Source: an uncultured bacterium (GTDB lineage Bacteria > Cyanobacteriota > Vampirovibrionia > Gastranaerophilales > Gastranaerophilaceae). From it: a DNA stretch of 48,887 nucleotides. The DNA lies in assembly GCA_946636615.1 (NCBI GenBank), contig CAMPBE010000007.1:1-48887 (forward strand), written 5' to 3'. Shown one piece after another: positions 1 through 48,887 of this stretch. Positions within the stretch are counted from its first letter, which is position 1, and each line of letters opens with the position of its first letter. The position numbers and the translations under genes were made by a program. The notes below the pieces were generated by a model, which saw only the letters and a list, made by a program, of their open reading frames with translations, did not search any database and was not told where the DNA came from.

Positions 1-188
1 AAATCTACCAACAACCCCGGCTCAAATTCAATATTTGTTACGGAAACCGTACTGCCTGCAACATATACATGTACTGCTGCATTTTGCAAAGAATGAGAAT
101 ATACGAGATGCTTTACTTGTTGAGTTATATCAACAATATCCGTATTTCCTTTTGTATTTACAGAAAATTTTCCATTAATTACCGTCAT
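1..188 (-). CDS. YjbQ/UPF0047 family protein, truncated by the window edge
   Basis: Only the first 62 codons are inside the window; the gene runs off the left edge. The visible part starts MTVINGKFSVNT and reaches the family's conserved stretch ending in NIEFEPGLLVD, which matches the YjbQ (UPF0047) beta-sandwich family. Members of this family have been linked to a weak thiamine-phosphate synthase activity, but their true role is unsettled. The ATG overlaps the TGA of the upstream amidohydrolase-like gene in an ATGA, so translation is probably coupled and the two products are likely made together. The catalytic His residues of the family would lie beyond the edge, so activity cannot be judged. 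Confidence 0.8.
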   Translation of the reverse strand, partial: MTVINGKFSVNTKGNTDIVDITQQVKHLVYSHSLQNAAVHVYVAGSTVSVTNIEFEPGLLVD

Positions 189-1492
189 AAGCTAAACCTT
201 ACATTTCCGTTTTTAATTAATTTTCTGCCCTTTGAATACACAGAATACGGAGTATCCATATGTAGCAATGCATTATAATCTTCGTCATCAGATAGTTTAA
301 ACACATTAAAATCAGCATCTTTGCCAACTTCAATAGAACCAATTGCGTTATCTAGCCTTAAAATTTTTGCAGGATATATCGTCAAATATTTTACCAATTC
401 TACAATATCTAGTAATTTATCCTTATTAACTTCAGACGCCAATTTCAATAAGCTAAAGCTCCTGTTCTTAGAAAAACTTTGAGTTGAAAATCCAAAATTA
501 CCTCTGAATTTTTCTAAAACCTCACTAAACTCAAGCTTTTTGTTACAAATTTCTTCACTATATTTTGGCTGATAAATATATTTTGCTTCTGTTTGAGAAA
601 GCTGAGAAATTTCCGAATTATCATAATTTGCATTCGCAACAAGAACTTTTTTAGTAAGTACTTTTAAATTATTCAAATATTGGACAGGCGACAATTCTCT
701 TGTATACGGTGTAATTTTTCGCATTCCCATATATTTGTGCAGCAAATCAACATCAGAAAAACCATGTTCTAACCATTCCATTTCATCTTTTGATTCTGCA
801 AAACGTGTCATAATAAGCATATTATGTTTTCTACAATATTTTGAAAATAATTCCCAAAGCTTTTTATGAACTCCTGAAATTGAATTGAGCATAATACCTA
901 TATGAGTATTTTCGCCCTTATGAAAAATAAAATCCTCAACTTTTGCTCTTAAAGCTTTAAAAGTCTTTTTGCTATGATCTTTGCTATCAGAAAAAACCTC
1001 AAAAAATAAATAATTTTTTATTGGCAATTTATTTACAATTTCAAAATATTTATATTCCTTTGAGACTTGAGCTATACAAGTTGTACCTGATTTTATAGAT
1101 TCTATAACACCATGTTTAAAAGATTCGGTTTTTTGGTCTCTGTCCAGAGCAAAATAATTACACAAAATTTCTGCCCATTTTCTTGAATAATTATCTTGAG
1201 ATACACCAGCAAAATTATATTTTAAACTCAACATCTTAAAAAATTTTTTTAATCTTCTCTTAAAATCATTAGGATTTTGTTCTAATATATCTGTATACTG
1301 ATATTGAGTCAAAAGATCTATAAATCCCGGAGTAATAACGGCATTACCGAGTTCTTTGACGTATTTTTCGTCAAAATTAACTTCGCTGTTTGGGATTATG
1401 TCAATGATTTTGCCTTCATCAACAACAATCGCCATATCCCTCAAAACTTCATCCGCAGATGTTAAAATCCATTTTGCTTTATAACATTTCAT
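185..1492 (-). CDS. Amidohydrolase-fold protein lacking its metal ligands (probable pseudoenzyme)
   Basis: The 435-residue protein keeps the shape of the chlorohydrolase/MTA-SAH deaminase group of amidohydrolases. It has an N-terminal beta-sandwich strand set (residues 1-55), the PGFIDL turn (55-60), a barrel, and the C-terminal AKILRLDNAIGSIEVGKDAD sandwich return. Every metal or catalytic position I can align is changed. The HxH after PGFIDL is LTQ (61-63), the His of the HxAE motif is Arg230, the His of the HCVH motif is Asn287 (the second is Tyr290), and the Asp of GTDS is Gln338. The frame is intact over full length, so it looks maintained rather than decayed. It is coupled by ATGA to the YjbQ gene downstream. 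A TATAAT lies six bases before the ATG with no ribosome-binding site. Its present role is unknown. Confidence 0.8.
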   Translation of the reverse strand: MKCYKAKWILTSADEVLRDMAIVVDEGKIIDIIPNSEVNFDEKYVKELGNAVITPGFIDLLTQYQYTDILEQNPNDFKRRLKKFFKMLSLKYNFAGVSQDNYSRKWAEILCNYFALDRDQKTESFKHGVIESIKSGTTCIAQVSKEYKYFEIVNKLPIKNYLFFEVFSDSKDHSKKTFKALRAKVEDFIFHKGENTHIGIMLNSISGVHKKLWELFSKYCRKHNMLIMTRFAESKDEMEWLEHGFSDVDLLHKYMGMRKITPYTRELSPVQYLNNLKVLTKKVLVANANYDNSEISQLSQTEAKYIYQPKYSEEICNKKLEFSEVLEKFRGNFGFSTQSFSKNRSFSLLKLASEVNKDKLLDIVELVKYLTIYPAKILRLDNAIGSIEVGKDADFNVFKLSDDEDYNALLHMDTPYSVYSKGRKLIKNGNVRFSL

Positions 1493-1498
1493 AAGGTG

Positions 1499-1527
1499 AT
1501 TATATAAAATAAAAACTTAAAATACAA
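1499..1527 (-). promoter_or_regulatory. Candidate promoter giving a leaderless start for the amidohydrolase-like gene
   Basis: On the minus strand a TTGTAT (1527-1522), a 17-base spacer and TATAAT (1504-1499) are followed by six bases and then the ATG at 1492. Transcription should start at or very near the start codon. No Shine-Dalgarno sequence is present. Confidence 0.6.
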
Positions 1528-1535
1528 GTACAATT

Positions 1536-2819
1536 TTAGCCGTACATTTCATCCGCATAAAAAGCAAACTCTAAAGCTCCTATTATAATTGTATCACCGT
1601 CTTTAATACCTTTTTTATACAGTTCATCAAAAACGCCCATACCTTTTAATATGTTTTGAAATCTTATAACCTGTTCAGCATTTCTGTCACTTGTAACAGC
1701 AGCAATACGTTCAATTTTTCCACCCTGTACTATATAAGTTTCTTTATCAACCTTAAACACCTCAAAAGCACTATCATCATTGTTGTATGCGCCCAAATCT
1801 TCTTCAACAACGACAGATGTATCAGGTTTTGGAATTTCATCAACCTTAATTCCCATAAAACCTGTCAGTTTATCAAGATTTTCGCCTGTAACCGCAGAAA
1901 TTGCAAAAACATCATCAGTAACTTTTGAAAATTGATTAATTAACTCTGATTGTTTTTCATCGTCAATGGCATCAATTTTATTTAGCACAACAATCTGATA
2001 TAGCTTTGATAAGTTTTCTGAATACTTTTCTAATTCGGCATTAATTTTTTTGTAATTTTCAAAAGGATTTTCTTCTGTTGAATCAATCAAATGAACAAGG
2101 AAACGGCATCTTTCAACATGTCTTAAAAAATCATGTCCTAATCCAACACCTTCAGCCGCTCCCTCAATTAATCCTGGAATATCAGCAACTACATACCCAT
2201 CACCTGATTGTTTTTTCACAACACCCAGATTTGGAATAAGAGTTGTAAACGGATAATCAGCAATTTTAGGCTTTGCAGAACTTATACGACTGATTAAAGT
2301 TGATTTTCCGGCGTTCGGCATACCCAACAAACCGACATCCGCAATAAGTTTCAATTCCAAAAATAATTCTCTCTCAATAGGAGGCTCACCCGGTTCACAA
2401 AACTGCGGTGCTCTTTTTTGTGCAGTTGCAAACCTCGCATTGCCTCTACCGCCTCTGCCGCCTTTAGCAACAAGGACCGTTTGTTCATGAGCAGTCAAAT
2501 CTGCGATAATATTTCCGGTTTTGACATCTTTTACAACAGTACCGACAGGCACTTTTATAAATAAATCTTTTGCACATCTGCCGTGCATATTTTTAATTCC
2601 GCCATTTTCGCCGGCTTCTGCTTTAAACACTGATTTATGCTTAAAATCCATAAGGGTAGACATATTTTCATCTGCCACAAGATATACGTCACCGCCCCTG
2701 CCGCCGTCACCACCAGCAGGTCCGCCTTTATCAACATACTTTTCACGTCTCCAGGCAACCATACCGTTACCGCCACGACCTGAAACTACTCTAATTTTTG
2801 ATTTATCAATAAATTTCAT
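1536..2819 (-). CDS. obg: GTPase Obg/CgtA
   Basis: Essential ribosome-associated GTPase acting in large-subunit assembly and stress control. The 427 residues show the three expected parts. The Gly-rich Obg fold fills residues 1-158 (for example GGRGGRGNARF). The G domain has the P-loop GMPNAGKST (166-174), DIPG (213-216) and NKID (280-283). A C-terminal OCT domain occupies about 345-427. Length and order are normal. It is divergent from tsaD with only 36 bp between the starts. No clear ribosome-binding site precedes the ATG. It lies 43 bp upstream of the amidohydrolase-like gene, which appears to have its own promoter. Confidence 0.97.
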   Translation of the reverse strand: MKFIDKSKIRVVSGRGGNGMVAWRREKYVDKGGPAGGDGGRGGDVYLVADENMSTLMDFKHKSVFKAEAGENGGIKNMHGRCAKDLFIKVPVGTVVKDVKTGNIIADLTAHEQTVLVAKGGRGGRGNARFATAQKRAPQFCEPGEPPIERELFLELKLIADVGLLGMPNAGKSTLISRISSAKPKIADYPFTTLIPNLGVVKKQSGDGYVVADIPGLIEGAAEGVGLGHDFLRHVERCRFLVHLIDSTEENPFENYKKINAELEKYSENLSKLYQIVVLNKIDAIDDEKQSELINQFSKVTDDVFAISAVTGENLDKLTGFMGIKVDEIPKPDTSVVVEEDLGAYNNDDSAFEVFKVDKETYIVQGGKIERIAAVTSDRNAEQVIRFQNILKGMGVFDELYKKGIKDGDTIIIGALEFAFYADEMYG

Positions 2820-2855
2820 TTGCTTTATCAGTTTTCGTAATATAATAAATATACT

Positions 2856-3911
2856 ATGAAAAATACAAAATTCAAATTATTCTCCAATGAACCGGTTAAC
2901 ATCGGACCGGATAGCGGATATGATAATTATATTATGGCCATTGAATCTAGTTGCGATGAAACTGCTTGTTCTATTGTAAAAAATGGCAGAGAAGTTATTG
3001 CAAATGTTGTAGCTTCGCAAATTAAAACTCACGCACAATTTGGAGGGGTAATACCTGAGATTGCAGCACGAGAACATATGGATTCCATAAATATCGTTAT
3101 AGAAGAAGCTTTTAAACAAGCTAAAGAAAATGCGAATATTGAGCCTAAAGATATTACAGCATTTGCAGGTACAGTAGGACCTGGATTAGTCGGTTGCCTT
3201 TTAGTTGGTTTAAATGCAGCAAAAGCACTTTCCTTAACATATGATAAACCTTTTATCGGAGTTAATCACTTAAATGCACATCTTTGCGCCAATTACCTTG
3301 ATACGGATTTAAAACCTCCATTTATGGCCTTATTGGTTAGCGGAGGACATACACAAATAATTGATGTCGAATCATATTCAAAACAAACTATACTAGGTGA
3401 AACAATAGATGACGCAGTTGGCGAAGCTTATGATAAGGTTGCAAGACTTATAGGTTTGCCATACCCGGGTGGTCCAAAACTCGACAAATTAGCTCAAGAA
3501 GGTAATCCCAAAGCGTACAAATTGCCGGAATCAAAAGTAGACGGTTATAATTTTAGCTTCAGTGGTTTAAAAACAGCCGTATTAAGATTGGTTAAATCTT
3601 TTGACGAACAAGAGGTGCCTGTAAAAGACATTTGTGCAAGCTTTCAGGAAACAGTATCTTCAACACTTTTACATAAACTAAAAAAAGCTCTAGAAACTTC
3701 AGGATACAAACAAGTTGTAATAGCCGGAGGAGTTGCTGCTAATTCTGAAATTAGAAGAAAAATATTTGCGCTTGAAAATAACGGCTATAAAGTGTTTGCG
3801 CCTCCGATGAAATATTGCACAGATAATGCGGCAATGGTTGCATCTTGCGCATACTTTAACACAAACACTTTTGATGATGTGAATACTGAAGTTTTTTCGA
3901 GGGTAAAATAA
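2856..3911 (+). CDS. tsaD: tRNA N6-adenosine threonylcarbamoyltransferase TsaD
   Basis: Transfers the threonylcarbamoyl group to A37 of ANN-decoding tRNAs, working with TsaB and TsaE. Family signatures are complete: AIESSCDET near the N terminus, the iron-binding HLNAH (His138, His142), SGGHTQ, DDAVGEAYDK, FSFSGLKTAV, GGVAANSEIR and the late ligand motif CTDNAAM. The chosen ATG gives a 26-residue N-terminal extension compared with usual family members. A second ATG at 2934 (MAIESSCDE) would give the standard length. I prefer 2856 because a TATAAT sits at 2841-2846, nine bases before that ATG, matching the near-leaderless pattern of neighbouring genes. The stop is one base from the stop of the convergent gshB, with no terminator visible. 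Confidence 0.96.
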   Translation: MKNTKFKLFSNEPVNIGPDSGYDNYIMAIESSCDETACSIVKNGREVIANVVASQIKTHAQFGGVIPEIAAREHMDSINIVIEEAFKQAKENANIEPKDITAFAGTVGPGLVGCLLVGLNAAKALSLTYDKPFIGVNHLNAHLCANYLDTDLKPPFMALLVSGGHTQIIDVESYSKQTILGETIDDAVGEAYDKVARLIGLPYPGGPKLDKLAQEGNPKAYKLPESKVDGYNFSFSGLKTAVLRLVKSFDEQEVPVKDICASFQETVSSTLLHKLKKALETSGYKQVVIAGGVAANSEIRRKIFALENNGYKVFAPPMKYCTDNAAMVASCAYFNTNTFDDVNTEVFSRVK

Positions 3912-3912
3912 C

Positions 3913-4869
3913 TTACAAAGCGACAGGTAATTTTGACAATATAAATTCGTTAATCTTTTTTTCAAGACGAATATTATGGTGGAAATTATTTTCTTTAATA
4001 AAATAACATGGACTTGTAACATTAATTTCAATAATTTTTTCATCAATAACATCAAGCCCTACCAAAGGTAAACCCAAGCTATTCATCTCTTTTGCTACAG
4101 GTAAAAACAATTTTTTTTCTCTTTCAGATAAATTTGCTTTTACAATATTGCTGTCGCAATGTTCATTAAATTTAAAATCATCATTAGACGGAAGCTTTTG
4201 AATACACCAATCTAAAACCTCATCACCTAAAAACAATACTCTTTTATCACCAAACCTTGCTTTTGGAATATATTTTTGCACCATAAGCTTTCTCTTTCCA
4301 TTATCGGTCATTGTGTTTATTATAACTGCAGTATTTCTGTCCCCTTTGGTCAATGTCATAACACCGGCTCCAAAGCAACCGTTTAGAGGTTTCAAGACAA
4401 TCTCATTATATTCATTTAAAAATTCCATAATGTCTTGTTTTGAAGATGTTACAATATTTTCAGGCATCAATTCTAAAAATTTCACGGCATGCAATTTCTC
4501 ATTAAAATTTCTAATAGAACGTGGATCATTTAGAATAACAGTATTACTACGATCAACAAAATCAAAAATGTATGTTGCATTTATATAATCATTATCAACA
4601 GGTGGATCTGGGCGGAACATTACAAGGTCAAAGTCGTTAATTTTACGTTGTTTGAATTCTTTATCATAAAATATATTATCATTTTGCTCAAACGTTTTGT
4701 AGCATACAGCACAAGGTACGCCTGAATTTAAGGACAGATTGTCAATCGTTGTTACATATACATCATTATTGGAACGCAAAAGCTCTCTAATCATCCAAAA
4801 ATTAGTAACTAAATCGTTAAATTCAAAATATTTTAACTCTAATCTATCAACAACAAATAATATATCCAT
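3913..4869 (-). CDS. gshB: Glutathione synthetase-like ATP-grasp ligase (GshB)
   Basis: Prokaryotic GshB joins gamma-glutamylcysteine and glycine using ATP. The 318 residues carry the family's landmarks: MFRPDPPVDNDYINATYIFD in the N-terminal domain, LNDPRSIRNFNEKL, the ATP-grasp loop KPLNGCFGAGV, KYIPKARFGDKRVLF, and EINVTSPC where GshB normally reads EINVTSPTG. Length matches the family. A good ribosome-binding site (GAGGGG) precedes the ATG, and a TATACAAT-like -10 lies just upstream. No gshA is in the window, so glutathione synthesis cannot be confirmed. A ligase acting on another thiol peptide remains possible. It faces tsaD tail to tail, one base apart. Confidence 0.88.
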   Translation of the reverse strand: MDILFVVDRLELKYFEFNDLVTNFWMIRELLRSNNDVYVTTIDNLSLNSGVPCAVCYKTFEQNDNIFYDKEFKQRKINDFDLVMFRPDPPVDNDYINATYIFDFVDRSNTVILNDPRSIRNFNEKLHAVKFLELMPENIVTSSKQDIMEFLNEYNEIVLKPLNGCFGAGVMTLTKGDRNTAVIINTMTDNGKRKLMVQKYIPKARFGDKRVLFLGDEVLDWCIQKLPSNDDFKFNEHCDSNIVKANLSEREKKLFLPVAKEMNSLGLPLVGLDVIDEKIIEINVTSPCYFIKENNFHHNIRLEKKINEFILSKLPVAL

Positions 4870-5001
4870 ATACCCCTCTTTCTATTGTATAATAACACTT
4901 ACAAGACATATAGCAATAAGTAAATAGAATAATTATTGTAATATTTCTTAATATTTAAAGAAAAAAGAGCAATAAAAAAAATCTTCAGATGTTATTATAT
5001 G

Positions 5002-5007
5002 TATAAT
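5002..5007 (+). promoter_or_regulatory. -10 element of the 5044 gene
   Basis: A perfect TATAAT lies 36 bases before the ATG at 5044. A strong Shine-Dalgarno (AGAAAGG, 5030-5036) lies in the leader. No convincing -35 is seen at the right distance. This is an ordinary led transcript, unlike the leaderless genes nearby. Confidence 0.55.
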
Positions 5008-5043
5008 AGAAATAGTGTGTATTAAATTTAGAAAGGTAGATTT

Positions 5044-5928
5044 ATGTCAGTAAATGCAATTAATGCGGCAGACCCGCAACAAAAACAAGGCAGCCCAATT
5101 AACGCTGCAATCGGTACCGGTGTTGGCTTAGGTTTAGCAGGTGCAGCCGGTGGTTATTTCTTAGGCGGTCAACGTCCTGATTTAGAAAAAGTATTCTCAA
5201 TGCCTGCAGACAAATTTGAATCTGTTACAAAAGATTTAAAAGATGAAGAAAAAACAGCAGCAGACAAAATCGCAGCAGGTAGAAAAGAATTAGAAGATGC
5301 TGTAAAACCAAAAATAGATGAATTCAAATCAAAAACATCAGAAAGAGCTAGCAAAATTGCAGGTATTACACCAGAAAAAGCAGAATTAGTAACAAACGCA
5401 ACAAATGCTAAAAATGATTTAGATGCAATTAAAGTAAGCATTGACGGCAAAGATAAATCATTAAAAGATGTACGTGATGCAGTAAAAACTAAAAGAGCAG
5501 CAGTAAAAGCAGCTACAACAGAAGAAGCAAAGAAAACTGCAAAAGACGAATTGAAAAAAGCTCTTGATGAATATAAAGAATTTGCTAAAGATGAAAAAGC
5601 TTCAGCAGCAATTAAAAAATATGCAAATGCAGAAAGAGAATTGAATACGGCAAGAGTTACTAAATACCAAGCAGAAGTAGCGAAAGATGGTACTGCAGAG
5701 AAAGCATTAAATGAAGCAATTGCAAAAATTCGCAATGAATACAAAGAAGCATTCAACACAAAAATGAATGCATTGAAAGATAACAAAGAATACCAAGATG
5801 CATTCGGAAAAATCAAAAAGTTATTCCCGAAAGAAGGAAAAGGTAAAGCAGCATTGATTTACGGCGGTATTGCAGCAGCTGTAGGTCTAATTGCAGGCTA
5901 CATCTTGGGTAATAACAAACAAGCATAG
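5044..5928 (+). CDS. Unknown Lys/Ala-rich helical protein with hydrophobic Gly-rich ends
   Basis: I do not recognise a family. The 294 residues begin with a Gln/Pro-containing tail, then a Gly-zipper-like hydrophobic stretch at about 21-43 (GTGVGLGLAGAAGGYFLGG). A long, highly charged Ala/Lys/Glu/Asp-rich segment at about 48-265 is almost certainly helical or coiled-coil. A final hydrophobic segment near 270-288 contains AAAVGLIAGYILG. There is no classical signal peptide. The outline (hydrophobic, long helix, hydrophobic) fits a membrane-spanning or membrane-bridging protein. Codons are strongly biased to A-ending forms. It has a TATAAT, a good ribosome-binding site and a strong terminator, which together suggest a stand-alone, well-expressed gene. 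A structural or envelope role is inference only. Confidence 0.8.
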   Translation: MSVNAINAADPQQKQGSPINAAIGTGVGLGLAGAAGGYFLGGQRPDLEKVFSMPADKFESVTKDLKDEEKTAADKIAAGRKELEDAVKPKIDEFKSKTSERASKIAGITPEKAELVTNATNAKNDLDAIKVSIDGKDKSLKDVRDAVKTKRAAVKAATTEEAKKTAKDELKKALDEYKEFAKDEKASAAIKKYANAERELNTARVTKYQAEVAKDGTAEKALNEAIAKIRNEYKEAFNTKMNALKDNKEYQDAFGKIKKLFPKEGKGKAALIYGGIAAAVGLIAGYILGNNKQA

Positions 5929-5951
5929 CGACATAAATTTCTATAAATAAT

Positions 5952-5980
5952 AAAAAGACCGATATTTAATCGGTCTTTTT
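5952..5980. terminator. Bidirectional rho-independent terminator
   Basis: Twelve-base arms AAAAAGACCGAT (5952-5963) and ATCGGTCTTTTT (5969-5980) flank a five-base loop. The T-run follows on the plus strand and the A-run gives a T-run on the minus strand. It can therefore serve both the 5044 gene and the convergent UPF0173 gene ending at 6009. Confidence 0.9.
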
Positions 5981-6008
5981 TATTTATATTAAAATATTAA
6001 TTTTAATT

Positions 6009-6668
6009 TTAAACTTTTTCAGGATCCAAAACAACACAATTTGAATTATTTACCTGAACAAGAGCCATAAATTTGGTTAAATCTGCCTGAATTTCAGGGA
6101 AAGTGTTGTAGTGCATAGGAATAATAGTTTGTGCACCTATCCAATGAGCAGCGACAGCAGCATGTTCAACATCCATAGTATAGTTACCTCCAATAGGTAA
6201 ACAAGCAATATTTGGTCTGTATAACTCTTTAATTGTCTTCATTTCATTTGTTAACGCAGTGTCACCGGCATGATAAAGCCTAACGTTTTCAGCATCCACG
6301 ACAATACCTGCCGCTTCCCCTGCATAACTACCATCAGGCAGTGAACTTGTATGAAAAGCAGGAACAAAAACAACTCTACCCCAATCATAATTAATCCAAC
6401 CTCCAAAATTTACAGACCTAACCTTACATCCCTGCTCTCTACAATATTTTGCTAACTCAACTATTGCTGTTATTGTAGCGTTTTTCTCCTTTGCAATTTC
6501 AATAGCTTGCCCTAAATGGTCTGAATGTGCGTGTGTAAGAAATATATCAGTAATATTTGATTCTCGCCAATTATATTTCGGATTATGACTAACAAATGGG
6601 TCAATTAATACAGAATTATTTTCAAGCTTAAGCTCAAAAGCACTATGTCCGATATATCTTAAATCCAT
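6009..6668 (-). CDS. UPF0173 metal-dependent hydrolase (metallo-beta-lactamase fold)
   Basis: The 219 residues form a compact metallo-beta-lactamase-fold hydrolase of the UPF0173 (YtkL-like) group. The metal-binding motif THAHSDH gives His46, His48, Asp50 and His51. HAGDTAL in the middle and MHYNTFPE near the C terminus supply further ligands. The length matches the family. Its substrate is not known; relatives are annotated only as metal-dependent hydrolases. A good ribosome-binding site (AAAGGAG) precedes the ATG. It is divergent from ribD with 48 bp between starts and shares the terminator at 5952-5980. Confidence 0.92.
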   Translation of the reverse strand: MDLRYIGHSAFELKLENNSVLIDPFVSHNPKYNWRESNITDIFLTHAHSDHLGQAIEIAKEKNATITAIVELAKYCREQGCKVRSVNFGGWINYDWGRVVFVPAFHTSSLPDGSYAGEAAGIVVDAENVRLYHAGDTALTNEMKTIKELYRPNIACLPIGGNYTMDVEHAAVAAHWIGAQTIIPMHYNTFPEIQADLTKFMALVQVNNSNCVVLDPEKV

Positions 6669-6679
6669 ATATAACTCCT

Positions 6680-6710
6680 TTTACAACTAATTACTTTTTT
6701 ATTATACAAT
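6680..6710 (+). promoter_or_regulatory. Candidate leaderless promoter of ribD
   Basis: A TTTACA (6680-6685) is followed after 17 bases by TATACA (6703-6708). The overlapping TACAAT (6705-6710) ends exactly six bases before the ribD ATG at 6717. No ribosome-binding site is present. Confidence 0.55.
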
Positions 6711-6716
6711 ACTAAT

Positions 6717-7754
6717 ATGAATTATGAAAAATATATGAAAATATGTATACAATTAGCAAAACAAGCGGAGGGAGAAGTTTCTCCAAATCCGCTTGTTGGT
6801 TGCGTTATTTTAGATAAAGACGGAAACCAAATTTCTACAGGATTTCACAAAAAATATGGAGAGAATCATGCAGAAAGAGATGCATTACTCAAATTAAAAA
6901 ACGGAGAAGAAAACGAAGGAACGCTAATTGTAAACCTTGAGCCATGCTCACATTATGGAAAAACACCACCCTGCGCAGATTTAATAATCGAAAGAGGAAT
7001 AAAAAAAGTTGTTATCGGGATGCGAGATGTTAACCCTATTGTTGCAGGAAACGGAATAAAAAAACTAAAAGATGCTGGAATAGAAGTTATTGAAGATGTT
7101 TTAAGCGATGAATGCAAAAAATTAAATGAAATTTTTATCAAAAATATGACTAAAAATTTACCTTTTATAGCCATAAAAACAGCAACAACACTTGATGGAA
7201 AAATCGCTACATCATCAGGTTCTTCAAAATGGATTACCTCAGAAAAATCAAGGAAAGAAGTAAAAAATATTAGAAAAAGATATGATGCAATCTTAACAAC
7301 ATCTTCAACTATTTTGGCTGATAATCCGACGATGGAACATAAAAAGAAAATTATTTTAGATAGAAAACTAAAAACTAATTTAGAATCAAAAATATATAAA
7401 TCAGGTGAAATATACTTGTTTAATGAATCGCTTGACATGTTCGAAGGTGGAATTAACTTTATAAAAACTCCGTCAAATCAGGAAAAACTTGATCTCGAAT
7501 TTGTTATAAAAAAGGCTTGGCAATTGGGTATTAAAAGTATTTTAATAGAAGCAGGCGGACATCTTAACGGCGAAGCAATAAAATGTGCGGACAAAATTTA
7601 TCATTTTATTGCACCTAAAATAACTTGTGATAATTCATCACTATCCTGCTTTGATTCAAAAAAAATTAATAGTATATCCGAAAGCAAAAATTTTGTTTTT
7701 TCAAGTATAGAAATGTTTGAACCCGATATTTTACTCACATATTATCCCTGTTAA
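6717..7754 (+). CDS. ribD: Bifunctional riboflavin biosynthesis deaminase/reductase RibD
   Basis: Catalyses the deamination and the side-chain reduction that follow GTP cyclohydrolase II in riboflavin synthesis. The N-terminal deaminase domain (1-145) has the zinc site HAERDA (His51, Glu53) and EPCSHYGKTPPC (Cys77, Cys86). The C-terminal reductase domain (about 150-345) shows TTLDGKIAT, SSKWITS and ADNPTM. At 345 residues it is slightly short for the family, and the reductase domain looks trimmed in its middle, but core motifs are present. No other riboflavin gene is adjacent, so the pathway is scattered here. No FMN riboswitch is seen, and the short upstream region leaves no room for one. 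The start lies at a leaderless-type promoter. Confidence 0.95.
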   Translation: MNYEKYMKICIQLAKQAEGEVSPNPLVGCVILDKDGNQISTGFHKKYGENHAERDALLKLKNGEENEGTLIVNLEPCSHYGKTPPCADLIIERGIKKVVIGMRDVNPIVAGNGIKKLKDAGIEVIEDVLSDECKKLNEIFIKNMTKNLPFIAIKTATTLDGKIATSSGSSKWITSEKSRKEVKNIRKRYDAILTTSSTILADNPTMEHKKKIILDRKLKTNLESKIYKSGEIYLFNESLDMFEGGINFIKTPSNQEKLDLEFVIKKAWQLGIKSILIEAGGHLNGEAIKCADKIYHFIAPKITCDNSSLSCFDSKKINSISESKNFVFSSIEMFEPDILLTYYPC

Positions 7755-7806
7755 AATTTGTAAAAATAAATTTTGGAAGAAGATGATGATGAAATTTCTA
7801 CAGAAA

Positions 7807-9672
7807 CTAATCAATAACTTTTCCGTCAAAAAGCTCCAAAACCATGTTTACATTATCAGAATGCATTGAAGAAGCAATTGTATCTGCATCTTTTAATTTA
7901 GCCTGATCATCCTTCTTTACAACTTCATTCTTCAACTCCTGAACTTCTTCAATAGCAATTTCCTGTTCAGATTCTTCTATAGCTTTTGGTCTGGGAACCG
8001 GAGCTGGAACTACTGTTTTCGGCTGTTTAACGTCTTCGTCACCTGCTTGTGGCAATCTGATAATCAAATTAGAACCTTTTTGAGCAAACATGTTATCAAC
8101 AGCATCAACAATAGCTTGGTGCTTTGAACCCGACTGAACTTGTTTCATAAACATTTCATTTTTCATTGCAATAACAGTTTCGTCAGGTGAAATTTTAATC
8201 GGATTTGCCCATTGCTTAAGCAATGCTCTTGCCGGAGTACTTTGAATTAACGACAAAAGCTGCCCCCACAAAACAGAAATATCACCGTCTGTAGACTTTG
8301 ATTTTGGCATGGGGGCATATTCTTCAGTATTTTTAACTTCGTCAACCGATGCTTTCTCTTCTTCTTTTTGAATAGTATCTACTTTCGAATCCTTAGATTT
8401 AGCATGCTCATCCGTCTTCTTTTCTTTCAATATATCCGGTTTTGCATGCTCTTTTAAAATTTCCGGCTTAGAAACCGGAGATGGAGCCGTTTTATACGCA
8501 GCAACTTTTACAGGTTCAAAGTTGCCACCCTCAAGTCTTGAAATTCTGTTTTGTAATTCAACAAGTTTCGTATTCTCAGTCAAATTTGATAAATCGATAA
8601 TTGCAACTTCAAGCCACAATCTAGGGTTATTTGTAAGCTTTAATTCTTTTATATACTCAGAGCATTTATCAATTAAAAATATAATTTGATGAGTTTCTAC
8701 AAGTTCTGCTTGTTTAGACAAAATAGATATCTGTTCATCATTACTTTGAGTAAGTTCAAGCGCAATTTCTTTTTTACTTGTTTTTACAATCAGCAGATTT
8801 TTTAAATAATCCATCAAATTCGACAATATCTGAACAGGTTCGTTACCGGAATTATAAATATTCTCAAGTGTTTCCAGAGCATTTTGCGGTACTGAATTTA
8901 TGATTGCATCGGACAAATCTTTTAGAGTATCAAAAGACAAACGTCCTAAAAGATTATTAATATCATCTGTATTTATAGCATCTTTTCCGTCAAGAATGCT
9001 CAATTGATCAAGAAGAGCAATGCTATCCCTCATACCGCCCGCAGAATTTTTAGCTATTGTATACAAAGCTTCGTCTGTAATATTAATTTTTTCTTTTTCA
9101 GAAATATATCTCAAGTGCCTTACAATATCTTCAGTAGTAATACGCTTAAAATCAAACCTTTGGCAGCGGCTTTTAATAGTATCCAAAACTTTATGAACTT
9201 CTGTTGTAGCTAAAATAAAAATAACATTTTTAGGAGGTTCTTCAAGAGTTTTCAACAAAGCATTAAAAGCAGTAGTTGATAGCATGTGAACTTCATCAAT
9301 TATATAAATTTTATACCTGCTGTTTACAGGCGCATACATAACTTTTTCAAGAATGTTTTGAGCATCCTCAACTTTTCTGTTACTTGCAGCATCAATTTCA
9401 ATAACATCCATCGGAGTTGAATTTGTAATATCTACACAATTTTCACATACACCACAAGGTGAAATTGTGGGTCCTTCCTTACAATTCAAAGATTTAGCAA
9501 AAATTCTGGCAGTCGAAGTTTTCCCCGTGCCTCTTGGACCTGTAAATAAATAAGCATGCGATATCTTATTAAGCTCTATTGCACTTTTTAAAGCTTTTTT
9601 TATATGTTCCTGCCCAACAACTTCTTCTAGTTTTTGAGGTCTGTATTTTCTATACAAAGGAATGTAATTCAT
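7807..9672 (-). CDS. dnaX: DNA polymerase III subunit gamma/tau
   Basis: Clamp-loader ATPase subunit of the replicative polymerase. The AAA+ domain has the Walker A GPRGTGKTS (45-53), the zinc module Cys64, Cys73, Cys76 and Cys79, and DEVHMLS for Walker B. Domain III runs to about 365. Residues 366-621 form a long acidic/Lys-rich linker and a tau-like C-terminal domain with a conserved-looking core around WGQLLSLIQSTPARALLKQW. I saw no A6-G type slippery site in the linker, so a separate gamma form is not predicted. The gene is divergent from the LD-carboxypeptidase gene by 39 bp. A TATAAT ends six bases before the ATG and there is no ribosome-binding site. Confidence 0.96.
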   Translation of the reverse strand: MNYIPLYRKYRPQKLEEVVGQEHIKKALKSAIELNKISHAYLFTGPRGTGKTSTARIFAKSLNCKEGPTISPCGVCENCVDITNSTPMDVIEIDAASNRKVEDAQNILEKVMYAPVNSRYKIYIIDEVHMLSTTAFNALLKTLEEPPKNVIFILATTEVHKVLDTIKSRCQRFDFKRITTEDIVRHLRYISEKEKINITDEALYTIAKNSAGGMRDSIALLDQLSILDGKDAINTDDINNLLGRLSFDTLKDLSDAIINSVPQNALETLENIYNSGNEPVQILSNLMDYLKNLLIVKTSKKEIALELTQSNDEQISILSKQAELVETHQIIFLIDKCSEYIKELKLTNNPRLWLEVAIIDLSNLTENTKLVELQNRISRLEGGNFEPVKVAAYKTAPSPVSKPEILKEHAKPDILKEKKTDEHAKSKDSKVDTIQKEEEKASVDEVKNTEEYAPMPKSKSTDGDISVLWGQLLSLIQSTPARALLKQWANPIKISPDETVIAMKNEMFMKQVQSGSKHQAIVDAVDNMFAQKGSNLIIRLPQAGDEDVKQPKTVVPAPVPRPKAIEESEQEIAIEEVQELKNEVVKKDDQAKLKDADTIASSMHSDNVNMVLELFDGKVID

Positions 9673-9678
9673 GATATT

Positions 9679-9684
9679 ATTATA
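9679..9684 (-). promoter_or_regulatory. -10 element of dnaX, six bases before the ATG
   Basis: Minus-strand TATAAT (9684-9679), then AATATC, then the dnaX ATG at 9672. No clear -35 at 16-18 bases. Predicts a leaderless dnaX transcript. Confidence 0.5.
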
Positions 9685-9711
9685 TCAAAGTAATGCAAAA
9701 AAGGATACATT

Positions 9712-10590
9712 ATGAACATAATTAAACCTCAGGCACTAAAAAAAGGAGACACTATCGGTATATTGGCAACTTCCGGAGCAGTCGAAAGTGAAGAAAAAAT
9801 ATTGTATGCAAAAAAATATTTTGAAAACCTGGGTTATAAAATAAAACTTTCAAATAACATTTTACATAAATACAGATATCTTGCAGGCACTGACGAAGAA
9901 AAAATTGAAGAATTACATAAGTTTTTTAAAGATCCCAAAATTAACGCAATCATTTGTCTTAGAGGCGGTTATGGTGCAATAAGACTAATTAAAAATATTG
10001 ATTACAATTTAATCAAAGAAAATCCAAAGATTTTTTGCGGATATTCAGATATTACTGCACTTTCATTAATGTTTTTAAAAAAATCTAACCTTTTAACATA
10101 TTCAGGTCCGATGATACAGAGTGATTTTGGTTTTGAAAATCCTGATCAATATACAACAAAGGCATTTTTTGATGCGGTAACCGGAAAAAATATAGAATAT
10201 AACATTGAATATAGCGGAAGCAATGTTAGTGGCATGTTGTGGGGCGGAAATCTTTCAACAATTGTATCTCTTTGCGGACAAGATTTTATTCCTGACGAAG
10301 ATTTTATATTCTTTGCAGAAGACTTAAATGAGCCTGTATACAAAATAGATAAAATGATTACCCAATTGTGCAATATAAACGAATTTAAAAATCATATAAA
10401 AGCTTTTGTACTTGGCGATTTTTTAGACATTGATAATAAAGCATGGTTAGATGAGCTATTTATAGAACTTAGCAAAAAGTACAATATTCCACTTGCAAAA
10501 GGCCTTAAAGCCACACACTTAACGAAAAAAGCAACTATCCCGATTGGAGCAAACGCAACACTAAAGAAAAATTGTCTAATAATTAAATAA
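9712..10590 (+). CDS. LD-carboxypeptidase (peptidase family S66)
   Basis: S66 enzymes remove the terminal D-alanine from murein tetrapeptides in the cytoplasm during peptidoglycan recycling; the MccF branch cleaves microcin C. The 292 residues show the N-terminal KKGDTIGILATSG, LRGGYGAIRL (84-92), the nucleophile motif GYSDIT with Ser112, and AEDLNEP with Glu203. The late His269 lies in ATHLTKKATIPIG, in place of the usual GH motif. All three catalytic residues are present. A ribosome-binding site (AAGGA) precedes the ATG. Nothing in the context favours an MccF-like immunity role, so LdcA-type murein recycling is the simpler reading. Confidence 0.92.
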   Translation: MNIIKPQALKKGDTIGILATSGAVESEEKILYAKKYFENLGYKIKLSNNILHKYRYLAGTDEEKIEELHKFFKDPKINAIICLRGGYGAIRLIKNIDYNLIKENPKIFCGYSDITALSLMFLKKSNLLTYSGPMIQSDFGFENPDQYTTKAFFDAVTGKNIEYNIEYSGSNVSGMLWGGNLSTIVSLCGQDFIPDEDFIFFAEDLNEPVYKIDKMITQLCNINEFKNHIKAFVLGDFLDIDNKAWLDELFIELSKKYNIPLAKGLKATHLTKKATIPIGANATLKKNCLIIK

Positions 10591-10656
10591 TTATTAATAC
10601 TAATTATTTTTTATTATTTTTGCGCTAATATTAGAATAAAGAAACGGAGTAAAACA

Positions 10657-11502
10657 ATGTGGGATTATTCGGAAAAAGTTATAGACCATTACAGAAATCC
10701 TCGTAATGTTGGCAAAATTGATAATGCAGACGCTGTTGGAGAAGCTGGCTCACTTGCCTGCGGAGATTCATTAAAAATATATTTAAAAATTGAAAATAAT
10801 ATAGTTACAGATGCAAAATTTCAAACTTTTGGATGCGGTTCTGCTGTTGCAAGCTCTAGTATATTAACTGAAATGATAATTGGTAAAACAGTTGAAGAAG
10901 TCAAAAAAATTACAAATAAAGACATTGCCGATCAATTAGGCGGTCTTCCTCCTGAAAAAATGCACTGTTCAGTTATGGGCTATGAAGCATTAGAAGATGC
11001 TTTGAAAAATTATGGTGATTATACAGATTTAGATGATTTAAGAAACGAAGAAGCAAACCAAAATAAACCCGAAAAAATAGTTTGCACCTGCTTCAACGTA
11101 ACAGAAAATATGATTTGGGATGCAATAAAAGTAAACGGACTTAAAACCGTTGAAGAAGTGACCAATTATACAAAAGCTGGAGGAGCCTGTGGAAAATGCA
11201 AAGGCGCAATACAGGATATTATTGATACCTATTATAAAAAAGAAGCAGCTAAGGAAGAATCTACTTTATCACCGGCACAAAAAATTCTAAAAATAAACAA
11301 TATTATAGAAAATCAAATTTCGCCTGAGCTAAAAAAAGATGGCGGAGATATTACATTAGTCGACATCCAAGAGAACAAAGTGTTAGTAAAACTCAGAGGA
11401 AGATGCTCCGGTTGTAAAAATTCTCACCTGACATTGAAAGCATTTGTTGAAACAACATTAAAAGATGCAGTTGACAAAAATATTGAAGTTGTAGAGGTAT
11501 AA
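10657..11502 (+). CDS. nifU: Iron-sulfur cluster scaffold NifU (full-length, three domains)
   Basis: Scaffold on which [2Fe-2S] and [4Fe-4S] clusters are built before transfer to target proteins. An IscU-like domain (1-125) has Cys35, Asp37, Cys60 and Cys104. A central BFD-like [2Fe-2S] domain has Cys143, Cys145, Cys178 and Cys181. An Nfu-type C-terminal domain has GRCSGC (Cys250, Cys253). All three NifU domains are intact. It is followed after one base by nifS, so they form an operon. No nitrogenase gene is nearby; in anaerobes such NifUS pairs serve general iron-sulfur assembly, which is the likely role here. A good ribosome-binding site (CGGAG) lies upstream. Confidence 0.95.
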   Translation: MWDYSEKVIDHYRNPRNVGKIDNADAVGEAGSLACGDSLKIYLKIENNIVTDAKFQTFGCGSAVASSSILTEMIIGKTVEEVKKITNKDIADQLGGLPPEKMHCSVMGYEALEDALKNYGDYTDLDDLRNEEANQNKPEKIVCTCFNVTENMIWDAIKVNGLKTVEEVTNYTKAGGACGKCKGAIQDIIDTYYKKEAAKEESTLSPAQKILKINNIIENQISPELKKDGGDITLVDIQENKVLVKLRGRCSGCKNSHLTLKAFVETTLKDAVDKNIEVVEV

Positions 11503-11503
11503 T

Positions 11504-12697
11504 ATGGGATTGATATATTTAGACAATAATGCAACAACTAAAGTTGATCCTAACGTATTGGAAGCAATGCTACCGTACTTTAAAGAAGAATATGCAAATC
11601 CGTCAAGCATTTACGATTTTGCAAAACGTTCAAACCATGCGATAAAAGAAGCCAGAGGTGTAATAAAAGATTTCTTTAATGCTGAAAATGAAAAAGAAAT
11701 AATTTTTACATCTTGCGGTTCAGAAAGTGCTAATACTGCAATTCGTGGTGTTCTGAATATGAACAAAAATAAGAGGCATATTATTACTTCAAAAGTTGAA
11801 CATCCTTGCGTATTGAATGTATACAGAGCATTAGAAAAAGAAGGCTACAAAGTTGACTATATCGGAGTTAATTCCAACGGAGAGCTTGATTTGGCTCAGT
11901 TAGAAAGTGCAATAGATGACGATACTGCATTAGTTTCTATAATGTATGCTAATAATGAAACAGGAGTAATATTTCCTATTGAAAAGATTTCACAAATAAT
12001 AAAATCAAAAAATCCCGAAACAAAATTTTTCGTTGATGCTGTTCAGGTAACAGGAAAAATTCCCATAGATGTTCAAGCATGCGGAGTTGATTTAATGAGC
12101 ATCTCCGGTCATAAATTTCATGCACCAAAAGGAATTGGAGCTTTGTATGTAAACTCTAAAGCCCTAATCACACCTTTAATCATTGGAGGTCATCAGGAAA
12201 GAGGCAAAAGAGCAGGTACGGAAAATGTACCATACATTGTGGGTATGGCTCGCGCGGCTGAACTTGCCATGGATAATTTAAAATACGAAGCTACTGAAAT
12301 TAGAAGATTGAGAGATAAACTTGAAGCTAATATACTTAAAAATGTTTTTAATGCAAGAATAAATGCAGGAGTAGTAAACAGAGTCCCCAATACGACAAAC
12401 ATTGGCTTTGAATACATTGAGGGTGAATTAATACTTTTACATTTAAGCGATTTAGGTATCTGCGCAAGTTCAGGAAGTGCCTGCACGTCAGGATCTTTAG
12501 AACCCTCTCACGTTTTAAGAGCAATGAATGTGCCGTTTACAGCTATTCACGGCAGTATCAGATTTTCACTTTCGAAATTTACAACAGAAAATGAAATTGA
12601 TTATGTTTGTGAAAAAATGCCATCTATTATTGAAAAATTAACAAACATTTCACCTTTTCAAGATGAACTTGCAGCTTTAAAGCGACTAAAGCACTAA
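11504..12697 (+). CDS. nifS: Cysteine desulfurase NifS
   Basis: PLP enzyme that takes sulfur from L-cysteine and passes it to NifU. The 397 residues start with the typical YLDNNATTKVDP. They contain His100 in the VEH motif, the PLP-binding Lys204 in SGHKFHAPKG, and the persulfide-carrying Cys327 in SSGSACTSG, whose short form marks the class I (NifS/IscS) group. One base separates it from nifU, and the ribosome-binding site (GAGG) lies inside the nifU end. A strong terminator follows at 12716, so nifUS appears to be a two-gene operon. Confidence 0.96.
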   Translation: MGLIYLDNNATTKVDPNVLEAMLPYFKEEYANPSSIYDFAKRSNHAIKEARGVIKDFFNAENEKEIIFTSCGSESANTAIRGVLNMNKNKRHIITSKVEHPCVLNVYRALEKEGYKVDYIGVNSNGELDLAQLESAIDDDTALVSIMYANNETGVIFPIEKISQIIKSKNPETKFFVDAVQVTGKIPIDVQACGVDLMSISGHKFHAPKGIGALYVNSKALITPLIIGGHQERGKRAGTENVPYIVGMARAAELAMDNLKYEATEIRRLRDKLEANILKNVFNARINAGVVNRVPNTTNIGFEYIEGELILLHLSDLGICASSGSACTSGSLEPSHVLRAMNVPFTAIHGSIRFSLSKFTTENEIDYVCEKMPSIIEKLTNISPFQDELAALKRLKH

Positions 12698-12715
12698 GTA
12701 AAAAGATTAAATAAT

Positions 12716-12749
12716 AAAAAATCGTAGTCATTTTTTACTACGATTTTTT
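12716..12749 (+). terminator. Rho-independent terminator of nifUS
   Basis: Thirteen-base arms (12716-12728 and 12737-12749) centred on ATCGTAGT/ACTACGAT flank an eight-base loop and end in a T-run. It lies 19 bp after the nifS stop. Confidence 0.88.
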
Positions 12750-12803
12750 TATAAGTTTTAAAAATTTTAAACTAAAGATTTGTAGAATAGTTTTCCATAC
12801 AAA

Positions 12804-12831
12804 AAACTCTTATCCTTTTGACAAGGAGTTT
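12804..12831 (+). promoter_or_regulatory. Hairpin that can hide the ribosome-binding site of the 12838 gene
   Basis: The Shine-Dalgarno AAGGAG (12823-12828) can pair in two ways. TCCTT (12813-12817) pairs with AAGGA (12823-12827) across a five-base loop. The wider arms AAACTC (12804-12809) pair with GAGTTT (12826-12831), with the adjoining TT/AA. Either fold covers the site. This could be a thermosensor-like or translational control element, or chance in AT-rich DNA. Confidence 0.4.
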
Positions 12832-12837
12832 GCTAAT

Positions 12838-13755
12838 ATGAAAAAATTTATTCTTATCTTTTGTTTAATAGCAAGTTCAAATTTTGCTATAGCTAGTCAG
12901 TACTCTACAATTTTGGACAAGATTGAAAATAACATATATGGTTTTACATATATGGACAGCGATGAATCACGTGCAACAAGACTTGAACAAAGTATATATG
13001 GTGAAAGTAAAGCTAATAAAACTCTATCACAAAGGATTTCAGACTTAAACAAAGACATGTCAGCGGAATCGATAGGACAAGAAATCGCACCAAAAGAAGA
13101 TACATTTGCTGAAGAAGATACAGAATATTATGACAGAACAGCAAATAATTCTAGCAAAACAACAATGCCTCCTGCCGGAGCAAATGTCGATTATCCTTCA
13201 ATAAACGAGCTTGAAAAAGAAACATTTAAACAAGAATTTAAAAATAAAGATATTAATGAAAGACTTTCTGCACTAGAAAAAAAGGCATTTGGTAAAAGTT
13301 ACGATGCAGATGCATTTTCAACGCGTGTAGAAAGACTTCAAGAAAAAATTAAACCAAAGACATTGGCGAAAAATTTTAACGAATTTGACGACTACTACGA
13401 ACCTGACATGAATTATCAACTTGATGAATACAGCCCGCCGGATTTTGACTATGGGAGCTATAATGCAAGACATACGCCGGCGTCTAAAGTAAATATAGCA
13501 TCAATCGAAAAATTTATATTTAAGAAAAGTTTCAATAAAGAAGACTTGTCAAGCAGACTGACACGACTTGAATCAACTATGTTCGGTACAACGTTTGAAT
13601 CTGATGACCAACAAGCAAGACTTAATAGAATCGGAAGCGCATACAAAGCAACAAAAAGCGCAAATAAATATGATTCAAATAAGTTCACACAAAACATGGC
13701 AACAGCAACCCAAATAGGCATGTTAATTCTTATGATACTTGCTTGCGTTCTATAA
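12838..13755 (+). CDS. Exported protein with three copies of an unrecognised LE..(F/Y)G repeat
   Basis: The 305 residues begin with a clear signal peptide (KKFILIFCLIASSNFAIAS). Three divergent repeats of about 50 residues follow, at about 24-75, 122-172 and 221-272. Each has the pattern IEkxIFxxxF, then RLxxLExxxFG, then RlxrI. Examples are RLEQSIYG, RLSALEKKAFG and RLTRLESTMFG. Acidic and low-complexity linkers separate the repeats, and the C terminus is hydrophobic (MLILMILACVL), which suggests membrane anchoring. I know the RLExxxFG pattern only as a general feature of uncharacterised proteins and cannot name a family. It abuts the convergent helicase gene with a two-base gap. Confidence 0.82.
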   Translation: MKKFILIFCLIASSNFAIASQYSTILDKIENNIYGFTYMDSDESRATRLEQSIYGESKANKTLSQRISDLNKDMSAESIGQEIAPKEDTFAEEDTEYYDRTANNSSKTTMPPAGANVDYPSINELEKETFKQEFKNKDINERLSALEKKAFGKSYDADAFSTRVERLQEKIKPKTLAKNFNEFDDYYEPDMNYQLDEYSPPDFDYGSYNARHTPASKVNIASIEKFIFKKSFNKEDLSSRLTRLESTMFGTTFESDDQQARLNRIGSAYKATKSANKYDSNKFTQNMATATQIGMLILMILACVL

Positions 13756-13757
13756 AG

Positions 13758-16043
13758 CTAATCAACATCAATTGGTTCACGCATAATCTTATCAATTGCT
13801 TCTCGTGCCGTAAACACAAGAGCTTCAGGAACACTATCTATAGTCGTAAATTGTCTCAACACATCAACAACTCGTTTGAATGACCTCACAATATCACCTT
13901 CACCCACATCAACTTGTTCTGTTATAGATTCCCATTCAGCCCCCTCAACCCAAAGTTCTATAAGGGAAGAAAAATAGGCATTTATATACATCGGGTTTTC
14001 TACAGAATATCTAGCTTGAATTTTGTCCAACTTTCTTCTTATATTTTTTATATTATTTAAAGTTTTTCTAACCGGCTCTGATATAGGTAAATACGGAATA
14101 TCTATCCTCAAATCTTCAGTTGTAATCGCACAAACAACAGCAGCCAACTGAGCAGGTGTCAAATCCTCTAACAGTCTTGAAAAAATTATTTCAGCAAGAA
14201 ACAACTCATTCTCAGACCTAATTTGAGAAGTTGTTTTACCTTGTTCTGTAGGATAGTCATCCTTTAAATATCCATAATCGATCAATACAGCCCTATGAGC
14301 CAAGAATTTATTCCAAAAAATATCTTTTTGTTTTTCTATTTCTTTATCTAACTTATTAAGTCTTACATTAAATCTGTCTACAACTTCAATATTTTTAGAA
14401 TGTTTTTTATACAATTTACAATTATCGCATTTAAAAGAATGCATTTTTTCAAGTAATGCTTTAGTTTCTCGACCAAAGGCTAATGCTTCTTGAGATAACG
14501 GCCTGTTTTTTGCTCTTTCTTGCTTACATATCTTTTTATATGTTTGTCGGTTTTGAACATAAATATATCTAAGTTTATCATATTCATACATTTGTTTATC
14601 TGTTAATTTGTATGGGCAGGCAAAATCTCTAGCCTTTACATCGTTTTCGAGCTGCTCTTTGAGCTTCAATAAAGGTTGCAATCTTGAACCCGCAGAAAAA
14701 TAGCCAAAACTTTTCAAAATAAGTTCTTTAGCTTCATCGAGAGAAAATCTTTGCAGAAGATTTAAAACCATAGAATAAGATGGAGAAAATCGACTCTCCA
14801 AAGGATTTGCACCACTTAAGACTAGTTCGGCAACTTCTTCGGGAGATTGAAACTGAGTTCCAACAACAGTTACATACCCAACTTCATCCATACCTCGCCT
14901 GCCTGCTCTGCCTGACATTTGCAAAAATTCGCTAGCAGTCAGCATTCTGTGCCCGCTATCAGTCCTTTTACTTGTTGAACTTATAACTGTTGAACGAGCA
15001 GGCATATTGATACCAGCTGCAAGTGTTTCAGTTGCAAATACAACTTTTATTAATCCTTGCTGAAATAATTTTTCAACCAAATTTTTCCAAGCCGGCAAAA
15101 GACCAGCATGGTGTGAAGCAACACCACATAACAAATACTCAATATGCTTGTTATTATAAAGATGTGGATTTTCTGCAATATACTCATCAATAAACTGCTG
15201 AATTTTTGCCCTTTCTCCCTTAGTTATCAAATCAAGAGAAGCACATTTTTCCATCTGCTCATCACATTTTTTTCGTGAAAAAGTAAAATATATAGCAGGG
15301 AGCATATCCTGTTCTTTCAGGTTTCTTATAACCTCTTTTACATATGACTTTTTATTTTGGAATTTCTTTCCAAATAACCTTTTTTCAGGTTTAATTTTTT
15401 TATTTAGCTGACCACTTGGTGTCAATAATGGTAACAATCTATTTGGCTGCGAGCTGTCAAAATAATAAAATCTTAATGGTACAGGTCTAAAGTCTGTATT
15501 TACAAGTTCGGTTTTTGAGTGAACAGTATTAATCCAATCTGTAAGTTCATCAGCATTCGCAACAGTAGCAGACAAAGCTATAATTTGAACATTAACAGGA
15601 CAATAAATAATACTTTCTTCCCAAACTGTTCCTCTTTGCTCATCATTCATATAATGAACTTCATCCAGCACAACATACTGAACATCTTTCAAATTATCAG
15701 AAACAGACCCAAAATTTGTGCCATACAACATATTTCTAAAAACTTCCGTAGTCATAACAACAATTTGGCCATTACGATTAATTGAAGTATCACCGGTTAG
15801 TAAACCAACTTTTTCATGCCCATACTTTTCGCCAAAATCAAAATATTTTTGATTAGATAACGCTTTCAAAGGAGTTGTATAAAAAATCCTCTTTCCGCTT
15901 TCTAAAGCTCTATGAATTGCATGCTGTGCAATAACAGTTTTCCCTGCACCTGTCGGGGCACAAACAACAACACTTTTACCGTCATCAATATATTTACAAG
16001 CATCTTTTTGGAATTCATCCAACTCAAAAGGAAATTCGTACAT
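13758..16043 (-). CDS. Ski2/Mtr4-like DEVH-box RNA helicase
   Basis: Superfamily 2 helicase of the Ski2/Mtr4 type, as found throughout Cyanobacteria. The 761 residues carry motif I APTGAGKT (29-36), motif II DEVH (127-130), motif III SAT (158-160) and motif VI QMSGRAGRRG. The C-terminal third resembles the DSHCT domain (about 590-755). Between them lies a linker with CDNCKLYKK and CPYKL, cysteines that could bind a metal. Homologues are thought to unwind structured RNA in processing or decay, but the bacterial target is not defined. A CATAAT sits six bases before the ATG with no ribosome-binding site, the leaderless arrangement. It ends two bases from the convergent 12838 gene. Confidence 0.93.
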   Translation of the reverse strand: MYEFPFELDEFQKDACKYIDDGKSVVVCAPTGAGKTVIAQHAIHRALESGKRIFYTTPLKALSNQKYFDFGEKYGHEKVGLLTGDTSINRNGQIVVMTTEVFRNMLYGTNFGSVSDNLKDVQYVVLDEVHYMNDEQRGTVWEESIIYCPVNVQIIALSATVANADELTDWINTVHSKTELVNTDFRPVPLRFYYFDSSQPNRLLPLLTPSGQLNKKIKPEKRLFGKKFQNKKSYVKEVIRNLKEQDMLPAIYFTFSRKKCDEQMEKCASLDLITKGERAKIQQFIDEYIAENPHLYNNKHIEYLLCGVASHHAGLLPAWKNLVEKLFQQGLIKVVFATETLAAGINMPARSTVISSTSKRTDSGHRMLTASEFLQMSGRAGRRGMDEVGYVTVVGTQFQSPEEVAELVLSGANPLESRFSPSYSMVLNLLQRFSLDEAKELILKSFGYFSAGSRLQPLLKLKEQLENDVKARDFACPYKLTDKQMYEYDKLRYIYVQNRQTYKKICKQERAKNRPLSQEALAFGRETKALLEKMHSFKCDNCKLYKKHSKNIEVVDRFNVRLNKLDKEIEKQKDIFWNKFLAHRAVLIDYGYLKDDYPTEQGKTTSQIRSENELFLAEIIFSRLLEDLTPAQLAAVVCAITTEDLRIDIPYLPISEPVRKTLNNIKNIRRKLDKIQARYSVENPMYINAYFSSLIELWVEGAEWESITEQVDVGEGDIVRSFKRVVDVLRQFTTIDSVPEALVFTAREAIDKIMREPIDVD

Positions 16044-16049
16044 AATATA

Positions 16050-16055
16050 ATTATG
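16050..16055 (-). promoter_or_regulatory. -10-like element of the helicase gene, six bases before the ATG
   Basis: Minus-strand CATAAT (16055-16050), then TATATT, then ATG at 16043. The -35 region (TTTATT at 17 bases) is weak. Confidence 0.4.
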
Positions 16056-16161
16056 CCCTAAAGCTCAAGAAAAATAAACTTTGTAAAATATCGTAAACAT
16101 ATATAGCAAAAATTATTTTCATAAGGTTTAATTAAAAATAGCAATTATAAGGAGTATACAA

Positions 16162-16527
16162 ATGGAAATTAGAAACAATATTACATACAGCAAAAAAGCA
16201 GCAGCACCTACATTTGGTGCTATAAATTATGAATCCGCAGAAAATACTTTACGTACAGTCCTTAGTATACCTGAGCTAAACCAATTTAAAAAGCTTGTAG
16301 CAGATTACAAAAAATATGACAATGCTGATTTAATACTATTTGGAGATGGAAAGAAATTATCCGCAAGAATTGCTGATAATGTAGAACTAAATGGCGGCAA
16401 AAATACAAATCATAGCCCTTGGTTTTTTGAAAACAAGTTTAATTGGATAAAAAAGATGGCAAAAAAAATGGAAGAAAGACATCACAAAGTCACTGAATTA
16501 CTGACAAAACAAAATTTTGAATTTTAA
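16162..16527 (+). CDS. Unknown small basic protein
   Basis: I do not recognise a family. The 121 residues have a short polar N terminus with PTFGAIN (21-27), then amphipathic helices, and a Lys-rich C-terminal helix (KKMAKKMEERHHKVTELL). There is no signal peptide or membrane segment, so it is probably cytoplasmic. The gene has a strong ribosome-binding site (AAGGAG seven to eight bases before the ATG) and its own terminator, so it is very likely real and independently expressed. Confidence 0.75.
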   Translation: MEIRNNITYSKKAAAPTFGAINYESAENTLRTVLSIPELNQFKKLVADYKKYDNADLILFGDGKKLSARIADNVELNGGKNTNHSPWFFENKFNWIKKMAKKMEERHHKVTELLTKQNFEF

Positions 16528-16558
16528 TCAATACACAAAATAGAATTATAAGAAATAT

Positions 16559-16584
16559 AAAAAAGTCCCAATAGGGACTTTTTT
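16559..16584. terminator. Bidirectional terminator between the 16162 gene and serS
   Basis: GTCCC (16565-16569) pairs with GGGAC (16574-16578) across the loop AATA, extended by A6 and T6 arms. It can stop both convergent genes, and its right edge touches the serS stop codon (16584-16586). Confidence 0.85.
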
Positions 16585-17849
16585 TATATTTTATCAAAAC
16601 CTGTATATTTTCTGAGAACTTCAGGAATTACAATCGTTCCGTCTTCCTGTTGAAAATTTTCAATAATTGCGGCAAATGTGCGGCCGACGGCTAAACCTGA
16701 ACCGTTAATTGTATGCACAAATTCAGTTTTGCCGGTTTCTTTGTTTCTGTATCTGATATTAGCTCGTCTTGCCTGATAATCACCAAAGTTTGAGCAGCTT
16801 GAAATTTCTTTGTACGCATTATAAGATGGCATCCAAACTTCCAAATCCCAACATTTGTTTGCAGAAAAACCGATATCACCTGTTGACAATGCAACTCGTC
16901 TATATGGCAAATTCAGCAATTGAAGCATCTTTTCAGCATCTTCTGTTAATTTTTCATGTTCCTCTTTACTTGTTTCCGGCTTGCAAAGTTTTACAAGTTC
17001 AACCTTATTAAACTGATGAACTCTTATCAAACCTCTTGTATCTCGACCTGCAGAACCTGACTCTCTCCTAAAACAAGGTGTATACGCAGTCATATACTTT
17101 GGCAAATCATCTTCCGACAAAATTTCACCAGAATATATGTTTGTAACAGGGACTTCTGCAGTTGGTATCAAATATAAATCTTCATCAACACATTTGTACA
17201 TATCTTCTTTAAATTTAGGAAGCTGACCTGTACCTGTCATTGTAGCAGCATTAGCCATAAATGGAGGTAAAATTTCTTCATAACCCTGAATTTCAGTATG
17301 ATAATCTAAGAAAAAGTTAATAATAGCTCTTTCCAATCTTGAGCCTTTGCCTCTATATAAAGTAAATCTGCTCTGAGAAATTTTTACACCACGCTCAAAA
17401 TCAACAAGATTTTTTTCTTCACACAAATCCCAATGTGCCTTTGGTTCAAAAGAAAATTTAGTAGGTTCGCCCCAAGTTGAAACAACAACATTATCATCCT
17501 CAGATAGCCCAATAGGAGTTGTTTCATCTGGAATATTTGGAGTATGCAATAAAATATCTCGTTGCTTTTCATCAAGTTCAGTCTGTTTATCCTCTAATGC
17601 TTTGATATCATCTCCGAGTTTTCGCACTTCTTCCTGAATAGCATCTGTATTCTCTCCATTTTTCTTCATCATACCAATTTTTTGAGAATCATTTTTTCTT
17701 TTAGCTCTCAATTCATCTGCTTGAGTTTGAATTTTTCTTCTCTCAGCATCAATTTCAAGAACTTTATCTATAGAAAGCTCAGGATTTCTCCTTTTTAAAA
17801 GTTCGTTAATTTTTTCGGGATTCTCTCTAATTAATTTAATATCAAGCAT
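16584..17849 (-). CDS. serS: Seryl-tRNA synthetase
   Basis: Class II synthetase that charges tRNA-Ser and tRNA-Sec. The N-terminal helical arm (about 30-105) is rich in charged residues. The core has motif 2 [14 protein letters not shown] followed by RVHQF, and the class II motif 3 region GSGLAVGRT near the C terminus, with the serine-site segment [16 protein letters not shown] start at the inner ATG (17849), giving MLDIKLIRE, because the GGAGG ribosome-binding site lies eight bases before it. The ATG 15 bases further upstream overlaps that site. Length is standard at 421 residues. A palindromic repeat lies immediately upstream; I see no T-box features. Confidence 0.97.
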
Positions 17850-17865
17850 TTTATAAACCTCCATG

Positions 17866-17944
17866 TGTCATTCTGAGACATTTATGAGATCCTTCGCTTT
17901 GTTCATGATGACATTTAGAAATAAATGCCGAAGAATCTCATAAA
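17866..17944. repeat. Short intergenic palindromic repeat upstream of serS
   Basis: A nested inverted repeat. Outer arms are TTTATGAGATCCTTCG (17881-17896) and CGAAGAATCTCATAAA (17929-17944), complementary at 15 of 16 positions. Inside, CATTTA-GAAA-TAAATG (17912-17927) forms a perfect hairpin. At the left edge TGTC and GACA (17866-17880) flank ATTCTGA. TGTCATTCTGA (17866-17876) also nearly mirrors TCATGATGACA (17903-17913). It resembles the GATCCTTCGC/GATGACA class of interspersed non-coding repeats seen in many bacterial genomes. There is no coding capacity. Only one copy lies in the window. The rest of the 266-bp gap (17945-18081) shows nothing recognisable. Confidence 0.7.
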
Positions 17945-18081
17945 GATAATATTTCAAACAAATGAGATAATCAAGATTAATTAAATAGTGGGATGGTTAA
18001 ACAGCTAAAAAAAAAAATTATGTTTGCATGATTTTACTATTATTATTTTTAATAACTTTTCAACACTAATATTAACTTTTA

Positions 18082-18109
18082 TTGCTAAATTTGACATAAG
18101 GTGTATAAT
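18082..18109 (+). promoter_or_regulatory. Promoter of the 18116 gene
   Basis: TTGCTA (18082-18087), a 16-base spacer and TATAAT (18104-18109). Six bases later comes the GTG at 18116, the same -10-to-start spacing as in the leaderless genes. Confidence 0.6.
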
Positions 18110-18115
18110 TAAAGT

Positions 18116-18451
18116 GTGGGGTATATGATGTTTAAAAAATTAGCACAACGTCTTTCTGCTGATCGAGAAAAGCAAACAAATGTTGCTTTTAATCCTATTG
18201 AAGTTGACTTTGAAAACAGAAAAAAAATATTTTTAAAAAACATGACAAAAACTGCTGTTGAAATGTACGAAAAGCAGTCAGATATAAAAAAGTTTACAGC
18301 ACTAGCACTTTCAAATCCGGAAAACAAATCTCACAACAAACTTGTTGAAGCACTATTTTCACATGGAATAGTTAATGTGGAAGATGATGAAAAGCTTTTA
18401 GAGCTTTCAGATAACAGACGATTTTTAAAAGATTTAGGATTAACTGGATAA
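18116..18451 (+). CDS. Unknown small cytoplasmic protein
   Basis: No family recognised. About 108-111 residues, mixed helical, with no membrane segment, signal peptide or cysteine motif. The C-terminal half reads like a small helical bundle (KLVEALFSHGIVNVEDDEKL). The start is uncertain. GTG at 18116 lies exactly six bases after a TATAAT and would be leaderless. ATG at 18125 or 18128 could instead use the GGGG just upstream. The stop codon is directly next to the stop of the convergent isocitrate dehydrogenase gene, with no bases between. Confidence 0.65.
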   Translation: MGYMMFKKLAQRLSADREKQTNVAFNPIEVDFENRKKIFLKNMTKTAVEMYEKQSDIKKFTALALSNPENKSHNKLVEALFSHGIVNVEDDEKLLELSDNRRFLKDLGLTG

Positions 18452-19444
18452 TTACAGATTTGCTATTATAGCATCTCTGAACATTGTAGTACTCATGCTG
18501 CCACCCAAGTCTTTTGTACAAACACCCTGTTCAAGAGTTTTATACAAAGCTTTTTCAATTTTTTGCGCATAAGATTGCTCTCCAATAAATTTAAGCATTT
18601 CAACAGCAGATAAAAGCAAAGCTGTAGGATTTGCAATATTTTGACCTTTTATATCTGGAGCAGAGCCATGAACAGGTTCAAACACAGCGTAATCTGCGCC
18701 TATATTAGCCCCCTGTGCAACACCAAGACCACCAATTAAACCTGCACACAAATCTGAGACAATATCACCGTACAAATTAGGCAAAACAAGAACATCAAAT
18801 TGAGTCGGATTTTGAACAAGCTGCATACAAAGGTTGTCAACTAATATTTCACATTTATGAATTGTCGGATAATCTTCGGCAATTTTTCTATATGATTCTA
18901 AGAACAAACCGTCAGAAAGTTTCATTATATTAGCCTTTGTAACAACACAAACTTCTTTTCTGTTATTTTTAACAGCATAGTCAAATGCAAATTTACAAAT
19001 ACGCTCACTTGCCTCTCTTGTAATGATTTTTATACTCTCTGCAGAATTTTCATCAACTTGTCGTTCAATTCCTGCATACAAATCTTCTGTATTCTCCCTA
19101 ACAACAACAATATCAACCCCATCAAATCTTGTTTTGACATTTGGCAAATTTTTACAAGGTCTTAAATTTGCATATAAATCAAGCGATTTTCTAAGTTGGA
19201 CATTGACTGACCTGAAACCTTTTCCAATAGGAGTAGTGACAGGAGCTTTTAAGGCAACTTTATTCTTTTTTATAGAATTTAAAACTCTTTCAGGTAAAGG
19301 AGTACCCTCTTTTTCTATCACATCTGCTCCTGCAGTTTGAACATCCCAATCTATTTTCAATCCGGCTGCATCTATAATTTTTATAACCGCACTAGATATT
19401 TCCGGGCCTATACCATCACCGTTAATTAATGTTATCGTTCTCAT
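18452..19444 (-). CDS. NAD-type isocitrate dehydrogenase (isocitrate/isopropylmalate dehydrogenase family)
   Basis: Oxidative decarboxylation of isocitrate to 2-oxoglutarate is the best guess. The 330 residues are a short beta-decarboxylating dehydrogenase. Substrate-loop motifs are [17 protein letters not shown] and [13 protein letters not shown], the latter typical of isocitrate rather than isopropylmalate enzymes. Metal ligands lie in [13 protein letters not shown], and the cofactor region reads [15 protein letters not shown]. The length fits the NAD-dependent/homoisocitrate branch, so homoisocitrate or another 2-hydroxy-dicarboxylate cannot be ruled out. No leuCD-like genes are nearby. 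Its start lies inside the end of the Cys-rich gene at 19422, so translation is probably coupled. Confidence 0.85.
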
Positions 19445-19640
19445 TTTCCCTCACAATATGTAAATGTCTTTCAAATTTTTCAAAAAATCCGCAATTACAA
19501 ACGGTCAGACTGTCCTCTAAACACACTACACCAAGTCCTAATGCGGTAAGTAACGGACATGCAACTCCCTCTGCATAATTCTTGCAATCAATACACTGAT
19601 CATCTCCTTCAATATAAATTTGTCCGTTTTCGCAATACAT
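19422..19640 (-). CDS. Small Cys-rich putative metal-binding protein
   Basis: The 72 residues contain seven cysteines (3, 16, 19, 28, 40, 48, 50) including CIDC and CNC motifs. This suggests zinc or an iron-sulfur cluster. No family is recognised. The gene overlaps the start of the isocitrate dehydrogenase gene by 23 bp in another frame. Together with a textbook promoter (TTTACA, 17 bases, TATAAT) six bases before its ATG, this supports it as a real gene leading a two-gene operon. The Cys pattern reads like a compact redox or regulatory module. A role with the dehydrogenase is inferred from coupling only. Confidence 0.72.
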   Translation of the reverse strand: MYCENGQIYIEGDDQCIDCKNYAEGVACPLLTALGLGVVCLEDSLTVCNCGFFEKFERHLHIVRENENDNIN

Positions 19641-19646
19641 ACAAGT

Positions 19647-19675
19647 ATTATAAACCTGTTTTTATTGTTTGTAAA
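19647..19675 (-). promoter_or_regulatory. Promoter of the Cys-rich protein/isocitrate dehydrogenase operon
   Basis: Minus-strand TTTACA (19675-19670), 17-base spacer, TATAAT (19652-19647), then six bases to the ATG at 19640. The -35 forms half of an inverted repeat, TGTAAA-TG-TTTACA (19670-19683), a possible operator. Confidence 0.7.
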
Positions 19676-19771
19676 TGTTTACATTTTGTTACAATTACAT
19701 CTAAAAAAGCAATTTTCATAAAAATAAACACTTTATATATGTAAGGTAGGTTAAAAATAGGTTAGTTTATT

Positions 19772-20605
19772 ATGATTTCGGTAGGACGAATAGTAAAAGC
19801 TGCTGGCAAACTTGCGTTTATGGACGAAGGGTTTTCTAAAATAGCAGAGAACACCCTAAAAGCATCCAGAAAGTCTCAAGGTTGGTCAAGCATACATAAA
19901 CAAATCGGCAATGCCTTCAAAGAAGCTGAAAGGCAAACCTATAATGATTCTTTTTGGAGAAATTTATGGGAAAAGAATATATGCGGTTTCCCAAAAGATA
20001 TAGCTAATGCTTGGAGAAATTCAAGCGGCATATGGGGAGTGACAAAAGGTATTGGCGGACAAATATTAAAAAGACTACCGATAATATTTGCTGCACTTGA
20101 ATTGCCAAATATTTTCTCCGCAACAAAAGATGAAGGTATAATAAGCGGACTAAAGGAAACTGTAAGAAGTGCAACGAGATTAGCAAGCGGTATGGCAGGC
20201 TTTATTGTAGGCCAAACTCTTATACCAATTCCGATTTTAGGAGGTCTTATTGGCGCAATAGGCACAGACCTACTTGTAGATAAAGGTTTGAATTTATTAT
20301 TAGGTAAAAGCTATGCTGAGCGAAAATCCGAAACTGAAGAAGCAAGAAAAAATAGCGAATTACATCAATATATGGATCAACAGCAACAACTGCAACAGAT
20401 GCAACAAAATAACCCATATATGAACATATATAGCGGTCAAAATCAACTTGCAACAAATAATTATATGAATATGAGGCCAACTATGACTCCTCAACAAATG
20501 ATGGCAATGAGAGGAATGCTGTATGGTGGCGAAATGACAAATCCTATGGATCAGGATTTTATGGCTATGACATCCGGAATCAACAGATTAAATTATATGT
20601 GTTAA
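19772..20605 (+). CDS. Unknown membrane-inserting protein, paralogue of the next gene
   Basis: No known family. The 277 residues have an amphipathic N-terminal part, then an aliphatic segment near 102-118 (LPIIFAALELPNIF). A strongly hydrophobic Gly/Ile-rich hairpin follows at about 143-178 (GFIVGQTLIPIPILGGLIGA), then a charged stretch. The C-terminal tail is Gln/Met/Asn-rich with repeated QQ and MM (about 205-265). The region 100-185 aligns with 250-345 of the next protein: the same aliphatic-E-x-P segment, then G-x-K, a Ser-rich helix, a GF-x-x-G hydrophobic stretch, and a final KG....LG.S. There is no signal peptide. The ribosome-binding site is weak. The order hydrophilic, hydrophobic hairpin, flexible tail recalls secreted translocator or pore proteins, but that is speculation. 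Confidence 0.75.
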   Translation: MISVGRIVKAAGKLAFMDEGFSKIAENTLKASRKSQGWSSIHKQIGNAFKEAERQTYNDSFWRNLWEKNICGFPKDIANAWRNSSGIWGVTKGIGGQILKRLPIIFAALELPNIFSATKDEGIISGLKETVRSATRLASGMAGFIVGQTLIPIPILGGLIGAIGTDLLVDKGLNLLLGKSYAERKSETEEARKNSELHQYMDQQQQLQQMQQNNPYMNIYSGQNQLATNNYMNMRPTMTPQQMMAMRGMLYGGEMTNPMDQDFMAMTSGINRLNYMC

Positions 20606-20691
20606 CAATACTTAACAATAACAAAATTAAAGTAAATTTTTAATAAAAAAAATACTTTATATAAATACGGGGAATTTTATAAGGGGAAAAC

Positions 20692-21984
20692 ATGTCAATT
20701 AGTTACTATGACGGGCTACGCATAGCCGCAGCCGCAAACGGTACAATTCCAACTATAAATCCGGCTGATGACTTTAATACTTCAGTCATCGGTGGTACAG
20801 CATTGTTTGGCGGCGGCACACTTGCCTTTCAAGGTGGTGCATGGCTGTGGCAAAATCATGGCAACTATGGTACTGCTTTTAGAGAATTAATGAAAAATCC
20901 AACCCCCAAATTACTTAGACAACAAGGGAATTGGTTTACAAATCCATTTACAAACAGCTACTATTGGCATAATCTTTCAGAATTAAACGGGGAAATAGCA
21001 AATAAACCATTATGGGATCAAAAGGCATTTGATGCATTAAAAACAGATGAAGAAAAGGCTGCATTCAAAAACAAACATGCGCAGGCTTGGAAAAAAGGAC
21101 ATCATTACCAAAAAGCAAGATTAGAATTAGAAAGAATTAAAGAACTAGCAAAAAGAGGGAAATTAGCAGGTGCAGACTTAAAAGCAGCTTTAAAAAATGT
21201 AAAAGAAGAAATTTACAAAGCAGATTTAAAATATTTAGAAGATATTAAATCCGGAAAAATTAAACCAACAGGAAGATTAGCAAAAATTGGCAATGCTATA
21301 AATAAATATACCGGAATGCAAGCAGCAGAAAGAGCTTGTTTAAGAACAATCACAAGCGGAACAGCTTCTACAACAACAAAAGTTGCAGCAAAGGCTGGTA
21401 GGGCATTTATTAAAGGCGGAGGTCCACTCACATTTGCAATTGAATTAGGATTAGAAGTTCCTGACGTAATAAAGACATATAATGAACTTGGTTCAAGCAA
21501 GGGAACTAAACAGCTTTTAAAATCAACAGCAACTGCAGGAGCATCAGCCGTTGGGTTTGTGGCAGGCGCAAAAGTAGGCGCAGCAGCCGGAGCAGCTATA
21601 GGCTCTGCATTTGGTGGTATTGGAGCAATACCGGGTGCAATAATTGGTGCTATTTGCGGTATAGGAGGCGGATTGCTTGGAAGCTGGTTATGCAGAAAAG
21701 GTGCACAATTTGCTTTAGGTCCGTCAGAATTAGAAATTGCTCGAAAAACAAAAACAGGAAATGACGCAATGGCACTTGTATTAAACAAAGACAAACAACT
21801 TGAAACTTGTGCCGACATCGCTATAAAAGCGAACGCAGGGGAAATCAAGCTTGATAATGAAACTATTCGATCAATGGGAAATATACTAAAAGGCAGAGAA
21901 GAAGACTTCGAAAAACTTGTTGTTTCGAAGCTACAAGCACAGAACCAAACAGGTAAAGGTGAAAATTTATCATTAACAGCATAA
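20692..21984 (+). CDS. Unknown Gly-zipper membrane-inserting protein, paralogue of the previous gene
   Basis: No known family. The 430 residues have a short hydrophobic patch at about 33-52 (GGTALFGGGTLAFQGG) and a charged helical section with Lys/Ala-rich repeats at about 110-200. A long Gly/Ala zipper follows at about 283-333 (VGFVAGAKVGAAAGAAIGSA, then GAIIGAICGIGGGLLGS). A hydrophilic C terminus completes it. There is no signal peptide. It shares the central domain with the gene before it. An 86-bp gap separates them and this gene has its own ribosome-binding site (AAGGGG). A strong terminator overlaps the stop codon. Gly-zipper segments commonly form membrane oligomers, so a multimeric channel or effector is possible but unproven. 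Confidence 0.78.
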   Translation: MSISYYDGLRIAAAANGTIPTINPADDFNTSVIGGTALFGGGTLAFQGGAWLWQNHGNYGTAFRELMKNPTPKLLRQQGNWFTNPFTNSYYWHNLSELNGEIANKPLWDQKAFDALKTDEEKAAFKNKHAQAWKKGHHYQKARLELERIKELAKRGKLAGADLKAALKNVKEEIYKADLKYLEDIKSGKIKPTGRLAKIGNAINKYTGMQAAERACLRTITSGTASTTTKVAAKAGRAFIKGGGPLTFAIELGLEVPDVIKTYNELGSSKGTKQLLKSTATAGASAVGFVAGAKVGAAAGAAIGSAFGGIGAIPGAIIGAICGIGGGLLGSWLCRKGAQFALGPSELEIARKTKTGNDAMALVLNKDKQLETCADIAIKANAGEIKLDNETIRSMGNILKGREEDFEKLVVSKLQAQNQTGKGENLSLTA

Positions 21985-22013
21985 AAATACCGCTTAATAT
22001 AAGCGGTATTTTT
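21983..22013. terminator. Bidirectional terminator overlapping the stop codon
   Basis: Perfect 14-base arms AAAAATACCGCTTA (21983-21996) and TAAGCGGTATTTTT (22000-22013) flank a three-base loop. It serves the 20692 gene and the convergent small gene ending at 22018. Confidence 0.9.
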
Positions 22014-22017
22014 ATTA

Positions 22018-22191
22018 TTAAACTGCAGTGACGTTAAAATCACGCTCCGATTTAAATGTTGAGCTTTCAAAAATATTCTTTAAAAAAAGTTCAATCTTTG
22101 CCTCCATTGTAGAGATTTCTTCTTTCAAGGCTTTGTAACTTTCTTCCTTAACATCATTTAGTGCTTTTTCAAAAATTTCGTCATGATACAT
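22018..22191 (-). CDS. Small predicted coiled-coil protein
   Basis: The 57 residues start MYHDEIFEKALND and form one long charged amphipathic helix with heptad-like spacing (YKALKEEISTMEAKIELFLK). The start is chosen because AAGGAG lies eight bases before this ATG; the in-frame ATG nine bases further up touches the site. No family is recognised. It shares the terminator with the membrane-inserting protein gene facing it. Confidence 0.6.
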   Translation of the reverse strand: MYHDEIFEKALNDVKEESYKALKEEISTMEAKIELFLKNIFESSTFKSERDFNVTAV

Positions 22192-22352
22192 CGAACACAT
22201 CTCCTTATTATTAAAGTCTACTTTCTTCACATATACCCATAACGACAAAATTATTAACAATCTTTAGCTTTTTAAATTTAATTGTTACAAAATTTATTAT
22301 TTATACAAATTAAAAAAGTTTTAATGTAAAATATTATCAACAGAGGAAAAGA

Positions 22353-23183
22353 ATGGCTACAGATTTTCTTACAAGCTATGATTACTATTCAAGCAGACGA
22401 GATATGGAAGTTATATCTTCTATTGTTGATGCATTAAAAAAAATACTAGAAGAAGATAAACTCCAATCACAGCCATTATTCTTAAGAACATCAGAAAACC
22501 TTATTCTTAACATTGCAAGAAAAGTTGTACAAGAAAAGAAAAAAACTTTTTTGATCGGGATTACCGGTGAAAGCGCTTCTGGAAAAACAGTTTTTGTTGA
22601 CAATACAATAAAAGCTTGTGTAAAAGACAAAAAAGAAGGAATCTATACAGTAATTAGGTGTGATGACTATTATAAAGATACTTCTAAAGAACTTCAAGAA
22701 GCAGGAAGCTATGAAGAATTGTTTAAAACCGGTTTTAGCTTTGACACCCCTAGTGCAATTGATCTTGATTTAATGAAAAGTCATTTGGTTGAATTAAAAC
22801 AAGGAAATACAATTACATCTCCACGGTATGATTTTGTAACATGCGTTTCTGACCCTAATGGAGATGTTAAAAAACCGGCAAAAGTTATTTTAACAGAAGG
22901 ACTTTATGTTTTGAATGAAGGCGTAAGAGATGTAATGGATGTAAAAGTTTATGTATACACACCACTCGAAGTTATAAAAGAGCGTTGGTATAAAAGAGCA
23001 GCATTAAGAGGTAAAACAGGTGCCGCTGCAGATTTGCAATTCGCAGATGTAAATAAAACAGCACAACAATATATTAGACCTGCATACCAAATTTCTGATG
23101 CAGTAATAAACGGAATGGTCTCTCAAGAATATATTCAGGAAATTACCGATAAAATATTTAAAACATTAATGGAAATTGTATAA
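22353..23183 (+). CDS. Uridine kinase-like P-loop kinase
   Basis: The 276 residues contain the Walker A GESASGKT (72-79), RCDDYYKD after strand 2, FDTPSAIDLD, and a lid-type segment with KERWYKRAALRGKTG. These place it in the uridine kinase/phosphoribulokinase superfamily. A 60-residue helical N-terminal extension precedes the kinase core. The core matches nucleoside kinases more than phosphoribulokinase, and no Calvin-cycle gene is near. Phosphorylation of uridine or cytidine is the most likely reaction, but substrate-specificity residues are not decisive. A ribosome-binding site (GAGG) precedes the ATG. It stands alone between two minus-strand genes. Confidence 0.82.
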   Translation: MATDFLTSYDYYSSRRDMEVISSIVDALKKILEEDKLQSQPLFLRTSENLILNIARKVVQEKKKTFLIGITGESASGKTVFVDNTIKACVKDKKEGIYTVIRCDDYYKDTSKELQEAGSYEELFKTGFSFDTPSAIDLDLMKSHLVELKQGNTITSPRYDFVTCVSDPNGDVKKPAKVILTEGLYVLNEGVRDVMDVKVYVYTPLEVIKERWYKRAALRGKTGAAADLQFADVNKTAQQYIRPAYQISDAVINGMVSQEYIQEITDKIFKTLMEIV

Positions 23184-23187
23184 AAAC

Positions 23188-23251
23188 ACTATCGCCGCTT
23201 ATAAGCTTTAAAACAGTTGCATAGAACAACAAGCATCATACGACGATAGTG
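23188..23251. repeat. Long-range inverted repeat after the kinase gene
   Basis: CACTATCGCCG (23188-23198) and CGACGATAGTG (23241-23251) are complementary at 10 of 11 positions, with a 42-base loop that begins with the palindrome CTTATAAG. There is no T-run for a standard terminator. It could be a stem-loop RNA element or the end of an old mobile repeat. Confidence 0.5.
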
Positions 23252-23258
23252 CCTTTAA

Positions 23259-23273
23259 GAGCCTCTACGGCTC
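23259..23273 (-). terminator. Weak hairpin after the CxxC protein gene
   Basis: GAGCC (23259-23263) and GGCTC (23269-23273) flank a five-base loop immediately after the stop codon of the minus-strand gene. The T-run on that strand is poor, so termination would be weak. Confidence 0.35.
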
Positions 23274-23274
23274 A

Positions 23275-23625
23275 TTAGCGCCCACAAGAACTACATCTTG
23301 GGATAGCAACAGGCTGTACATATTCTCTATGACAAGTATTGCACTTGGGCAGAATTACAGCTTTCTGACAAGGGTCACAGGTATTAATCGCAACTCTTTT
23401 TACCTTACAAGTATTACAGTTTTTAAATCCCGTAAATGGATTTAAACTGAAACTTGTTCTGTTTTCACCAATACCCATATAAGGTAAAGGATTTAAATAA
23501 GAAATGTAAGACATAATACCCGTACTTTGTGCATGACCACACTCACACCATGCTGCCGCATTAGAGATTTGTGCAGAAAATGCAAAAGTAATAATTAAAG
23601 CCATTGATAAAAAAAGATTTTTCAT
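23275..23625 (-). CDS. Small secreted protein with four CxxC pairs
   Basis: The 116 residues start MKNLFLSMALII with a signal peptide ending near SNAAA. The start is set by GGGAG eight bases before this ATG; an upstream ATG would add eight residues and disturb the signal. The mature part has CEC and then four CxxC pairs (CNTC, CDPC, CNTC, CSSC) separated by 10-17 residues. It resembles paired zinc-knuckle or rubredoxin-like ligands. One pair is CNTCH, the minimal haem c motif, but a single site and no cytochrome biogenesis context make haem unlikely. Function is unknown; an exported metal- or redox-active protein is the most one can say. Confidence 0.72.
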   Translation of the reverse strand: MKNLFLSMALIITFAFSAQISNAAAWCECGHAQSTGIMSYISYLNPLPYMGIGENRTSFSLNPFTGFKNCNTCKVKRVAINTCDPCQKAVILPKCNTCHREYVQPVAIPRCSSCGR

Positions 23626-23738
23626 ATATTCACTCCCGCTATCTAACACATTTACATTTTTATAGATTAAAAAATATTTTTAAATAGAAAAAAGTAGGAT
23701 ATAAATTAGACAATATGATTAAGTAAAAAGCGCAATAA

Positions 23739-23769
23739 AAAAGACTGAGCAGAAACCGCTCAGTCTTTT
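23739..23769 (-). terminator. Terminator of the SLH protein gene
   Basis: GACTGAGC (23743-23750) and GCTCAGTC (23758-23765) flank a seven-base loop. On the minus strand the hairpin is followed by a six-base T-run and lies just after the stop at 23787. Confidence 0.88.
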
Positions 23770-23786
23770 CCTTTAAAAAAGGTTGA

Positions 23787-25049
23787 TTATTGTTTTGTGA
23801 TAGCTGCATCATCAACTAAGATAACGTAGATGTTTTCATCAGCTTTTGCATGATAGTTTAGACCAGGAGTGATCAAACCAGTAGCTAAGCCAACTGCAGC
23901 ACCAACAGGAGCACCGATAGCAACACCTGTTCCGATTTTTTGAGGATCAGGAATAAATGCCAAACCAACACCTGCGCCAGTACCAACAGCAGCACCAGAA
24001 ACTGTGTACAATGCTAAGTTACCAACGTTAGTCCAAAAACCTTCTTTCAAAGAGTTATCTTTTGTGAAAGGTTTAGCATTAAATGCTAATTGTTGTCCGT
24101 TAGGCAAAACAATTTTGCACAATTGAGGATATACTCTTGCGTTTTTGTTGAACCATCTTGGATCTTTAATTTCGTTAATTTGAGCAACGAATTTAGATCC
24201 AGCAGGAATAACTAAAGTACCTTCTTCAGTGCAAATATCTTCTTTGTTGTAGAATACAACAATGTCACCAGCTTGGTGATCTTCTGATTTGAATTTTTCT
24301 TCAAAAGAAACAACCAATACGTTACCTTCTGCGATAACATTTTGAACATTGCTTACTCTAACTTCGTTAGAAGGAGCATCCTTTTTAACATTAAGGTGTT
24401 CAACAGTAGTTGCACCTAAATATTGAGATTTAACCAAAGCTAATTTAGCTCTCAATCTAGCTAAAAGAACAGCTGCTTCAGCTCTTGACAAGCTGTCAGT
24501 TGGTCTCAATTCTCTTGAATCAGGATAGTTTACGTAAATACCATAGTTGATAGTTTTTGCGTAAGCATTTGTAGCCCAAGCAGGAACTGCTGAAGCATCT
24601 TTAAAGTTTTTCAAGATAGATTTGTCAGCAACCATATCTTGAGTGATGTGGCTGATAACAGATTGAGCTTCGTCTCTCAATAAAACTCTGTTTGGTTGGA
24701 ATGTTCCATCCGGGTAACCATAAACTAAACCTAATTGTTGAGAACGTAAAATGTTTGCATAATCAGGAGTAGCTGTAGTTACATCTGAAAATTGATTCTT
24801 GATGTTAACATTCAAGTTATCGTTTGATAAAACTTTCAATAAAGCATTAACAAATTCAACCCTTGTCATGTTACCTTCAGGATTAAAACGGTTGCCAGAT
24901 AATGTCATAATGTTGTCATTAACAACACTCGTAATTTCTTTAGCAGCCCAATAATTTTGGTTTACATCAGCTATTGATGCAGCCATTGCGGGAATAGCGG
25001 TAAATGCTAACAAGCATAATGCCATTGCCCCTGAAATAAGTTTCTTCAT
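23787..25049 (-). CDS. S-layer-homology (SLH) domain envelope protein
   Basis: A signal peptide (KKLISGAMALCLLAF, cleaved near AMA-AS) is followed by three SLH repeats over about residues 30-210. These include YWAAKEI, GYPDGTFQPNR, LRDEA and the third repeat's YPDSRELRP with LSRAEAAVLLARL. In diderm Cyanobacteria and relatives, SLH domains tie outer-membrane proteins to peptidoglycan-linked polymer. The C-terminal part is not an OprB-type barrel. It has a beta-rich section (about 225-330) and a Gly-rich hydrophobic segment (VSGAAVGTGAGVGLAF and GAPVGAAVGLATGLI). The start is the inner ATG because GAGGA lies nine bases before it. A good promoter and terminator suggest a well-expressed single gene. 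Confidence 0.9.
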   Translation of the reverse strand: MKKLISGAMALCLLAFTAIPAMAASIADVNQNYWAAKEITSVVNDNIMTLSGNRFNPEGNMTRVEFVNALLKVLSNDNLNVNIKNQFSDVTTATPDYANILRSQQLGLVYGYPDGTFQPNRVLLRDEAQSVISHITQDMVADKSILKNFKDASAVPAWATNAYAKTINYGIYVNYPDSRELRPTDSLSRAEAAVLLARLRAKLALVKSQYLGATTVEHLNVKKDAPSNEVRVSNVQNVIAEGNVLVVSFEEKFKSEDHQAGDIVVFYNKEDICTEEGTLVIPAGSKFVAQINEIKDPRWFNKNARVYPQLCKIVLPNGQQLAFNAKPFTKDNSLKEGFWTNVGNLALYTVSGAAVGTGAGVGLAFIPDPQKIGTGVAIGAPVGAAVGLATGLITPGLNYHAKADENIYVILVDDAAITKQ

Positions 25050-25091
25050 TTTCAAATTCCTCATATTTACTAGTAAACCTTTTTCATGTCA

Positions 25092-25119
25092 ATTATACAC
25101 TTTTAAGATTTTTTGTAAA
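25092..25119 (-). promoter_or_regulatory. Promoter of the SLH protein gene
   Basis: Minus-strand TTTACA (25119-25114), 16-base spacer, TATAAT (25097-25092). The leader is about 36 bases with a ribosome-binding site. A perfect 12-base palindrome, TAACAATTGTTA (25136-25147), lies just upstream of the -35 and could bind a regulator. Confidence 0.65.
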
Positions 25120-25165
25120 GTATTATTTTTAATTTTAACAATTGTTAGTAATTTTATTTTTATGT

Positions 25166-28100
25166 TTATTGTTTTGTTGATTCAGAAGGAGTTTTTGATT
25201 CAGGTGCAACATTTTCTCCGGATGGGCTTTCTGAAGGCACAGACATTTTAGTCTGAGATTTGAACAGATTTTTCAAGCCTTCTGCTGCATTTTTTAGTTC
25301 TTGATTAGCCTCCTGAGCTTGTTTTCTTTGTTCTGCCATTTGCTGATTATAAGCCTCTATTTGCTTATTTTTAACTTCTTGCATGGCATTTTTCGCTGCC
25401 TCAAGCTGGTCTTTAATTTTAAAAGACTCAATTTCTGATGTGTCACATACAGAAAGCCATCTAAAAGATTTTACAGAAGAAGAACTTTCTACACCACCGT
25501 TAAATTGAACTTTAAAATCCTTATAGTTTGAATTCCCTGAAGATAATTTAGGAATTTCAGTCACTTTCTCACCATAAGGACTTGTCGTAATAGCTTGAAC
25601 AATTCTTGCTGTCGCAGAGCCTATACCGGGAATAAATGATGTTAATTTGCTCAAAGACATGTCTCCAAGAGGGCCTAAAAGTTTAACAACCTCTGCTGAT
25701 ATTCTACCCAATATAACAACATTTGCCGTTCCGTTTAACAAATTATATTTACCTGTAACATAATATGCCATAGAAGGCCCTGCAGTCTTTATTGGAACTA
25801 AATCTGCCCAACCATTTTGAAACCTTAAATTACCATTTATCGTCTTAAAGTTTGCAGTATCCTTTATAACAGGCAAAGATCTGATTGAAGTTACACCTGC
25901 TTTTAAAACGGGATTAGACATTATATTTTGAGCAAGGAGTAAGTTATCAAAGCGACCTATATTACCCAAAACACCGTCAGATATATCAAAAGAAGCACTG
26001 CCTTTTAAGTTTTTAATCAATTTTACGTCAGTTTCTCCTTGAGTTGTAACATTCGTTTTAAAATTCAATTTACCTGACAATGCATTTTTTATACCAATTG
26101 CACCTGCTATGGCAGACTCAGCATTCATAGAAGTTCCGGTTAATTCAACACCTGTTTTACCGTTTAATATATTATAAGAAATATTACCGTTAATTTTACC
26201 GTCAAAAGATTTTCCAACTAAATTCTTCAGATAAAAAATATTATTTGCTAAGTTAAAATCAGATGTCAAATCATCCGCCACAATGCCGCCGCAAACAAAA
26301 CTTTTTAAAGAGCCTTTTCCTTTGGCTATAGGACCGTTTAAAGAAATACTCATATCTTTCATTGTGAGCAGCATATCAGGAATATTTATCAAAGGAATAC
26401 TTACAGACCCCTTTAAAAACGGATTCAAAGCATTCCCTGTAACATCAATATTACCAGCGGCCACCATCTTAGACTTACCAACAAAAGGAATAGACATTGT
26501 AAGATTTGACGGAACAGAAACATGTAAAGACAGTTTCTGAGATTTATACAAATCACTAACAGATCCACTCAAAGAAGCTATTGAAGAATTTCCGATAAAT
26601 AATCCTGTATCTTCGAATTTTAATTTATCACCATTCAGTTTAACAGTTGTCCTGATCTCTGTATTCTTGCCCCTAAGTTGTTCGATATTCATCACGGACA
26701 AATAGTTTGATGAATTTGCATTAACTCTTACTTTGATATCCTGAGCCTTGTCATTTCCTGTTACAGCAACCTGCAATGGTAGTACTCCTTTTGCCAAAAA
26801 TTCAGACCTAAAATCTTTTGGAATCAACGACTTGACATCGTTTGCATAAATATTGCCTTTTGCAAGAACATTTATATTTAGATTTTTAGATAAATAATCA
26901 GATATTTTTCCTGAAATATCAATACGAGAACTATTAAAAAGAGCGTAAGCATTTTTAATTTCAATATCCTTATCACCCAAAACAATATCAGCATTAGGAA
27001 CAGACACTGTTGCTAATGGGTTAGCTATTTTTAAGCTACTAATATTTACATTACCACCTGTTGTTTTTCCATCGGTCGACAAATTAACCTTAGAATTTAG
27101 CAAAGAAATAACAGTGTTCGAAGGAATATTCTTTAGATTAAGATTTTTCATGTTAATAGAAATTCTTGGAACAACATTTTGCAATTTACCTTTAATAAGA
27201 ACATTTAAACTTACATCGCCGCTGTTAATATTATTTTCTTTAAGCAAAGAAATTTGTCCTGCCGCAAGGAGCAAACTTTTTATCTGAAGCTTATCAGCTA
27301 TTATTGACAAATCTGCTTCTGCATCACTAGAAATTTTACCCTTTAACCTCAAAGGATGTCCTAAAATTGAAAATCCACTATCAGATATATTTACAGTGTT
27401 ATCTGCAAATTGAATATCCGCAAAAACCTTGTCAATTAAAATATTATACAATTTATAAGAAAAAGATGCAGACGGAACTTTTAAATATCCGGATGATACA
27501 ATACTTTTCAAATCTGACTTTATAGAAAAATCCGCATCAATTCCACCTGTAGCGCTTAATGTATCCAATTGATTATATCCAAATGTTTTTGCAACACTGT
27601 CAAATAAATCTATAATACTCTTAAACTTTGCATTTGATTTACAGTTTAAATCTATATTAGGGTGCTTCCCTGTTTTAAATTGACCTGTAAGCTCTGTAAG
27701 CTCATCAACTGAAGTAAAAAGTTTTGAATATAATAATATTTTATTTCCTTTCATTTTCAAGTCTAAATTTCCTGCAGGGAGCTTTTTACCGTCAACTGCC
27801 ATAGAGAAATTTGATATGTTAGCAAATCCGGAAAAAGAAAGATTTTCCAATGAGCCATTAATAACTATTTTCGATTTTAAATCTGCAGTTAAATGATTAT
27901 GATAAATAGCTTTAAAAATATCTAAAATATTAAAAGATACTAATTCAGATTGAGAATCTTCTTTAGCTTCCTGAACAAAAACAAAATCATTAAAATCTGT
28001 ATCCGGCATTATTTTGTTCAATACATTTACATCATAACTAAACTGTTCTCTATCTTTAAACATAACTTTACCAAGAGTATTAACTCTGATTTTTTGGTTA

Positions 28101-28675
28101 AATATAAATTCAGTTATATAAAAATAATCTCCATAAATTGAATAAGAATTATCATTTAGCATATCAATAAAAGATATATTATAATTTTTAATTTTTATAT
28201 CCGGCAAATTATTTGACAACTTAAACCCATATGGTAATCCAGCATTAGTTGCGGATTGCTCAAGATTATCAGATTTTTCTTCAGGCAAAAAATCTTCTAA
28301 ATAAAATCTGCCATCCTTCTTAATTTTTAAATTTAAATTAATATTTTCAGCGCAAATTTTATCTATTTCAATTTTCCTCAACAAAACAGGCAACAAAGAC
28401 AATTCACCTTGTAAATTATCAACATTTATAAAAACTTCTCCACTTGGTAAAGCAACCTCTACATGTGGCATCTTTAAACCAACAGACAATTTAGGTGTCG
28501 TTATCAACTTAACTTTTTCAATATTGACTTTAAAACCATAATTTTCTTCAACAAATTTTATAATTTCAGGACACTTTGAAGTCAACATATTTGAAAGAAA
28601 AATAGGCGATATTAAAAAAATCGCATACAAAACTATTAAAAATATCCCAAACCCTAATCCTACTTTTTTTAACAT
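25166..28675 (-). CDS. AsmA-like envelope protein
   Basis: A large (1169 residues) single-pass protein with an N-terminal membrane anchor (about 4-26). A long beta-rich body of repeating strands is typical of the AsmA/TamB superfamily, whose members are thought to move lipids between membranes. An AsmA-type C-terminal core appears around NGNLRFQNGWADLVPIKTAG and GKYNLLNGTANVVILGRISA, followed by an unusual Gln/Lys-rich coiled-coil tail (about 1095-1150). The inner ATG at 28675 is chosen because GAGGA lies ten bases before it and it clears the miaA stop by 19 bp. It is the last gene of the operon starting at 33704. Its presence supports an outer membrane. Confidence 0.85.
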   Translation of the reverse strand: MLKKVGLGFGIFLIVLYAIFLISPIFLSNMLTSKCPEIIKFVEENYGFKVNIEKVKLITTPKLSVGLKMPHVEVALPSGEVFINVDNLQGELSLLPVLLRKIEIDKICAENINLNLKIKKDGRFYLEDFLPEEKSDNLEQSATNAGLPYGFKLSNNLPDIKIKNYNISFIDMLNDNSYSIYGDYFYITEFIFNQKIRVNTLGKVMFKDREQFSYDVNVLNKIMPDTDFNDFVFVQEAKEDSQSELVSFNILDIFKAIYHNHLTADLKSKIVINGSLENLSFSGFANISNFSMAVDGKKLPAGNLDLKMKGNKILLYSKLFTSVDELTELTGQFKTGKHPNIDLNCKSNAKFKSIIDLFDSVAKTFGYNQLDTLSATGGIDADFSIKSDLKSIVSSGYLKVPSASFSYKLYNILIDKVFADIQFADNTVNISDSGFSILGHPLRLKGKISSDAEADLSIIADKLQIKSLLLAAGQISLLKENNINSGDVSLNVLIKGKLQNVVPRISINMKNLNLKNIPSNTVISLLNSKVNLSTDGKTTGGNVNISSLKIANPLATVSVPNADIVLGDKDIEIKNAYALFNSSRIDISGKISDYLSKNLNINVLAKGNIYANDVKSLIPKDFRSEFLAKGVLPLQVAVTGNDKAQDIKVRVNANSSNYLSVMNIEQLRGKNTEIRTTVKLNGDKLKFEDTGLFIGNSSIASLSGSVSDLYKSQKLSLHVSVPSNLTMSIPFVGKSKMVAAGNIDVTGNALNPFLKGSVSIPLINIPDMLLTMKDMSISLNGPIAKGKGSLKSFVCGGIVADDLTSDFNLANNIFYLKNLVGKSFDGKINGNISYNILNGKTGVELTGTSMNAESAIAGAIGIKNALSGKLNFKTNVTTQGETDVKLIKNLKGSASFDISDGVLGNIGRFDNLLLAQNIMSNPVLKAGVTSIRSLPVIKDTANFKTINGNLRFQNGWADLVPIKTAGPSMAYYVTGKYNLLNGTANVVILGRISAEVVKLLGPLGDMSLSKLTSFIPGIGSATARIVQAITTSPYGEKVTEIPKLSSGNSNYKDFKVQFNGGVESSSSVKSFRWLSVCDTSEIESFKIKDQLEAAKNAMQEVKNKQIEAYNQQMAEQRKQAQEANQELKNAAEGLKNLFKSQTKMSVPSESPSGENVAPESKTPSESTKQ

Positions 28676-28694
28676 TACGCTTATTCCTCTTTTG

Positions 28695-29594
28695 TTACAT
28701 ATTACCATAAATTAAATACTTATTTTTTCTTTTTTCCGGATAACAATTCCATTTAATAAGCTCATTTTTTCTGAACCAAGTAAGCTGACGTTTGGCATAA
28801 TTTCTCGTATTTTGCTTTAATTTTTCAACAGCCTGATCAAAAGTCATCATACCATCTAAATAAAATATCATCTCCCGATATCCTATAGTTTCAGTAATAT
28901 TTGAAGCTCTACCATACTTATTCAACAAAAATTTTGTTTCATCAATAAGTCCATCGTTTATCATACAGTCAACCCTATCGTTGATTCTTTGGTATAAAAT
29001 TTCTCTTGGGAAATTCAACCCAATCCATTCAACATCGTATTCACAATCTTTAATACCCCTTGCCTCAGACAATTTCAAACCTAAAGATTTTACTATTTCT
29101 ATATATCTTATTAATTTTTTCTTATCATTTTTCTCCACAGAATTAGCAGCGTCAGCATCTAAATCCTGTAATATACTAAACAATTCTTCATACGATTTAT
29201 TACTAAGTTCTGATCTCAATTTCTTATCAGGCTTTACTGTTGGCATTTCATAATTCTCGAGCAACAGCCTAAAATACAATCCTGTTCCTCCAACAACAAT
29301 TGGCATCTTACCTCTCTCAAGAATTTTATCAATACATTTTTTTGCATCTTCAACATATAATCCTGCAGAATATTCAAAAGTTGGTTCGACAATATCAATC
29401 ATATAGTGAGGGATATCGGCCATCTCCTTTTCTGACGGCTTTGCAGTCCCAATATTCATATCTTTATACACTAATCGAGAATCTGCAGAAACTATTTCCC
29501 CGTCAATTTTCTTTGCTAAATCAATTGCATAAGCAGTTTTTCCGCTAGCAGTAGCTCCAACAACAGCTATAACTTTGTTTTTATTCTTCTTCAT
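28695..29594 (-). CDS. miaA: tRNA dimethylallyltransferase MiaA
   Basis: Adds the dimethylallyl group to A37 of tRNAs reading UNN codons. Motifs: P-loop GATASGKT (13-20), VSADSRLVYKDMNIGTAKP, GGTGLYFR and the late RQLTWFRK. At 299 residues the length is normal. The start chosen (MKKNKNKVIAVVG) overlaps the preceding membrane protein gene by 14 bp, so translation is probably coupled. Longer in-frame starts exist but would add a hydrophobic stretch foreign to the family. Together with TsaD, the window encodes two A37 tRNA modification enzymes, in separate units. Confidence 0.95.
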   Translation of the reverse strand: MKKNKNKVIAVVGATASGKTAYAIDLAKKIDGEIVSADSRLVYKDMNIGTAKPSEKEMADIPHYMIDIVEPTFEYSAGLYVEDAKKCIDKILERGKMPIVVGGTGLYFRLLLENYEMPTVKPDKKLRSELSNKSYEELFSILQDLDADAANSVEKNDKKKLIRYIEIVKSLGLKLSEARGIKDCEYDVEWIGLNFPREILYQRINDRVDCMINDGLIDETKFLLNKYGRASNITETIGYREMIFYLDGMMTFDQAVEKLKQNTRNYAKRQLTWFRKNELIKWNCYPEKRKNKYLIYGNM

Positions 29595-30438
29595 CTGAAA
29601 CATATTTTCTTTCGTAATATAAAAAGATAGCAATAACCATATAAACAAAGAAATAAAACATTAAAATGCTCATAAATAAATAAGCAAAAGGATTTATTAT
29701 TGAAAATGTATTAATAAAAAGAATAACAAAACCAACAAACCATAATGAAATATAAATACTTAATGATGAAATAAAATTTTTGAAAATCTTGCAAATAGAC
29801 GTCCCTAATGCTATAAGCGGATTATTTTTTTTATATAACATCTCAGGAATCCATAACATCAATAAAAAGGATACAACAAAAGTCACTAACACAAAAAGCA
29901 AAGACCACTTTCCAAAATAAGCAATCATTTCAGGAGTCATCTTGTCTAACAATATAGCCATACTTGCACTATTTGAGGCAGCTGCACTTAATGATATCTC
30001 TTGTAACTGCTGCATAGATGACGGATCTAAAGCTCCGATTAAGCGTCCACCAATAAACCAAACTAATTGAGCTGCTATCAATTGAATAACAAAAATATAA
30101 ATACAACACGCACCTAAAAAAGATAAAAAATATTTACCTACGCCATCTAACAAAGATTTGAACAAATTCAAAGTTGCCTTTGCTCTATCCTTATCTAATA
30201 CAAATACTTTATGTGATAATTTTACAGCATCCTTAACCATGGAAAACCAACCTGCACAAAAAGCACAAATCATACATATAACAGTCAAAGATGCAACTAA
30301 AAATTTTAAAGTTGTATCTAAATGATATTTTGAATACATTGAATACAAATCTATTATTTTTATAAATAATATTAATGGAATAGCTAATATTATACTGTTA
30401 TTAGTAATCTTAAAAGAATCAACAAATATATTCTTCAT
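29581..30438 (-). CDS. Unknown polytopic membrane protein
   Basis: The 285 residues contain about six hydrophobic helices, near 15-32, 46-68, 103-130, 180-200, 228-248 and 250-275. A loop rich in Ser/Ala lies at about 135-165, and the C terminus is short and charged (RKYVSDEEE). I do not recognise the family. It sits between the HgdB-like gene (seven-base gap) and miaA (overlap) inside a long operon, and has an internal ribosome-binding site (GAGG). No transporter or enzyme motif is visible. Confidence 0.8.
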   Translation of the reverse strand: MKNIFVDSFKITNNSIILAIPLILFIKIIDLYSMYSKYHLDTTLKFLVASLTVICMICAFCAGWFSMVKDAVKLSHKVFVLDKDRAKATLNLFKSLLDGVGKYFLSFLGACCIYIFVIQLIAAQLVWFIGGRLIGALDPSSMQQLQEISLSAAASNSASMAILLDKMTPEMIAYFGKWSLLFVLVTFVVSFLLMLWIPEMLYKKNNPLIALGTSICKIFKNFISSLSIYISLWFVGFVILFINTFSIINPFAYLFMSILMFYFFVYMVIAIFLYYERKYVSDEEE

Positions 30439-30445
30439 CTTCGCC

Positions 30446-31585
30446 TCACAAAGAAACCTTTTCCTTGGTCTTTTCTGCTTCTAATTTTCTTTTTCTCCTG
30501 CGCATTAAATCAACAAAAGCTTCAAGTCTTGTCAAATAGCCTGCTTTTCCTGTTTGTTCATCCATAATAAGAGGTAATATCGGAATATCGCAATTTTCCC
30601 TCATTGCAGGAAATATATTTTGCGACATTATCTCTGGCATGCAAGTAAATGGACTTATGTGAATAATCCCATCAATATCCCTCTCATCTGCATAAACAAC
30701 ATCTGACACACACTCTAATGAATCACCACCGATATCACGCATTAAATAAGGTTTTGCAAGTCTAAAAGCTCTTTGTAAATGAGTTTCACCTTTTCTAAAA
30801 GCCTTTGGAATTATTGCATCTTTAATAAAACTGCTGATAGTTAAACTCCTACGGGTTTGTACACCCATTTTGCCTAACTCTTTCAAAATATTTTGATTAG
30901 AAAAAGGATCACAAACAAGGTAAATCTCACCTGTAACATCAACACGCAAGACTTCTTTATCTTTATCAATATTTGTTTTCTTCAATTCTGCAAAGGCCAT
31001 CTTTTTTGCTTTTTTTAATTGTCTTGTACTATCTGCACCTTTTACAAATTCCAATGCTTTATTATAATTTTTTTCAGCATCACCAAAATTAACTTCCCTT
31101 GCTCTGTAATAAGACAAAGCATCTTCCAAATCATCAAGAAGAAACATCTTTCTAATAGCAAGATTTATAGCTCTTGCAAACAAAATAGGATTATTTTTTC
31201 CACTAACGGTTTTAAGATAATTGTACATCCCCTTCAATCCATCATACAACCTCATTTCAATGTATTTTGCATCATAACCTAAGTCCATAAGAGCGCTATG
31301 AATACAATTTCCATATTCACCCAATCGACAACAACCGGGGGATGTAATCATTGAAACATAATCCGTACCACCCTCAATGGCCTCGATAAAATTCCCCAAG
31401 ATTAATTTATAAGGCAAGCATATAGCCTCAGGTGAATGTTTCGTACCTAAAGAAAGGGTCTTTTTGCTTGTATAAGGCGGGACATAAGGTTCAACACCAA
31501 TTTTCCTTAGTGCAGTTGCCCAAGCTATAGACACGTTACCCATATGAGGAAATGCAACTTTAATTTTTTTATTTTCTTTTTTCAT
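30446..31585 (-). CDS. HgdB-like acyl-CoA dehydratase-related protein (DUF2229 group)
   Basis: The 379 residues match the acyl-CoA dehydratase/benzoyl-CoA-reductase-like group often found fused to, or beside, an ATP-dependent activase. Candidate [4Fe-4S] ligands are Cys56 (AICLPYK), Cys85/Cys86 and Cys94 (SPGCCRLGEYGNC), and a late FTCMPE. The C terminus has DEQTGKAGYLTRLEAFVD, a family hallmark. No activase domain is present in this gene or in the window. The reaction is unknown; members of the group are usually uncharacterised. The start is uncertain: MKKENKK at 31585 fits the family better than the longer frame from 31645. It follows gcvPB in the operon. Confidence 0.82.
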   Translation of the reverse strand: MKKENKKIKVAFPHMGNVSIAWATALRKIGVEPYVPPYTSKKTLSLGTKHSPEAICLPYKLILGNFIEAIEGGTDYVSMITSPGCCRLGEYGNCIHSALMDLGYDAKYIEMRLYDGLKGMYNYLKTVSGKNNPILFARAINLAIRKMFLLDDLEDALSYYRAREVNFGDAEKNYNKALEFVKGADSTRQLKKAKKMAFAELKKTNIDKDKEVLRVDVTGEIYLVCDPFSNQNILKELGKMGVQTRRSLTISSFIKDAIIPKAFRKGETHLQRAFRLAKPYLMRDIGGDSLECVSDVVYADERDIDGIIHISPFTCMPEIMSQNIFPAMRENCDIPILPLIMDEQTGKAGYLTRLEAFVDLMRRRKRKLEAEKTKEKVSL

Positions 31586-31665
31586 ATTAATTTTAATCCG
31601 AGATTCTATTTTGTATAACTTTCTTGAATCAGAAAAGAATCTCATTAATTCTGATCAGAAATAAC

Positions 31666-33087
31666 TCAGTTTTTATAGGATAAATCCGGATGTCTTGCAG
31701 CCATAGTCTCATCAAGACGCTTTACCGGAGTTGTATGAGGAGCTGAAATAATCTTTTCAGGATTAATTTTAGCTTCTTGCGCAATTTTTAACATCACATT
31801 TACAAAATCATCCAAAACATCCTTTGTTTCAGATTCTGTTGGTTCTATCATTATAGCCTCATGAACAATTAAAGGGAAATAAACTGTTGGAGGATGTGTA
31901 TTTTCATCCATCAGAGCCTTAGCAATATTCAATGTACTTACGCCATTTTCACTATGTTGTTTTTCTCCTGACAATACAAACTCATGCATACATGGTTCAT
32001 CAAACGGCAATAAATATGCTTTTTTTAATTTTTCTTTTAAATAATTAGCATTTAAAACAGCATTCTCGCTCGCTTCTTTTAAATTTTTTCCCATCATAAG
32101 AATATACGCATACGCTCTTATCAATATACCAAAATTACCGAAAAAGCCTTTTACACTACCAATTGAATGTTTTAAATCATAACTTCTATAATAATTTTTA
32201 CCATCAAATTTTACTACAGGTGCTGGCAAAAATTCTTTCAAACTTTCAACGACACAAACAGGACCTGCACCGGGACCGCCACCACCGTGAGGAGTCGAAA
32301 AAGTTTTATGCAAATTTATATGAACAACATCAAACCCCATTAATTTTGGATTTGTATAGCCCATAATAGCGTTAAAATTTGCACCGTCATAATACAATAA
32401 CGAGCCATTTTCATGCATTAATTTTGAAATTTCCAAAACGTTTTCTTCAAATATCCCAAGTGTATTTGGATTGGTCATCATTATAGCTGCTACATCAGAA
32501 TCTAAAAGTCCTTTTAATGCATTAATATCGACTTGTCCTTTTTCGTTAGATTTAACAGGAACAATATCAAAGCCACACAAATGAGCACTCGCAGGATTTG
32601 TACCATGTGCAGAATCAGGAATAATAACTTTTTTCCTGCTCTCTCCTTTTACTTCAAAATACTTTTTGATAATCATCATGCCGGTTAATTCGCCATGAGC
32701 ACCAGCTGCAGGCTGCAAAGTAACGGCATCCATTCCGGTAATTTTTTTCAACGCTTCCTGTAACTTATACATCAATTCAAGAGCACCTTGTGCATCTTCA
32801 TCACTCAAATGGGGATGCAAAGACGCAAAGCCTTCTAAATTTGCAAGAAATTCATTTACTTTCGGATTGTATTTCATAGTACAAGAGCCCAAAGGATAAA
32901 AGCCTTTTTCAATACAAAAATTCTTATCAGACAATTCTTTATAATGACGCATAGCCTCTAATTCACTAACTTCAGGCAACCCGACATTACTTTGTCTCAA
33001 AAACTTAGAATTTATAAAAGATAAATCCTCTTTTTCGTCTGTTAATTCAATCCCCGATACACCATTTTTTTCAAAAATTGTTTTCAC
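31666..33087 (-). CDS. gcvPB: Glycine dehydrogenase (decarboxylating) subunit 2
   Basis: P-protein subunit 2 of the glycine cleavage system, which decarboxylates glycine and loads aminomethyl onto the lipoyl H-protein. It has the two-subunit form at 473 residues. The PLP lysine is Lys261 in [15 protein letters not shown], and [24 protein letters not shown] and [10 protein letters not shown] are present. It starts with a GTG that shares its G with the TAG stop of the sigma factor gene, so the two are translationally coupled. Subunit 1 (gcvPA), gcvT, gcvH and lpd are not in the window, so they must be elsewhere if the system works. Confidence 0.95.
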
Positions 33088-33704
33088 TAAATAATCCCCT
33101 GCCTTTTTAAATCCCTTTTTATTTTATCCAGACCTGATTGTATTATACGAGAAATCCTTGATTGAGAAATGTCAAATTCTTCCGCAATCTCACGTAATTT
33201 TTTATCCTTGAAAAATTTATATTCAATTAACTCTCTTTCTCTTTGAGGTAATTTTTTCATTGATTCCAAAATTTCTGCTTTTAATTCAGACAATTCAATA
33301 GATTCTTCAGGAGTCTTATCTTCTGCCTTTATTTGAGTTGGGACTTCTGCATCCTGCATCTCATCAATAGAAAGAATAGTTTTGTAAACTTCTTCCCTTA
33401 AATTTTCATCTTCATCTTTTAGCTGTTGTTGCCTATTCTTTAAAGAATACCACTTATACCTTCTGCGAACTTCATTTCTTATAGCCCATTTTATTGCAGT
33501 TGCCAAATACGTATTATTAAAATCTTCGGGAGAATGCCCTTTAAAAAGAATATACAAAGTATGATTTCCGATATTTATAAGCTCAGGTAACTCAATAAGA
33601 TGAGATGTTGAAAATTTTTGATACTCCACTTTTGCTATTGTTTCGATTAAATCTTTATAATCTTTTAAATTAATTTTTTGTCTTATCTTTTGATTTGGCG
33701 CCAT
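33087..33704 (-). CDS. Sigma-70 family RNA polymerase sigma factor (FliA/WhiG-like)
   Basis: The 205 residues have a divergent region 2 (about 60-90, [16 protein letters not shown]), a long acidic linker (about 95-145) and a clear region 4 helix-turn-helix near the C terminus ([20 protein letters not shown]). Region 1.1 is absent and region 3 is reduced or replaced by the linker, so it is an alternative factor. No flagellar or anti-sigma gene is nearby. It heads an operon with gcvPB, an HgdB-like gene, a membrane protein, miaA and an AsmA-like gene. No ribosome-binding site is obvious at the ATG. Confidence 0.88.
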
Positions 33705-33843
33705 ACTATAACAAAATTCCTATAAACATTTCCCTATATAAATAATATCAAAAAAAAATATAGATTACCAGATAATGTAATTTTACTTAACATATATTTA
33801 AATGAAATCACAAATATAATAATAGACATAAAAGGAGAACTTG

Positions 33844-34707
33844 ATGAAAATATTATTTTGCACTGACGGTTCTAAAATCAGTTATGCAGCATTAGCAAAT
33901 ATTTCCGGATGGATAAAATCTGCAACAATAGACACAATATCAGTAATTGATTGGAGTTTTTTACAAGATGATATAAATCTAGAACACAATAATTTTAAAA
34001 TAGCATGCGCAAATACAGCAGATTCTATACTAAATCATGCGCAAAAGTTAATAGAAAAATATAATTTTATAAAAGGCAAAAGAATAAAGCAATGCGGATC
34101 CGCAGTAGAAAGCATATTAGAAACAGCAGATACATCAAACTATGATTTAATATTAATGGGTTCTAACGGTAAAAAAGGGATACAAAAATGGCTTGGTTCA
34201 GTTTCTCAAGAAATAATAAATAACAGCACTATATCAGACTACATAGTAAAAAAAGAAAATAACAAAAAAAATATATTAATTACTACTGATGGTACAGAAT
34301 GTTCATCTGACATATTATTAGATATCCTACCATACCTAAAATTAGAGGAGAAAGAAGTTCATATTTGCACAGTCAACGAAGACCCTAGTCTTCTGTTTTT
34401 AGAAGGTAATGTAGACAATCATTGGCTAAATGATATTAGAAAACACCAAAACATTTACGCTTCTAACTCAATAAACAAAATATCAAAAATACTAAAAGAC
34501 TACAATATTGATATACACAAAACTGCAATTTTGACAGGAAATCCTGCACAAGAGATTATCGAATATACAAAAGAAAACCAAATCGATTTGACAGTCTTAG
34601 GCTCAAGAAACAAATCAAAATTGAGTAGATTTTTAACAGGTTCTGAGAGCAAACGAATAATTGAAAACACAATTAGTGACGTTTTACTTATAAGATGCAA
34701 TCTGTAA
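33844..34707 (+). CDS. Tandem universal stress protein (two UspA domains)
   Basis: Two Usp domains in 287 residues, at about 1-135 and 142-287. The first keeps an ATP-binding motif close to consensus (MGSNGKKGIQKWLGS, one residue shorter than the usual G-x2-G-x9-G-S). In the second the middle Gly is Asn (LGSRNKSKLSRFLTGS), so it may not bind ATP. Usp proteins are stress or growth-arrest factors with no single known reaction. The inner ATG is chosen because AGGAG lies eight bases before it. It converges with the DUF512 gene, with one base between stops. Confidence 0.88.
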   Translation: MKILFCTDGSKISYAALANISGWIKSATIDTISVIDWSFLQDDINLEHNNFKIACANTADSILNHAQKLIEKYNFIKGKRIKQCGSAVESILETADTSNYDLILMGSNGKKGIQKWLGSVSQEIINNSTISDYIVKKENNKKNILITTDGTECSSDILLDILPYLKLEEKEVHICTVNEDPSLLFLEGNVDNHWLNDIRKHQNIYASNSINKISKILKDYNIDIHKTAILTGNPAQEIIEYTKENQIDLTVLGSRNKSKLSRFLTGSESKRIIENTISDVLLIRCNL

Positions 34708-34708
34708 A

Positions 34709-35974
34709 TTATAGGTTACTTATAAAATCAACAACTTCTTTAACAGAATAAATATTTTTTACTACAAAAAACTCTTTTTTAGTTTTATCAATTACATAAG
34801 ACAAATTTTTTCCATCCAAAAAATCTTCAGTATATGGTTTTAACATTACAGACGGAATAAACACTTTATCACAATCAATATCTTTTACAGTTTTAATCAA
34901 ATCGTCTGAGGTAATTAGACCTGCAACAGTAATTTTTTCACCCCAATAATCCGATTTTACAGGGCAAACCGCAACAGACAAGTTATTGATTTTATTCAAC
35001 CTTTCTGCAATTTTGTCCATAGCATACTTTGCTGCAAAACTCGTAGCAAAAGCTATTTTATAAGGTCTTGAGATTTTCTTTGGTAGTTTATATGCCTTAA
35101 AATCTTCTAATAAAAATCTAATCGAGCCAACACCGTCATCAAGTTGAGAGAAATTACCATAGTACTTGGATTCAGGAATTTTTTGTCCTGCAAGCAAAAA
35201 AATTTCATCAGAACAACAAACTTTTTTAAATTTTGATGCTATCTCTAAAGTTTTTATAGCACATTCTTTATCCACCTGCTTTAAGTTTTCTTTTCTAAAT
35301 TGTGTAACCCCAACGGGAACAATCGCAACTGATAAAACAGTATTTTTCAATTTTGCCAAATCAGACAATGTTCTCTCCAATTCATCTCCATCATTTAGTC
35401 CTGGGCACAAAACAATTTGTGCATGAAATGGAATCCCGTTTTTTCTAAACCATTTTAAATTTTCTAAAGCTTTACCTGCATTAGGATTTCTAAGCATTTT
35501 GACACGTAATTCAGGATTTGTAGTATGCACAGACACATAAAACGGTCCTAAATGCATCCTTTTTATTCTTTCCTTATCTTCTTCTTTTAAATTAGTGAGA
35601 GTAATATATGTTCCCTGAAGATAAGATAATCTGTAGTCGTCATCCTTAATGTATAGCGTGTCTCTCAAACCATTTGGTTGCTGATCAACAAAACAAAATA
35701 AACAGTGATTCAAACATGGTTTAACTTTATCAAATACAGCACTCTCAAAAACTATGCCCAAATCCTCATCATAATCTTTTTCGAGTTCAAAAACCTCTAT
35801 ATCACCATTTGCCTTTTTTATTTCTATATTTAAAAGTTCGGATTTACAAAGAAAATTATAATCAATCATATCCTGCATTTTAGTATCATCAATAGACAAT
35901 ATTTCATCACCTGATAAAATACTAAGTTCATCGGCAATAGAGCCTTCAACTACAGAACTAACTATTGCGGGCAT
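34709..35974 (-). CDS. Radical SAM DUF512 protein with N-terminal PDZ-like domain
   Basis: The protein starts MPAIVSSVVEGSIADEL with a short PDZ-like domain (about 1-60). A radical-SAM cluster motif follows (CLNHCLFC, Cys87, Cys91, Cys94), then a barrel with HAQIVLCPGLNDG, and a DUF512 C-terminal half. Members are widely annotated as iron-sulfur oxidoreductases of unknown reaction in Cyanobacteria and Firmicutes. The start is placed at this ATG because GGAG lies seven bases before it; it overlaps the PadR gene by 17 bp, so the two are coupled. The function is unknown. Confidence 0.88.
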   Translation of the reverse strand: MPAIVSSVVEGSIADELSILSGDEILSIDDTKMQDMIDYNFLCKSELLNIEIKKANGDIEVFELEKDYDEDLGIVFESAVFDKVKPCLNHCLFCFVDQQPNGLRDTLYIKDDDYRLSYLQGTYITLTNLKEEDKERIKRMHLGPFYVSVHTTNPELRVKMLRNPNAGKALENLKWFRKNGIPFHAQIVLCPGLNDGDELERTLSDLAKLKNTVLSVAIVPVGVTQFRKENLKQVDKECAIKTLEIASKFKKVCCSDEIFLLAGQKIPESKYYGNFSQLDDGVGSIRFLLEDFKAYKLPKKISRPYKIAFATSFAAKYAMDKIAERLNKINNLSVAVCPVKSDYWGEKITVAGLITSDDLIKTVKDIDCDKVFIPSVMLKPYTEDFLDGKNLSYVIDKTKKEFFVVKNIYSVKEVVDFISNL

Positions 35975-36482
35975 TATCTTTCTCCAAACCTTCAATTATA
36001 TTAATCAAATTTGAATATTCGCAGACTGTATTGTCTAATATAATCTTTTGGTAAAAATTTATATGAGAGTATTCGTCATCCAAAATATCCTGCGCTTTAT
36101 TTTTAAACAACAAAGCCTTTGATTTAACAATAAAAAACAATCTTTTTTTCTCATCATTATTCAAACAATCAGCACAAGATATTTTTACTCTTGCATTTGA
36201 TAAAAATTGCAGAGGATTTTCACTCATATCCTCCAATAACATTTTTTTTAATTCATCAATACCTGTCTTTGAAATTTCATAATAAACAGATAATTTTCCA
36301 CCATCTGACATCATTTTACGAGAAGTTAAACATTCTTTTTCTTCCAACCTTCTTAAAGCAGGCTTTAAAGCCCCAAAACTAGGGCTCGTAAATGGAGCAA
36401 ATATATCTTCTATACGCTTTTGAATAGCATACATTGTATAATCACGATTTAAAATTACATATAAAATTAAAATTTCAATCAT
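35958..36482 (-). CDS. PadR-family transcriptional regulator
   Basis: The 174 residues have the winged-helix PadR signature, MIEILILYVILNRDYTMYAI then SPSFGALKPALRRLEEKECL, plus a wing (VYYEISKTGIDELKKM). A C-terminal helical (Vir-type) dimerisation part completes it. PadR proteins usually repress genes for detoxification or membrane proteins. Here the only co-transcribed gene is the DUF512 radical-SAM gene, overlapping by 17 bp. A TATACT lies six bases before the ATG, giving a leaderless-type start. It is divergent from the glycosyltransferase gene, which it could also control. Confidence 0.92.
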   Translation of the reverse strand: MIEILILYVILNRDYTMYAIQKRIEDIFAPFTSPSFGALKPALRRLEEKECLTSRKMMSDGGKLSVYYEISKTGIDELKKMLLEDMSENPLQFLSNARVKISCADCLNNDEKKRLFFIVKSKALLFKNKAQDILDDEYSHINFYQKIILDNTVCEYSNLINIIEGLEKDNARNS

Positions 36483-36488
36483 ATGTTT

Positions 36489-36494
36489 AGTATA
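36489..36494 (-). promoter_or_regulatory. -10 element of the PadR gene, six bases before the ATG
   Basis: Minus-strand TATACT (36494-36489), then AAACAT, then ATG at 36482. The -35 (TGTTAT at 17 bases) is weak. Confidence 0.5.
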
Positions 36495-36580
36495 GCATAA
36501 ATTTGCAAGTTATAACATTTATTAACATGTAATAGATTTTTAACATAGTTTTAAATAAAATAATTTTAGAAAGGATCATT

Positions 36581-38149
36581 ATGGAATTAATTTTAGACAT
36601 TTTATATATTTACGTTGCAATATATTCAGTTTACTTTATAGCTTTAGCTATAAGAAATCTTAACGACAAACCGTTTAAAATCGAAAAAAGATATGCTAAA
36701 TACGGTGATAGGGTTAATCTTGCTGTTGTGATATATGCAAGAAACAACAAAATCACCTTGGAAAATTTAATAAAAGAATTAAAAATGCAAGATTACCCCA
36801 TTGATAATTTTAGGGTATTTGTAATTTTGGATAACTGCTCTGACAACTCCGAACAATTATTCACTAACGAAACTTTTGTTAATCTTATAAATATAAAAGA
36901 TGTAGGCACAATAGGAAAAGATCAGGCTATCTCAATACTTATAGAAAGATTATCCAAAGACGACACTATTGATTCTTATGTATTCATTGATGCAGACAGA
37001 AGTATTCCGGCAAACTTTTTAACAAATATTAATGCAGCCCTTTTAAACCACAGCGCACTTAGCGGTGAAACACTTATATTAACTGACAATTTAGGGCCTG
37101 TTGATAAAATCAAAGCGGCCTATCAAAAATACCATATGAATTTTATGAGAAAAGCTCGTTCGCTGTTTGGATTGGCCGCAAGTGCAGATTCAGGAGTTTT
37201 TATAATAAAGAAACAGTTAGTAGATGAGATTGGCTCTGTTGATTTTAAAGACATAAACTCTGAGCTTAAATATAGTATGTTACTCTCAAAGGTAAAGTGC
37301 CCTTGCACATACAATCCAAATATTCAAACATATGTTGATACGGCTAACTATGAATTTAGAAAGCCAAGATTATCTGCAAGATTAGATTTATTCAAAAATT
37401 GCTTTACAGAACTAAAAACAAAAAATTTCGTATTTGCGGAACATACTTTATCACTGCTAAACCCAAACATATGGACATTACTAATAATATACGCAGTATT
37501 GTTAAAACATTCATACAGATATTATTTCTTTGTTGATTTTAAAATAGTGCTACTGTCATTTATACTGCTTGTTGCAGGTTTTGGAATAAGCTTAATCAAC
37601 TCAAAACTTAAATTTAATGAAATTGTATTATTGGTACTATACCCTATATATTCATTATGCCATATTATAAAAAACTTACCTCCTATAAGGTTAGTAAGAA
37701 ATAAAATTGAGCATAAAGAAGAATTACCGGAAAATACTGAAAAGCTTTCTATTGAAGCTTTTGTAATGAACAAAACCGGCAGAGAGTTGCCATGTAAAAT
37801 AGAATTTATTTCTGAATCAGGGTTGGCAAAGATAAAATTTGTCTATAAAAACAAAAAATTTATTACAGCAAGACACTTGCGAATGATAGATGCCTTACAA
37901 GAAATACGACAAAAACTTTATGATTATGGCTTTACGCTCAAAATCTGCAGTTGCTGTAAACATTTCACATCAACACCAGACGGTTCAACAAACATGCTAA
38001 AAGGCACTTGTAACAATGATTACCCAAGTCCGACAATAAAAGAAAAAAGAACAACTCTTATTTGGAACTCATGTACAGATTTTGAACCTGCAAAAGTAAC
38101 TAATCTTCTTGAGGATTTAGAAGAAGGGAACGAGGAACAATCTCGTTAA
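36581..38149 (+). CDS. Membrane glycosyltransferase family 2-like protein with Cys-rich C-terminal domain
   Basis: The 522 residues have an N-terminal membrane helix (about 2-25), a GT2 domain (about 45-260) with NLAVVIYARN and the nucleotide-binding DAD (137-139), and three hydrophobic helices at about 295-365. The processive-enzyme Q-x-x-R-W motif is absent at its expected place (LSARLDL), so it is probably not a cellulose-type synthase. Residues 400-505 are a separate domain with CSCC (456-459), Cys477 and WNSCTDFEP (Cys498), a likely metal or cluster site not usual for GT2 enzymes. Its 3' end overlaps the convergent folC by 50 bp. The sugar acceptor is unknown. Confidence 0.78.
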   Translation: MELILDILYIYVAIYSVYFIALAIRNLNDKPFKIEKRYAKYGDRVNLAVVIYARNNKITLENLIKELKMQDYPIDNFRVFVILDNCSDNSEQLFTNETFVNLINIKDVGTIGKDQAISILIERLSKDDTIDSYVFIDADRSIPANFLTNINAALLNHSALSGETLILTDNLGPVDKIKAAYQKYHMNFMRKARSLFGLAASADSGVFIIKKQLVDEIGSVDFKDINSELKYSMLLSKVKCPCTYNPNIQTYVDTANYEFRKPRLSARLDLFKNCFTELKTKNFVFAEHTLSLLNPNIWTLLIIYAVLLKHSYRYYFFVDFKIVLLSFILLVAGFGISLINSKLKFNEIVLLVLYPIYSLCHIIKNLPPIRLVRNKIEHKEELPENTEKLSIEAFVMNKTGRELPCKIEFISESGLAKIKFVYKNKKFITARHLRMIDALQEIRQKLYDYGFTLKICSCCKHFTSTPDGSTNMLKGTCNNDYPSPTIKEKRTTLIWNSCTDFEPAKVTNLLEDLEEGNEEQSR

Positions 38150-39281
38150 TCATATAAAAAGAGCCGCAAACAATCTTAAGTCTATCTTTAGGAAGTTCAT
38201 CCAAAGTATGAAAAATGCCGGATTTTTCACTATATGCTTTTTGCAGTTCTTCAATAGTGCAAGAATCTTTATGAGAAAAATGGTAAAAATATACTTCATC
38301 ATCAGGATTAAATAAAATTCTCATCATTTTTTTATAGTCTTTATGACGTAAACAACCAAAAATAAAACACCTTTTAGAATTAGGATAATACAAATCAAGG
38401 CTCTCTCTTAACGCAGAAGCTCCGTTTGGATTGTGTGAAGCATCAACAATTAAATCAGGCCTGCAAATTTGAAATCTGCAAGGATGATTGACTTTTCGCA
38501 ATGATTTCTGAATTATATCTTCACTAATTTGCGGAAACAAAAATCTCACAGCAGCTAACGCCAAAGATAAATTTTCAACTTGACAACTTCCTTTTAAAGA
38601 TAAATTTTCCGGATTTTCACAAGGAGTCACAAGAGAAAATAATGAATTACATTCATCTGCCTTATCTTTAATTTCCTCATACCCTTCACAAGTAAATATA
38701 GGACAATTAGGCTTTATAATACCAGCTTTTTCAAAGGCAATTTCTGACTTTGTATTTCCAAGTTTTTCTGTATGGTCCAAATCTATGTGAGTAATGATAG
38801 AACACATATTTGATTTTATAACATTTGTCGCATCAAATCTTCCGCCTAAACCTGTTTCCAGGACTACTACTTCTACATTATTATCTGCAAAATATTTAAA
38901 CATCATTACAGTTAATATCTCAAATTCAGTAAGCATAATATCATTTTTATCTGCAATACTGACAATTTCAAACAAATATTTTGAAAAATCAGATTTTGAA
39001 ATATTGATATTATTTATCTTTATACGTTCAGTGTAATCAAATATATGCGGACTTGTATACAATCCCGTTTTAATACCGAAATTAGTAAGTATTGTAGAAA
39101 TTATTGCACACACAGATCCTTTACCGTTTGTACCGGCAACGTGTATACATTTTAATTGGTCTTGAGGATTACCTAACAAACCAAGCAAGTCTAAAACTCT
39201 TTCAAGCCCAAGTTTAATACAAAATCTATCTTTTGAAGTCAAAAGATTTATTGCATTTTCGTAATCATTATGTTGATTCAT
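38100..39281 (-). CDS. folC: Dihydrofolate synthase/folylpolyglutamate synthase
   Basis: Mur-ligase-type enzyme that adds glutamate to dihydropteroate and to folates. Motifs: P-loop VAGTNGKGS, LYTSPHIFDYTERI, ETGLGGRFDATN, HIDLDHTEKLG and DASHNPNG. The length of 393 residues is a little short, with a compact C-terminal domain. The ATG at 39281 is chosen; it lies 13 bp after the upstream flavoprotein gene and gives the family's usual N terminus. Its last 50 bp overlap the glycosyltransferase gene on the other strand. It is the final gene of the smc-scpA-scpB run. Confidence 0.93.
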   Translation of the reverse strand: MNQHNDYENAINLLTSKDRFCIKLGLERVLDLLGLLGNPQDQLKCIHVAGTNGKGSVCAIISTILTNFGIKTGLYTSPHIFDYTERIKINNINISKSDFSKYLFEIVSIADKNDIMLTEFEILTVMMFKYFADNNVEVVVLETGLGGRFDATNVIKSNMCSIITHIDLDHTEKLGNTKSEIAFEKAGIIKPNCPIFTCEGYEEIKDKADECNSLFSLVTPCENPENLSLKGSCQVENLSLALAAVRFLFPQISEDIIQKSLRKVNHPCRFQICRPDLIVDASHNPNGASALRESLDLYYPNSKRCFIFGCLRHKDYKKMMRILFNPDDEVYFYHFSHKDSCTIEELQKAYSEKSGIFHTLDELPKDRLKIVCGSFYMINEIVPRSLLLNPQED

Positions 39282-39294
39282 TTTTAATATGCTT

Positions 39295-40671
39295 TTAGCC
39301 TCTATCACAGATAATTCTTGCAACATGTACGCCTGAAGCTGATGCCTGCAAAAGACCTCTTGTTACTCCGGCACCGTCGCCGATTGTAAACAGGTTTTTC
39401 ACGCCTTCAGTTTCCAGCTCATTTGTTAATTTAACCCTAGCAGAGTAAAACTTAACTTCAATACCGTAAAGAAGCGTGTATCTTGAAGCTGTACCCGGAC
39501 AAATTTTATCGAGAGCTTGCAACATCTCAATAATACTTGTCATCTGCCTGTATGGAATTACAAGACTTAAATCCCCCGGAGTGGCACAGGTTAAAGTCGG
39601 AGTAATAATACTTGCTTTAATTCTTTCCGGAGTAGAACGTCTGCCATCTAGTAAATCTCCGAATCTTTGTACTAAGATACCGCCAGCAAGCATATTAGCA
39701 AGCCTTGCAATATGTTGACCATATTGAATAGGCTCTTTAAAAGGTTCTGTAAATTTTTCACTTACTAACAATGCAAAATTTGTATTATTAGTTGTCTTTT
39801 CTGCGTAACTATGGCCATTTACAGTCGAAATTCCATTATAATTTTCTTGAACAACTTCACCGTTTGGATTCATACAAAATGTTCTAACTTCATCACCAAA
39901 AGTTGGAGAATGATATATTAATTTTGATTCATATAATTTATCCGTTAAAGGTTCAAAGACAGGAGCAGGCAGTTCAACCCTAACACCAACATCTACAGCA
40001 TTGTTTACCATACCTATCTTGTGTTTTGCAAATTCTTGAGTAAGCCAATCTGCACCTTCTCTGCCTGGTGCAATAATTGTATATTCAGCACATATTGTTT
40101 CACCATTATCAAGTTCAATGCCCTTAACTTGCTCACACTCAACAATAAGTGATTTTGCAACAACATTATTTAATATTGTAATTCTTTCATCAAGATAGTC
40201 CTGCATATTTTTCAAAACATCAAGACTTCTTTCAGTTCCTAAATGTCTAACAGGAGAATGAACAAGTTTAAGTTCAGCTAATGCTGCTTGTCTTTCAAGT
40301 TCATGAAAAACATTGATATCAGTACCGAAAACTTCATCTGTAGCACCAAAATCAAGATATAATTGGTCTGCATAAGCAATTAAATCTTCAACTTTTTTTC
40401 TTTCCATATAGTCAACCAAATGGCCGCCAACATCAGGAGTCAATGTAAGTTTACCGTCAGAAAATGCGCCGGCGCCTCCCCAACCGCAAAGAAGTCCACA
40501 CTTTTTACAATTAGGGCATTTGTCATACCCTTCACGCAACATGCACTTTCTTTTTTCTATACGTTGACCTTTTTCTACAAGCACGACCTTCCAATCCGGT
40601 CTTAATTTCATAATTTCCAAAGCCGCAAAAATTCCGGCAGGTCCTGCACCAATTATAGCTACATTATACAT
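39295..40671 (-). CDS. FAD-dependent dehydrogenase-like protein (COG2509 group)
   Basis: The 458 residues begin with the FAD-binding MYNVAIIGAGPAGIFAALE, carry a Cys cluster CPNCKKCGLLCGWGGAGAFSDG, and end with GDGAGVTRGLLQASASG. This matches the uncharacterised FAD-dependent dehydrogenase group. The Cys-rich loop may bind a metal or carry redox cysteines. The substrate is unknown. The inner ATG is chosen because GGGAG lies eight bases before it. It precedes folC by 13 bp and follows the protease gene after an 85-bp gap that holds no recognisable feature. Confidence 0.9.
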   Translation of the reverse strand: MYNVAIIGAGPAGIFAALEIMKLRPDWKVVLVEKGQRIEKRKCMLREGYDKCPNCKKCGLLCGWGGAGAFSDGKLTLTPDVGGHLVDYMERKKVEDLIAYADQLYLDFGATDEVFGTDINVFHELERQAALAELKLVHSPVRHLGTERSLDVLKNMQDYLDERITILNNVVAKSLIVECEQVKGIELDNGETICAEYTIIAPGREGADWLTQEFAKHKIGMVNNAVDVGVRVELPAPVFEPLTDKLYESKLIYHSPTFGDEVRTFCMNPNGEVVQENYNGISTVNGHSYAEKTTNNTNFALLVSEKFTEPFKEPIQYGQHIARLANMLAGGILVQRFGDLLDGRRSTPERIKASIITPTLTCATPGDLSLVIPYRQMTSIIEMLQALDKICPGTASRYTLLYGIEVKFYSARVKLTNELETEGVKNLFTIGDGAGVTRGLLQASASGVHVARIICDRG

Positions 40672-40756
40672 CTTGATCTCCCTAATTTTTCTCAACCAAT
40701 TAAATCTACATCAAACAAACATCTTTTAAAAGAATTTATGAAGATTTTGTTAAACT

Positions 40757-42073
40757 TTACTTAGATTTATTCTTTTTTAAATTAATTTTCAATATCAATT
40801 CTTGAATTTCTTCTGTTTGAGATATTTTTTGAGCCATAAGAGCAGCTTCTTCAGCCTTTTTGAAATTATTACTGTTAAAATATAAAGAAGCTAAATTATA
40901 AAGACTGAAATATCTTTCTGTATCATTTTTTGCTCTCTTATATCCTTCTTGCATCGCCTTAACAGCCTCTCTTGGTTTGTTCATTTCTGCATACGCAATT
41001 CCCAAATCAATATATCCGCTCGCAAGATCAGGAGCTTTTTTTATATAATTTTGAGCTTCTCTTAATTTTCGGCTCGAAACTTCAACCGCAGTACCCAACA
41101 CTACAGGAGAATAAATTAAACCTTTTGTATCTATTTTTTCGCTATTACAAATAGTTGGATACATTTTATACAACAATTTTATCGTATTAATATCCTTTGA
41201 AGACAAATATTGAAAAGAACTTCTGTATTTAGAATAAATACTATTAGGATTTTCCGAAGACATAAACATTATATCTCCGGAGCTATAACTGTGCCCCATT
41301 ATACCAAGAGAATGACCTATTTCATGCAATGCTGTATTAAACAACTCTTTATCGGAAAAATAATTCCCCATAGGGTCTTTCGCATATATAACTATATTCA
41401 TCCGTTTTAAAATATTTCCCTTTAAATCAGGAGTTGTAAAACCAACAACATACTGACACTGTTCTCCAGAACAAATATCACTTGGCATAGGTAAAATCTT
41501 AATTAAAATATTAGCATCATTTGGAGTATCAATTTGAGAAAATGTTAAAAATTGAGTTGAAGCCTGCCATTGAGAAAACGCCCTTTTAATTTCATCCACA
41601 TAATAAGGTGGTATAACTGTTTCACTTTGATCCAAAATCATAAATTTTAAAGGAAAGGATGCAACATCCCATCTTATTACTCCGGTATCGGATGGGACTT
41701 GCTCAATATAATTATTCCCCATATTTTGAAATATATTATTTCTCCAAGAATAAACTTGTTCTTGAGCAATATTTTGAGCACTATCATCCAGGTCACTTTC
41801 TGCAATTTCAAAAACCTCCTTTTGAACAGCAAAACTAGGCGATAAACCCAATAACGATTTTACATAATAATATCTATAATCTTTATTATTTTTATCTAAA
41901 TTATACGCAGATTTCAAATTTGAGTGAGCTTTTACAAAATCTTGCTTTTCTAAATACTTTTTACCCTGAGCATAAAAATATGTAGGCATAACTTTTACAA
42001 TAAAAGCAAAAATTATTGCAAAACTGCAAATAAATACCGTTATAAATCTATCAGGACTAACCCTCGGACTCAT
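40757..42073 (-). CDS. Membrane-anchored matrixin-like zinc metalloprotease with TPR repeats
   Basis: The 438 residues start with a membrane helix (about 9-28). A TPR-like pair (about 34-85) leads to a metzincin catalytic domain with HEIGHSLGIMGH (His250, Glu251, His254, His261) and a Met in DIMFM (269 or 271) that would form the Met-turn. C-terminal TPR-like helices (about 335-430) include LASGYIDLGIAYAEMNKPREA. The catalytic domain should face the outside of the inner membrane. The gene overlaps scpB by 17 bp, so it is translated with the condensin genes. Its substrate is unknown; a surface or periplasmic protein is likely. Confidence 0.85.
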   Translation of the reverse strand: MSPRVSPDRFITVFICSFAIIFAFIVKVMPTYFYAQGKKYLEKQDFVKAHSNLKSAYNLDKNNKDYRYYYVKSLLGLSPSFAVQKEVFEIAESDLDDSAQNIAQEQVYSWRNNIFQNMGNNYIEQVPSDTGVIRWDVASFPLKFMILDQSETVIPPYYVDEIKRAFSQWQASTQFLTFSQIDTPNDANILIKILPMPSDICSGEQCQYVVGFTTPDLKGNILKRMNIVIYAKDPMGNYFSDKELFNTALHEIGHSLGIMGHSYSSGDIMFMSSENPNSIYSKYRSSFQYLSSKDINTIKLLYKMYPTICNSEKIDTKGLIYSPVVLGTAVEVSSRKLREAQNYIKKAPDLASGYIDLGIAYAEMNKPREAVKAMQEGYKRAKNDTERYFSLYNLASLYFNSNNFKKAEEAALMAQKISQTEEIQELILKINLKKNKSK

Positions 42074-42584
42074 TATCCTTTATACCTTTATCAATTTCTA
42101 AAATTTTAGCAAGCGATCTTGTATCACCTTTTAATTTAAAATATTCAGCAAATTTTGGCGTAGTTTTTAAATTAAAACTTCGTCCATTTTTATCCTTTAT
42201 TCTTGAAATAAGCCCTTTTTCAACAAGTTCTTGAACATGTTCATAGGCGTTAGACCCTCTAAGTTCTTTTAACTCAGTCTGTCTTATAGGTTGCTTAATT
42301 GCAATTACAGATAACGTTCTTAAAACAGCAGGTTTCATATCAACAGGACAAAGCAATTCAACCAAATCCATATGTTCTTCTTTAACTTGAAGAATATAAC
42401 CATTTTCATCGTCAATTTCCAATGCACCATCTCTGCTTGAATAATCCATAATTAATTCAAGTATAGCTTCCTCAATATTTTCTGTTTCTTCATCCAAAAT
42501 AGTTGCAATTTCGTCAAGACTAAGAGCTCTTGCCGTAATAAAAAGTACTGCTTCAATTCTTGACTTAAGCTGACTTGTAGTCAT
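42057..42584 (-). CDS. scpB: Segregation and condensation protein B
   Basis: Winged-helix dimer that binds ScpA in the SMC condensin complex. The 175 residues begin MTTSQLKSRIEAVLFITARA and contain RTLSVIAIKQPIRQTELKELRGSNAYEHV, the second winged helix. The ATG at 42584 is used; a GTG nine bases upstream is possible but the AAGGG site fits the ATG. The gene overlaps scpA by 20 bp. It ends inside the start of the protease gene. Confidence 0.95.
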   Translation of the reverse strand: MTTSQLKSRIEAVLFITARALSLDEIATILDEETENIEEAILELIMDYSSRDGALEIDDENGYILQVKEEHMDLVELLCPVDMKPAVLRTLSVIAIKQPIRQTELKELRGSNAYEHVQELVEKGLISRIKDKNGRSFNLKTTPKFAEYFKLKGDTRSLAKILEIDKGIKDNESEG

Positions 42585-43383
42585 GTTTTCCACCCTTTAC
42601 AACATATAAATCCGAATAAAATTCATCTTGTTCCAAATCATAATCAGTATCCGCTGTCAAAAACAAAAGAGCAATATATGCCGAAATTTTATCCATTCCC
42701 AATAGTGTTAATTCATTCAACTCAATTTTATCATTTTTCTCAAAAATCTGAGATAAATTTTCTTTTAAAGTTGCGACACAAGTTTCAATATACTCTTCAT
42801 GCGCAAGATTAACAATATCGTCCGGTGTCAATCTGGAATAAGACTGAACTCGGCGCCTAGCCCTTTCTTGTCTGTTTTTAAGAGTTTCATTTCGGTCTAA
42901 TTTTTCATAGAATTGCAACTGCCTAATCAAATCTTGCAACGTGACAACCCTATTATGATTCAGTCGAACACTCGTACGTCTTTGTAATACTTCATCAATA
43001 GAAATTACATTATTTGTCGGGACATAATCATCTTCAGGATATTCTACAATAAATCCGTCATCATCATATTGAACATTGTCATCCTGTGACTCAAACTGAT
43101 TTATATCAATACCTTCTAATATATTTGATTTTAATTTCAAAAGAATAGCTGCAAATAAAAATGTTCTACCTGTAACTCTTAGATTTTGAGATTTCATATC
43201 AACCATATGAGCAAGATATTTATCAGTAACATCAACAATGTCAATATTCCAAGGATCAATTTTTCCGGCTTTTGCCATATCAACAAGAATACCAATACCC
43301 TCACTCTTTTGCTGTTTGCCGTCACTTAGCAAACCTAAATCGGGTAAATCTAAATTATAATTTATTGCTTGTGATGTCGTCAT
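42565..43383 (-). CDS. scpA: Segregation and condensation protein A (kleisin)
   Basis: Kleisin that bridges the two SMC heads. The 272 residues show the N-terminal domain GKIDPWNIDIVDVTDKYL, the marker of ScpA, then TGRTFLFAAILLKLKSNIL, an acidic middle loop and a C-terminal winged helix that binds the SMC head. It follows smc by three bases and overlaps scpB. The smc-scpA-scpB order is unusually tight and gives co-production of the complex. Confidence 0.95.
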   Translation of the reverse strand: MTTSQAINYNLDLPDLGLLSDGKQQKSEGIGILVDMAKAGKIDPWNIDIVDVTDKYLAHMVDMKSQNLRVTGRTFLFAAILLKLKSNILEGIDINQFESQDDNVQYDDDGFIVEYPEDDYVPTNNVISIDEVLQRRTSVRLNHNRVVTLQDLIRQLQFYEKLDRNETLKNRQERARRRVQSYSRLTPDDIVNLAHEEYIETCVATLKENLSQIFEKNDKIELNELTLLGMDKISAYIALLFLTADTDYDLEQDEFYSDLYVVKGGKHDYKSA

Positions 43384-43386
43384 ATC

Positions 43387-46300
43387 CTATTCTTCGTCCC
43401 TTAATTTTATACCGGTTACTTTTGTAATACCTTTTTCCTTTTGAGTTACACCAAGAGTTCTATTAGCTGATTCTATCATAGGACGCCTGTGACTAACTAC
43501 TATAAATTGCGTATCTTTTGATTGATTTTGCACCATTTGGGCGATACGTTCAACATTCATTGTATCTAAACTTGCATCTACTTCATCAAACGCATAGAAA
43601 GGCGATGGCATATATCTTTGAATGGCAAATACAAAAGCAAGTGCTGTCAGAGATTTTTCACCACCTGATAAACTACCTAGACGCTGATGTTTTTTGTCTC
43701 TTATGCTTACTTTCATATCTAAACCACCTGATAGAGGATCTTCTGGCACTTCAAGTACAAGCTCACCTTCACCTTCAGACAGACTATGGAACACTTCTTT
43801 AAAGTTTTCATTTATGTGATTATATGTTTTCATGAATGTTTCTTTTTTAAGTTGTTCATATCCTTTCATTCTGTCAAGAATTTCTTTTCGCTCTTTTGAT
43901 AAAGTCTCTATTTGTTCTTTTAATTCTGATTGACGAGCCAGCACTTCATCATATGTAGTCAAAGCACGCATATTAACATCACCAAGTTCTTCCATGCGTT
44001 TTTCGAGTCTTTGAATTTTTGATGTAATTTCTTCAATTGAAATAGTCACAGGTTCAAGCTTATTTATCTCAACACCGGCTTCTTCAAGTTCTTTTGTAGC
44101 ACTTTCAAGTTGAGGTTCTAGTTCTCTCCTGCGAGCTTTAAATGATTCTATTTGTTCTGCGATACGTTCAATATCAGCGACTCTGATGTGTTTTTGTTTT
44201 TCCATCTCAATAAGCTCTGCATTGATATCGTCTCGTTCTTTTAACAACTTTCCTAATTTTTCTTCTATAACAGCTATTTGTTCATGAAGTTCTTCCATCT
44301 TTTTGTTAAGATCAACAATTTCATTTTTATATCTTGTCTTATCTTCTTCAAGTTTTACATTGTTGTGTTCTATATTTGTAATTTCTTCTTGCTTTGTTTC
44401 AATAAGATTTTGGTGGAAAGAAATCTGACGATTCAACTCATTCTTATCATTATCGGCAGTCATCAATCTTGTCTGAAGTCTTTTTATTTCTGCTTCTACA
44501 CCTTCAGTTTTTTCTTTCAGATCTTTTAAGTCCTTGTCATTTATAAGCTTTTCAACCTCATCTATTTGTTCTTGACAAACAGACATATCATCATAAATTT
44601 TTACGTTTTTTTCTTCTAATTTATCAAGTTTTCTATTTAACTCAACAATTTTAGGCTCAGTGGCTTTTACAAAATCTTCTTTTTCTTTCAATATGTTTTC
44701 ACTATTTTCATAATTTCGATTCATATTATCTAATTCAATTTTCGATTTTGAAAATTCACTCATTGAATCAGAATATTTTGTTCTTACATCGTCCAATTTT
44801 TGTTCAAGAGAATTCTTTTTGCTTTCTAACTCTCCTAATTGTTTTTCCATATTTTTTAGGCGATCTTTATATTTATTTAGTTCTTCATCATCATTTTGAC
44901 TAAAACTTAACCCCGTCCTAAGTCTTGTTCCACCTGTCATTGAACCTGATTTTTCAAGGAGTTCTCCCTGGAGGGTTACCATTCTATATTTGCCTATAAG
45001 TTTTTTAGCACATTCTATATCTTCAACGACTATAGTGTCGCCTACCGCATAAAAGAAAGCATCAATATATTCATCATCAAAATCAACCAAATTTATTGCA
45101 TAATCAACAACACCTTTATCTTTTGGCAACTGTAATTTTGATGGAGCTTTTTTAATTTTGTTTAACGGAATAAACGTTGCTCTACCTGCATTTGAAGATT
45201 TAAGCATCTCTATAGCAACTGACGCTACATGTTCATCATCAACTACAACATGCGCCATTCTTCCACCAAATGCAACTTCCATAGCTACAGCATATTCTTT
45301 ATCAACAGTTCCCAACTGAGCCAAAGGAGCATGAATGCCTCTTAGCTTTGCACCCATTATAGTATCAATTGCTCTGCCAAAATTTGCATCTTCAATGGCT
45401 TGTTTTTTAGCTTCCATTGTTGAAATTTTTCTGTAAGCCATTTGTATATTATAATTTAAGTCATTTATTTCATTTTTGGTTGTATCCAAATCATGCAAAG
45501 CATTCTGCTGAATAATTTTAAAATCACCCATCTCTTTTTGGAGCTGATCAACCATACTTTTTTTCAAATCTTGATTAGAAGCAAAGTTAGCTTTCATATC
45601 TTTTAACTCTTGAAGTTTTTGCTTTGCTTCTGCCAAATCTTTTTGAAGATTTTTTAATTCATTTTCAAGAGGAAGCTTAGCTTGAATCAACCTTGTTTCT
45701 TCATCTTTTAATTCTTCCAAATGTTTTCTCAAATTGTTACGTTTTTCGATATGCTGATCTGCAGTAGCATTTAATCCCGTCATATCTTCAAGAATCTTTT
45801 TAAGTTCAGCCTCTCTAGTTTTTAGATTTTCTTTTATTCCTGCAATTTCATCATCTTTTAATTTAATTTTCAAATTAAAATCTTCAATCTTATTTTTAAA
45901 GCCTTCAATACCGTTTTTAGCATTTTCAATAGAACGTAAGCCATCATGAATTTGCTTATCGGCATAATTAGATGCGTTATTTTTTCTGTCAATTTCACCT
46001 TTTATTGTTTCTTCTTGTTTTTTTAACTCAATCTGTTGAGCTTCACCTTTTTCTTTTACGAGTTCCGAAACTTCTTGATACTTTTGTTTTACAAGATTCA
46101 ATCTTTCATCTAAATCTTTATTTTTAATTTCTTCTTCTTTTTTCTTTTTTGTAAACTCTAAAATATTTTCATGCGCTTGTTCCAAATTTCTTTTAATATC
46201 AAAAAACCTAACTTTATTAATTTGACTTTCAAGCCCTTGTTTTTCGTCCCTTAGTTTTTGATATTTAAGCGCAACTTCTCTTTCTTCTTTTAACTGTTCC

Positions 46301-46887
46301 AACCTGTTATCAACTTCATTCAAAATTACAGTAGATTTTTCAACCCTTTGTTCAACAGTTTCAAGTTCTGTTGTAGCTTGTTCTATACGTCTGTCAAAAT
46401 CAGCGATACCTGCAATTTCATCAATAATTTTACGTCTGTTTTTAGGTGAACAATTTGTAATTCCCATAACATCACCTTGCATCATGACGTTATAACTGTT
46501 TGGAGTAACATTATATTTTTCTAAAATAGCATGAACATTTGTTAATGTTGTCACACTGTCATTAACATAATATGTACTTGCATAACCTTGATTTGTTTTT
46601 CGGATTTTTCTGCCAATTGTTAAATCTTCGCCATTTTCTACCTCACCAAAAGTAACCTTTACAAAAGCTTCGTTTCTTTTGGTATACGTAGAAATAAAAT
46701 GTGACAGATTTTCAGCACGGAGTTCACTCGCGTTTGCAAGTCCCAAAGCAAAAAGAACACTATCTATAATATTACTTTTACCGGAGCCATTAGGGCCTGA
46801 AACAGTAGTAAACCCTTTCAAAAGGGGTATTTCCGATTTGTTCGCAAATGATTTAAAATTGTCTATTTCTAATTGTTTTATGTACAT
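43387..46887 (-). CDS. smc: Chromosome segregation ATPase SMC
   Basis: Condensin ATPase that compacts and helps segregate the chromosome. The 1166 residues have Walker A GPNGSGKSNI near the N terminus, a long coiled coil, a hinge around residues 500-670 and a second coiled coil. The C-terminal head carries the signature LSGGEKSLTALAF and Walker B AFDEVDASLD. Length is standard. A promoter TTGACA/TCTAAT lies upstream with only ten bases to the ATG and no ribosome-binding site. It is the first gene of the smc-scpA-scpB-protease unit. Confidence 0.97.
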   Translation of the reverse strand: MYIKQLEIDNFKSFANKSEIPLLKGFTTVSGPNGSGKSNIIDSVLFALGLANASELRAENLSHFISTYTKRNEAFVKVTFGEVENGEDLTIGRKIRKTNQGYASTYYVNDSVTTLTNVHAILEKYNVTPNSYNVMMQGDVMGITNCSPKNRRKIIDEIAGIADFDRRIEQATTELETVEQRVEKSTVILNEVDNRLEQLKEEREVALKYQKLRDEKQGLESQINKVRFFDIKRNLEQAHENILEFTKKKKEEEIKNKDLDERLNLVKQKYQEVSELVKEKGEAQQIELKKQEETIKGEIDRKNNASNYADKQIHDGLRSIENAKNGIEGFKNKIEDFNLKIKLKDDEIAGIKENLKTREAELKKILEDMTGLNATADQHIEKRNNLRKHLEELKDEETRLIQAKLPLENELKNLQKDLAEAKQKLQELKDMKANFASNQDLKKSMVDQLQKEMGDFKIIQQNALHDLDTTKNEINDLNYNIQMAYRKISTMEAKKQAIEDANFGRAIDTIMGAKLRGIHAPLAQLGTVDKEYAVAMEVAFGGRMAHVVVDDEHVASVAIEMLKSSNAGRATFIPLNKIKKAPSKLQLPKDKGVVDYAINLVDFDDEYIDAFFYAVGDTIVVEDIECAKKLIGKYRMVTLQGELLEKSGSMTGGTRLRTGLSFSQNDDEELNKYKDRLKNMEKQLGELESKKNSLEQKLDDVRTKYSDSMSEFSKSKIELDNMNRNYENSENILKEKEDFVKATEPKIVELNRKLDKLEEKNVKIYDDMSVCQEQIDEVEKLINDKDLKDLKEKTEGVEAEIKRLQTRLMTADNDKNELNRQISFHQNLIETKQEEITNIEHNNVKLEEDKTRYKNEIVDLNKKMEELHEQIAVIEEKLGKLLKERDDINAELIEMEKQKHIRVADIERIAEQIESFKARRRELEPQLESATKELEEAGVEINKLEPVTISIEEITSKIQRLEKRMEELGDVNMRALTTYDEVLARQSELKEQIETLSKERKEILDRMKGYEQLKKETFMKTYNHINENFKEVFHSLSEGEGELVLEVPEDPLSGGLDMKVSIRDKKHQRLGSLSGGEKSLTALAFVFAIQRYMPSPFYAFDEVDASLDTMNVERIAQMVQNQSKDTQFIVVSHRRPMIESANRTLGVTQKEKGITKVTGIKLRDEE

Positions 46888-46897
46888 AACTATTCTA

Positions 46898-46926
46898 ATT
46901 AGACACTATATTTGAATTTATGTCAA
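46898..46926 (-). promoter_or_regulatory. Promoter of the smc operon
   Basis: Minus-strand TTGACA (46926-46921), 17-base spacer, TCTAAT (46903-46898), then ten bases to the ATG. It lies back to back with the promoter of the 46984 gene. Confidence 0.6.
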
Positions 46927-46948
46927 AATTATAAATAAATCTTTACGT

Positions 46949-46977
46949 TTGCTATTTAACTAAAATAATGATAAAAT
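46949..46977 (+). promoter_or_regulatory. Promoter of the 46984 gene, leaderless type
   Basis: TTGCTA (46949-46954), 17-base spacer, TAAAAT (46972-46977), then six bases to the ATG at 46984. The -35 hexamer is the same as that of the 18116 gene. Confidence 0.55.
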
Positions 46978-46983
46978 TAGCTT

Positions 46984-48864
46984 ATGCAAAATTTTAAAAT
47001 TGAAAATGACAAAGAAAGAGCTTTTTACGCTCAAGATTTTTCTCCAATAAAAGAGCTTTTAAAAAGAATAAGAATTTCTATCTCAACTGAAAAGCATTTA
47101 GATATAAGTGATTTGAATTTTTCGGATATAGTTGATTTTAAACCAAATGAAACATTGGTTTATATTACATTATTTCAGTCCGGTCAAAAAAGCATCCGCT
47201 ACGGAAGTAAACGCAAAGACTTTCAAACAACATTAAATCGTGATATCGAAATGCTTAGAAAAAATAAGAATTTTCATAATTTTAATATAAACGATAACAA
47301 ATCTTGCAGAATAATGTTGGAATACGTTTGTTCAAGACATCTGATAAAACGAAGCGAATTAAATTCAACAAGATTTGATAAAAGCAGATTTGAAATAGGA
47401 ATTGATGGACTTGAATTAAGAAAAGACGGAATCTCATATTACTATATGCCAACAGATGCTATCACTTTAAGTCATATGGGACTAAAATCAGCTTTACAGA
47501 CATTAGTAAAAAAAACTCCAATAGGCAAATTAACTAACAGCAAATCAGAAAGATTAGAAATATTAAAAAATTCCCCGGATTATGAATACTATTTATTCAG
47601 GACAAGAGCTTTTATAACATATAAAGATGACGTACTACCATTGTACAGAGGGAATATTCGCTATACAGAATTTGATTATGACGTTTTGTACAAGCAAGTA
47701 ATAAAATCTGTTGATTGGTGCCTTGCTAATATGTACGAAGATGGAAGATTTTTATATTATTATGATTGCTGTGAAGATAATTACAAAGATCACGAACATC
47801 CTGACAGACCAATAGACAATCTTTATTATAACGATTTACGCCATTGCGGAGGAATTATAGCCTGCCTTAGAGCTTTTCAACTTACCGATGACGGGAAATA
47901 CATTATTGCAGCAAAAAAAGCTCTTGAATGGAGTATATCAATCACAAAATCTCATAATACTAAATGGGGTACAGGTTATTATGCTTTTTATAACAACAAA
48001 TCAAAACTAGGAGGAACCGGTGTATTGCTCGTTGCTATGATGCAATACAGAAATATCACAGGTGATAAATCTTATGATGAATATATAAAAGGATATACTC
48101 GCCATATTATGAGTAGAGTGTACACAAACGGAGAAATTTTAGGATATTATATTCATCCGAAATTCCAAAACGGCCAACCGTTGGAAGTAATGAATGATGA
48201 AGAAAGAAAAGCTACATTTTCGTTTTATTACCCGGGAGAAGCTCTTTTGGGTGTAGCTCTTTTTGCTAACAATTTTAAAGATGATCCTGAATTAGCGTCT
48301 GAAGCACGTAGAGTAGGTGAAATTGCACTTGATTGGCTTGTAGAAGAAAGACCAAAAGTTTATGCTGATTTATTTACAGCATTGCCATCTGACGCTTGGT
48401 TAATGCAAGCTATTGAAGAATGGGCGAAAGATGAGCATTTTAGAAAACAAAGTTATTTCAATTTTGTTTTTACAGATGCAAATACTATGATGGAAAAAAC
48501 TTATCAAAAAGATGACTCTCCATATATAGATTTTGACGGTGGCTATTATTATGACTACGGTGATCACTATTATCCTGACGGAGCAAGATCTGAAGGATTG
48601 GTTGCCGCATACTATTTGGCAAAATTTTTAGGCAAAAAGGATTTGGAAGAAAAGTTATTGAAAGCTTGCAAACACGTCGCTATGTGCCAATTCCATCTGT
48701 TTAACTCAGAAGAAAATAATTATTCACATAAAAACCCAGAGCGTTCTCTAAATTCTATTCGTTTTAAAGCGACTCGTCAATGGGTTAGAGTTGATTCAAT
48801 TCAGCACGTATCCTGCTTCTTTGCAAGACTGTTTATGGCAGAAAATGATTTTCCTAAAAAATAA
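46984..48864 (+). CDS. Large protein with possible AMMECR1-like N-terminal and alpha-barrel C-terminal domains
   Basis: The 626 residues have two parts. Residues about 20-180 end with an E-x-G-x-x-G-L pattern (EIGIDGLELRKDG) that recalls AMMECR1 domains, though the family's central RGCIG motif is not clear. Residues about 215-620 look like a six-hairpin (alpha/alpha) barrel as in sugar-active enzymes or epimerases. Evidence for this is repeated helix pairs with Gly/Trp/Tyr-rich loops (WGTGYYAFYNN, FYYPGEALLGVALF, LPSDAWLMQAIEEW, YYDYGDHYYPDG). No signal peptide is present, so it is probably cytoplasmic. Neither domain is assigned with certainty and the substrate is unknown. It begins at a leaderless-type promoter divergent from smc. 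Confidence 0.7.
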   Translation: MQNFKIENDKERAFYAQDFSPIKELLKRIRISISTEKHLDISDLNFSDIVDFKPNETLVYITLFQSGQKSIRYGSKRKDFQTTLNRDIEMLRKNKNFHNFNINDNKSCRIMLEYVCSRHLIKRSELNSTRFDKSRFEIGIDGLELRKDGISYYYMPTDAITLSHMGLKSALQTLVKKTPIGKLTNSKSERLEILKNSPDYEYYLFRTRAFITYKDDVLPLYRGNIRYTEFDYDVLYKQVIKSVDWCLANMYEDGRFLYYYDCCEDNYKDHEHPDRPIDNLYYNDLRHCGGIIACLRAFQLTDDGKYIIAAKKALEWSISITKSHNTKWGTGYYAFYNNKSKLGGTGVLLVAMMQYRNITGDKSYDEYIKGYTRHIMSRVYTNGEILGYYIHPKFQNGQPLEVMNDEERKATFSFYYPGEALLGVALFANNFKDDPELASEARRVGEIALDWLVEERPKVYADLFTALPSDAWLMQAIEEWAKDEHFRKQSYFNFVFTDANTMMEKTYQKDDSPYIDFDGGYYYDYGDHYYPDGARSEGLVAAYYLAKFLGKKDLEEKLLKACKHVAMCQFHLFNSEENNYSHKNPERSLNSIRFKATRQWVRVDSIQHVSCFFARLFMAENDFPKK

Positions 48865-48887
48865 ATAGTATTATTATTCTTTAGCTC

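Follow-up and report, generated by a model that had tools for sequence, protein, structure and literature searches.

The window analysed here, a whole stretch of 48,887 nucleotides from the genome of an uncultured gut member of the Gastranaerophilaceae, which are relatives of the cyanobacteria, carries at one end a gene for a full-length amidohydrolase-like protein in which all five His/Asp metal-site positions are changed. The replacements are fixed among orthologues, the frame is under purifying selection, and the altered site coincides with the absence of menaquinone (futalosine) pathway genes. The protein probably descends from a metal-dependent enzyme that once helped to make vitamin K2 (menaquinone), the likeliest candidate being the aminofutalosine deaminase of the futalosine route, and has probably taken on a different job. 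Our preferred reading, held with moderate confidence, is that of a retired futalosine-pathway deaminase whose metal site was dismantled stepwise, whose pocket was refixed in a metal-free form, and which is now maintained as a pseudo-deaminase. Within this reading, an origin in a deaminase together with the loss of metal chemistry appears highly probable, and a ligand-binding role as such is put forward tentatively, at slightly less than an even chance.

The gene occupies positions 185-1492 of the minus strand, with its TGA stop at 187-185, and encodes 435 residues. An earlier sequence-only reading of this DNA had described an undamaged 435-codon frame, with the strand left out, and intact landmarks of the fold. 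Both claims held, PGFIDL being found at residues 55-60 and GSIEVGKDAD at residues 385-394 of the protein. Membership in the amidohydrolase superfamily is indicated by a match to Amidohydro_1 (PF01979) above the gathering score (E 2.7e-26; 93 bits for a cut-off of 25) and by structural matches over the full length (388-392 residues). An AlphaFold2 model built from 57 sequences (pLDDT 93.9, pTM 0.93) confidently predicts an intact fold, for which Foldseek ranked an adenosine deaminase homologue (4f0r) first and the H. pylori aminofutalosine deaminase (7lkk) third. A second structural comparison matched the predicted fold to aminofutalosine deaminase at a Z score of 40; its matches were Nis_0429 (3v7p; Z 40.1, rmsd 3.2, 392 residues), 7lkk (Z 40.0, rmsd 2.9, 388 residues), and the adenosine deaminase 4gbd (Z 40.0, rmsd 2.6, 383 residues). 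Since these three are tied, the fold appears whole but cannot by itself identify the ancestral substrate. In NCBIfam, the protein matches "aminofutalosine deaminase family hydrolase" (PRK08418) best, at 98.2 bits, below the cut-off of 320 bits that an aminofutalosine deaminase is expected to exceed. The intact order-level relatives L029 and L114 have the same best family, likewise under the cut-off, and the six intact relatives scanned scored 148-177 bits, far under 320; in the class-level intact relatives L121, L124, and L128, PRK09045 scored above PRK08418. PRK08418 scores below the cut-off and three relatives preferring PRK09045 speak against a firm assignment of the ancestral substrate. 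Ser145, mutated in the Nis_0429 entry 4m51, was considered as a substrate marker and discarded, the aligned position 168 of the window protein being Gly, Ala, or Ser in intact relatives.

At the metal site, alignment with relatives revealed the changes His61 to Leu, His63 to Gln, His230 to Arg, His287 to Asn, and Asp338 to Gln. On the minus strand, codons 61-63 (1304..1312) thus read L-T-Q where ligand-keeping relatives have H-x-H; codon 230 (803..805) encodes Arg in place of a metal-ligand His, codon 287 (632..634) Asn in place of His, and codon 338 (479..481) Gln in place of Asp. These substitutions had been named in the sequence-only reading, to which two observations can be added. The acid of the HxxE motif, Glu233 (codon 233, 794..796), is unchanged and is present in 62/62 clade-A proteins (the clade of the window protein) and in 122/122 of the homologues sampled across the order. 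Changes also affect the conserved CPRSN motif (C308Q and S311Y), codons 308-311 (560..571) giving Q-P-K-Y where relatives have C-P-R-S, that is, CPRS(N) turned into QPKY(S). With the aminofutalosine deaminase 7lkj, phmmer aligned "dlltqyqyt" on "nahthfefs" (a segment scoring just 5.2 bits alone) and "mtrfaes" on "sthfles" (within a stretch of 33.5 bits). In the cytosine-deaminase-like subtype, we take H-x-H, His230, and Asp338 to be metal ligands and His287 and Glu233 to be catalytic. Out of the residues expected of a metal-dependent amidohydrolase or deaminase (HxH, the His of HxxE, the later His and Asp), the window protein has none, and Glu233 alone remains. The missing ligands suggest a protein that would bind no catalytic metal and would no longer deaminate. 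The replacements go beyond chance, because positions 63, 230, 287, and 338 are invariant in 62/62 orthologues. Alignment or sequencing error was rejected as an explanation, since all 62 clade-A rows carry identical residues at 63, 230, 233, 287, and 338 (Gln, Arg, Glu, Asn, and Gln); position 61 is Leu, Phe, or Met.

Homologue searches matched 49 of 116 relatives, yielded 80 contig loci, and retrieved homologues from 122 of 383 order-level genomes (E <= 1e-10). An alignment of the 108 distinct proteins encoded by the first 130 loci comprised 62 members of clade A (window included), 22 of clade B, 20 ligand-keepers, two proteins of family f7, and two others. At the replaced columns, HxH was found in 19 of the 20 ligand-keepers (one row is truncated), and His230, His287, and Asp338 in 20/20 each. 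A census of the 122 order homologues at positions 61, 63, 230, 287, and 338 gave 62 with [L/F/M]-Q-R-N-Q, 44 with H-H-R-Y-N, three with F-Q-R-N-E, one with H-H-C-H-D, one with H-H-S-H-D, and 11 with the intact H-H-H-H-D, so that the ligands are kept in 11 and altered in 111. Order-level ligand-keepers are 32-38% identical to the window protein, and nine further ligand-keeping loci were found at class level, eight of them long enough to show HxH. In a tree of 55 rows, clades A, B, and f7 were each monophyletic with 100% bootstrap, and f7, a sister family (two genomes) in which His230 alone is lost (Cys or Ser), branched as sister to A, B, and two odd rows (98/96). Clade B (L090-L110), from the same bacterial family, has a second type of altered site, with H-x-H kept and Arg, Tyr, and Asn at the other ligand positions. 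Another homologue, L113, has D/N/E/N/R at the metal-site positions, Glu233 being kept; it stands on a long branch of unsure placement and comes from G062, a 63% complete genome that belongs to the 116-relative sample but not to the 383-genome sample and is hence outside the 122. The sequence-only reading had named orthologues with canonical ligands as grounds for abandoning its pseudoenzyme interpretation. Such homologues do exist (11 of the 122 in the order and nine class-level loci), but they belong to other lineages; as the genomes of these lineages have menaquinone genes (all 11 in the order and the eight tested at class level), the interpretation is strengthened.

Aminofutalosine deaminase is an enzyme of the futalosine pathway in H. 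pylori, according to the accessible part of PMC13280913. Across the 383 order genomes, MqnA/D (PF02621) was present in 13, namely ten of the 11 genomes with an intact homologue plus G070, G076, and G084, and in 0 of the 111 with an altered homologue. The eleventh intact genome, G090 (80% complete), is without an MqnA/D match, but has MqnC above the cut-off and a strong UbiA. Within a set of 26 genomes chosen across the tree, MqnA/D was detected in 15/15 intact and 0/10 altered genomes and was absent from G001, which is without the gene. MqnE (TIGR03700) was strong (E <= 1e-60) in the same 15 intact genomes, being above the cut-off in 12, and weak in the 10 altered ones (E >= 1e-12, at most 47 bits for a cut-off of 434.55), as well as in G001. 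Of 27 genomes, 14 had MqnC (TIGR03699) above the cut-off, each of them with a ligand-keeping homologue, and the altered genomes matched it weakly. The genome of the window (G000, 98% complete) gave no MqnA/D match and MqnE and MqnC scores of 45 bits or less, far below the cut-offs; the pathway expected of a genome with an aminofutalosine deaminase (MqnA/D, MqnE, and MqnC) was thus not found there, nor were its genes found in the two genomes of f7. Because pathway loss and ligand loss are tied by essentially one or a few events on the tree, these counts are not independent.

Positional evidence comes from family f2, in which two genomes (G070 and G076) have a ligand-keeping amidohydrolase head to tail with an MqnA/D match (L286:2935-4912 and L287:631-2572). 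The pair represents a candidate aminofutalosine deaminase operon, and its arrangement ties such deaminases to the pathway by position. The branch that holds the f2 homologues is long (2.5 changes per site) and their orthology is uncertain; of the two MqnA/D neighbours, the one scanned (in G070) had no NCBIfam match at 1e-10. For the other ligand-keepers with typed neighbours, no adjacent mqn gene was found, and the neighbouring genes vary. In both typed f3 loci, the ligand-keeper is overlapped by a KDO-8-phosphate synthase gene, the cluster of which occurs in 4 of 20 ligand-keeper loci. In G084, MqnA/D is present and the homologue was not found even by profile search. The strong form of UbiA (E <= 1e-47) was detected in 15 of 16 futalosine-positive genomes (missing from G071) and in none of 11 others, which match more weakly. 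All 11 examined genomes without futalosine genes have a UbiA counterpart, the typing being that of the G000 copy only, a MenA-like prenyltransferase of the UbiA family (L272:262-1146, G000:C20; 80.6 bits for a cut-off of 264). Organisms of this kind might make a quinone from a precursor that they import. Gut Gastranaerophilales are described as obligate fermenters without respiration genes in the accessible part of PMC4040986. Cytochrome bd was dismissed as a respiration marker: it occurs in 5 of 27 genomes, none of them in the order, and therefore cannot separate groups within it.

Selection was assessed in 10 non-overlapping clade-A pairs (dS 0.13-0.91), for which a simple counting method gave dN/dS values of 0.027-0.091, compared with 0.009-0.040 for an obg control (nine pairs). 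This indicates strong constraint on the gene, although weaker than on obg in most pairs. Across the 62 orthologues, 124 of the 435 positions are invariant, including Q63, R230, E233, N287, and Q338, and no internal stop was found in any of these 62 members. Ligand-keepers conserve 51 positions. Clade A retains 21 of these and has switched and refixed 14 (N59D, H63Q, W105K, L109I, S201M, P202L, H230R, N282K, H287N, C308Q, S311Y, L315I, G336S, and D338Q), the other 16 falling in neither class; a pocket would not become refixed through relaxation alone. That the gene is a decaying, functionless relic is hardly credible on these figures, even though its mean distance (0.278 vs 0.178 for obg) shows faster evolution and it has left no tblastn trace at 1e-3 in 12/12 gene-less genus-mates; neutral decay is ruled out by the dN/dS values and the fixed new residues. 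The idea of a maintained pseudoenzyme, already raised in the sequence-only reading, is instead supported by the fixation of positions 63, 230, 287, and 338 in 62/62 orthologues, by purifying selection on a frame whose catalytic residues are lost, and by the predicted fold, the loss of deaminase chemistry being strongly suggested by the replaced residues. The protein might still be an enzyme, in which Glu233, Arg230, and the new amides would carry out a different, metal-independent reaction on a related substrate, as would fit the retention of Glu233 in 122/122 order homologues and a pocket that is refixed and not relaxed. To our knowledge, however, known members of this deaminase branch all require a metal, and the different replacement sets found in clade A, clade B, the L023 group, and L113 fit several binding variants better than one chemistry; we regard such an enzyme as rather improbable. 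Activity at a displaced site, with the metal held by other residues, could draw on further invariant residues of clade A (for example, H191, H209, C139, C220, D169, and E233), but among the usual motif positions Glu233 alone keeps a potential metal-binding acid, and this possibility seems very slight.

The genomic neighbourhood bears on a further alternative, that of a subunit or scaffold for another enzyme. The TGA of the gene (187-185) overlaps the ATG of yjbQ (188-186) by 4 nt (ATGA). In the window, yjbQ (UPF0047; 1..188, minus strand) is truncated by the contig end to its 5' part, and the resulting 63-residue fragment scores 22.1 bits, under the cut-off of 27; the complete copy in the relative L038 passes the family cut-offs. 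The coupling to a YjbQ gene reported by the sequence-only reading proved widespread. Among 60 loci examined, both genes were found in 54, and the overlap was exactly 4 nt in 52 of these. In clade A, yjbQ is the next gene downstream in 52/62 loci, some of the others being truncated at contig ends. Directly upstream, after a gap of 43 nt, is the syntenic obg GTPase gene (1536..2819, minus strand; ObgE, 551.6 bits for a cut-off of 406), which directly precedes the gene in 33 clade-A loci and does so with one intervening gene in 14. YjbQ is the obvious candidate for a partner, and there is a precedent in the Pseudomonas pseudo-dihydroorotase, an inactive dihydroorotase-like chain needed for the activity of its partner (PMC7053772, accessible part). 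The partnership, at which the sequence-only reading had hinted, is weakened by the distribution of the two genes, whose presence is not tied as would be expected of obligate partners. YjbQ occurs in 322 of 383 order genomes, far more than have the gene, and persists without it in 12/12 gene-less genus-mates examined, where obg and yjbQ are adjacent (in one case with the protein p309 between them). Conversely, six of the 62 clade-A genomes (G066, G122, G131, G143, G207, and G218) are without a YjbQ match, and the pair drawn from two of them (L081/L082, from G218 and G131) has a dN/dS of 0.027. Neither yjbQ nor obg was found in any of the 22 clade-B loci, and a scaffold role alone would not demand refixed pocket residues. 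We consider such a role unlikely. The gene is probably co-translated with YjbQ, yet independent of it.

Within the genus, the gene was found in 16 of 33 genomes and is missing from 17 (some of these being under 90% complete), so that its role is dispensable. Gene and obg distances are correlated over 44 loci (Mantel r 0.738, with 0 of 2000 permutations as high). In a tree of obg and yjbQ (12 rows with the gene, 11 without, and six from other genera; the window was left out, its yjbQ being truncated), gene-less genomes fall in two groups inside the gene-bearing ones. The gene was probably lost in two events, but the deciding forks have only 88-90% bootstrap and the well-supported branches force one change only. 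Vertical descent with losses is supported, as it fits the Mantel correlation and this tree better than horizontal transfer of the clade-A gene does. The above-mentioned p309, a 309-residue protein without Pfam or NCBIfam match (L038:3014-3943; L192), separates obg from the gene in some loci, in addition to its position between obg and yjbQ in one gene-less genome.

Elsewhere in the window, positions 3913-4869 (minus strand) encode a glutathione-synthase-like ATP-grasp protein scoring 263.5 bits, slightly below its cut-off (272). Positions 5044-5928 (plus strand) encode a protein of 294 residues, rich in Ala, Lys, and Glu, that has hydrophobic segments close to either end and matched no Pfam family at 1e-5. 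At 28695-30438 (minus strand), 68 nt are shared by two listed frames: one that resembles a tRNA isopentenyltransferase and has a TTG start (28695-29648, minus strand), its true start being probably further in, and one of 285 residues without Pfam match.

Under the preferred reading of a retired futalosine-pathway deaminase, the menaquinone genes would have been lost on the branch leading to the family of clades A and B and its sister f7, which would have made the deaminase redundant. His230 would have gone first (Cys or Ser in f7, Arg in the window family), a change at His287 and Asp338 would have come next (Tyr/Asn in clade B, Asn/Gln in clade A), and the HxH pair would finally have been lost in clade A (Leu or Phe/Gln); we infer this order from a reading of the 55-row tree. 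Arg230 may now stand at the former place of the metal, presenting a fixed positive charge to the retained Glu233, and with Gln63, Asn287, Gln308, Tyr311, and Gln338 it could form a new polar, metal-free pocket, as judged from the alignment. The scaffold would have been retained to bind either a partner or a small molecule, which might be a nucleoside, and not to catalyse hydrolysis. A bolder and, in our opinion, unlikely version is that the arginine replaces the metal ion in a fixed pocket and that the protein has become an undescribed type of metal-independent enzyme or nucleoside sensor.

Bacterial pseudoenzymes are seldom caught with ancestor-like, intermediate, and end states side by side. 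In this one order, intact proteins occur in genomes that have the pathway; the sister family, in which pathway genes were not found, has lost a single ligand; and the altered sites comprise two that are well sampled (clades A and B) and a small third group. Glu233 is retained throughout. As these states co-exist, the fate of an enzyme after the loss of its pathway is directly testable with a handful of purified proteins. The case is also a warning to annotators, the protein passing the amidohydrolase gathering score without canonical metal ligands. Neither the window protein itself nor a futalosine-pathway pseudo-deaminase with preserved intermediates was found in the open literature, which most subscription journals lie outside, and the accessible part of PMC6349859 mentions neither futalosine nor Gastranaerophilales.

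Among solved structures, the best sequence matches to the window protein are HpAFLDA (7lkj/7lkk) and Nis_0429 (3v7p), which share its fold over nearly the full length (Z 40.0-40.1, rmsd 2.9-3.2 Å, 388-392 residues). Identity to these enzymes is 19-20%, and the window protein differs from them by its replaced His/Asp metal-site positions, Glu233 being kept, and by a genome without MqnA/D. The order- and class-level ligand-keepers belong to the same family by the tree and share Glu233 and fold residues with the window protein, but they keep H-x-H, His230, His287, and Asp338, and their genomes have futalosine-pathway genes (G094 was outside this test). Two other systems are more distant. The pDHO of Pseudomonas aeruginosa is an amidohydrolase-superfamily member, and the CRMP/dihydropyrimidinase-related proteins have an amidohydrolase fold without a metal site. 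In contrast to the window protein, the CRMPs are eukaryotic proteins of a different subfamily with a cytoskeletal role. As part of aspartate transcarbamoylase, pDHO is likewise without activity of its own and kept for another purpose, according to the accessible part of PMC7053772, but its ancestor was a dihydroorotase and its partner is known. Inactive members of the amidohydrolase superfamily were thus already known, and the window protein would add to them a pseudo-deaminase of probable futalosine-pathway origin.
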